A stretch of DNA of 34,428 bases, from the IMG/VR virus record IMGVR_UViG_3300042991_000760, positions 1 through 34,428 of that record; one strand, 5' to 3'. This stretch comes from a virus. Position 1 is the first letter of the stretch; each line of letters starts with the position of its first letter. Positions 1 through 34,428 of this stretch are shown piece after piece. The notes beneath the pieces were generated by a model, which worked only from the letters and a program-made list of their open reading frames with translations, was not told the origin of the DNA and searched no databases. Made by a program: the position numbers and the translations under genes.

Positions 1-2
1 TA

Positions 3-215
3 GCGCAGAAGGCAGCGGCCAATCTCCAAGAAGAGAACCCAGGACTACAGAGGGCCTTTCCTCCCGGTGGTAAGGACATCACCGCAGCGTGGGAGGCAGG
101 CTTTGACCTTCGGGAATGGATGCAGGGCATCATAGAGCCGGACACCGACGAGCTCCCGGACCCGACGCCTGGCGACCAGTTATCTACCTGGAAACTCTTG
201 CGGTCCGTATCTTAA
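3..215 (+). CDS. C-terminal part of an unrecognised plus-strand protein (5' end off window)
   Basis: The frame is open from the left edge to TAA at 213-215 and gives about 70 residues with convincing protein composition: amphipathic helix, then WEAGFDLREWMQGI, then an acidic proline stretch ending PDPTPGDQ. The last dozen residues after about position 179 look less natural than the -1 frame, which continues to 295 (next entry). It is the only plus-strand gene I support here and faces the end of the minus-strand phage block, so it is either the next phage transcription unit or flanking DNA. I do not recognise the family. Confidence 0.6.
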   Translation, partial: AQKAAANLQEENPGLQRAFPPGGKDITAAWEAGFDLREWMQGIIEPDTDELPDPTPGDQLSTWKLLRSVS

Positions 216-295
216 CTCTGGAGAAAAAGATAATTCCTCCAGGCGTCGAGAAGAGCCTGATAACCGAAACCTATAACGAAGTAATAACGGGGTAA
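179..295 (+). other. -1-frame continuation of the left-edge gene (apparent frameshift)
   Basis: Starting at the GTT at 179, the -1 frame reads VIYLETLAVRILTLEKK and continues in good protein-like composition to TAA at 293-295. The in-frame ATG at 116 would add an N-terminus of implausible His/Arg/Pro-rich sequence, so a separate 59-residue gene is less likely. The simplest reading is one protein running 3..295 whose sequence lost or slips one base near 177-182. I see no classic slippery heptamer there, so an indel in the assembly or a real mutation is favoured over programmed frameshifting. Confidence 0.4.
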
Positions 296-369
296 ATATC
301 TTCATCTTGCCCTGATTCACCACTTCCTAAGCCTATTGCCTCCATTCGTCAGAAGGTGTACATAGAAGT

Positions 370-543
370 TCAGATTTCTTCATCGGGCGCCTCCTCGAAC
401 GAAGAGGCGTTAATTTGGTTAGTTTCGTTAACAGTTTCCCCTATAATTCTATGGGAGAATTGAGTTTTTTGTTTAATGGTAGAATCAGTTAACGAAATTA
501 ATGAATTTAACTCTTGGATTTTTCCGACGTTTCTGCCCCTGGC
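370..543 (-). other. -1-frame extension after the primase zinc-ribbon gene
   Basis: On the minus strand, one frame back from the upstream primase-like gene, the sequence is open for 57 codons from 543 to the TGA at 372-370. From about 513 it is protein-like (ELNSLISLTDSTIKQK, then RIIGETVNETNQ, ending SFEEAPDEEI). It has no ATG or other credible start, and its open region begins inside the 3' end of the primase gene. The likely explanation is a frameshift near GAA AAA TCC at 524-516 that joins it to the primase protein. Indel error, mutation and recoding are all possible. The inverted repeat at 389..410 lies inside this frame. Confidence 0.4.
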
Positions 544-902
544 TTATTTTCTGGCGGCTTGCCTGCGTCCATAAGTTCGTTTTCAGTCATCATTCTGCAG
601 GCCTCTGGAAAGGTAGCGCCGTGCAGGTGCATGACCAGGTCAATAGGAGTGACCAGGTCAATAGTGCAGGTGACCAGGTCGATAGGAGTGACCAGGTCGA
701 TAGGGCAGGTGCATTTGTCCCTTCCGGTGCAGTTAGAGCAAAACCACGCGTTCTTCTCGGTGTTCACGTGGAAACGGTCTTTGCCGCCACACACAGGGCA
801 GGGCCCGGCGAGCTCATTCACTGTCACGCGGGGGAGCTCTACCCCCTGCAGGAGGGAAAGAATGTCAATTTGTTTCAGTTTTTCAGTGTTCCATTCATGC
901 AT
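507..902 (-). CDS. Stand-alone primase-type zinc-ribbon protein
   Basis: 131 residues from the ATG at 902 (GGAG spaced 7 nt upstream); an upstream TTG at 923 is possible but weaker. The body matches the zinc-binding domain of phage/P4-type primases: GPCPVCGGKDRFHVN, about 12 residues, FCSNC, then IDLVMHLHG and FPEACRMM. The four Cys should bind one zinc. TOPRIM, polymerase and helicase domains are absent. Between the zinc ribbon and its usual IDLVMH segment, the protein carries three extra copies of a P/T-IDLVT unit encoded by tandem DNA repeats. A polar tail ends at 507, but the -1 frame continues to 370. It probably helps prime DNA synthesis, either as the recognition subunit of a split primase or as a remnant. 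Confidence 0.7.
   Translation of the reverse strand: MHEWNTEKLKQIDILSLLQGVELPRVTVNELAGPCPVCGGKDRFHVNTEKNAWFCSNCTGRDKCTCPIDLVTPIDLVTCTIDLVTPIDLVMHLHGATFPEACRMMTENELMDAGKPPENKPGAETSEKSKS
633..698. repeat. In-gene tandem repeats with four GACCAGGTC palindromes
   Basis: GACCAGGTC, an inverted repeat around a central A, starts at 633, 651, 672 and 690. Spacing alternates 18, 21, 18, which is a 39-bp compound unit present twice. All periods are multiples of three, so the primase-like gene stays open and gains IDLVT repeats. Iteron-like spacing makes a protein-binding role possible, but simple tandem duplication is enough to explain it. Confidence 0.75.
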
Positions 903-1029
903 TTTCAGCTCCACTTTTTTCAAGAAGTTCAGGAAGTAGCCCCACTTTTTCCAGCCCGGAAGAACCTCCCAGGAGGGAAAAAATGGCTATGCTCTTAAGT
1001 TTCTCAGTATTCCATTTGCCAGTTTTACA
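895..1029 (-). pseudogene. Degenerate duplicate of the primase N-terminus
   Basis: Minus-strand codons from about 1020 read GKWNTEKLKSIAIFSLLGG, which parallels the primase start MHEWNTEKLKQIDILSLLQG. The DNA is similar too, including a shared AGGAGGGAAA stretch on the plus strand (851.. and 971..). The frame has no start codon, begins after a TAA at 1032-1030 and ends at TGA 897-895, overlapping the primase start. I read it as the remnant of a roughly 120-bp tandem duplication of the primase 5' end. Confidence 0.5.
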
Positions 1030-1065
1030 TTAACGTGCGCGCGCGGGAGTTGTGTGGAAAGTGGC

Positions 1066-1138
1066 GGAAGTTCAGGAAGTATGATCTCCCACGCCGTTTA
1101 CGGCTATATTACTTCAGGAAGTATGATCTCCTATGCCG
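1066..1138. repeat. Direct repeats of TTCAGGAAGTATGATCTCC upstream of the 9-bp array
   Basis: TTCAGGAAGTATGATCTCC occurs at 1071..1089 and 1113..1131, each followed by a near-identical CACGCCG or TATGCCG. A shorter copy, TTCAGGAAG, is at 928..936. The core is the reverse complement of the CTTCCTGAA unit in the array that follows. GGAAGTTCAGGAAGTATG at 1066..1083 is a perfect 18-bp inverted match to 1187..1204, so this region could fold back on the array or bind the same protein in both orientations. Confidence 0.75.
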
Positions 1139-1190
1139 CTTCTTGCTGTCAGGGTATATAATAGCGGCTCTATATTAACCTTTTTACATA

Positions 1191-1270
1191 CTTCCTGAAC
1201 TTCCTGAACTTCCTGAACTTCCTGAACTTCCTGAACTTCCTGAACTTCCTGAACTTCCTGAACTTCCTTA
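1191..1270. repeat. Array of nine 9-bp tandem repeats (candidate iterons/operators)
   Basis: Eight exact copies of CTTCCTGAA run from 1191 to 1262, with a ninth partial copy to 1270. AT-rich DNA lies on both sides (a TATATAATA stretch near 1154 and a TTATTATTTAATATTTAA stretch after 1268). There are no spacers, so it is not a CRISPR. The position, between the primase-like gene and the SpoVG/DpdA block, with inverted copies 50-120 bp away, fits a phage replication origin or a multi-site operator. Neither is proven. Confidence 0.8.
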
Positions 1271-1485
1271 TTATTTAATATTTAATCTTGATAAGGCTGT
1301 CTCTCTTTATTTGTGGATTTGACCACTTCATTTGATGAAGCATTAGAGAATAAATTCGGTGGCAAAATGGCAATGGTGTATAAGAATGTCTAAAAGTCCG
1401 CATCGAAGATTCATTAAGTTCGTATCGGGGGCGACCCTCTTCTCGGAATCAATTTCTGCAGCGTAAATATGCCCCAGAAACGAAT
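1271..1485. other. AT-rich intergenic stretch, function unknown
   Basis: About 215 bases between the 9-bp array and the end of the SpoVG-like gene. I see the small inverted repeat CTTCAT-TTG-ATGAAG near 1326 and no clear promoter or terminator. A plus-strand 26-codon frame at 1313..1393 (GTG start, no ribosome site) reads DLTTSFDEALENKFGGK, which is protein-like, and a minus-strand frame over the same bases is also open. I do not support either as a gene. Confidence 0.4.
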
Positions 1486-1893
1486 TTAAATTTTTTTACG
1501 TGTTTTGCTACCTGCCGGTCTTTTAATCGTGCTGTACGCGATTTTCCCGGTTTTTGTCGGAGGAGGCAAAAAGAATTCATCGTCCGATGGGTAGATGGGT
1601 TCGAGTGTTCTCTTGTCCATGCCGTGAAATACCTTGTGATGGCTCTCCATCATCTTCAGGTATTTTTCTATCAGGAAGTTCTCGTAGAATTTCTGGGCCG
1701 TGACCGTTGCCGGCCTAACGAGGGCCCTCCTACTTTTCCCTCCCCTCCAGTAAGCGAAGGGCCATTGGATCCACAGGCCCCTGGTGGCGCTTTCGTAGAT
1801 CCTGACGTTGTATATAAAAAAGTCTCCGTGTCTGAAGGCTATGGTGGCACGTAGACTCCCCGGGGCTTTCGGATCATGCAGTATGAATCTCAC
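1486..1893 (-). CDS. Basic protein, possible divergent SpoVG-like
   Basis: 135 residues from GTG at 1893, chosen because GAGAGGA lies 5 nt upstream. Residues about 10-60 follow the SpoVG strand pattern: SLRATIAFRHGDFFIYNVRI, then GLWIQWP, a basic GGKSRRALVRP segment, and a helix AQKFYENFLIEKY. This corresponds to SpoVG's MPSKRTPDG loop and C-terminal helix but is clearly diverged. The C-terminus is rich in Pro and Lys/Arg, which fits nucleic-acid binding. It lies 36 nt after the DpdA-like gene and just before the repeat array. Family assignment is tentative; the gene itself is well supported. Confidence 0.6.
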   Translation of the reverse strand: MRFILHDPKAPGSLRATIAFRHGDFFIYNVRIYESATRGLWIQWPFAYWRGGKSRRALVRPATVTAQKFYENFLIEKYLKMMESHHKVFHGMDKRTLEPIYPSDDEFFLPPPTKTGKIAYSTIKRPAGSKTRKKI

Positions 1894-1929
1894 TGGATCC
1901 TCTCAGTAAAGTTAATTTGTACCTTTGCG

Positions 1930-2658
1930 TTAATCTTCGTAGATCTGTCTTCCTTCTTGAATGTAGCGAAAATCTGTCGTATTGCCAACCACGAAGAAAA
2001 ATGTGGATCCCCATGTGGCGGCGTCTTTTGCAAATTTGAAAGACTCTATAGCGTTGAGTATCTTGGGATGCACGTTACCTGGTTGTTTCCCCATCACCTG
2101 CCTGAGTGCAGGGATTCTTGGGTCATACTCCAGCATGGCTCCGTTGGCACTGCAGAGGCTGAATGTGCAGGAGTCGAATGAGGCCGGTCTGAACCTGTGG
2201 ATGACCTGGGCATTGCTGCATCCCAGGATATGGGAGCGCCTCAAGTCAAGTCCCGCTGCATGATATATGCGTAGGACTTCCATCTTGCTGGCTGGTTTCA
2301 TTCGAGCTGTGCCTCCTATGGCCACAAGCGTTTCACTGTCATTTATCTCCTTAAGTTCTTTGATCGATATGCCTGGAGTGATGACAGGCACAGGGTTGAG
2401 CCCATGCCTGGTCATCTCTCGAAAGTTTGTTCGACTCTTCTCTGGATCGCCGATGACATCGAGATTGACGTATCTCCAGAGTTTGTCGAAATTCTTTTCT
2501 ATGAATCGAATGTATTTTTGAATCGTCACGATTTGGGCTCCACGATTGAAGTTCGTGTATGCCCCTGAATCCAGGAGTACCCTGCATCCTGCCTGAGTTA
2601 CAGTTTTGAAGATGCCTGGGCGTTCCTGTATGGTTGCCATCGAGAGGAGGATATTCAT
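1930..2658 (-). CDS. dpdA: TGT/DpdA-like transglycosylase (possible DNA deazaguanine insertion)
   Basis: 242 residues from the ATG at 2658, which overlaps the stop of the small upstream gene (ATGA) and is preferred over an ATG 18 nt earlier. The sequence follows the TIM-barrel tRNA-guanine transglycosylase fold as seen in phage DpdA-like proteins: LLDSGAYTNF (Asp30), NLDVIGDP (67-72), NPVPVIT (88-94), VAIGGTA (112-118) and RPASFDSCTF (Asp162). The two Asp are the expected catalytic pair. The tRNA-type zinc site (CxCxxC) is absent, as in the DNA-acting branch. Known DpdA proteins exchange guanine in DNA for a 7-deazaguanine precursor such as preQ0. No queC/D/E-like gene is in the window, so substrate would come from the host or from genes outside. 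Function is inferred from motifs only. Confidence 0.62.
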   Translation of the reverse strand: MNILLSMATIQERPGIFKTVTQAGCRVLLDSGAYTNFNRGAQIVTIQKYIRFIEKNFDKLWRYVNLDVIGDPEKSRTNFREMTRHGLNPVPVITPGISIKELKEINDSETLVAIGGTARMKPASKMEVLRIYHAAGLDLRRSHILGCSNAQVIHRFRPASFDSCTFSLCSANGAMLEYDPRIPALRQVMGKQPGNVHPKILNAIESFKFAKDAATWGSTFFFVVGNTTDFRYIQEGRQIYED

Positions 2659-2810
2659 GAGCACGTGTTCTCGCAAAGTATATCCGGGGCGCAGGTGAGA
2701 TACATGAAGTTCACGCTTGCCCCTGTCTTGCCGTTCTCGGAGACGAGGGTCAGAGAGAAAAGGCTCGGTTTCGCTAGAAGTAGCTCAATGAGATCTTTCT
2801 CCCTGTCCAT
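2655..2810 (-). CDS. 51-residue protein coupled to the DpdA-like gene
   Basis: ATG at 2810 has AAAGGAAA about 6 nt upstream, and its TGA (2657-2655) overlaps the DpdA-like start as ATGA. The product begins MDREKDLIELLLAKPSLFSL and ends Cys-rich (TCAPDILCENTCS). I do not recognise it. It starts just after the perfect hairpin at 2828..2875, so it opens the transcription unit containing the DpdA-like and third SpoVG-like genes. It could be a small partner of the enzyme or its detached N-terminus. Confidence 0.6.
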   Translation of the reverse strand: MDREKDLIELLLAKPSLFSLTLVSENGKTGASVNFMYLTCAPDILCENTCS

Positions 2811-2827
2811 TCTTTGTTTCCTTTCCG

Positions 2828-2875
2828 GGGCATGAAAGAACCCCGGGAGACAGCTCCCGGGGTTCTTTCATGCCC
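2828..2875. terminator. Perfect 22-bp hairpin, probable bidirectional terminator
   Basis: The arms 2828..2849 and 2854..2875 are exact reverse complements separated by a 4-nt loop (ACAG). The core GAACCCCGGGAG/CTCCCGGGGTTC is flanked by AAA and TTT on the two sides, so either strand makes a GC-rich stem followed by a short U run. It lies 2 nt past the stop of the second SpoVG-like gene and 17 nt before the next start. The U run is short, so an RNA-protecting or processing hairpin is an alternative. Confidence 0.7.
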
Positions 2876-2877
2876 TA

Positions 2878-3174
2878 TTATGGTATTTCTTCGTCTGGGG
2901 CGATTCCACGCTGTTCGTCCATCTTGTCGTTGTAAGCGCCAATTATCGCCTCGTCGAGTTCTTGTTTCAACTCCTTATCAGGAACGAAGCATACGTCTTC
3001 CCATTTCTCACCGCGTTTGCGGCTGGGGAAGCCCACCCAGAGCTCCCCATTCTTTTTGGACTGCATGAGCCGCAGTCCCCGAATAACTACACCGTTGATA
3101 TTGGCGCTTGCCAGCGCCAGTGCTGACCCCTCTTCGAGAGGGGTCACATAAATGTTTGTGATGGAGTTTTTCAT
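2878..3174 (-). CDS. SpoVG-family nucleic-acid-binding protein (copy 2)
   Basis: 98 residues, close to the usual length for SpoVG. It opens ITNIYVTPLEEGSA, continues with VVIRGLRLM, then the family signature region ELWVGFPSRKRGEKWEDVCF and a C-terminal helix LKQELDEAIIGAY. SpoVG proteins bind DNA or RNA and act as global regulators in many bacteria. Start supported by AAGGAGG 6 nt before the ATG. The gene stands alone between two exceptional hairpins (3214..3283 upstream, 2828..2875 downstream), so it may be expressed independently of the late operon. Its regulatory target in the phage is unknown. Confidence 0.8.
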   Translation of the reverse strand: MKNSITNIYVTPLEEGSALALASANINGVVIRGLRLMQSKKNGELWVGFPSRKRGEKWEDVCFVPDKELKQELDEAIIGAYNDKMDEQRGIAPDEEIP

Positions 3175-3213
3175 CCATACCTCCTTGTAAATATTTAAAA
3201 CACGAAAAACACA

Positions 3214-3283
3214 GGGAAGGTGCGGGGCGTGTCGGTCATCCCCGCTTCGGGGGAGAATTGACCGACCGTTCCCGCACCTTCCC
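3214..3283 (-). terminator. Large nested hairpin at the end of the late operon
   Basis: Three stacked stems: outer 3214..3226 with 3271..3283 (13 bp, perfect), middle 3231..3238 with 3259..3266 (8 bp, perfect), and inner CCCCG-CTT-CGGGG at 3240..3252. The small asymmetric loops between them can partly pair, giving a nearly continuous stem of about 30 bp. On the minus strand it is followed by TGTGTTTTTCG. It lies 25 nt after the last late gene and before the SpoVG copy 2 gene. Terminator is the simplest call; the size and nesting also fit a structured RNA element. Confidence 0.65.
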
Positions 3284-3308
3284 TCTTGTAAACAAAACTA
3301 TCCAGTTA

Positions 3309-3419
3309 TCAGCAGGTACGAACTTTGCCTTTAAAGGGAGTCCATTTATCTTTTTTCTTCTTGTCATCGCTCTTCTTGTCATCGCTCTTCTTGTCATCGC
3401 TTTTCTTCTTTTTTGTCAT
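3309..3419 (-). CDS. 36-residue Lys-rich peptide with SDDKK repeats
   Basis: ATG at 3417-3419 overlaps the preceding stop as ATGA, which supports translation. The product starts MTKKKK, has three SDDKK repeats from a 15-bp DNA repeat (3363..3407), and ends WTPFKGKVRTC. It is too charged to be membrane-bound and may bind nucleic acid or act as a small packing peptide. Last gene of the late operon before the large hairpin. No family recognised. Confidence 0.6.
   Translation of the reverse strand: MTKKKKSDDKKSDDKKSDDKKKKDKWTPFKGKVRTC
3363..3407. repeat. Three 15-bp tandem repeats encoding SDDKK
   Basis: GTCATCGCTCTTCTT units begin at 3363, 3378 and 3393 (the last has one substitution). They keep the reading frame of the Lys-rich peptide gene and are best explained as coding tandem duplication. 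Confidence 0.85.
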
Positions 3420-3709
3420 TGGACGCCTCCTATACGCAATGCGTCAAATGGCCGTATCTTTCCGTCTGGGTTTATGGGGATTTCTCCCGTTCCTCCTCTT
3501 CCCTGCTGGAGTTGCAGCATCTTCATTTGGGCTTCCTGTCGTTTCCTTAGTTGCTCCTCCTGCCGCATTTGCTGAGTGATGTCCGGGAGCATCTCCTGCC
3601 CACGGGGGCCCCATGTAGAGTTATTTTGGCTTCCTTGGTTTCCTTGTATGCCTACGAGCAACTTCACCATCATGTCCATGAAATCCTGCTTCTTTTTCGT
3701 CTGGTCCAT
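3416..3709 (-). CDS. Unrecognised coiled-coil Gln-rich protein
   Basis: 97 residues starting MDQTKKKQDFMDMMVKLL, with a Gly/Asn/Ser linker, a Gln/Arg/Met-rich helix (QQMRQEEQLRKRQEAQMKML, residues about 50-70) and a Gly-rich tail. GGAGGGACAGGAAG lies just before the ATG. The first 89 nt overlap the 3' end of the SpoVG copy 1 gene in another frame, and the stop overlaps the next start (ATGA). Composition resembles other small late proteins of this genome. Role unknown. Confidence 0.6.
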   Translation of the reverse strand: MDQTKKKQDFMDMMVKLLVGIQGNQGSQNNSTWGPRGQEMLPDITQQMRQEEQLRKRQEAQMKMLQLQQGRGGTGEIPINPDGKIRPFDALRIGGVQ

Positions 3710-4154
3710 CTTCCTGTCCCTCCTTCTCTTCTTTTTCCTTTTCCTTTTCTTTTTCCTTTTCTTTTTCCTTTTCTTTTTCTTTTTCCTTTAGGTGCCAGTT
3801 TTCTATTACCTCTTTGTTCTCACAAGGGTCATTACAGGCATCGTAGAACTCTATCATTCTTTCCTGAATTGTTTCCTTTGTGGCCTGATCATTGAAGTAT
3901 ACTATATCCTCCCACTGGCCCTTGGGAGTGCGCCTGCTCGGCATGCAGAGGTAAAGCCCGTTGGATCCTGAGATGAGTTTCGCTCCATGGACGACCATAT
4001 TTCCGTAGGGGAATCTGCAGTAAGCTACGAGGTGCCCCTGGCCTTTTACGACGTTCATAAAGTACCCTGGGTACTTCCCTGAGCGGTACTTATATGTGAC
4101 CTCGATGTTGACCCAATTTTTCTTTTTCGCTATTTCCCTGTATTCTGGTTTCAC
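3621..4154 (-). CDS. SpoVG-family protein with long Lys-Glu tail (copy 1)
   Basis: 177 residues. Residues about 40-105 carry a SpoVG domain: VAYCRFPYGNMVVHGAKLI, then GLYLCMPSRRTPKGQWEDIV, where MPSRRTPKG is almost the canonical family motif, then a helix ending YDAC. After it comes a run of about ten Lys-Glu pairs from pyrimidine-rich repeat DNA (3729..3790) and a basic/acidic tail to 3621. The tail overlaps the next gene by 89 nt, so the biological end may lie near the repeat if repeat length varies. Start is coupled to the endolysin stop (ATGA at 4154). Likely a nucleic-acid-binding regulator made late. Confidence 0.8.
   Translation of the reverse strand: MKPEYREIAKKKNWVNIEVTYKYRSGKYPGYFMNVVKGQGHLVAYCRFPYGNMVVHGAKLISGSNGLYLCMPSRRTPKGQWEDIVYFNDQATKETIQERMIEFYDACNDPCENKEVIENWHLKEKEKEKEKEKEKEKEKEKEEKEGQEDGPDEKEAGFHGHDGEVARRHTRKPRKPK
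3729..3790. repeat. CTTTTT/CCTTTT repeat encoding Lys-Glu run
   Basis: A pure pyrimidine tract on the plus strand built from CTTTTC and CCTTTT hexamers encodes alternating Lys and Glu on the minus strand. Hexamer gain or loss would keep frame, but single-base slippage would change which of two frames is read downstream. Purine/pyrimidine asymmetry could also favour triplex DNA. Confidence 0.75.
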
Positions 4155-4657
4155 TTCGCTACCTTGACATGCGCTTCGAAAGAAACGATGTCGTATTCCT
4201 TTCCGTTCATTATGAGATGTTTGCCGTTCTCGTTGACGAATATTTTGATGGTATCGTATTTCTTCTTTGCTTCTTCTTCGAATCTTCTCACCTGGGCGAG
4301 CCTGGTGTTCCAGTACGATTCTCCGAGAGATGCTTCTTTCACCGGAGCTTCCGAAGTGCTCCTGTGGATAAACTTTTTGCCACCTATGAATATGCCGATG
4401 TGTGTTGAGCTTGCTTCTATGTAAGTGTTGTCGAAGATGAGAATATCTCCGGGGAGCCTGTTTTCCTCCAGGCCGACTCTTTTTCCCATTATTTTGTAGT
4501 CGGGTACCCAGGCTGAATGATGGTATCCCTGGTCTTTCACCCCGGCAGCGTCAAGCACGGTCGAAACCCATTCCGCACACTGAGCCTTTACTCCGGGGTT
4601 GAACGCCTCCCCTATCCATTCTGTTGCCTCTTTGACGATTCGCTCTTGTAAATTCAT
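4151..4657 (-). CDS. NlpC/P60-like cell-wall hydrolase (probable endolysin)
   Basis: 168 residues. The N-terminal part matches NlpC/P60 cysteine peptidases: QCAEWVSTVL gives the catalytic Cys27, LPGDILIFDN the conserved central strand, THIGIFIGGKKFIH the catalytic His86 and a further His98. About 60 C-terminal residues (from YDTIKIFVNENG) form a small basic extension that may bind the wall. No signal peptide, so it would need a holin. It sits directly after an XhlA-like membrane gene, the usual lysis pairing. Such domains also occur in tail-tip proteins, but size and position favour lysis. Confidence 0.8.
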   Translation of the reverse strand: MNLQERIVKEATEWIGEAFNPGVKAQCAEWVSTVLDAAGVKDQGYHHSAWVPDYKIMGKRVGLEENRLPGDILIFDNTYIEASSTHIGIFIGGKKFIHRSTSEAPVKEASLGESYWNTRLAQVRRFEEEAKKKYDTIKIFVNENGKHLIMNGKEYDIVSFEAHVKVAK

Positions 4658-4667
4658 CGCTTCTCCT

Positions 4668-4928
4668 TTACTTTACGAATTTGTGAAGTAATGACCAGTA
4701 TGTGGCGATCAGGCTCCCCACGACAATACCGAGCACTCCCCATATTGTGTTAATTCTCGTGCTACAAGCGTCTGCTTTTGCCTCTGTTGCTGCGTTCTTT
4801 TCTGCTTGTTTCACGAAGGCATCCACGAGAGTTTTTAGGTCTGTTTTTAGTTGCATTATTTCTTTCGTGAAGTTTTCTATCGCTGTGCTGAATCTTCCGA
4901 GTTCTCTTGCGATGTCTTCGTGCTCCAT
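4668..4928 (-). CDS. XhlA-like small membrane protein (probable holin component)
   Basis: 86 residues with an N-terminal coiled coil (about 10-55, rich in Glu/Lys/Leu heptads) and one C-terminal transmembrane segment, INTIWGVLGIVVGSLIATYW, at about 59-78, ending in a short basic tail. This is the layout of XhlA-type phage lysis proteins. It lies immediately before the NlpC/P60-like enzyme. It probably makes or controls the membrane lesion that frees the enzyme; the assignment rests on layout and position, not on a strong motif. Confidence 0.6.
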   Translation of the reverse strand: MEHEDIARELGRFSTAIENFTKEIMQLKTDLKTLVDAFVKQAEKNAATEAKADACSTRINTIWGVLGIVVGSLIATYWSLLHKFVK

Positions 4929-4936
4929 AGTTCCTC

Positions 4937-5413
4937 CTACATCTCCATGGTGGTGAATTTGTTCTGTGCATTTCCTGAGTAACTTCCTCTGGGTCCCACT
5001 CTTCCGAGTTCTTGCATCCTGTTGTGGAAACGTTCTCTTATAGATATTCCCAGGTCGGTGTCTTGCATCGCTTCTGGGTACATTTTAAAGAGATCTTGCC
5101 AGCTTTGTGGATCTCCTTCTCTTCCCGAGAAAGCTGCCTTTCCTGATCCCGGTTGATATGGATGAGGGCCCCTGCTTTCTCCGGGGTCTGGAACTCCCTG
5201 GGCTCCTTGCGGAGATGTGAGAAGTTTTACGAATGCGTCAAGAAGTTTCATACCATCTTGCGAGGTCTGTGAATTTGCTCCAGGGATCATCTCCATTGGG
5301 TTTACTCCCTGGAGCATAGTATCAAGTGGACCGGGAGCATTGGCGTTTCCTTTTATCCCTAATGCGTTGAGGTCTTTTTGGTCTGGTTTGAACATCGTGC
5401 TTATTATGTCCAT
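4937..5413 (-). CDS. Unrecognised late protein, Gly/Pro/Gln-rich
   Basis: 158 residues beginning MDIISTMFKPDQKDLNALG, with an M/P-rich first half, a short helix MKLLDAFVKLLTSPQ, a Gly/Pro/Ser linker (about 70-95) and a charged C-terminal helix with RERFHNRMQELG. Ribosome site: duplicated AAGGAGATAAGGAGATAAG just upstream. Composition resembles the other virion-associated proteins here. No family recognised. It follows a broken gene and precedes the lysis pair. Confidence 0.65.
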   Translation of the reverse strand: MDIISTMFKPDQKDLNALGIKGNANAPGPLDTMLQGVNPMEMIPGANSQTSQDGMKLLDAFVKLLTSPQGAQGVPDPGESRGPHPYQPGSGKAAFSGREGDPQSWQDLFKMYPEAMQDTDLGISIRERFHNRMQELGRVGPRGSYSGNAQNKFTTMEM

Positions 5414-5430
5414 CTTATCTCCTTATCTCC

Positions 5431-5641
5431 TTATATGGTTTGCGAAAGCACCATCCTGAAGTGTAGTTTCTTGGTCCCCGTGCCAGCTGCGCTGCAGTCC
5501 CATCTTTGTGCGTCTCCTATGCTGACCTGCTGTGATGCGGCATAGAGAATTGCTGCCGTTGCCGCTGTTATGGAATTTCTTGTTTACGCTGTCCCAGTCC
5601 TCTTCTACTTATTTCGGAAAGTCTCTTTTGACTTGGCTCAT
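5431..5641 (-). pseudogene. Broken late gene (in-frame stop plus frameshift)
   Basis: ATG at 5641 overlaps the preceding stop as ATGA, but the frame stops after MSQVKRDFPK. The same frame resumes with VEEDWDSVNK, and the +1 frame then carries a convincing C-terminus (SITAATAAILYAASQQVSIG, then WDCSAAGTGTKKLHFRMVL) to TAA at 5433-5431. The pieces read naturally as one protein of about 70 residues with one stop and one indel. It may be a decayed gene or sequence error. The C-terminus resembles a small beta-strand virion protein, but I do not recognise it. Confidence 0.5.
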
Positions 5642-5952
5642 TTCTTTTCCCCTTTCTTGAGTACTCCGATTTTGTTGAGAATCGCTACGGTGAGATCGAT
5701 GATTGCGCCCGCCTGGTCGTCAGTGATAGCGATGCCTATTTTGTCGAATCCCATCCTGACTCCTTTTGCTGCCAAGGTTCGTCGTTCGTTGGCGTCAATT
5801 ACCCCGTCTTTCATCATCCCCTCGACAGTGATGACGAGTTCCGCGATGTCCTTCCATATCCCGACGAGCTGGGGCACTGCGGCGAATGGTATCGCCATCC
5901 TTTGGATACCATATCCTGAGTTCTTGAGAAATTCTGATACTGAAAAGTTCAT
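5638..5952 (-). CDS. 104-residue helical protein, unknown
   Basis: Start at 5952 chosen because ATGA overlaps the stop of the upstream membrane protein; longer open sequence upstream is a shadow. The product begins MNFSVSEFLKNSG, has hydrophobic helices around AIPFAAVPQLVGIWKDIAEL, then DGVIDANERRTLAAKG and a helical C-terminus ending KKGEKK. The central segment is not long or hydrophobic enough for a sure membrane span. It lies in the lysis/tail region between a membrane protein and the broken gene. No family recognised. Confidence 0.65.
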   Translation of the reverse strand: MNFSVSEFLKNSGYGIQRMAIPFAAVPQLVGIWKDIAELVITVEGMMKDGVIDANERRTLAAKGVRMGFDKIGIAITDDQAGAIIDLTVAILNKIGVLKKGEKK

Positions 5953-6191
5953 AAAATCATCTCCTGAATATAATGATAGTATTGTATTACATTTTTGCAA
6001 GTGCGGTGTGAGGGCAGAAATTCCATTGTACGCTCTACCAGGATCAGCTTGGTCTCGTCCACCGTCTTGCTGAGTTTCCCAACGAGGAACCAAATGAACG
6101 TGATTCCCGTAAGCAAAACAACGAACAATACCGCAGTCAGTATTCCGAATTCTCTCGCCCATGCTGTCATTATTTCTGGTGTTATTGGCAT
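5949..6191 (-). CDS. Small membrane protein, possible holin
   Basis: 80 residues with a short N-terminus, one strong transmembrane helix GILTAVLFVVLLTGITFIWF (about 16-35), then a charged cytoplasmic-like helix (KLSKTVDETKLILVERTMEF) and an aromatic tail. Its stop overlaps the next start as ATGA. Single-span proteins of this size near lysis genes are often holins or anti-holins. With the XhlA-like protein 1.2 kb downstream, the phage would have two candidates. Confidence 0.55.
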   Translation of the reverse strand: MPITPEIMTAWAREFGILTAVLFVVLLTGITFIWFLVGKLSKTVDETKLILVERTMEFLPSHRTCKNVIQYYHYIQEMIL

Positions 6192-6209
6192 TTTTTTAAC
6201 TTTCTATAT

Positions 6210-6476
6210 TCATACTTCTGCTATTTCGGCTTCAATCTCATAGTCAATCCTCGCGTACCCCACCGTCAGCCACTGCCACACATACCGCAGGTGCCACTTG
6301 AGCGCCCCATCCCTGCGCATCTGCGCCACATGGCACTCCTCATGTCTCCTCACCCGCTCCCTGTGCTCTCCTGTAAGTGACGAGTCCAGGAGGATGTATA
6401 TACGCCAGGGAGTCCACAGCGTCATGCCGTTGGAGCCTGGGCAAAATGGATTGTGGCGGAGGAGGTAGTCTATCAT
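6210..6476 (-). CDS. Small HExxH-type putative metallopeptidase
   Basis: 88 residues. RRHEECHVAQMRRDG at about 43-57 contains HEECH (His45, Glu46, His49), the zinc-metallopeptidase signature, on a predicted helix. A second helix rich in Trp/Tyr/Leu (LKWHLRYVWQWLTVGYA) and an acidic YEIEAEIAE end follow; a Glu there could be the third zinc ligand. Similar short phage proteins pair an HExxH helix with an E-rich C-terminal helix. The start overlaps the tail-fibre gene stop (ATGA). Activity and substrate are unknown; processing of tail or wall proteins is conceivable. Confidence 0.6.
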   Translation of the reverse strand: MIDYLLRHNPFCPGSNGMTLWTPWRIYILLDSSLTGEHRERVRRHEECHVAQMRRDGALKWHLRYVWQWLTVGYARIDYEIEAEIAEV

Positions 6477-7732
6477 GTTAGTGTCACTGTTTTTTCTGTG
6501 CCATCGGGTAGTTTCACATGGTAGGTGTAGGTATAGGTATCTGCGACATACGCACTTGAAGGTGCCGTGAAGTCAGTTGTCCAACGTGCTATGCCCTTCG
6601 AAACTCGCAACTCGTCAATATGCCCCGCAAACCTCCCATAAGATACGTCATAGCAGACAGACAGCGCAGAGGAGAGATCTCCGCCGTTAAATGCCCCCGA
6701 AGTTGCCCTTGCTGTGCCATCTACATAACACTTCAATGTGCCGCTATAGTTAACCAGCGCGATATGATACCATGTCCCGGAGGACAGGGCTGTGCCCCCG
6801 AATGCCACATCCGAACCATAGCCCGATGTGAAAAAGTAAGGCACATTATTGTGTAGGCATAATTCCCATGTAGATTCTCGGCCAATTAGCGGTCGGTAAC
6901 TACCCCCCGCGTCACTTGGACGAACCCAGAAGTCAATAGTGAAATCAGCAGTGCCAAAATCCCAATCAGCAGAGTCTGCAATAGTCAAGTAATCACCTGT
7001 GCCATCAAATAGTGCTGATGCCCCACCGAATTTGGACTGTGCAGTATCTATTTGCGCGTCACCCGATGGGGTTACTGTTTTCCCGATTTCGTCAGTAAAT
7101 ATCATGCTTGCATCTGTGCCATTACAATGGAGCATTAACTTGGTATACGAATTCCACGCCGGACCTACGGTTTTGCCATACACCTGAAAATGCCCCGTTA
7201 CCATGCTCGGTGCATCGCTACGCTCCTGCAATGCAAGCACGTTTTCAGTCAGCTCGCTGTAGTTACTCCCGTCATACACCCTGACGTTATCGCCATCAGT
7301 AACAGGCTTAAGATACGTGCCTGAATCGGTCCATACGGATGCCGCTGATGATCCGGCAATCACCATACCACGCTGGGGACTAACGTATCCACCTGTCGTG
7401 GACACGCAGAACATCACAGGCTTCGATACGTGGTTAGTGGTGCTTGGCTCTGTTGGAGTCATCGCCCCTGCTGTATCTGCGCTTAGATAGTTCTGCCCTA
7501 CTGTTGCACCTGTGACTGCGGCCCAACCCTTGAGAGTGATAGTGAAATCATCGCCATCAACCGCCGTGACCATGCCGAGAGCCTCTGAGGTTGCCGCGGC
7601 ATCAGCCTTCGCCTTAGCATATATAGTGCCATTATGGTAGGCCCAATTCCCCACGCTGAAGCCGTGGGAAGCTTGTGTGATGGTCTTGACCACGCACTCG
7701 TGATCGTGGCCTGCTGAATATACTTCTGTCAT
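6473..7732 (-). CDS. Tail-fibre/receptor-binding protein with LamG lectin-like domain
   Basis: 419 residues. The N-terminal half is repetitive beta structure with Gly/Thr-rich segments (TVGQNYLSADTAGAMTP; VYDGSNYSELTENVLALQER). Residues about 195-400 form a concanavalin A/laminin-G-like domain: HCNGTDAS, ALFDGTGDYLTIADSADWDF, FTIDFWVRPSD, TWYHIALVNYSG and FAGHIDELRVSKGIARWT, all typical of LamG_3-type domains that bind sugars. This is probably the adsorption protein. It follows two other fibre-like genes and precedes the HEECH protein. Confidence 0.75.
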   Translation of the reverse strand: MTEVYSAGHDHECVVKTITQASHGFSVGNWAYHNGTIYAKAKADAAATSEALGMVTAVDGDDFTITLKGWAAVTGATVGQNYLSADTAGAMTPTEPSTTNHVSKPVMFCVSTTGGYVSPQRGMVIAGSSAASVWTDSGTYLKPVTDGDNVRVYDGSNYSELTENVLALQERSDAPSMVTGHFQVYGKTVGPAWNSYTKLMLHCNGTDASMIFTDEIGKTVTPSGDAQIDTAQSKFGGASALFDGTGDYLTIADSADWDFGTADFTIDFWVRPSDAGGSYRPLIGRESTWELCLHNNVPYFFTSGYGSDVAFGGTALSSGTWYHIALVNYSGTLKCYVDGTARATSGAFNGGDLSSALSVCYDVSYGRFAGHIDELRVSKGIARWTTDFTAPSSAYVADTYTYTYHVKLPDGTEKTVTLT

Positions 7733-7741
7733 TGCCGCTCC

Positions 7742-8545
7742 CTATGATATTTCTACAGAGAAGTTCCCCACTACCGCTTTAGCTTCCCACGTGGTGTTTG
7801 CCGTGGTGCACTCAAGCGTAATGGCGCAACCAAGATGAGCGGCAGTTATTTTGCCTGCGGTTTTTGTCACGGTCGAGCCCAGGCGAATCGTTTGCCCCGC
7901 TGCCGCTGTGACACTGAACAGGTCTGTAGATTTCGCCAGAAATTCTATCGAACTGCCTGCCGCTGCTGTGGCCGGGAGGGCGATTGCGCATATAGCCCCG
8001 GCGTTGTTGACCACATAGCTTTTGTTTACCTCTGCTGTTACAGGCGTAGTGCCTAGTTCCTCATAAGCAAGCCCACCTGATGCAGAGATAGTAACAATGT
8101 CGCTCCCTGCCGTGGTGGTGATTGCAATACCTGACCCTGCGGCGAGGGTAAGGGTATCGCCTGCGGCATCGGCGACTACGTTATCTTGCCCCGATACAGC
8201 AATGGTCGTGAATACGTTCTGATCGCCCGTGTTGGTGCCTGACACCGAGGCATCGAGGGGAATGGTGAGCGTCTTGGACTCTCCCGAAAACGTAATCGTG
8301 CCGGGGTATCCATCACCGATGGTGAAGTTCTCGTTCATCGTCAGTTCCCGCTCTGCGTTTGCCGTGTCAACGGTGAGCTGTGCCTTCTGTGTCTTCGCTT
8401 TAAGATCGAAATCGAACCCGTCCAATAGCGAAAAGGTCTCGGCAATCGTGAACGTCTTTACGTTTGTCGATCCCCATGCTACCGAGAAGCCATCAGCGTT
8501 CTGCGTGAACCCGGGGCCTGCCCCTGACACTAATTTTTCTGCCAT
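7742..8545 (-). CDS. Tail-fibre-like protein with repeated beta structure
   Basis: 267 residues, Ala/Thr/Gly-rich, few charges. It contains SVSGTNTGDQNVF, a motif common in phage fibre shafts, and a C-terminal domain of about 105 residues (YEELGTTPVTAEVNKSYVVN to the end) that is paralogous to the next gene's product: both have a T-AxVN-xYVxN start, an AxGQTI centre and a CxTANTxW close. Probably a trimeric fibre or head-fibre component displayed on the virion. Confidence 0.65.
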   Translation of the reverse strand: MAEKLVSGAGPGFTQNADGFSVAWGSTNVKTFTIAETFSLLDGFDFDLKAKTQKAQLTVDTANAERELTMNENFTIGDGYPGTITFSGESKTLTIPLDASVSGTNTGDQNVFTTIAVSGQDNVVADAAGDTLTLAAGSGIAITTTAGSDIVTISASGGLAYEELGTTPVTAEVNKSYVVNNAGAICAIALPATAAAGSSIEFLAKSTDLFSVTAAAGQTIRLGSTVTKTAGKITAAHLGCAITLECTTANTTWEAKAVVGNFSVEIS

Positions 8546-8546
8546 G

Positions 8547-8918
8547 CTATACCTCCATTATGAATGTTCCGTCTGACCATATTATTTTCCAATCGGTATT
8601 GGCGGTGAAACACATTACCGTGATTCCTGCCAGGTACGTACCGCTCTTGATGTACCCGCCGTCAACTGTCGAGCCCTGCGCAGAGTGTATCGTCTGCCCC
8701 GGGTTCGCCTGCAGTTTCCAGCCGCCCGCCCCCTTGCCGCAGACCGCTATTTCGTCACCGAATGCTGCCACGGCAGGGAGATCGATTGTAACGAGGCTGA
8801 CATTGTTAGCGACATAGCCATTATTTACCGCCGCCGTGGTTGCGGTTGTTACCTCATTCCAGGTCAGAGATCCGGCGGGGCCTGGAGGACCTATTCCTGA
8901 TGGTTTTATTATTTTCAT
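8547..8918 (-). CDS. Short fibre-like protein with collagen-like start
   Basis: 123 residues from ATG at 8918 (ATGA overlap with the giant upstream gene; longer open sequence upstream is inside that gene). It begins MKIIKPSGIGPPGPAG, a short collagen-like GPPGPAG linker, then one domain homologous to the C-terminus of the next fibre protein (NEVTTATTAAVNNGYVANN, ANPGQTIHSAQGS, CFTANTDWKIIW). Probably a short fibre or adhesin assembled with its neighbour. Its paralogy suggests duplication of a receptor-binding domain. Confidence 0.65.
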   Translation of the reverse strand: MKIIKPSGIGPPGPAGSLTWNEVTTATTAAVNNGYVANNVSLVTIDLPAVAAFGDEIAVCGKGAGGWKLQANPGQTIHSAQGSTVDGGYIKSGTYLAGITVMCFTANTDWKIIWSDGTFIMEV

Positions 8919-11900
8919 CTGCCGTGTCTCCAGTCGCTGGGTTTTATCGGCAGATCTTCTTTCCACAACCCTTTACGTTCTTTCATCGCTTCTGTTTCGA
9001 GCTTTCTGAATGTCTCTCGTTCGTCTTCGTTGTATCCCTGTTTATCTTTGGTGTATTCCTGGTAGTGCCAGGCTAGGCCGGCTTTGACGAGCTCTTGCGC
9101 CAGGTCCCAGGATTTTCCGTCTTTATCTACAGAGATGACCCGGGCGACCAGGCGTCCTTTTTCGTCCTTTGTGACTACGTTGAGCTTCAGTTTTCTCCCG
9201 CTTATCATTCCCTCTGCGAATCTCTTTGATCGCTCGCTGAATGGTTGCTCTCCTTTTTTCCCCTGGTAGGCGTGATCCGTTTCCGGGGCGTCAATGCCGC
9301 TGACCCTGACGGTTATCTTTTGCCCGTGATACATGGTGTCGAAGGTGTCTCCGTCTTGTATCTTGTGGTAGATGTCTGAGATTTTGTCTTTCCCCGAGAG
9401 AGCACTTTTGATTCCCTGGAGGATTCCCCCTTTGGCTTGCTCTGCCTTTTCGAGCCTTTCAGAAACATCCTGGTAGGCTCTCTGGTCTGGTGATCCCTGG
9501 CGCTTTATCTTACTGCCGGCATAGACTTCCAGATGACGTTTCCTGGGCTTGAGATCCTCTATTTCCTTTTCGAGTTCGAGCTGTTTTACGATCCTCGGGT
9601 CAATATTCCCCTTCCCGTTGAGCGCCTCTATCCTTCTGTCGATGAGTTCTTGTTTCCGCTTGATGTCGGCTTCCATGTCTTTTTTTGCGGTGTCCTGCCC
9701 GAATTCGGCACCCTTCACGTTCGTAACATTCAGTTTTATCGGTGATCCTACATTGTAGACTGCGCCCGGGACCGTCTCCGGAGCTGCGCCTTTCCATGGG
9801 GCTTCTCCCTGGGAGGCGTCTATTATTCTTTTCGCCAGGTATGCGGGAGGCAGGGCTTTTTGCAGTGAATGTATCGTGGCATCCCTGACCCTGTCTGGCG
9901 ACTCTTTCGAAATGACCTTTCTTCCGGTGTAAGGGTCGACGTCACTCCATCCCAGCATGACGGACAGGTTGGAGATGATGGGGCCCCCGGGCATCGCCAG
10001 GGCCGGTATGCCGAGGTTGCCTTGCGGTTGCATTATTTGGGCATAAGGCAGTGCATTTGCGAGCCCCGCCGATGTCGGTAAGTACCCGGCGTCTTTGTCC
10101 CTTCCCCACATTGTTTTTCCTTTTTTCGGGTTCGACGAGAAGGGGAGAAGCGGGTTTACTGTATCGCTTATGGCGTCACCGAAGCCTGGGATGGTGTTCA
10201 GGATTCGTCGCCCTTCCCTGTCCTGCCTGGCATCTCTCACGGAATCGAATTCAGTTTCTGACATACCCGTCTGGTTCTTTGAAAACTCGGTGAGCATCTT
10301 GGACATGATGGGCACTGACCAGAATCTGGCAGCTCTTGCAGCAGAGAACTGTCCGTTGTGGCCCACTCCCACAGCTAGGCGCATCATGAGCGGCATGATC
10401 TTTGTGCCGAAAGTGAGGAAGGGATGGGTGGTCCTGTTGAGGAGTTTCACCGCTCGGGAGACATCAGCATAGTCGAACAGAGCGAAGTTGCCCATGTCGC
10501 CTGCATCTTTGAATGCACGAAGGTCTTCCAGGGTGAAGTCCTTTTTGTCTTGGATTCTTCTTCCGTCTTTTACAAGATCATACCTGTCACCGTATTTATG
10601 GAATTCGTAGCCGAGCTCTCTCAGCCTGGCACATCCTATTTCCATTTTTGCTTTCACTTCAGAACCCTGGTACCACTGAGCCGCCTTGTCAACCACAGCC
10701 TCTTTCAGGTCCATTGTTTTGTCGAGAATCGTGGGAGGCTTTATGCTTCTCATAATTTGCTTCGCCATCGGCAGAGAGCTTTCTGAGGCGAGCTCTGCCT
10801 GCACGAAAGAGCTTCCCCTGATGCCCATCGCTTCTGCTACCTGTGACTCAAAAGCGTCCGATGCAGTATTCATCGATCGCTGGGTGAATTCTCTGTCTGA
10901 TTTTTGTTTGTTTCCGGTCATTATCCAGCTCACCGTCTTGTTCCAGATGGAGTTGTTAAGCGCGGTTTTGGGCCATAGAATCGTGGTCATTTTCTTCCAG
11001 GGATTGAGCACGAATTCATGAGATTTTCCTATGGTGCCGATGTCGGGCATACCCCTGTCTGCTATATAAGATTTGAGCTCGTTGAATATGCCTTTGTGTA
11101 GGTAGGTATGCTCTCCCGTGCCGGCTCCTTGCCTGAACATCTCGGCTATTTTTCGCCCCAGTGCCGACTCCCCGAACATCTTTTCACCTATTGCAATCTG
11201 GTTTTTACCCGGGCCCCCGGTGGATCTTTGCCGGTATCCTTTGTCGATTACCTCCTGCACGAATTTGAGGAGCTGGCTCGTGGGCACTCCTTCCATGACC
11301 CCTTTGGCGATCATGAATGTCTTTGGGGCTTCCCCGCCGAGCATCTGCATGATTTGGGGCGAAAGGTCTTTTCTTCTCCTCATTGCGTTCATTGATAGAG
11401 TGCTGCCGGCTCCCGTTGGTGTTGGTGATGGGCCCAGGTGGGCAGGCACATTGTCTCCACCCATCACGAGTCCTTTGATGGTTTCCTGTAGTTCTAATGG
11501 AAGGGTGGCGAAGTCGGGTTGCTCTATGATCTTCTGCAATACCGTTTCGTCTGCGTTTCGCAGGACGGTCTGGAAGAATCCTCTGGTGAGATGGGGAATG
11601 TAGTTCTGATCTGCAGGGTCCATCGCCGCCCTTGTTATATCTTCTGCAGGGGTTCTTTCTGCTGGTCGTGGGTCTACCCGTCTCAGGTGCGTGGCGTCTA
11701 TCATCCCGGATTCGAGTTTCAGGTTTTCGAGATCCCTCATTCTTCCCCTGATGATGTCCACTACCTGCATGATGTTTCCCGAGGGGCCCCCTACTGTTCC
11801 TTTCTCTAGTTGCCACCTTGCCTCTGGAATCTCGACATACCTTTCCATGTCGGCGAGCTCTTCCGGGGTTAGAGTTCTTCTTCCCTTCAGCTTGCTTGGC

Positions 11901-12868
11901 ACGATTCCGTTCTCTGAGGCATAGGTCATGAGGGTTACTATTTCGTTTGCAATCTCCCTGGCTTTTCCGCTTGATTCGTAAAGGGCCCTCCTTCCTTCTG
12001 CCATGTCGAGAGGCGTTTCCCCTTCTTTATACATCCATTTCTGAATGACTGCCGGGGTGTTGTCCTTTACGAATTGCTTCAAAGGCGAGATAACAGGGTT
12101 GATGATCGGAGCTGCTGCCCGGGCGGCTGGGGGGATGATTGCCTTTGTACCGGCGTGGAGGAGTTTGCCTCCCACTATCATCTCTCCCAGGTCTAGCCCC
12201 GTCTTGGCCGACCAGAGCAATGGGTCTTTCTGAATATCCTCGGGGGAAAGATCCTTTCCTTTATGCCACGGAGATTCTTTTGCAATCTTTTTCACCACAT
12301 CTTCCGATGAAGGGCCCTTCATCGGGAGAAACTCTGCAGCGCCATCAGGAGTGTCGCCGTACAGGATTTTCCTGATGTACCCAGGGGATACCTGGTTGAG
12401 CGGATTTCTGGGCTCATAGTTGATAACGGCCTGGTTGATTGGGTTGTTGACTCCCCTGACAAAGAAGTCTCCCAGCAATTTGTTGAGATCTTCGCCCTTA
12501 CCGAAGATATTGCCGACGTTCTTTACGGTCCCCGAGAACAGGGCCCCTGCCAGGTCTACCCCGGTCTTGGCCCCCTTTGCAGCGTTGAATATCGACTGCC
12601 CCGGGTTTGCCCCTGATTTACCGAACCCGCTGACGAAGTCTTTGGCGTCAGGCGTGGAGAGTGCGTGTTTGATTTCTTTTGAATAGGTGCCGATGACGGG
12701 TATGGCGTCTATGCCTTCGTCCTTCGGTTTTGTAAGTTCATCCAAGAGGATGTCTGGCTTCTTTTTGTCTTGCCCGGGGGGCTTCGTGAGCTCGTCCAAA
12801 AAGATATCGCCCCCGTTTGAGGGCGCAGTAAGTTCGTCAAGAAAAGAGTCAGCTACGGTCTCTTTCAC
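8915..12868 (-). CDS. Giant virion (ejection-type) protein with C-terminal staphylococcal-nuclease domain
   Basis: 1317 residues. The N-terminus has three copies of a FLDELTxP motif within 50 residues. The long middle is helical, with Gly/Ala patches (VDLAGALFSGTV; PPAARAAAPIINPVISP) and basic segments, like internal proteins of podoviruses that are ejected with DNA. Residues about 1161-1305 are a thermonuclease-type (SNase) domain: DGDTFDTM (Asp1172), ITVRVSGIDAPET (Arg1188, Asp1193, Glu1196), DEKGRLVARV (Arg1239), ELVKAGLAWHYQ. Every SNase catalytic position is kept except the Thr after the second Asp, which is Ala. No signal peptide. The fusion suggests a calcium-dependent nuclease carried in the particle and delivered into the cell or envelope. 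Virion location is inferred from gene order. Confidence 0.75.
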   Translation of the reverse strand: MKETVADSFLDELTAPSNGGDIFLDELTKPPGQDKKKPDILLDELTKPKDEGIDAIPVIGTYSKEIKHALSTPDAKDFVSGFGKSGANPGQSIFNAAKGAKTGVDLAGALFSGTVKNVGNIFGKGEDLNKLLGDFFVRGVNNPINQAVINYEPRNPLNQVSPGYIRKILYGDTPDGAAEFLPMKGPSSEDVVKKIAKESPWHKGKDLSPEDIQKDPLLWSAKTGLDLGEMIVGGKLLHAGTKAIIPPAARAAAPIINPVISPLKQFVKDNTPAVIQKWMYKEGETPLDMAEGRRALYESSGKAREIANEIVTLMTYASENGIVPSKLKGRRTLTPEELADMERYVEIPEARWQLEKGTVGGPSGNIMQVVDIIRGRMRDLENLKLESGMIDATHLRRVDPRPAERTPAEDITRAAMDPADQNYIPHLTRGFFQTVLRNADETVLQKIIEQPDFATLPLELQETIKGLVMGGDNVPAHLGPSPTPTGAGSTLSMNAMRRRKDLSPQIMQMLGGEAPKTFMIAKGVMEGVPTSQLLKFVQEVIDKGYRQRSTGGPGKNQIAIGEKMFGESALGRKIAEMFRQGAGTGEHTYLHKGIFNELKSYIADRGMPDIGTIGKSHEFVLNPWKKMTTILWPKTALNNSIWNKTVSWIMTGNKQKSDREFTQRSMNTASDAFESQVAEAMGIRGSSFVQAELASESSLPMAKQIMRSIKPPTILDKTMDLKEAVVDKAAQWYQGSEVKAKMEIGCARLRELGYEFHKYGDRYDLVKDGRRIQDKKDFTLEDLRAFKDAGDMGNFALFDYADVSRAVKLLNRTTHPFLTFGTKIMPLMMRLAVGVGHNGQFSAARAARFWSVPIMSKMLTEFSKNQTGMSETEFDSVRDARQDREGRRILNTIPGFGDAISDTVNPLLPFSSNPKKGKTMWGRDKDAGYLPTSAGLANALPYAQIMQPQGNLGIPALAMPGGPIISNLSVMLGWSDVDPYTGRKVISKESPDRVRDATIHSLQKALPPAYLAKRIIDASQGEAPWKGAAPETVPGAVYNVGSPIKLNVTNVKGAEFGQDTAKKDMEADIKRKQELIDRRIEALNGKGNIDPRIVKQLELEKEIEDLKPRKRHLEVYAGSKIKRQGSPDQRAYQDVSERLEKAEQAKGGILQGIKSALSGKDKISDIYHKIQDGDTFDTMYHGQKITVRVSGIDAPETDHAYQGKKGEQPFSERSKRFAEGMISGRKLKLNVVTKDEKGRLVARVISVDKDGKSWDLAQELVKAGLAWHYQEYTKDKQGYNEDERETFRKLETEAMKERKGLWKEDLPIKPSDWRHGR

Positions 12869-13968
12869 TGAGGTACTGCTCCTACAGATTTTGACTTTCT
12901 GAGTCCAACTATTGCCTTATTTACCTTTTCGTCGGTGATTGCTCTTCCGTCTATTGCGAATCTGCCGGGAGATATTTCTGAGAGCCTGGTGCCGTATCTT
13001 TCAATGGCAGTCTTTGCTTTGCTCATCGAGAGATCACCTTCTTGCATTGTCTGACCAGGCTGATCATCTTCTTGCATTGTCTGACCAGGCTGTTCACCTC
13101 TTGCCATGGCGGCTATTTCATTTCGGTGGATGCCCCTCCGGTCTCCGCTTGGTCTGCCGTAGGTTCCGATAAGGTTGAGAAGGTCTGTTTTGTCTGCAGC
13201 CGGCATGAGTTTAAAGACTCCGCGCCCTGCGATGATGTCGTCTTCCCATATATTTCCAGTGTTCGGATCCCCTGCTACATTCATGAGCCTTTCTAACATC
13301 TTCTGCTGGGCAGTCTGCTTCTGCTCTTTCCCAGGCTTCGTCTGGGCGACCTTTAATTTCCATCTGCCTTCTTCCTCTGCTGTCTTCAGATCTCCCTGGT
13401 TTTTTGCCTTCACCAGGTTCATGGCCTGTGTCTGGGCCTCTGCGCTTGCCAGTGACTTCTGGGCCCTTTCTTTACCGAGCATATCCTCCACGAGGGGATA
13501 GTTCTCGCGAATACCCTCCTCGCTCTGAATCTTTTTGTCTTTCCACGGTTCCTGGTATTTTTTGAGTTCTTCCTTTGTTCCGCTTCCCTTTTTGAAGAAG
13601 TTGAGGTCGGAGCTGCCCGCCCGGGGGACTGCGGTACCATTGTAATAGCCCGCCGGTTCGAGGGTCTTTTCTTTCATTATTTGCGCCAGGAAAGGAGCGA
13701 TCCTCGCCCTGGTCTGTTCGTCTGTTTCCGGGGGAGGAGCGTTCTCTGGTACAGCTCTGAGCGCACCTGCGTTTGCCGCGTTGGCGAGCCCTTCGAGAGC
13801 TTCGTTCCTCCGTTGTCCCATCTCAGGAGTGTAACCCGCGAAAGGAGATCTCTGTTCAGGCATGTGATTCTCGAACTGCTTTGAGATGGTGCCTCCGGGC
13901 GTAGAGCTGTACCCTCTTTGCGCCAGGTCGTCCATGAGAAGTTTTACCATTCTGTCCATGTTCTCCAT
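12865..13968 (-). CDS. Internal virion-like protein, helical, with QPGQTMQE repeat
   Basis: 367 residues, charged and largely helical. Residues about 85-170 contain TDEQTRARIAPFLAQIMKEK and KKYQEPWKDKK; about 195-240 is an Ala/Lys/Gln coiled coil. Two 10-residue QPGQTMQE(D/G)D repeats near 293-312 come from a 30-bp DNA duplication. Stop overlaps the start of the giant nuclease protein (ATGA), so the two are likely made together. Probably an internal or ejection protein by position; no family recognised. Confidence 0.6.
   Translation of the reverse strand: MENMDRMVKLLMDDLAQRGYSSTPGGTISKQFENHMPEQRSPFAGYTPEMGQRRNEALEGLANAANAGALRAVPENAPPPETDEQTRARIAPFLAQIMKEKTLEPAGYYNGTAVPRAGSSDLNFFKKGSGTKEELKKYQEPWKDKKIQSEEGIRENYPLVEDMLGKERAQKSLASAEAQTQAMNLVKAKNQGDLKTAEEEGRWKLKVAQTKPGKEQKQTAQQKMLERLMNVAGDPNTGNIWEDDIIAGRGVFKLMPAADKTDLLNLIGTYGRPSGDRRGIHRNEIAAMARGEQPGQTMQEDDQPGQTMQEGDLSMSKAKTAIERYGTRLSEISPGRFAIDGRAITDEKVNKAIVGLRKSKSVGAVPQ
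13032..13091. repeat. 30-bp tandem duplication inside the 12865..13968 gene
   Basis: Two adjacent 30-bp units (13032..13061 and 13062..13091) differ by one base near the start. They keep frame and encode the QPGQTMQE repeats. Confidence 0.85.
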
Positions 13969-13977
13969 GCTCTCTCC

Positions 13978-14490
13978 TTAATGGGGTATGAATGCCCCTG
14001 ATGATGTTTTGTACGGGTTGAAGGCCCCTCCGTCAAGCGTCATTGGATTCGTCCAGCCTGCGAAGAGGGAAGGATTGTTGTATGGCGTCGGTGGTGGCAC
14101 ATAGGGGCCTCCTCCTATTCCCGTTTGCTCCGGTTGCTGCGACGCCTGCGGGGCTGGTGCCTGCTGCTCGGTGGGGGCCGGTCCTGTCGGCTGGGCCTGG
14201 AGCACAGACTGCTGCTGGGGCATGCTAATGGTATACTGAGCTGGGGCCGGGGTCGGTAAAATTACGGGGGCCGCCGGGGTTGCCGGCAGTTGGTTGAGCG
14301 TGTAGGTGATGTTAGGGGCAGAAGGAAGTTGAGCCGCCTGCATGATGATGGGCGACATGTCGGCTGTACCTGCGCTTCCCGGCATCTGGAAGGCATATCC
14401 CTTTTGACTATCGAGGGCTTTCTGGTTGAGCTGGCTCATCACCCCTGAGTTTGCCAGGCTCTTTGCCATTGCATCCTGGAAGTTGAACAT
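13978..14490 (-). CDS. Pro/Gln/Ala-rich virion-associated protein
   Basis: 170 residues. After a short helix (FQDAMAKSLANSGVMSQ), the sequence is low-complexity and rich in Pro, Gln, Ala and Thr (LPATPAAPVILPTPAPAQ; PTEQQAPAPQASQQPEQ), ending GGAFNPYKTSSGAFIPH. It is extended rather than globular. Position among internal-virion genes suggests a linker or minor structural role. No family recognised. Confidence 0.6.
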   Translation of the reverse strand: MFNFQDAMAKSLANSGVMSQLNQKALDSQKGYAFQMPGSAGTADMSPIIMQAAQLPSAPNITYTLNQLPATPAAPVILPTPAPAQYTISMPQQQSVLQAQPTGPAPTEQQAPAPQASQQPEQTGIGGGPYVPPPTPYNNPSLFAGWTNPMTLDGGAFNPYKTSSGAFIPH

Positions 14491-14499
14491 TTGCCCTCC

Positions 14500-15516
14500 C
14501 TAATTTTTGAATAATCCCGCTATTGCCGAGAGGGCTTCGAGCGGTTGATTTGCTATATACATATTTTCTTTTTGCCCCGGGTTCCTGAAATGCTGCGAAA
14601 TGTCTGGATTAAGCTGGCTCACATTGCTATTCGATTCACCTTGGTAAGGGCTCGCTCCTGAGTATCCAGACATTCCTGATACGTTCGGTGCCTTTCCTCC
14701 GCTGGTCCCGACTGCGGCATTGAGCACCTGACCAAAGAGATCGCTTCCTCCACCGGAGGGCCGGGATTTCATCGCGCTCGATAGGGCCATCTGGTTCTGC
14801 ATGTTTTGAAGGGCATATTGATATTTGAGCTGCTGCTCCAGGCTCTGCGCGTTGACGTTGTTCTGCAGGTTGTTCTGGTAAAGGGAATTCTGATAGGCAT
14901 AGTCTTGCAACTGATCGTTGTATTTCTTCTGGTCCTGTATTCTGTCCATCATTCCCTGGGTCGTGAACGTCGCCAATGTATTACCACCAAACATATTAGC
15001 GAGCTGTCCCAGCGCGTTGGCCTCTATGTTCGAGACGCCCTGCGCGGCCTGGCCTGAGAGAGACTGCAGGAAAGAATTCATTTTCTCTGTCTGTGGGCCC
15101 TGGTCCCACATACCGGCCCGCATCCCTGCAGCTTTTGCCTGTTTGGCTCCTTGGCCGACCAGGTTAGAGAATTGTTGCCCGTAGTTCTGAAGCGATGCCT
15201 GTTTCGCGCTGTTGACGTATCCCGCTACTTTATCCATGAGCGGGCCGAGATCGGGTGCCGTTATTTTCTCCATGTTGTAGGCCGTGGGATGGGGAGCTGC
15301 TCCGATGTCGATCTTGGTTGGCGTGATGGATGGCATGTTCCCGGGAGACGTCAATTTCTTCATTTGCTCCATGTCCCACTCGGACGCAGCGCGTCTGCGC
15401 TCCTCTTCCTCGTTCGCCCACTGACGGGCAAGTGGAAGGCCACTGCTCATCATCCATCCATATGTATCAGCGGCGGGCCCATTGGGCATCCATGATTGAT
15501 TTATGCCTGCTGCCAT
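14500..15516 (-). CDS. Internal virion-like protein, Gln/Asn/Met/Ala-rich helices
   Basis: 338 residues; ATG directly follows the previous TAA. A charged N-terminal helix (NEEEERRRAASEWDMEQMKK) leads to long Gln/Asn/Ala-rich amphipathic helices (about 105-250), with many Tyr/Gln pairs (YQNSLYQNNLQNNV; LKYQYALQNMQNQM). A Gly/Ser linker and LEALSAIAGLFKN close it. This composition is typical of podoviral internal core or ejection proteins that line the DNA channel. Assignment rests on composition and order. Confidence 0.6.
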   Translation of the reverse strand: MAAGINQSWMPNGPAADTYGWMMSSGLPLARQWANEEEERRRAASEWDMEQMKKLTSPGNMPSITPTKIDIGAAPHPTAYNMEKITAPDLGPLMDKVAGYVNSAKQASLQNYGQQFSNLVGQGAKQAKAAGMRAGMWDQGPQTEKMNSFLQSLSGQAAQGVSNIEANALGQLANMFGGNTLATFTTQGMMDRIQDQKKYNDQLQDYAYQNSLYQNNLQNNVNAQSLEQQLKYQYALQNMQNQMALSSAMKSRPSGGGSDLFGQVLNAAVGTSGGKAPNVSGMSGYSGASPYQGESNSNVSQLNPDISQHFRNPGQKENMYIANQPLEALSAIAGLFKN

Positions 15517-16080
15517 TTATGATTCCACCTCCGTATAGGCCATCGCCAGGATTGATATTATCTCACTCCCGGCTGCTCCCGCGAAGAATACCCCTATCGC
15601 TTTATTGTAGGGTAGAATCAGGGCATCAAGGAAGTCCACAAATATCTGTCCTGCCGCAGGACAATATATTGATGGGCCTGCATTTCCACCTGTCGTCGCC
15701 AATTCCGTACCGGCTTCCCCTTCGAGGCACGTTGCCCCTAGAGAATCGGTTGATCCCACATAGGTGTTCACGGGGATTATCGCAGATCCTCCGCTTGAAT
15801 AAGTGATGTCTGTTTTGATCATGAACATGCCTGCGAGGTCGGCGTTCAGGAAAATCCTTGTGATTACGATATTTTTCGCATTGTTCGCGTTTAGGATATA
15901 GAGCTGGCACAGCGAGTTTGTGCTTGCCATATTTGTGGGATTTCCTGGTATCCAAAAAGCCCCCCGGCTTGTTCTTCTTGCTGCGCTTGCGAGTTCCGGA
16001 AACGTCTGGACCTTCCCCCTTTTCCCGTCTGCAACGACGTCCATGAATGTCCCGGAAGTTACCCCTTGTATGTATGACAT
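15517..16080 (-). CDS. Virion structural protein, beta-rich, unknown
   Basis: 187 residues, ATG sharing a base with the previous stop (TAATG). Beta-rich with Gly/Ala/Ser loops: NIVITRIFLNADLAGMFMI, SAIIPVNTYVGSTDSLGATC and KAIGVFFAGAAGSEIIS. Four Cys. No membrane helix. It resembles small tail or tailspike-associated proteins in layout but I recognise no family. Confidence 0.6.
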   Translation of the reverse strand: MSYIQGVTSGTFMDVVADGKRGKVQTFPELASAARRTSRGAFWIPGNPTNMASTNSLCQLYILNANNAKNIVITRIFLNADLAGMFMIKTDITYSSGGSAIIPVNTYVGSTDSLGATCLEGEAGTELATTGGNAGPSIYCPAAGQIFVDFLDALILPYNKAIGVFFAGAAGSEIISILAMAYTEVES

Positions 16081-16475
16081 TATTCAACTATCCTTTCTAT
16101 CAGCATTGTTGTCTTTCTTATAGAGAGCCTGGTTGCAGAGATGTCCAGTTCTCCTATCTCTGAGATTGCATCTTCGTCAGAGATGTATATTTCGGTTGCC
16201 TCCGAAAGGAGGGTGTATATTTTCTGAAGGTCACTGAGGATGCTTTCCTGCTCCTCTTGCTGCTCTTCTGCTCCGTCCAGGTGATGCACGTGATCTGCCC
16301 TGGCTGCCGCATTATCGTCTCCTGGTCTTGCCTGCCCCATGGTGACGTCTTGCGGGTCTTCGCTTGAGAGAAATTTGTAGGTACCGTCTTTCGGCGATAT
16401 GACCTTTCGGAGTTGACGCGACACTTTTTGAAAGTTAACGTCAGACATAGAATCTTTTGTTTTATACGTGTCCAC
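16080..16475 (-). CDS. Small structural-region protein, unknown
   Basis: 131 residues from GTG at 16475, supported by AAGGAG 9 nt upstream and overlapping the previous gene by 14 nt; the ATG at 16448 (MSDVNFQKV) is an alternative. Contains GQARPGDDNAAARADHVHHL, a Gly/Asp/His loop like those in phage fibre-attachment regions, then an acidic helix (EEQQEEQESILSDLQKIYTL) and an Ile/Thr-rich end. Possibly a connector between the beta-propeller protein and the next gene's product. Confidence 0.55.
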   Translation of the reverse strand: MDTYKTKDSMSDVNFQKVSRQLRKVISPKDGTYKFLSSEDPQDVTMGQARPGDDNAAARADHVHHLDGAEEQQEEQESILSDLQKIYTLLSEATEIYISDEDAISEIGELDISATRLSIRKTTMLIERIVE

Positions 16476-18117
16476 GCCAGGTCACTCCTTCCACGATGAA
16501 TTTATATGAATAGATATTGGTGACGCCTTGGAACACCAGGCAAAAGTCTTTTCTTGGGAGTCCCGGGAATGGCAATATGTTTTCCTGTCTTACGGATTCG
16601 ATTGACTTTTCCAGTGTTGCTGAGAAGGCTTCCCTGTAGTTTAACGGAGGGTTTATTATTCCAATGTTTGAATAGATTTGTATTGATGCTACATTTCCGT
16701 TCACCATCAGGTACTTTGGCCTTTTCTTGAGTTCTTTTGACCCGAAGTTGAATATGGCGCTTTTAATATATCCCCCTGCCACTCCATATTCGTTCCATCC
16801 ACTTTTCACCGTTCCCAAATTGTCTCCAATGAGAATAACTGGAGTCGTTACCCCGCCAGTGAATGTGAGGTAAGTTCTCGTTGTACCGAGCACGACACCT
16901 GTTATGGGTGTAAACCCTATAGACGGTGTTGACGCCAAATATGGGGTAAGGTAATCACACTCGTAGTCGTCCAATCCGTCTATAAAGGCTTTCAGCCCTC
17001 CAAGCGTTGCCACCGATGCTTCCGATAGGTCTATTTTCCCGGCTTCCCCTCCTTTGGTAAAGTTAACGTCTGGCACTCCGCCTATTTCAGCGGACAAAGA
17101 GCCTCCGTCTGCGTACAGCATAGCTGTTCCCGCTCCAGAATATGTTATCCAGAATGCGTTTTTTGTCCCAGAGGCAGCGAATGCTCCCGTGTTGCCAATC
17201 GCGTAGACGTATCCCACGTTGAACCTTGACCACCTGTCCGACAGAATGTCGTAGCACCATAGGTGAGAATCTTTTTTGCACGGGATGTATAGGTGCTGAT
17301 ATTCCGATGAATAGAACATTATGACGATGTCGCCAGAATTGTTTGAGAATACGTCGCTGTTGAGCTTTGTTGATGCTACCTTTGAATTGCTTCCGTCGAA
17401 TCTCATAAGCGTCGTGATTCCCATGAAGTAGATGCCCTGTGGCGTGGGGCATATCCTGCTGTAGCACCCCGTATTGTTTATCGGCTCTATGGTGAAGTCT
17501 TCTTCATAGAGTCCTCTCTTTATGTCGATTCCTTGTTTCGTGAAGATTATGAGCGATCCATAAAGATGACAAAAATCCACAACAGCCTGTCCGTTGGTTG
17601 TCCTGAATTTCTTGAGGTCGCTGAAGTCTGCTCCGCTTTCGGCATACCATATTTCGTTTCCGTTTGCCGCATATACGTAGTTTTGATCACAACATACCAG
17701 AGACACATCTCCGGGCGAGCCGTTGCAGTGGGCAAAGCCCGCGCCATTATATCTTGTGAGTGCCGTGTAGTCTGGGCTTGCGACGTAGACCATTTGGTCG
17801 AGCTGGCACATTGAACCACCCGTGACGGTTGAGCCGATTCCTGTGGCAAGTATCGTCCAGGTGTTTGGCGCTGTGAATTTGTAGACTCCTGTCGTCGTTT
17901 GCATCAGTAGTTGAGAACCGTATTTGCTGAAGTTTGCGTTGAAGAATCCTATCGGTATACCTTCGTATCCTCCTGCAAAGTCATCGAGCCCGCCCCTGGC
18001 GTATACGGAACCGTCTTTTGCATACATAACGTCAATAGCATCTAGTAGCTCTGTGGGCTCTACTGGAGCTGACGATATGCCTCCTCCAAGATTTGGGACG
18101 TCGAGTGGTATCTGCAT
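16462..18117 (-). CDS. Beta-propeller-like tail hub/DNA-stabilisation protein
   Basis: 551 residues. It begins MQIPLDVPNLGGGISSAPVE, typical of podoviral proteins that plug the portal vertex (P22 gp10-like). The body has repeated beta blades with Trp/Tyr/Gly turns: LLMQTTTGVYKF, NYVYAANGNEIWYAES, GIYFMGITTLMRFDG, HLWCYDILSDRWSRFNVGYV. The C-terminus is beta-rich and basic. Its place, just after the adaptor region, fits the tail nozzle. Family match is by pattern, not by a diagnostic motif. Confidence 0.6.
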   Translation of the reverse strand: MQIPLDVPNLGGGISSAPVEPTELLDAIDVMYAKDGSVYARGGLDDFAGGYEGIPIGFFNANFSKYGSQLLMQTTTGVYKFTAPNTWTILATGIGSTVTGGSMCQLDQMVYVASPDYTALTRYNGAGFAHCNGSPGDVSLVCCDQNYVYAANGNEIWYAESGADFSDLKKFRTTNGQAVVDFCHLYGSLIIFTKQGIDIKRGLYEEDFTIEPINNTGCYSRICPTPQGIYFMGITTLMRFDGSNSKVASTKLNSDVFSNNSGDIVIMFYSSEYQHLYIPCKKDSHLWCYDILSDRWSRFNVGYVYAIGNTGAFAASGTKNAFWITYSGAGTAMLYADGGSLSAEIGGVPDVNFTKGGEAGKIDLSEASVATLGGLKAFIDGLDDYECDYLTPYLASTPSIGFTPITGVVLGTTRTYLTFTGGVTTPVILIGDNLGTVKSGWNEYGVAGGYIKSAIFNFGSKELKKRPKYLMVNGNVASIQIYSNIGIINPPLNYREAFSATLEKSIESVRQENILPFPGLPRKDFCLVFQGVTNIYSYKFIVEGVTWRGHV

Positions 18118-18926
18118 TAATATTTTGCCATCATTGGACCAGCGTTCTGTAACATGTTGAGACGGTTGTAATCAAATGGCGATTCGTTTTTTAGTTTCAT
18201 TGCATTGTTGTATGCACCGATCTCTTTGTCGTAGACATTTTTGTTTTTGGTGTTAAATATGTCGTAAAATTCGTTTTCGTCCAGTTCACCGCTATCATAC
18301 CTTTTCCATGCTGCTTGAATTTCTTTTTGGGCGCTTCCTCTTACGTTTGGTTCTTCTCCTTGCCCGTGCTCTGGATCACCTGCTCTCTCTGCGCTATACG
18401 GGTTCATCATGCCATAATATTTGCCTATTCCTTTAAAGGCTTCCCCTGCGAGCTCTGGTCTTGTGCCACTGGCGAATCCTTTGATGAAGTCTCCAGACAG
18501 GTCAGGAATCCCTCCTGGGCCAGGTGCAACCGTTCCGGGCGCGGGGCCGGGGGTTGGCTGTGGGCGAGGCGCCTGTGGTATTGGTGGCGACGAGGCCCAG
18601 GGGGATCCAACGGTGGAGGTTGGATTCAAAGTCCCCGGCGATGGGGCCCAGGGAGATGATGGTGTGTATCCACCGGATGGAGTACCGTTGCCCATAGTGC
18701 CAGGTTGAGGATATTGGCCTATATGGCTGTTTGGTCCTCCGAGCATGTTTTGTCCAGAGAAGGCGTTTTGCGATTGCCCCACGTTTGGCGATACCCACAT
18801 TGACTGATTTTGCGCGGGGTTTGTCGAGAAAGAATTGCCCTGGTATCCCAGGTCTGGTTGTGGTATTTGTTTTGGTTTTCCCATTGCGGGATTATATTCT
18901 GTTTGATGAAACGAGCTCCAGGCCAT
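18117..18926 (-). CDS. Pro/Gly/Ser-rich protein with helical C-terminus
   Basis: 269 residues; its stop overlaps the following ATG (TAATG). Residues 1-140 are disordered and rich in Pro, Gly, Ser, Gln and Trp (SSPPIPQAPRPQPTPGPAPG). The C-terminal third is helical and charged (SAQKEIQAAWKRYDSGELDE, residues about 200-220). Possibly a minor head or tail protein tethered by a long flexible arm. No family recognised. Confidence 0.55.
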   Translation of the reverse strand: MAWSSFHQTEYNPAMGKPKQIPQPDLGYQGNSFSTNPAQNQSMWVSPNVGQSQNAFSGQNMLGGPNSHIGQYPQPGTMGNGTPSGGYTPSSPWAPSPGTLNPTSTVGSPWASSPPIPQAPRPQPTPGPAPGTVAPGPGGIPDLSGDFIKGFASGTRPELAGEAFKGIGKYYGMMNPYSAERAGDPEHGQGEEPNVRGSAQKEIQAAWKRYDSGELDENEFYDIFNTKNKNVYDKEIGAYNNAMKLKNESPFDYNRLNMLQNAGPMMAKY

Positions 18927-18935
18927 GAGTCCTCC

Positions 18936-19307
18936 TTATTTGAGAAATATCCTGAATGGCACTGAAGTGCCCGACGATGATATAATTATGGTCCTTGCGT
19001 TTGAATATGTCAAGTCGAGTGATTCGTTGTGCTCTATCCATATCAGGTCTTTCTGGTCATTTATTTTGACCTCTAATTCATCGGTTGAGCTATCGTTGCT
19101 GATATATCCTGAAGTGCAGGCTCTTTTTATCAGGTCGCTTGCGTTGTATGACTTTGGTGATCCGGTAGTAACGGTGGTTCTTTCGTGGAAGAAGTTTTCG
19201 AAGAGCCCTTCTTGTTCGATCATAGCGAGAGCCCCATTCTCCGATGCTTCTATCGCGAGGGGCCCTTTTTTTTTGTTGCTTCCGAAAAGCCATGATTTGA
19301 GTGGCAT
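18936..19307 (-). CDS. Small beta-rich virion protein, unknown
   Basis: 123 residues, starting MPLKSWLFGSNKKKGPLAIE, basic at the N-terminus and beta-rich afterwards, with NARTIIISSSGTSVPFRIFL at the C-terminus. It sits between the adaptor-like gene and the Pro-rich protein, within the connector cluster. Could be a stopper or decoration component. No motif recognised. Confidence 0.55.
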   Translation of the reverse strand: MPLKSWLFGSNKKKGPLAIEASENGALAMIEQEGLFENFFHERTTVTTGSPKSYNASDLIKRACTSGYISNDSSTDELEVKINDQKDLIWIEHNESLDLTYSNARTIIISSSGTSVPFRIFLK

Positions 19308-19316
19308 ATAGCCTCC

Positions 19317-20186
19317 TTATCTCGGCGTGACTGAACCGGCCTTTCCTAGGTGTTTCGCTCTGCTTGTTCTTGCTTTCGCCTTGCCCATTTCTCCGTTGAA
19401 TTTCTGAAGATAATACTGGGCTTTCGCTTTTGTATCTTCGTTGAAGGGGTCCCGGTCGTATATGAGGGAAAGTGCGTAGAAGAGGATTGCCCTTCTTGCG
19501 ATTATTGGGATTTCAGTTTCAACAGCGAGTGCTGTCTTGGTGAAGGTGATGGTTTCCCCTGTGGCAGCGTCGGTGGGCTCTGCGCTCATTCTTAGACTCG
19601 TGGTGCTTATCAGTTCGCTTATTGTCGTTCCCGAGATTATGTGTGAGCCCGCTATTTCCATACCTACTTCCAGTGTGCTCGTGTTGAGGGTGCCTCCACT
19701 TATCGTAGTAGACCCGGCTGTCAGGTTTGCGGTGAGGTCCAGAGAGAAGTCTGTGTTCATGATATTTTCAGGCACGGCGAATCCAAACACCGAGAGGACC
19801 GCTCCAATGGTTGGCGTGGGATAAAGGAAAATCGTTTTCAGGTCTTCGTGTATATAGAATTTCTTTGGAGTGCCCGTGGCGAGCTCCAGCTTATAGTCGT
19901 AGTATTCTCCCCTGGTCTGGATGTTGTCCAGTTCGTCTTTTTCCCAAAAGAGTTTGTCGATTGTGAATATGTCGGCGCTTACTATGTTTTGAGATGCCGT
20001 GCCGGCGGGCCAGGAGATACTCTCTTCCCGGGGGATGCAGAGCAACTCCATGGCCGCTTCATCTCTGGCGTCATTGATGAAGGCGATTTTATCGAGGTCA
20101 ATTACCACTTCTGGGGATGCGTGGTTGTCGAGAACCCAGAGCCTGTTGATTGCTGCGATATAATCGGCACACCGGTTGAATAGCAT
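19317..20186 (-). CDS. Head-tail adaptor-like protein
   Basis: 289 residues. The N-terminal helices (ADYIAAINRLWVL, AFINDARDEAAMEL) are followed by a FTIDKLFW segment and YKLELATGTPKKFYIHEDLK, then FLYPTPTIGAVLSVFGFAVP, a strand pattern recurring in podoviral adaptor proteins below the portal (T7 gp11/P22 gp4-like). A Thr/Ser-rich beta insertion (about 145-215) precedes C-terminal helices (AILFYALSLIYDRDPF, KAQYYLQKFNGEMGKAKAR). The insertion looks like a domain added to the standard adaptor. Confidence 0.55.
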   Translation of the reverse strand: MLFNRCADYIAAINRLWVLDNHASPEVVIDLDKIAFINDARDEAAMELLCIPREESISWPAGTASQNIVSADIFTIDKLFWEKDELDNIQTRGEYYDYKLELATGTPKKFYIHEDLKTIFLYPTPTIGAVLSVFGFAVPENIMNTDFSLDLTANLTAGSTTISGGTLNTSTLEVGMEIAGSHIISGTTISELISTTSLRMSAEPTDAATGETITFTKTALAVETEIPIIARRAILFYALSLIYDRDPFNEDTKAKAQYYLQKFNGEMGKAKARTSRAKHLGKAGSVTPR

Positions 20187-20195
20187 TCTTTCTCC

Positions 20196-20570
20196 TTATC
20201 CGTTCTTCTTCGGACATGCCAACATATGCTGGTCTATCTTTTGTTTTGAGATGAATTTTCTTGAGCAGTATGGGCATTCCATTGCCGTTGTGATGTCACT
20301 CATGGGCGTCATGCCCAGGTTCTGCTCTATCTGCTTTATCTCTTCTCTCTCCGCTTTGTTGATTTCGTGGATGTCGCATCCGAACCCATGCTTACTCCTG
20401 ATGAGCTTTATCTCGTCAGGATCGGATGTTTCATATTCTCCGTCTATGGAAAAGGTAATTTTTCGGCCCTTCTTTGTAATGAGCCTTCCGTGGACTTCTA
20501 TCTGGTCTTCTGGTTCGACAACGATTTCGTATGTCGGTTTTTTTGTGACAAAAAGTACTGTCTCGCTCAT
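20196..20570 (-). CDS. Head-region protein with C-terminal zinc finger
   Basis: 124 residues. The first 70 (KPTYEIVVEPEDQIEVHGRL, ISFSIDGEYETSD-type strands, then KLIRSKHGFGCDI) match a pattern often found just after capsid genes. The C-terminus ECPYCSRKFISKQKIDQHML, then AC, is a single C2HC-type zinc finger. Start supported by AAGGAG before the ATG. A zinc finger on a presumed head-completion protein is unusual and may contact DNA at the vertex. Confidence 0.6.
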   Translation of the reverse strand: MSETVLFVTKKPTYEIVVEPEDQIEVHGRLITKKGRKITFSIDGEYETSDPDEIKLIRSKHGFGCDIHEINKAEREEIKQIEQNLGMTPMSDITTAMECPYCSRKFISKQKIDQHMLACPKKNG

Positions 20571-20600
20571 ATAATCTCCTTCGCTTTATTTTGATGCTCC

Positions 20601-20639
20601 GGGGTACCTGGGCAGGTGGGGGAAGGGCCCAGGCACCCC
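20601..20639 (-). promoter_or_regulatory. Strong 13-bp hairpin after the putative decoration gene
   Basis: Arms 20601..20613 and 20627..20639 pair over 13 bp with a single G-U on the transcribed strand; the loop is 13 nt and C-rich. There is no U run on either side, so a classic terminator is unlikely. It lies 10 nt after the stop of the 20650..21360 gene. It may protect the 3' end of the abundant capsid/decoration mRNA or partly attenuate transcription into the connector genes. Confidence 0.6.
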
Positions 20640-20649
20640 GAGAGTTACA

Positions 20650-21360
20650 TTAACCCCCGGCGGGGATTGCTGCGCTTTTCCCGTCAACCATCAGGGAGCC
20701 GGTGCAGGCTGCGCTGCCGATCATTCGGACGAGCAGTCTTGCGTTCTGAGCGAAGAACCCGCTGAGTTCCTTGTAGGTCGGCCAAGTTGTCTCGACGCCC
20801 GTGCCACCGGCTGCGACTTCGAGAAGTTTCTCTGAAGCCTTCGTCGGATCCTGATCGAAACATCGGTACACCTGGAATTTGTTGGTGCCTGAACCATAGG
20901 TGTTGGTGCCTACGATCATCCCCAGGGAATTTCTCATCCCGATGTCGTCGGCGTCTCTGCCCTGGTTGGTGATTGCTACCGAGAGATTGAGGGCTACGCT
21001 GGTGTCTTTGTAGAATTTCAGTCCCGTCTTCGGCACTTCTCCTACTGCGATAAGGAATGTGAGAAGGGTATCGTCAGACGAATCTTCCCTGAGAGCATCC
21101 ACGAGAATCGCTTTGAAGCGCCTTTCACCATCGGAGTTCAGAAGGCTGTTGAAATAGTCTACGACTTCGCCGAGAGTGTCGAGCGTGGCTGCAGGAGTAG
21201 AAAGGTCCACGGTGAGTGTGGAATCGGCGACATCGTCTGTCTCGCCCGAAATGTCACCGTTTGCAGCTACCGCAAATTCGGTTTTCACTGTGGGAAGCAG
21301 TGAATAAATGATGAAGGCTATGTCTCCGTCATCAGCGATCATTCTTGACTTTTTAAGCAT
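20650..21360 (-). CDS. Capsid-associated (decoration-like) protein
   Basis: 236 residues immediately after the major capsid gene. Polar, beta-rich, with acidic loops (NGDISGETDDVADSTLTVDL), a helix LGEVVDYFNSLLNSDGERRF, a Gly/Thr-rich loop GTNTYGSGTNKF, and a compact Gly-rich end. No transmembrane or enzymatic motif. Position suggests a head decoration or second capsid protein. Family not recognised. Confidence 0.55.
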   Translation of the reverse strand: MLKKSRMIADDGDIAFIIYSLLPTVKTEFAVAANGDISGETDDVADSTLTVDLSTPAATLDTLGEVVDYFNSLLNSDGERRFKAILVDALREDSSDDTLLTFLIAVGEVPKTGLKFYKDTSVALNLSVAITNQGRDADDIGMRNSLGMIVGTNTYGSGTNKFQVYRCFDQDPTKASEKLLEVAAGGTGVETTWPTYKELSGFFAQNARLLVRMIGSAACTGSLMVDGKSAAIPAGG

Positions 21361-21387
21361 TTTCGTTATCTCCTTTCCTTTAGAATC

Positions 21388-22545
21388 TTACGACTGTGCG
21401 TAGATTGCCACGCCGAACGTCTCGACATTGGCGAGCTGGAGGCCGAGCTCTGACAGGTATTCGCCCATCTCTTCATCGGCATCATTGTCCTGAATGTCTT
21501 CACGGAGGATGTGCTTTCTACCTTCGATGAAGCGGATCATGAGTTTGCTCATATCCATGACGATACCCATGTAGCCGAAGATAGGCCCTTCGAAGATGTC
21601 GGTCACGATGAGCACCAGCTCCCCGTGCACAGTCTTGTACTTCTTAATGACCATTCCCAGGGTGGTTTCGCTCTGGGAGATCATGACCTTATCCGTTGCC
21701 CAGGTATCGAATACGGTTGCCCATGCCCTGGAGCATACGAATGCCTTGGTCTTCTTGCCGAAGCGCATGACTTTTTCAAGCCATTTGTTGAATTCGGCCT
21801 GGGTTGGCCAATCGCCGAAGTCTTTGTAGTTCGGGCAGGTTTCGAGCCACTCCAGGACGCCGCCGGTTGTCCTTTCAGCGTGTTCGCCCGAGGTTTCCTC
21901 GGAGCGTTCTGAGAAGATGAGTGTCCTTTCGATGTCGATCCGGTGGGTGAGAAGCTCTTCCTTCTTCATCTCCGGGAGCGTCTTTTCGCCTTTGTTCTTG
22001 CAGTGCTTTTCTGTCTCCGTAAGGCCGAATGGTGTCCTGATAATCTGGGTATAGTTGTACTTCTCTGTGGGCTTCGGGAGTTTGATACTCCTGGTGCCGG
22101 CGCCTTCCTGGTTGGAGTTGCCGATGATGAGCAGGTCGTCGTTGTGGATGAGAGCTGTGGCGGCGTATGTGGCGCCTATTGACCTGGTCACAGTGAGTGT
22201 GCTGGTTGCCGCTGTCACCAGGGTAACGCGCATCGTTTCTTTTGTTCTGGGTACCTTGACAATGTCTCCTGCGCGGAAATAGGTGATGTTGGCGACGACG
22301 ATGTCGGTATCCGCCGATGTATATCCTGCGGCACAGTTGATCTTCGACCATCTGGGGCTGAGAGTTTTCTCATGCCAGAAGAATTTCGGATCATCGGTGA
22401 CTTTTGACCGGAGTTTCGTGAGAAATACAAGAAGCTGGCTTTCGTCGGGAAGAAGTTTCTCGATCTCTTCCTGGACGTCGTATACTCTTCGCTGGCCTAC
22501 ATGGTCAGCTCTTTCCATTGAACCGCTGGTAAGTACAGCGCACAT
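21388..22545 (-). CDS. Major capsid protein (SU10/DUF5309-like)
   Basis: 385 residues. Features of the SU10-type HK97-fold capsid family are visible: N-terminal RVYDVQEEIEKLLPDESQLL, TKLRSKV and FFWHEKT, a beta insertion with TYFRAGDIVKVP and LTVTRSIGATYA, then IIRTPFGLTETEK, a glycine-rich turn GGVLEWLETCPN, and C-terminal strands with LVTDIFEGPIFGYMG. Gene order portal, scaffold, capsid supports it. This would form the icosahedral shell. Confidence is high for capsid, moderate for the subfamily. Confidence 0.8.
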   Translation of the reverse strand: MCAVLTSGSMERADHVGQRRVYDVQEEIEKLLPDESQLLVFLTKLRSKVTDDPKFFWHEKTLSPRWSKINCAAGYTSADTDIVVANITYFRAGDIVKVPRTKETMRVTLVTAATSTLTVTRSIGATYAATALIHNDDLLIIGNSNQEGAGTRSIKLPKPTEKYNYTQIIRTPFGLTETEKHCKNKGEKTLPEMKKEELLTHRIDIERTLIFSERSEETSGEHAERTTGGVLEWLETCPNYKDFGDWPTQAEFNKWLEKVMRFGKKTKAFVCSRAWATVFDTWATDKVMISQSETTLGMVIKKYKTVHGELVLIVTDIFEGPIFGYMGIVMDMSKLMIRFIEGRKHILREDIQDNDADEEMGEYLSELGLQLANVETFGVAIYAQS

Positions 22546-22559
22546 AGATAGTTACCTCC

Positions 22560-23549
22560 TTAATATTCAAATAGTGCTTTTGGTTTTTCGTTTTTGAATA
22601 TCCCGAGAGGATCTGCTTTCGGCGCGGCCTGGGCTACGGTTCTCGCCTGTGAAGGAGTGGTGATCTGGAATCCCCGGGAAGCCTGTGCGGCTTCCTGTCT
22701 TGCGTTTTCCTGCGCCACTGCCACTACATTTGCCTTTTGCTCTTCAGTTACATTGCCAAGTACATACCTGTATGCCATGTCTATGGGGTCTATGCCGGCT
22801 TTTCTGGCCTGGTCCAGCATTCCTGTTTGTTTCAGGTACGACAGGACATTGTAGACAGGTTCTTCATACTGTTTGAATAGTGGGTTCTTTTCGGCAAAGT
22901 CTTTTATGTGCCCAGCATACATAGCTTCCTGCTGCTGCAGTTGCTGATGCGTCTGCAATGTGTTTTGGAGAATGTTTTGCTGCAATGGGTTGATTATATC
23001 TTGATTCTGCAGGGCCTGTTTTACCGCGTTTTCCACGTAATGTGGGATGTTGACTCCCATATTGAAGATCATTGATTCCGGGTCTTTTTCGAAGTTTGCG
23101 TGGAAATCGTTCCAGGTATCTTCCTTTCGCTTGTTGTCGAACTCATGGAAGAAACGAGGTTCCGGTGCTTGCGGTGGTTGCTGTTGTTGCTGGGCCTGTA
23201 ATTGTTGAGCGTATTTGGCAAATTCCGCTCTTTCCTGGGCCGCTCGATAATAAGCTCTTTCGAGTTCCTCATGGGACTTATCGTAGTCTTCGAGTGATTT
23301 GTATTTTCCCTTGTAGAATGCCTGTTCGGCTTTCTGTTCAGACGTGGGAACCTGGGGCTCTGCTGCGGGCTCTTCTGTCACCGACTCCGGGGGAGCGGTA
23401 TCGTCCTCCAGTGCCTCGAACAGTGTGGAGCTCGATGCGCTCTGACCTGCATCGGGTGCCGGTGTAGATGCTGGCTCAGGTGAACTGGCCTGCGATCCTC
23501 CGGTTGATGCAGGGGCGCTTGCGACTGCTCCCGTCATGGTATCGCTCAT
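22560..23549 (-). CDS. Putative scaffolding protein
   Basis: 329 residues, start overlapping the upstream stop (ATGA). It has a disordered Ala/Ser/Pro/Glu-rich N-terminus (1-75), a coiled-coil middle with Gln runs (QQLQAQQQQQ), helical NPLQQNILQNTLQTHQQLQQ, and a C-terminal helix/loop region ending KALFEY. An acidic N-terminus plus Gln-rich helices directly before the capsid gene is typical of podoviral scaffolds that guide procapsid assembly and exit. Assigned by position and composition. Confidence 0.65.
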   Translation of the reverse strand: MSDTMTGAVASAPASTGGSQASSPEPASTPAPDAGQSASSSTLFEALEDDTAPPESVTEEPAAEPQVPTSEQKAEQAFYKGKYKSLEDYDKSHEELERAYYRAAQERAEFAKYAQQLQAQQQQQPPQAPEPRFFHEFDNKRKEDTWNDFHANFEKDPESMIFNMGVNIPHYVENAVKQALQNQDIINPLQQNILQNTLQTHQQLQQQEAMYAGHIKDFAEKNPLFKQYEEPVYNVLSYLKQTGMLDQARKAGIDPIDMAYRYVLGNVTEEQKANVVAVAQENARQEAAQASRGFQITTPSQARTVAQAAPKADPLGIFKNEKPKALFEY

Positions 23550-23857
23550 TTTTGTTTTCGCTCCTTTGGTATATAGTTTTGGTGCTTCTCAAGTTGTTCT
23601 TCGCACCACTTACCCTCTGATATACCATTATTTACCATAGTCAGGATTTTCTGTATAGTCCTGGCCTCCATTTTGAGAGCCTCTGAACCCTCATCGCTTT
23701 TTGAGTTTAAAAAATTTTCGTAGCAATTTTTCTGCGTTGACTGAAAAAATCCCAGAACAAGCTGCCAGCCCTCCTGTTCTGCCATTTTCTGCAGTTTTCT
23801 TCCTTTTTCTACTTTTTCCCTGAATTTATGCATCTGGCTACTCGAAATTCTTATCAC
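23546..23857 (-). CDS. Small charged helical protein, unknown
   Basis: 103 residues from GTG at 23857 with AGGAAAC just upstream, overlapping the portal 3' end by 20 nt; the ATG at 23833 (MHKFREKVEK) is an alternative start. Almost wholly helical and basic (FREKVEKGRKLQKMAEQEGW; EQLEKHQNYIPKERKQK). Its stop overlaps the scaffold start (ATGA). A role in head assembly is suggested only by position. Confidence 0.6.
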   Translation of the reverse strand: MIRISSSQMHKFREKVEKGRKLQKMAEQEGWQLVLGFFQSTQKNCYENFLNSKSDEGSEALKMEARTIQKILTMVNNGISEGKWCEEQLEKHQNYIPKERKQK

Positions 23858-25835
23858 TGTTTCCTATCGCTCCTCTCGCGTTTTTCTTGGTTACGTCAAT
23901 CGCATTTTCCATCGGCGGCTGTTTCGCTGGATGGTTGAATCCTTTCACCTGCTCACCAAAGACCAGGTCTTCTCGTTTCTCCATTCGTTCCTTCTGGTGC
24001 GATGCTTCCTGCTGTTGCGCCTGTTGTTGCTGCATCTGCTGCTGCTGGGCCATCTGCTGCTGTTGCATCTGCATCTGCTGCTGTTGCTGCATCTGAATTT
24101 CCTGGGTCGTCATGCAGAGTTCTTCAGGATTTTCTATCTCCATGATTTTGTAAACGCGCCGCGCCAGCGCATCCCACTTCTGCGAGTTCGCCATCTGCGG
24201 GATACCTCCGACTGTCTGGAGCAGTGTCATGATGAGCTGCTTGTTGGCTTCCTTTGTTGAGCTGTTCGGGTCATAAGTTGGAATAACATCAAAGTCTTCA
24301 ATGATCATGTCTTTGTTCGCTTTCACCGATTCGTCCTCGGTGAGGTTGAAGGTCTGCTCGTTGGTGAGGAATAGATTGTTCAGCCCTATCATCTTCTCTA
24401 CTGTCGGCACCACACCGTTCTGTGCGTTATAGAGCAGGTGGAATCTGAACCTGGCCTGGCTCTGGTTTGTGAGCGTGGTAACTCCGGTGGCTGTGTCGTT
24501 CATGGATGGGGAGTTCATCCCCCTGAAATAGTCATTGATTCCGGTGATGTCGGAGGCCATCTGTTTTTTGCGGTCCTCTTCTTGGTAGAATGCGGCGAAG
24601 GGCGTATCCCTTCCGTCAAAAGCCCGCCTGATGATTTTGTTGAGGTCTTCCCCTTCATTGATTTCGATTTTCTTGAAGGGCCACATTTTGTCCAGGTCCC
24701 GGGGGTCCGTGAGTTTTCCCTGGCCGACGAACCATGGGGAGTTGAGTTGCATGATGATCCAGTTGTTTCGTGCATTGTGCTGCCAGGTCATATCTGAGGA
24801 GATCTCGTAGAGCAGCTCGCAGAGTCCGATGCCGTAGAACGAATATTCCTTCGGGATATAGGGATATGAGATGATGTTGTTGCCCCCGTTGAAAAAAGGC
24901 TCCCACTCTGAGCGCACGATGAATTTTCTGTTGAGGATAAAGATGAACCATCCGTCTTTGTACCATTCGATGACTTCATACCGCTTCTCGTCTCCCTGGA
25001 AGAATCGGTAATCATTGTAGCCCATGAGGTCTTCCCTTTCTGCGGGGCCCTGGTCCTGGTGTCCCATATCTTCGAGGGTTTCCATGTCAAAGTCACGGTT
25101 TTTCGTGTGGAATACTGCTTGCCCGTCTGGGCCTTTTTTGAAGAGATTTCTGATTTGCTTTTCTGAGAGATAGGCGAAGTGGCAGTATTCTTCAAGAAAT
25201 TCTCCGTAGAAGGCTGTGGGATCCGGGAGGAAGGACCAGAGGTCGATGGGTGTGACCATGGGTCCGTCAAAAGTGGTGATTGGTCTTCTCTCTACCCCAG
25301 CCGCCATTTCGAATATCTGGTCAAACATCGGAACTTTCATCTTCTTGGTTCGCTTCAGGTGCTTAATTTTTCGTTCCCATGATACTTTCTGAATGGCCGT
25401 GCCGTAGGTGCCGCTTTCCATCATGGTGGTGACCATTGATCGGCTGTACTTCATCTTCCGAAGTTGGCAGGAAATTATCTTGTCGGTAATGTCCTTTTTC
25501 CAGTTATCCACGGGAGAGTTGAGGTTATTGGGCTTTATGGTGCAGAAGTTCTTTAGGGGATTCATGAAGGCTTCCGTGAGGCTGGGAACTACCGTGTAGA
25601 GCATCATGGGGGCCAGGGGCACTGAGGTGTTACTCTCCCATTCCCTCTCATATTCGAGCGTATCCATGTAGTTCATACGCATCTTGTAAAAGGCTTTCCA
25701 ATCCTCCTTATATGGCGAGCGGTATTGTTCGGCTCGCGTGATAAAGTCCTGGCATTGTTTTACCAGGTCCTTTTCCTCTTCTTCGCTCAGATTGAGCTCT
25801 TCGAGATATTCGTTATTATCTAGGATGTCGTTCAT
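23838..25835 (-). CDS. Portal protein
   Basis: 665 residues, start overlapping the terminase nuclease stop (ATGA). It has the podoviral portal pattern: N-terminal helices with YKEDWKAFYKMRMNYMDTLE, YTVVPSLTEAFM, MESGTYGTAIQKVSWER, TPIDLWSFLPDPTA and YFRGMNSPSMNDTATGVTTL. A Gln-rich barrel-like segment (QMQQQQQMQMQQQQMAQQQQ, about 570-600) precedes a basic tail. The long length and Gln-rich barrel resemble P22-type portals. It forms the dodecameric vertex for DNA entry and tail attachment. Confidence 0.85.
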   Translation of the reverse strand: MNDILDNNEYLEELNLSEEEEKDLVKQCQDFITRAEQYRSPYKEDWKAFYKMRMNYMDTLEYEREWESNTSVPLAPMMLYTVVPSLTEAFMNPLKNFCTIKPNNLNSPVDNWKKDITDKIISCQLRKMKYSRSMVTTMMESGTYGTAIQKVSWERKIKHLKRTKKMKVPMFDQIFEMAAGVERRPITTFDGPMVTPIDLWSFLPDPTAFYGEFLEEYCHFAYLSEKQIRNLFKKGPDGQAVFHTKNRDFDMETLEDMGHQDQGPAEREDLMGYNDYRFFQGDEKRYEVIEWYKDGWFIFILNRKFIVRSEWEPFFNGGNNIISYPYIPKEYSFYGIGLCELLYEISSDMTWQHNARNNWIIMQLNSPWFVGQGKLTDPRDLDKMWPFKKIEINEGEDLNKIIRRAFDGRDTPFAAFYQEEDRKKQMASDITGINDYFRGMNSPSMNDTATGVTTLTNQSQARFRFHLLYNAQNGVVPTVEKMIGLNNLFLTNEQTFNLTEDESVKANKDMIIEDFDVIPTYDPNSSTKEANKQLIMTLLQTVGGIPQMANSQKWDALARRVYKIMEIENPEELCMTTQEIQMQQQQQMQMQQQQMAQQQQMQQQQAQQQEASHQKERMEKREDLVFGEQVKGFNHPAKQPPMENAIDVTKKNARGAIGNSDKNFE

Positions 25836-26755
25836 ATTCTTCTCCTTCTGCTATTTCCCGGGCCCGGGATGTGGTAGGTTCTTTTTGGCCTTGGTTCGTT
25901 TGTGAGGCTTCGCGCCAGGCCAACGATGTCAAGGAAGTTGACTACGAAGTACCTGAGTCCATCCATGAGGTGTCCGTAGATGTTTCCGTCTTCTGGTTTT
26001 TCGCTTTCCTTTTTCGTGATGCCGGGTTTTGTGGGCTCAAAAATGTATCCTCCGAAAAATCCGTGGGAGAGGAATACGCATCCTTCGTCTTCGCTGTTGA
26101 GCATTATCTGCCCGGATTTTATGAGGTTTCTTACTCTGTCTGTTCCGTATTTGATGCCTTTTTTCGTGTAAATCGGGTATACCCCGTGCTTTGCCATGAG
26201 ACTGATGCAGGTTGCGTTCGTCATAGGATTTTTCTGCAGGCCGGCTATGTCGCAGCAGTCTTTGATGACGTAAGGTTCATCCCAAGCTGTTTTTTCGTTT
26301 CGGAATACCGGTAGGATTTGCCTGAGGAGGAAGTCCTCGAATTCAATGTCTTCCCCCTGGATACATTTAATGATGTATGTCCTCGGGATGTCGTTGTAGT
26401 TTGTGTTTTTGGTGTCGGTTTGGAGATACATCACTGCTGGGTGATGGTAGCCAAAGTCCCAGCACCTGAATATTGTGGGAAGGAACGGGTTCAGGGGAGC
26501 TGGTCTGAACATCTCCCGCTTAAACTCCCCGTAGAACCTTTTTCCTCCCCTGGCATTCCAGTTGATTTCCATTTCGCGTTCGATGTCAGCCTCGCTCATA
26601 TTCTCGGTGGCTTCCTCGAACCATTCCCTGCCTTTCTCAGTTATGGGGTCCTTGTCTGGGTCTGCGGTATAATGCACTTCCAGGCATGGCAATTTGTTCT
26701 TCGGGTTTCTCCAGAATCTGATGCCTTTCATGAGGTGAATAGCGTTAAGCGACAT
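25832..26755 (-). CDS. terL: Terminase large subunit, nuclease part
   Basis: 307 residues. RNase H-like nuclease motifs are in order: CWDFGYHHPA (Asp100), VIKDCCDIAG (Asp166/169) and HLMDGLRYF (Asp265), expected to bind the two catalytic metals that cut concatemeric DNA. The N-terminal linker (VHYTADPDKDP; EWFEEATENMSEADIEREME) is what normally follows the ATPase domain in a one-piece TerL. Its ATG lies inside the 3' end of the ATPase gene (11-nt overlap, +1 frame). Complete as a domain but lacks an ATPase. Confidence 0.85.
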   Translation of the reverse strand: MSLNAIHLMKGIRFWRNPKNKLPCLEVHYTADPDKDPITEKGREWFEEATENMSEADIEREMEINWNARGGKRFYGEFKREMFRPAPLNPFLPTIFRCWDFGYHHPAVMYLQTDTKNTNYNDIPRTYIIKCIQGEDIEFEDFLLRQILPVFRNEKTAWDEPYVIKDCCDIAGLQKNPMTNATCISLMAKHGVYPIYTKKGIKYGTDRVRNLIKSGQIMLNSEDEGCVFLSHGFFGGYIFEPTKPGITKKESEKPEDGNIYGHLMDGLRYFVVNFLDIVGLARSLTNEPRPKRTYHIPGPGNSRRRRI

Positions 26756-27434
26756 ATTTTTCCACCACTTTCATGGTATCCATCACCATTTCCTTCATGA
26801 ACCCTTCCTCTGCCGAGCTCACGATAGTCATCCTGCCACCACCCACGATGGTTGGTTTGGCGGCTCGGTATGCTTCATCCATGTCTTCTTGGAAGGCACC
26901 TTCGTCTGAGAGAATGGCCGATGCAGTCTTCTGCCGGATCTGCGAGCCGCCCTTCGCCAGTGCCAGTACCTGGCTCCGGTTTGAGAAGTAGGTCTTTTCC
27001 GTGAGAGACTTCACCACCTTGACCTTTTCTTTGAAGCATGGTTCGAGGTGGTAATAGATAAACATGAATCGCTCCAGGAGTTCATTGGCGTCTTCTTGCT
27101 TCTGGGCCTGGATATAGATTCTCTGGGAGTTCCTGGAAATGGCGAGCCACAGATGCAGGCCCAGCATGAGCCAGGTAATAAGCATTTGCCGGCTCTTTGG
27201 GATGAGGAGCACGGGGTACATCCACCGGAGGTCTTCTTTCATTGCTGACCAGTATTCGGTCACGATGCGGAGATAGTCTTTGTCTGGGAGTTTTTTTGTA
27301 GGGGAGAGATGGTCGTGGGGATCTTCTGTGTAGCAGAAATTGCTGACGAAATACCAGGCATCGAGTCTTGATGCCATGATTTCTATCTCAGCGCAGGTCG
27401 CGTGAACGCTGTGGGGAATGATTATCTTGCTCAC
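26745..27434 (-). CDS. terL: Terminase large subunit, ATPase part
   Basis: 229 residues. LLIPKSRQMLITWL (about 77-89) is the Walker A-type motif of phage packaging ATPases and SAILSDEGAF (Asp177-Glu178) the Walker B; a coupling-type MTIVSSAEEG follows. It ends VVEKYVA just where the nuclease domain would begin. The nuclease is the next gene in another frame. This may be a genuine two-gene terminase, translation-coupled by ATG inside the ATPase end, or one gene broken by an indel. Start overlaps the small-terminase stop (GTGA). Confidence 0.85.
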   Translation of the reverse strand: MSKIIIPHSVHATCAEIEIMASRLDAWYFVSNFCYTEDPHDHLSPTKKLPDKDYLRIVTEYWSAMKEDLRWMYPVLLIPKSRQMLITWLMLGLHLWLAISRNSQRIYIQAQKQEDANELLERFMFIYYHLEPCFKEKVKVVKSLTEKTYFSNRSQVLALAKGGSQIRQKTASAILSDEGAFQEDMDEAYRAAKPTIVGGGRMTIVSSAEEGFMKEMVMDTMKVVEKYVA

Positions 27435-27838
27435 ACTGCAATCCTTTTCTTGATCACTTCGAGTGCTTTTTCTGTGCGTTCTATGAGCTCGTTTGTGTCT
27501 TTGACCTCTCCTTCGATGAGTCCCGATTCGTCCGGGTTAAGGATGTGCTTTTTGTAACTGATCAACCGGTCATGGATCATACAGCTCGCGTTGGTCATTG
27601 CCTGGTAGTCTTTCGTGGTGAGCTCGGCGCCCTTCTCTTTTATCCCAAGGTACCAGTCCTGGAAGAGGTCCGATAGAGCCTCTAGCATGAATAGGTTGTT
27701 AAGTTCGAGCACATGGAGTTTCTCCAGGATATCTTTTGACTTGTCGATGATGGCGCTCTGGAGTTTCCGTTTTTCCACATCCAGTTTCTCCAGGGCCCTG
27801 AATCTTATGTCTTTGTCTTTCCAATCGTCTTTTCCCAT
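27431..27838 (-). CDS. Putative terminase small subunit
   Basis: 135 residues, first gene of the late block, with a near-perfect ribosome site AAGGAGGTGATGAC before ATG. Charged and helical: KDDWKDKDIRFRALEKLDVE at the start, a central LELNNLFMLEALSDLFQDWY helix, and an acidic/basic C-terminal helix ending ALEVIKKRIAV. Position directly before the large subunit is the main reason for the call. Small terminases are helical DNA-binding oligomers that recognise the packaging site. No helix-turn-helix is certain. Confidence 0.6.
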   Translation of the reverse strand: MGKDDWKDKDIRFRALEKLDVEKRKLQSAIIDKSKDILEKLHVLELNNLFMLEALSDLFQDWYLGIKEKGAELTTKDYQAMTNASCMIHDRLISYKKHILNPDESGLIEGEVKDTNELIERTEKALEVIKKRIAV

Positions 27839-27857
27839 GTCATCACCTCCTTGGAAT

Positions 27858-27887
27858 ATTCTAGTACTATTTTGGAGAAAAAGTCAA
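27858..27887 (-). promoter_or_regulatory. Sigma70-like promoter for the late operon
   Basis: On the minus strand, TTGACT (27887..27882) and TAGAAT (27863..27858) are separated by 18 nt, each one mismatch from consensus. The -35 overlaps the T run of the upstream terminator. The predicted start near 27851 leaves almost no leader before the Shine-Dalgarno sequence, which is a weakness of the call. Confidence 0.45.
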
Positions 27888-27914
27888 AAAAAAGGAGGCC
27901 CTTTTCAGGGCCCC
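27886..27914 (-). terminator. Rho-independent terminator ending the replication block
   Basis: The transcribed strand reads GGGGCCCT-GAAA-AGGGCCTCC followed by eight T. The stem pairs 8 bp with one bulged U and a tight GAAA loop (hairpin 27894..27914, U tract 27886..27893). It lies between the RuvC-block genes and the small terminase. Confidence 0.85.
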
Positions 27915-27957
27915 GTGCTTTTGATTATCTTATTCCTCGTCGAATTTGGTGATATTT

Positions 27958-27989
27958 GAAAGAGCAACACTAGAGAAAAGCGCTCTTTC
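27958..27989. other. Inverted repeats in the early/late intergenic region
   Basis: GAAAGAGC at 27958..27965 matches GCTCTTTC at 27982..27989 (8 bp, 16-nt loop). A second small hairpin, CTGTTC-TATC-GAACAG, lies near 28018..28033. The rest of 27915..28078 holds no ORF I support. These could be regulator sites or RNA processing signals for the switch between the two gene blocks. Confidence 0.45.
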
Positions 27990-28078
27990 TTGTATCCGCA
28001 TTAGATTCCATATCTGTTCGATAGAACAGAGTGGTTTTCACCTGCCTTTCATTTTTCAGACTTTATGTTCATCACTGA

Positions 28079-28423
28079 TCAGTGTAGGAACCTTTGGGTT
28101 TTCTGGAATTCTTCGAGATTATCGTTAAGCTTGTTTGCTATTTTTCTCGTTAAACCTTTTAGAGATTCGAATTTTTCACATTCGATGCTTTGGCACATAG
28201 CAGAATACTTATTGTCAGCCTGCTCCATCTCCTTTTCGAACTCTTTAAGCGTTTTTTCTGAATAGTCTTTTGGTGGTTGGCATGTTTTCTTTATGTGATT
28301 CATTATGAGGCATCCATCGCATAGCTTTGCCGCTTCTTCTGTGTCGCTTCCCGCCCTTTCCAGTATGGCGATAAACTCTTTTTTGATTTCCCTCAGGTTG
28401 TTTATTTCTTTTTCTCCTTTTTC
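28079..28423 (-). CDS. -1-frame extension of RuvC gene, or separate helical protein
   Basis: The frame is open and protein-like well before its only ATG (28303): EINNLREIKKEFIAILERAG, then DTEEAAKLCDGCLIMNHIKK, two helical segments and an end at TGA 28081-28079. No ATG, GTG or TTG precedes the protein-like part; only ATA or CTG codons follow an AAGGAG. The upstream RuvC gene carries A_AAA_AAG at 28429..28423, and a -1 slip there enters exactly this frame, giving a 279-residue fusion. Alternatives are initiation at the ATA overlapping the RuvC stop, a 74-residue protein from 28303, or an A-run sequencing error. Cys in CDGC and TC could bind metal. Confidence 0.5.
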   Translation of the reverse strand, partial: EKGEKEINNLREIKKEFIAILERAGSDTEEAAKLCDGCLIMNHIKKTCQPPKDYSEKTLKEFEKEMEQADNKYSAMCQSIECEKFESLKGLTRKIANKLNDNLEEFQKTQRFLH

Positions 28424-28917
28424 TTTTTTTGCATCGGCTCTGGTTTCTCAAATTCCTCGGGATACATCGTCATGTAGTAGTGCCCCAGGGCCACGCCTAT
28501 GGCATCCGTCTCGTCGTCCATGCAGGTGGTGAATTTGTAGCCCATGGCGATGAGCGTATCTCTGACCTGTTCTTTTTTGTCGCTGCCTCTCCCTATAGCA
28601 GCTTTCCATTCTGCAGGAGACCTCTCTATGAGCCTGATACCCATTGATCTGCATACGAATCTCACAGCGCCTACTACCTGGTGAATCATGGCAGTGGCTT
28701 TGATGTTCTTTACGAATACTGGCCGCTCTATTGCTGCCAGGTCGAATATTGTATTGTTTTTTAGGATAATGATTTTGAGCCTGTTGGCTATCTCGAAGAG
28801 TCTGTCTTCGAACCCGGGAGTTTTGACGCAGATTGCCCCGGAGGCAATTAGCTCGTCTTTTCTGAGTACAGCCCATCCAATGGCTCTTGAGCTTACATCG
28901 AGTCCGAGTGTGTACAT
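28402..28917 (-). CDS. ruvC: RuvC-type Holliday junction resolvase
   Basis: 171 residues from the ATG at 28917 (AAGGAGG 6 nt upstream). RuvC motifs are in order: TLGLDVSS (Asp7), LAAIERPVF (Glu64), and DDETDAIGVA (Asp135/138), the acidic residues that bind the catalytic metals. The family length is about 170. The enzyme would resolve replication and recombination branches before packaging. The C-terminus is a Lys-rich tail (PMQKKKKEKKK) on A-runs that include a slippery heptamer. The start overlaps the zinc-ribbon gene before it by 25 nt. Confidence 0.9.
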   Translation of the reverse strand: MYTLGLDVSSRAIGWAVLRKDELIASGAICVKTPGFEDRLFEIANRLKIIILKNNTIFDLAAIERPVFVKNIKATAMIHQVVGAVRFVCRSMGIRLIERSPAEWKAAIGRGSDKKEQVRDTLIAMGYKFTTCMDDETDAIGVALGHYYMTMYPEEFEKPEPMQKKKKEKKK

Positions 28918-29225
28918 TTTTTCCTCCTTTGCTCCTTGTTGTTTACCTCTATCGCCATAGGTATTTCGTTTCTTTCCAGGAGGTCGCTGACGTTCTTCTC
29001 GTGCTGCCTCAGTTTCTCCGCTTTCTCCTCTGGCGTGTCGGCGAGGTGCGACGAGTAAGTGACCGCCACCTCGCGGAACACCCCGAATGTCTCGCCACAA
29101 CTCTTGCAGTCTACCTCAGTCTCGCCCTCCATCGAGTCGAACTCCACCTCCCATGAGTCGCGGTCCTCGTAGCCGCAGAGTGGGCAGGTAATCAGGCGTG
29201 TGCTTTCGCAGTCTATTTCGCTCAT
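28893..29225 (-). CDS. Zinc-ribbon protein
   Basis: 110 residues; ATG overlaps the preceding stop (ATGA). Two Cys pairs, ITCPLCGYEDRDSW and VDCKSCGETFGVF, are 26 residues apart and form a standard zinc ribbon; the C-terminal part is helical (EEKAEKLRQHEKNVSDLLER) and basic. Zinc ribbons of this type often bind nucleic acid or act as small regulators. It lies in a run of four small Cys-rich genes before ruvC. Specific role unknown. Confidence 0.7.
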   Translation of the reverse strand: MSEIDCESTRLITCPLCGYEDRDSWEVEFDSMEGETEVDCKSCGETFGVFREVAVTYSSHLADTPEEKAEKLRQHEKNVSDLLERNEIPMAIEVNNKEQRRKKCTHSDSM

Positions 29226-29422
29226 GCTTCATCTCCTCCATCAGCGTCCAGCATACCCTCATCATACCCCTCTTTTTTGCCTCTCTCAAACTCTTTCACT
29301 AAGCAGTTTTCGCAGGGTTCGGGTGTTATTTTGAGACACATGTCCCTCGTCCATTCCTGCGCGAAATTTTTGGTCTCTACGCCACACTCACAGAATACAA
29401 TCACATCCACATCTACACTCAC
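29222..29422 (-). CDS. Small Cys-rich protein
   Basis: 66 residues from GTG at 29422, which overlaps the stop of the 30-residue gene as GTGA with GGGAGG upstream. Contains FCECG near the start and ENC (PEPCENCLVK) in the centre, an incomplete zinc-ribbon pattern, then an acidic Asp/Gly/Glu C-terminus ending ADGGDEA. Stop overlaps the next start (ATGA). Probably a small zinc-binding protein. Confidence 0.6.
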   Translation of the reverse strand: MSVDVDVIVFCECGVETKNFAQEWTRDMCLKITPEPCENCLVKEFERGKKEGYDEGMLDADGGDEA

Positions 29423-29511
29423 TTCACGCCTCCCTCATAATATCCACAATACATACACCAGTCACCGCTCATCGGTTTGCCACATTTTGGACACTCACTC
29501 ACTTTGCACAT
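29419..29511 (-). CDS. 30-residue zinc-ribbon peptide
   Basis: A 31-codon frame from ATG at 29511 to TGA at 29421-29419: MCKVSECPKCGKPMSGDWCM, then YCGYYEGGVK. Two CxxC knuckles (ECPKCGKP and DWCMYCGY) form an almost minimal zinc ribbon. Its start lies inside the upstream gene's 3' end (13-nt overlap) and its stop makes a GTGA overlap with the next gene, so it is placed exactly as a translated gene would be. Too short for most gene finders. Confidence 0.65.
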   Translation of the reverse strand: MCKVSECPKCGKPMSGDWCMYCGYYEGGVK

Positions 29512-29828
29512 CCCGCTTCTCGCCTCATAATACTGGCCAATCCGTTGAGTTTCATTTCCTCGCAGTAATCGGCCCACTCTATCACCTTGCCCCGGAGGGT
29601 GGTGAGGGCTTGCTGTAGTCTGTGCCCCTCTCCCATAGGCTCTCCTGCTTGCGCCTTAATGCTTTCACCGTCCACGATGGGCCGTATCAGCAGAATATTG
29701 AGCATGTGTCTCACGGTTTTCGGGTCACATAAGTCACATAGGTAAAAAACACAGTTGGGAGTGTGGCACTCTTCCCCCTGAAGTTCATAGCAGGCATCAC
29801 AAATATTGACCGTGTATTCCTTCAGCAT
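29499..29828 (-). CDS. Cys-rich protein, putative zinc-binding
   Basis: 109 residues. The N-terminus carries a dense Cys cluster: ICDACYELQGEEC, NCVFYLCDLCD, giving up to seven Cys in 30 residues, enough for two zinc sites. The rest is helical (LQQALTTLRGKVIEWADYCE) with a basic end. It lies between a coiled-coil protein and the 30-residue peptide. No family recognised. Confidence 0.65.
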   Translation of the reverse strand: MLKEYTVNICDACYELQGEECHTPNCVFYLCDLCDPKTVRHMLNILLIRPIVDGESIKAQAGEPMGEGHRLQQALTTLRGKVIEWADYCEEMKLNGLASIMRREAGCAK

Positions 29829-29859
29829 CTTACTCTTCAGCCTTCTTCCTCATCTCCTC

Positions 29860-30426
29860 TCATAGTTTTATCATTGTTGTCTGCATCCATCCATCCTCAT
29901 AGAGTTGCATCACTATGAACTTATACCACTCGTCAATCTTCATTCTCAGGTGAGCTGCATCGTTCATCAGGTAGTCTATCTCTTTGTTCCTATCAGTCAT
30001 CTCCTCCTCCGCCCGTGTATAAGCAGAGAGAAGATTGCTCATGCCATCATTCTCTACCCATAATCTATGGATTTTCTTTTCAATTCCTCCATTACTTCGC
30101 ACCTCCTCTTCAATGGCATCTTGCAATGTCTCATAATCACTACCCCGCAGGATCACCCACTTGCCTATGTCCTGTTCGATGCAAGTGGGCTGTATGCACC
30201 TGCCCATCGCTGCTTTCACCTTGCCCTTCATAGCAGCAAGTTGCCTTCTGGAGCATACTAATTCTTTCCAGATCTCGGAATAGAGCTTGTTGACCTCCAC
30301 AATGCCATTTTTTAAGTATGCCATCTCCTCCTCCGCTGCCTGGAGGAGGGTGAGGGCGTGCTCGATGTATCTGCCCTCGTCACCGTATGCTATGCGCGAT
30401 CCAATATGCTTCTTCAATGCCTCCAT
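29860..30426 (-). CDS. Coiled-coil protein, unknown
   Basis: 188 residues from ATG at 30426, sharing a base with the previous stop (TAATG) and preceded by AAGGGGGG. Mostly helical: ALTLLQAAEEEMAYLKNGIV near the start, YETLQDAIEEEVRSNGGIEK in the middle, and TRAEEEMTDRNKEIDYLM near the end. One cluster CIQPTCIEQD could bind metal. Probably an accessory protein of the replication block. Confidence 0.7.
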   Translation of the reverse strand: MEALKKHIGSRIAYGDEGRYIEHALTLLQAAEEEMAYLKNGIVEVNKLYSEIWKELVCSRRQLAAMKGKVKAAMGRCIQPTCIEQDIGKWVILRGSDYETLQDAIEEEVRSNGGIEKKIHRLWVENDGMSNLLSAYTRAEEEMTDRNKEIDYLMNDAAHLRMKIDEWYKFIVMQLYEDGWMQTTMIKL

Positions 30427-30650
30427 TATAATTGCACCCCCCTTACTATAATGTCTCCCAGTTTCCACTGATAAATGACACCTGTTCCTAGACACTTCTC
30501 ACAGCGACCCCGCGTTTCTCTTGAACAGTCGCAGGGCTCTGAGATACTCTGCCATCCGTTTGCTCTGTTTTCGCAGATTTTGCTGCAGTAGTCTCCTGAC
30601 TCCCATTCTGGGATCTCGTTTTCACATCCTGGGTTTTTGCAATTCCGCAT
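30426..30650 (-). CDS. Small zinc-finger protein with DnaJ-type Cys motif
   Basis: 74 residues from ATG at 30650 (GTAGAAGAAC upstream gives a modest ribosome site). Cys pattern: MRNCKNPGCENEIPEWES, then YCSKIC, then CDCSRETRGRCEKCLGTGVI. CEKCLGTG matches one CxxCxGxG knuckle as in DnaJ. Eight or more Cys could bind two zincs. It overlaps the 3' 163 nt of the next gene in another frame. The conserved Cys spacing makes this frame the more convincing of the two in the overlap. Confidence 0.7.
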   Translation of the reverse strand: MRNCKNPGCENEIPEWESGDYCSKICENRANGWQSISEPCDCSRETRGRCEKCLGTGVIYQWKLGDIIVRGVQL

Positions 30651-30898
30651 AGTTCTTCTACCATCTCCATTTCTTCCATTATTACGTATAGCTTCATGAG
30701 GGCATACCTTACCCTCCAATCGTCGATGAGCTCTATCGCCAGGGCGAAGGCGCTTTTTGGTAAGTGTTCAATATCTCCGAGCAGGAACATAGCAACTGGC
30801 TGTAATTTTGCTTCGGCAAACATTTCAGCAAGTTTCAGTTTTGTTTTTTCGAATTGGCTTCGCGCCGACTTCCTCTGCTCTTCAGATATAACACTCAT
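30488..30898 (-). CDS. Helical protein following the helicase, unknown
   Basis: 136 residues if started at ATG 30898 (the M in a run of MT repeats; earlier in-frame ATGs at 30904-30916 are possible), overlapping the helicase 3' end. The first 90 residues are clearly helical and well composed (EEQRKSARSQFEKTKLKLAE; AFALAIELIDDWRVRYALMK). The last 55 (Ser/Thr/Lys/Gln-rich) are read out of frame across the zinc-finger gene and may not be selected. Possibly a small helicase-associated factor; family unknown. Confidence 0.6.
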   Translation of the reverse strand: MSVISEEQRKSARSQFEKTKLKLAEMFAEAKLQPVAMFLLGDIEHLPKSAFALAIELIDDWRVRYALMKLYVIMEEMEMVEELCGIAKTQDVKTRSQNGSQETTAAKSAKTEQTDGRVSQSPATVQEKRGVAVRSV

Positions 30899-32243
30899 CG
30901 TCATCGTCATCGTCATCTTCTTTGATACTTTCTTTTTCGGTGAACATCGGGATGCGTTTCTGGAACCATACATCCAGGCTTCCACAGGCACCGAACATAT
31001 TTTTGAGTACAATTATTTCCGTATCATCGAGTATTGAATCGGTACTCGTGTACATGCTTTCCCTGTGGATAGCGATCACCATCTTGGCGTCTTGCTCAAG
31101 GGAACCCGAGTCACGAAGGTCGGAGAGGATTGGCTTGTGATGCTGGGCTTTTCCCCTGCGGGCCGTTGCCCTGGAAAGCTGGCACAGCACCACGACCGGG
31201 ATATCGAGGTCAATAGCGAGACGGTTGAGCTCTGCAGATATTCTCGACAGTTGAACATTTCTTGATTCAGCGTCGGGCGACTCGAGGAGTTCTATCCTGT
31301 CGATGAATATCGCAGAGAGCCCATTCGTATCTTTCATCTTCTGGGCTTCTTTTCTGATGAGGGAGATTGAGGTGATTTCACAGGTGTAGTGAAGGGGCAC
31401 CTGGGCCATTTCATGGCATGAGCTGATGATTTTCTCCAGTTGTTCTGGTCCTATGGGGCCCTGTTCAATCGTTGTGGTGGGGATGAATGACTGTAAGGCG
31501 AGGAGTTTCGACAGGAGCTCGTCACGCGCAACCTCCAGGGAGCAGTACAATACTGGACCTTGGTGCTTCGCGATCCCGAATGCCCACTGAAGGGAAAGGG
31601 TTGTTTTGCCCATTGAAGGGCGGGCCCCCATGTAGATGAGCGCCCCCCTTCTCAAGCCACCGTAGAGGTTGTCGAATGATTTGAACCCTGTCTTGATCAT
31701 CCGTGACCTGGCTATTCCGTCTGGATATTTTTCTTTTATTTTCTCCAGGAATGCCGGCACTGTTTCTTGGAGTGTTTGTGTCTTGTGGGACGAAAACATC
31801 CTGGAGATCTCGGCAATTTGATTTGCGGCTTCCGCTATCTTTTTTATCATTCCTGATATAGACGCGCCTGGTTGCTGAGAGTCATTGTGGAGCATTCTGA
31901 GCTTCAGGTCTATTGCTCTTCTTACCGAAGCCCCTTTCACCTGGATCATGTAGTCTTTATACCCTGCTACCGCAAAGCATTTGTCCATGTAAGCGTTAAG
32001 CTTGTCTACTGATACTTGATGAGTCCTGGCGAGCTCTGTATAGATTGAGGTAATATTTACGCTTTTCCCGGAAGAATAAAGCGATACCGCAGCGGAGAAT
32101 ATTGCCCTGGTTTCTGTTGAATGAAAGTCTTCTGGCAACAGATATGCTGAAACAGAGTCAATTACCGAGTCTGGGTCTTTTAGGATGGCTCCGATAAGTG
32201 CTTCTTCGTTAATTGGCGTGTTTTGCCCTTTGCAACGAGACAT
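30882..32243 (-). CDS. dnaB: DnaB-type replicative helicase
   Basis: 453 residues; ATG directly follows the previous TAA with GGGAGG upstream. N-terminal DnaB domain (about 10-110: NEEALIGAILKDPDSVID; DFHSTETRAIFSAA). RecA-like core: YMGARPSMGKTTLS (Walker A, 205-217), VLYCSLEVARDELLSKLLAL, LSAIFIDRIELL (Walker B, 309-320, Arg-Ile replacing the common Tyr-Leu), VVVLCQLSRATARR and SDLRDSGSLEQDAKMVIAIHR. The hexamer unwinds DNA at the fork. A run of Asp (EDDDDDDDECYI) closes the protein and overlaps the next gene. A stand-alone primase zinc protein lies at the far end of the window. Confidence 0.92.
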   Translation of the reverse strand: MSRCKGQNTPINEEALIGAILKDPDSVIDSVSAYLLPEDFHSTETRAIFSAAVSLYSSGKSVNITSIYTELARTHQVSVDKLNAYMDKCFAVAGYKDYMIQVKGASVRRAIDLKLRMLHNDSQQPGASISGMIKKIAEAANQIAEISRMFSSHKTQTLQETVPAFLEKIKEKYPDGIARSRMIKTGFKSFDNLYGGLRRGALIYMGARPSMGKTTLSLQWAFGIAKHQGPVLYCSLEVARDELLSKLLALQSFIPTTTIEQGPIGPEQLEKIISSCHEMAQVPLHYTCEITSISLIRKEAQKMKDTNGLSAIFIDRIELLESPDAESRNVQLSRISAELNRLAIDLDIPVVVLCQLSRATARRGKAQHHKPILSDLRDSGSLEQDAKMVIAIHRESMYTSTDSILDDTEIIVLKNMFGACGSLDVWFQKRIPMFTEKESIKEDDDDDDDECYI

Positions 32244-34001
32244 TTATACCTCCGGGAGTATTTCTGTTACATTGCCTTTGTTGACCAGGAACATTTTTAC
32301 CCCGGGGTCGCCAGGATGCTTTGGCTCTATGATGCAGCCTTCTTCGTCAACCTCTGTCATAGTTGAAAGGGATATTACCTGGACGGTATCATTGAAGAGG
32401 GTTTCATACAGATCGAGTTTGAATATAGGATCCATACCGTGTTCGTCTATTGCGTAGAGGCCGAGTCTCGATTTGTGGGCAATGGCTCTCTGAAAAGCCG
32501 CCGATATTATTCCCTGTTCTGTCCAACAGGCTTGGTACACTGGATGATGAACTATTCCTTTCCCGAAGCATAGTTCCTCGTCCTGCCAACTACAGGTTAA
32601 TCCGAATCTTTTCATGAAGGTGTTGGCAGATTCAATGCACTCTTTGATTGACGATCCTGACGAAGATTTTATTCCGTCAGGGCCCAAAGCTTTGCAAAGA
32701 ATCTCAAAGGTCTGGAGTTGTTCGTTCAGCTCTTCTATTTCCTTTTCGAAATTTTTTGCGCTGTTGATGGCGGTGAGAGCTAAATTTTCCGTGGCACACT
32801 GGAAGTCTTTTTCCATTCTGCCTATTGTCGTGGTGACATTGATGAGATCTTCTTTCTTTTTGTCTAATTCCTCCATGTTTGCTCCGTTCGAGCAAGATTC
32901 CATTATCGTTACCTGGCTCTTTAGGCTTTCGTGTTTCATATTGAGGAGGTCATAGCTCTGGATGAATCTTGCATACTCATTCTTTTTATCGATGAAAGCC
33001 TGTATGTCTGCCTTTACTTTTTCTCTCTGGATATTCAGCTCGTCTATTTTAGCTTGGGCCTTTTGGATTTTTTCAAAGCGGCATTCACCAGGCGGGCATC
33101 TTCCCGGTACGTTGAACTTTTCCCTTGCGGTAATGGCCATTTTTATGTCCTTTTCTACCTTTGCCAAGCCTGCGCCAAGAGATTCTGAAACGTCTTCTGG
33201 TTCGTTTTTAATGTTCGCAACAGTCTGAGTTACCTGGATTTCAACTTCCTCCAGGTCTTTTCTTAACCTGACGAGCCTTTTCATATTGTCGATGGAGGAT
33301 GCAACAGAGTCGGACATTGAGTTGACTATTGCTGTCTTCGCCGCTTTTACTTCTTTGAGATTGTTATAGTCGGTCACTATTTTCCTGGCGCTTTCTGCCG
33401 GCATCCATGTGGAAGGCTTTGGTAGCGATTCTAGCTTTTTTTTGACTAATTCTAGCTCTTTCTTATTGATTTTGCGCTCTTCGTACGCGATTTTGTAGAG
33501 CTCTTCTATCGGCGTGGTTTCTATGTCCGTGTTATGGACGTCTTTAGCGAAAACTTTGAATCTTTCGCTGAGATCCGTAGAGGAACAGAATTCGTTGATG
33601 GCTTTTTTTACGTCTATTTTCTCTTCGAAAATCTTTGATATCATGTCCTTCTGGTCTTTTTTCGAAAGACCAATGAAGTATCTTGGCCGAAGGCAGCACC
33701 TGAGTATCTCCTGGTCAATGATAGGGATCAGCGTGATCTTTGAAGGAATGGTATACTCCTGGGCTACTCCGTTGAATGTGTAAGAAATAGAAGTCTTTTT
33801 TCCATAAGGGCCCATCTGGGTGTCTTTGCCAGAGCCTGCTTTTGTTGTCCAGGCATTCGTGCCTCCCATGGCGAGCTCTATCGCCGCCAGGATTGAGCTT
33901 TTTCCTGAACAGCTCGGGCCCACTATCCAGTTGAGACGGTCGAAGTTCATTCTGGTGTCATTGTGAATGCGGAAATTCTTAATACCAATGGAATTCAACA
34001 T
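32244..34001 (-). CDS. Rad50/SbcC-like SMC ATPase
   Basis: 585 residues from ATG at 34001 (AGAAGGAAAAAACT upstream). N-terminal IGIKNFRIHNDTRM and VGPSCSGKSS (Walker A, 28-36), two coiled-coil arms (about 165-300 and 310-435), a Cys pair VPGRCPPGECRFE (Cys302, Cys307) at the apex, a degenerate signature near TEQGIISAAFQ (about 494-504) and Walker B GLYAIDEHGM (514-523). This is the Rad50/T4 gp46-type recombination ATPase layout, though the apex Cys are spaced CxxxxC, not the CxxC of a classic zinc hook. No Mre11/SbcD-type nuclease is seen in the window; it may lie beyond the right edge. Confidence 0.8.
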   Translation of the reverse strand: MLNSIGIKNFRIHNDTRMNFDRLNWIVGPSCSGKSSILAAIELAMGGTNAWTTKAGSGKDTQMGPYGKKTSISYTFNGVAQEYTIPSKITLIPIIDQEILRCCLRPRYFIGLSKKDQKDMISKIFEEKIDVKKAINEFCSSTDLSERFKVFAKDVHNTDIETTPIEELYKIAYEERKINKKELELVKKKLESLPKPSTWMPAESARKIVTDYNNLKEVKAAKTAIVNSMSDSVASSIDNMKRLVRLRKDLEEVEIQVTQTVANIKNEPEDVSESLGAGLAKVEKDIKMAITAREKFNVPGRCPPGECRFEKIQKAQAKIDELNIQREKVKADIQAFIDKKNEYARFIQSYDLLNMKHESLKSQVTIMESCSNGANMEELDKKKEDLINVTTTIGRMEKDFQCATENLALTAINSAKNFEKEIEELNEQLQTFEILCKALGPDGIKSSSGSSIKECIESANTFMKRFGLTCSWQDEELCFGKGIVHHPVYQACWTEQGIISAAFQRAIAHKSRLGLYAIDEHGMDPIFKLDLYETLFNDTVQVISLSTMTEVDEEGCIIEPKHPGDPGVKMFLVNKGNVTEILPEV

Positions 34002-34033
34002 AGTTTTTTCCTTCTCTTTCCTTTCTTCTCTCG

Positions 34034-34088
34034 TAAAGTTCTCATAAAGTTCTCATAAAGTTCTCATAAAGTTCTCGTAAAGTTCTCG
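34034..34088. repeat. Five 11-bp direct repeats before the ATPase gene
   Basis: TAAAGTTCTCA occurs at 34034, 34045 and 34056, with TAAAGTTCTCG at 34067 and 34078. Period 11 is close to one DNA turn, so copies face the same side of the helix. The unit spans the stop of the 45-residue gene and the leader of the ATPase gene. On the mRNA each unit has an ATGAG or ACGAG start-like core in a rotating frame. It could be an operator array or a slippage product. Confidence 0.8.
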
Positions 34089-34190
34089 TTTTTCTCGGAA
34101 TTTATCCTTTTCATATTCCAGTAGATGTTCGGTGGTTTCGTTTATAGCCCAATCCGGTCCGAAATAAAAAATACCATCTTCTCTGAGCAT
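34053..34190 (-). CDS. 45-residue charged protein
   Basis: ATG at 34190 shares its A with the preceding stop (TAATG), a coupling arrangement found several times in this genome. The product begins MLREDGIFYFGPDWAINETT, is followed by a Lys/Glu helix (LLEYEKDKFREKRELYENFM) and ends at TGA inside the 11-bp repeat array. A longer open frame upstream reads the Pro-Ala repeat in the wrong frame and is not used. No family recognised. Confidence 0.6.
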   Translation of the reverse strand: MLREDGIFYFGPDWAINETTEHLLEYEKDKFREKRELYENFMRTL

Positions 34191-34428
34191 TAAAGTCTCA
34201 GCCTTCTTTTTGCCGGCACTTCTGCCTGGGGAGTTGGTGCCTGGGGAGTTGGTGCCTGGGGAGCTGGTGCCTGGGGAGCTGGTGCCTGGGGAATTACTGT
34301 CTGGTATACAACGGTGCCCATAGCAAGAGGGCCGAGGATACTTTCTTTCGTCGCGTCTTTCGCAGATATAAGGTGAAACCATTCTTCGAATTGAGCCGGG
34401 GTGAGCTCTTTCGAAGTATTTACACCCC
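34190..34428 (-). CDS. C-terminal part of a protein with Pro-Gln-Ala repeats (5' end off window)
   Basis: The frame is open from the right edge to TAA at 34192-34190. It reads NTSKELTPAQFEEWFHLISA, a helix ending PLAMGTVVYQTV, then a PQAPA/PQAPT linker encoded by four 15-bp repeats (34224..34283) and a basic end AKRRLRL. The rest of the protein lies outside. Flexible linker plus basic tail fits a nucleic-acid-binding replication or recombination protein, but I cannot name it. Its stop couples to the 45-residue gene. Confidence 0.65.
   Translation of the reverse strand, partial: GVNTSKELTPAQFEEWFHLISAKDATKESILGPLAMGTVVYQTVIPQAPAPQAPAPQAPTPQAPTPQAEVPAKRRLRL
34224..34283. repeat. Four 15-bp repeats encoding PQAPA/PQAPT
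   Basis: GCCTGGGGAGTTGGT or GCCTGGGGAGCTGGT units begin at 34224, 34239, 34254 and 34269, with a partial fifth to about 34291. They keep the frame of the right-edge partial gene and form a Pro-Ala linker. Confidence 0.85.

Follow-up and report, generated by a model that had tools for sequence, protein, structure and literature searches.

A staphylococcal-nuclease domain at the C terminus of a putative podovirus ejection protein

Virion proteins that carry a staphylococcal-nuclease (SNase) domain are already known from other phage types, namely as baseplate hubs of the myoviruses BtI1 and ME3. The BtI1 hub protein has an N-terminal staphylococcal-nuclease-like domain, the reason for which was described as "not obvious" (Hardies et al. 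2007, PMC2147016). In Acinetobacter phage ME3, the annotated jumbo-myovirus baseplate hub ME3_37 (PHROG 8809, 2329 aa) holds its SNase in the middle of the protein (around residues 1108-1244). The virion of the short-tailed phage SU10 contains five ejection proteins, gp20-24, which are released from the head; gp20 carries a transglycosylase, and a nuclease is not mentioned in the SU10 paper (PMC9509320). In LUZ24/phiEco32-like lineages, the genes for internal virion proteins lie between tail-tube and fibre genes (PMC10386132). Phage polyvalent proteins are giants with enzyme domains that are thought to be packaged and injected, and the domain LPD38 has been reported exclusively in polyvalent proteins of the phage type (Iyer et al. 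2017, PMC5512222).

We analyzed a linear virus record of 34.4 kb from an uncultured phage (the window, i.e. the whole stretch of 34,428 nucleotides), in which the gene for a giant protein, P0001, ends in an SNase domain. P0001 shares with the BtI1 hub the joining of an SNase domain to a phage protein of presumed structural function and with ME3_37 the location of the SNase within a very large protein. In contrast to these myovirus-type hubs, P0001 is a candidate podovirus ejection-type giant with a C-terminal nuclease, and its scaffold is unrelated to that of ME3_37. It resembles SU10 gp20-24, T7 gp16, and the N4 vRNAP in coming from a short-tailed phage, in being a large helical protein, in gene location, and in probable delivery, whereas the enzyme noted for SU10 is the transglycosylase of gp20. 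The gene location also agrees with that of the internal virion protein genes in LUZ24/phiEco32-like lineages. As in polyvalent proteins, whose LPD38 members occupy the same slot in capsid-related phages, a giant bears an enzyme; P0001 differs from them in having one enzyme domain only and no detectable LPD38. Within the limits of the open-access literature, we found no earlier description of an SNase fused to a podovirus ejection-type giant. We consider it probable, at roughly 0.6, that P0001 belongs to the giant ejection-type proteins of a podovirus virion and delivers an active C-terminal SNase as its cargo.

Gene setting of the giant protein

The following genes define the setting of P0001:

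8915..12868, minus strand: giant protein gene P0001, an open frame of 1317 aa with a GTG start and AGGAG 5' of the start
12865..13968, minus strand: upstream coupled gene, 367 aa, overlapping P0001 by 4 nt
8547..8918, minus strand: downstream coupled gene, its ATG overlapping the P0001 stop as ATGA
21388..22545, minus strand: SU10-type major capsid protein (PF17236, E 2e-34)
23838..25835, minus strand: SU10/P22-type portal protein (PF23899, E 7.3e-25)

P0001 is translationally coupled on both sides through 4 nt each, GTGA with the upstream stop and ATGA with the downstream start. The structural genes run in one direction from 27838 to 6210 with mostly tiny gaps or overlaps (none above 79 nt), and P0001 lies within this unbroken late operon, between the neck/tail genes and the fibre-like genes. 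The SU10-type portal and capsid proteins point to a short-tailed phage. The 367-aa product of the upstream gene matched no family in Pfam or PHROG and is a possible second ejection protein. The two genes that follow the giant (7742-8545 and 8547-8918) are paralogous (E about 1e-12).

GC and GC3 of the nuclease part equal those of the rest, so that there is no sign of an assembly join, and a recent acquisition of the nuclease part, as judged by composition, was rejected. No ATG, GTG, or TTG that could start a free nuclease occurs between residues 1066 and 1178, and separate translation of the domain is thus unlikely.

Elsewhere in the window, the large terminase is encoded in two overlapping frames, one for its ATPase half and one for its nuclease half (25832-26755 and 26745-27434); their junction contains an A5 run (GGAAAAATATG). 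The halves are likewise found in separate ORFs, 1.4 kb apart, in one relative (L061). The split may be a frameshift, a true split, or a sequencing indel. Positions 1930-2676 encode a queuine tRNA-ribosyltransferase-like protein (PHROG 887, E 5.8e-23), which is possibly a DpdA-type DNA-modification enzyme. Short tandem repeats at 1190-1268, 3729-3789, 13032-13104, 34029-34087, and 34223-34292 are unusually many for a 34-kb phage.

The C-terminal SNase domain

Two features were delineated in the C-terminal part of P0001:

8954..9373, minus strand: staphylococcal-nuclease domain, residues about 1166-1305 (Pfam, PDB, AlphaFold2 plus Foldseek)
9398..9490, minus strand: long helix between the core and the nuclease, residues about 1127-1157 (AlphaFold2 model, helix 22-52; low-to-middling confidence)

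The profile PF00565 matched residues 1186-1304 over its full length (positions 1-107 of 107) with 76.9 bits against a curated cut-off of 21 (E 1.9e-21), and the S. aureus SNase structure 1snq from the PDB aligned with residues 1169-1305 (E 7.9e-10). Residues 1106-1317 were modelled with AlphaFold2 together with 37 phage SNases. The pLDDT exceeded 90 over most of the SNase domain, and Foldseek matched the modelled domain to SNase structures with an E of 2.6e-9 and a TM score of up to 0.84 (1snc, target-normalised); the model thus predicts the OB-type fold of SNases. The claim of the first-pass annotation that a complete SNase domain ends the 1317-residue protein was borne out by both the profile and the structure search, at scores well above chance.

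In an alignment with 38 phage SNases, every invariant column is present in the P0001 domain. Asp1174, Arg1188, Asp1193, Glu1196, and Arg1239 correspond to Asp21, Arg35, Asp40, Glu43, and Arg87 of SNase, all of which are conserved or invariant in the 38 proteins. The catalytic set proposed at first pass was therefore correct for Arg1188, Asp1193, Glu1196, and Arg1239 and off by two residues for its first member: Asp1172 corresponds to Asp19, and it is Asp1174 that matches Asp21, the catalytic metal ligand. Both aspartates are invariant in the 38 phage SNases. The same annotation had taken the exchange of Thr41 for alanine (Ala1194) to be the only change. This did not hold, as Glu1236 and Lys1237 stand where the S. 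aureus enzyme has Lys84 and Tyr85, and alanine is ordinary at the Thr41 position: 63 phage SNases with a readable motif have Ala (28), Ser (28), Cys (5), or Thr (2) there. The exchange is thus ruled out as a mark of lost or altered activity. From the residues kept and the modelled fold, the domain is predicted to be catalytically complete.

The replacement of Lys84 and Tyr85 would also suit an SNase fold that serves to bind nucleic acid or as a structural element and cuts little or not at all, and leaving a nuclease uncontrolled next to packaged DNA would come at a cost. SNase repeats without activity have usually lost catalytic or metal positions. All invariant positions of both kinds are retained in P0001, which makes a non-cutting module improbable.

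The N-terminal repeats, the core, and relatives in other phages

The remainder of the protein contains two recognizable features:

12725..12844, minus strand: three copies of [FL]LDELT[AK]P, residues 9-48 (translation and shuffle test)
10370..11119, minus strand: core conserved among giant phage proteins, residues about 584-833 (match to profile g7)

The N-terminal FLDELTxP repeats of the first-pass annotation are real. FLDELT copies occupy residues 9-14, 23-28, and 41-46, the repeat score was reached by none of 200 shuffles, and FLDELT[AK]P is absent from the other examined proteins of the window. For comparison, 80 related phage contigs were gathered via the capsid protein. In many of them, the matching slot holds a giant of about 900-2000 aa, and these giants often begin with a short motif, present two or three times, whose sequence differs per lineage, as in SLDDIDxML (Mel-JY34), PENFVPAQxFLS (a Desulfofustis phage), GGFFDDIG (G019), and PTLGDxARQA (G037). 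Repeat-bearing N termini of slot giants include L011:20949, L012:23778, L205:667, L230:15191, and L232:12768. At a repeat-test p of 0.01, 8 of 30 giants scored, compared with 24 among 345 long non-giant ORFs of the capsid strand (Fisher p 0.0018), a comparison in which several control matches stem from low-complexity sequence and not every giant counts as independent. This recurrence lends indirect support to the earlier idea of a capsid-loading tag, and the repeats would fit a binding or loading tag.

Pairwise searches, whether started from the complete protein or from its N-terminal part, retrieved no relative from viral contigs, bacterial genomes, or phage records, and an exact search for the motif pattern found nothing. 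A weak match to Microbacterium phage exonucleases (E 0.2) was dismissed as chance, since it concerns a replication-region gene and lies outside the nuclease domain of P0001. A relationship emerged with profile g7, which was built from 12 giants of other phages, mostly podoviruses, with the window protein left out. Among about 2,600 ORFs, it matched P0001 at residues about 584-833 with an E of 1.4e-6, covering only about 250 of the 1150 non-nuclease residues; 300 shuffled copies reached at most 5.4 bits, compared with 29.8 for the real protein. With an earlier version of the profile the E value was 0.014, and the other sub-threshold matches were mostly giants of the same slot. The motifs of the core are "PxxxxxN" and "FDY...PFxT...K..PL". 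P0001 thus has a core common to giants of phages with the same head type, and by sequence it is placed, as a divergent member, in a broad family of phage giants. AlphaFold2 on the core alone gave a pLDDT of 36; hence no fold is claimed for it.

The slot giants fall into many families with no pairwise match between them. The largest family, with L113:10389-15845 among its giants, carries LPD38, and overall the giants have matches to ART-PolyVal (ADP-ribosyltransferase-like), helicase/methylase, and zincin-like domains; one LPD38-family giant also has PARP- and DnaJ-like matches. The second family, from which g7 was derived, comes from a close capsid relative (G006), podoviruses, and actinophages (e.g. 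Shocker gp37) and shows the motifs "P...hvrN" and "FDY...PFyTw..K..P". A profile-profile comparison linked it to the LPD38 family with a probability of 96 and an E of 2.6e-9. LPD38 itself (PF18857) had no match in the window protein, which excludes a direct assignment and leaves only a distant link via the g6/g7 core. At E 0.1, the SNase was the only enzyme or effector domain found in P0001. The protein therefore lacks the two or more enzyme domains and the LPD-type domain by which polyvalent proteins are defined.

SNases of phages are as a rule encoded separately: 79 of 80 loci are stand-alone ORFs of 65-405 aa. The lone exception, on a 251-kb jumbo-phage contig (L161:7878-16322), has the SNase near the N terminus of a product of at least 2815 aa, whose ORF lies a short way downstream of a terminase-like one. 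None of 53 records of phages with the same capsid or portal protein contained an SNase-giant fusion. The sole SNase among them (L038) is encoded on its own and has hydrophobic segments at its N terminus, an arrangement in keeping with a late-made giant that stays outside the particle and whose nuclease works in the producing cell or at lysis, e.g. by trimming host DNA. Such a role for P0001 is opposed by its membership in the giant core family, its place in the ejection-gene slot, and its tight coupling with structural genes, and we regard it as rather improbable.

Possible delivery of the nuclease

From the complete SNase, the g7 core, and the late-operon slot of SU10-type ejection proteins, we infer an ejection protein with nuclease cargo and, with it, the putative virion presence, ejection, activity, metal, and target of P0001. 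The SU10-type portal and capsid, the operon slot, and the core match likewise argue, indirectly, for the podoviral ejection protein of the first-pass annotation. This reading, an ejection protein of the virion that carries a nuclease as cargo, has good support but falls short of proof. According to it, the protein would be made late, packed in the head or portal region, and leave by the tail together with the genome or shortly ahead of it. The helical core may help to build or line the delivery channel, with the nuclease exposed at its far end. There, the nuclease might cut host DNA or RNA, or competing phage or plasmid DNA, in the envelope or the cytoplasm. Attack on host DNA or RNA, degradation of competitors, and processing of phage ends had all been suggested at first pass, and the present evidence favours none of them over the others.

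Canonical SNase requires Ca2+, which is scarce in the bacterial cytoplasm. If millimolar Ca2+ were required as in the S. aureus enzyme, the nuclease would be off in the producing cytoplasm and work best in the periplasm, and its packing beside the phage's own genome would be understandable. SNases that prefer or depend on Mg2+ exist (PMC3585158), so that this calcium-gate argument is insecure. Moreover, an active nuclease packed with phage DNA would be a danger to that DNA once lysis exposed the enzyme to calcium.

The calcium requirement would also suit a virion protein whose nuclease acts outside the cytoplasm on barriers or rivals, either extracellular DNA surrounding the host or phage or plasmid DNA crossing the periplasm, in the manner of the stand-alone thermonucleases that mobile elements commonly carry. 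Stand-alone SNases are widespread in phages and also on plasmids (at least 5000 PLSDB records; 4208 predicted conjugative among the matches listed), and outward-facing myovirus baseplate hubs with an SNase exist in ME3_37 and BtI1 (PMC2147016). The position and core of P0001, however, are like those of internal or ejection proteins rather than of outer tail proteins, and the fibre-like genes are separate (8547-6473). We therefore hold an action restricted to the outside to be unlikely, and delivery of the nuclease by an ejection protein remains the preferred reading.

We tentatively suggest that the ejection giants are a swappable delivery scaffold with N-terminal repeat tags and varied cargo enzymes, in this case possibly a calcium-gated nuclease. 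If the reading is true, an injected general nuclease would be a DNase/RNase entry effector of a kind missing from the catalogue of polyvalent proteins published so far. If delivered at entry, it would serve as a weapon made in advance, at work on host nucleic acid or rival elements ahead of phage gene expression, and its packing next to the phage's own DNA would be a puzzle. Judging from the other giants, whose repeated N-terminal motifs are a possible loading signal, podoviruses of a common environmental class may possess a slot for swappable cargo.
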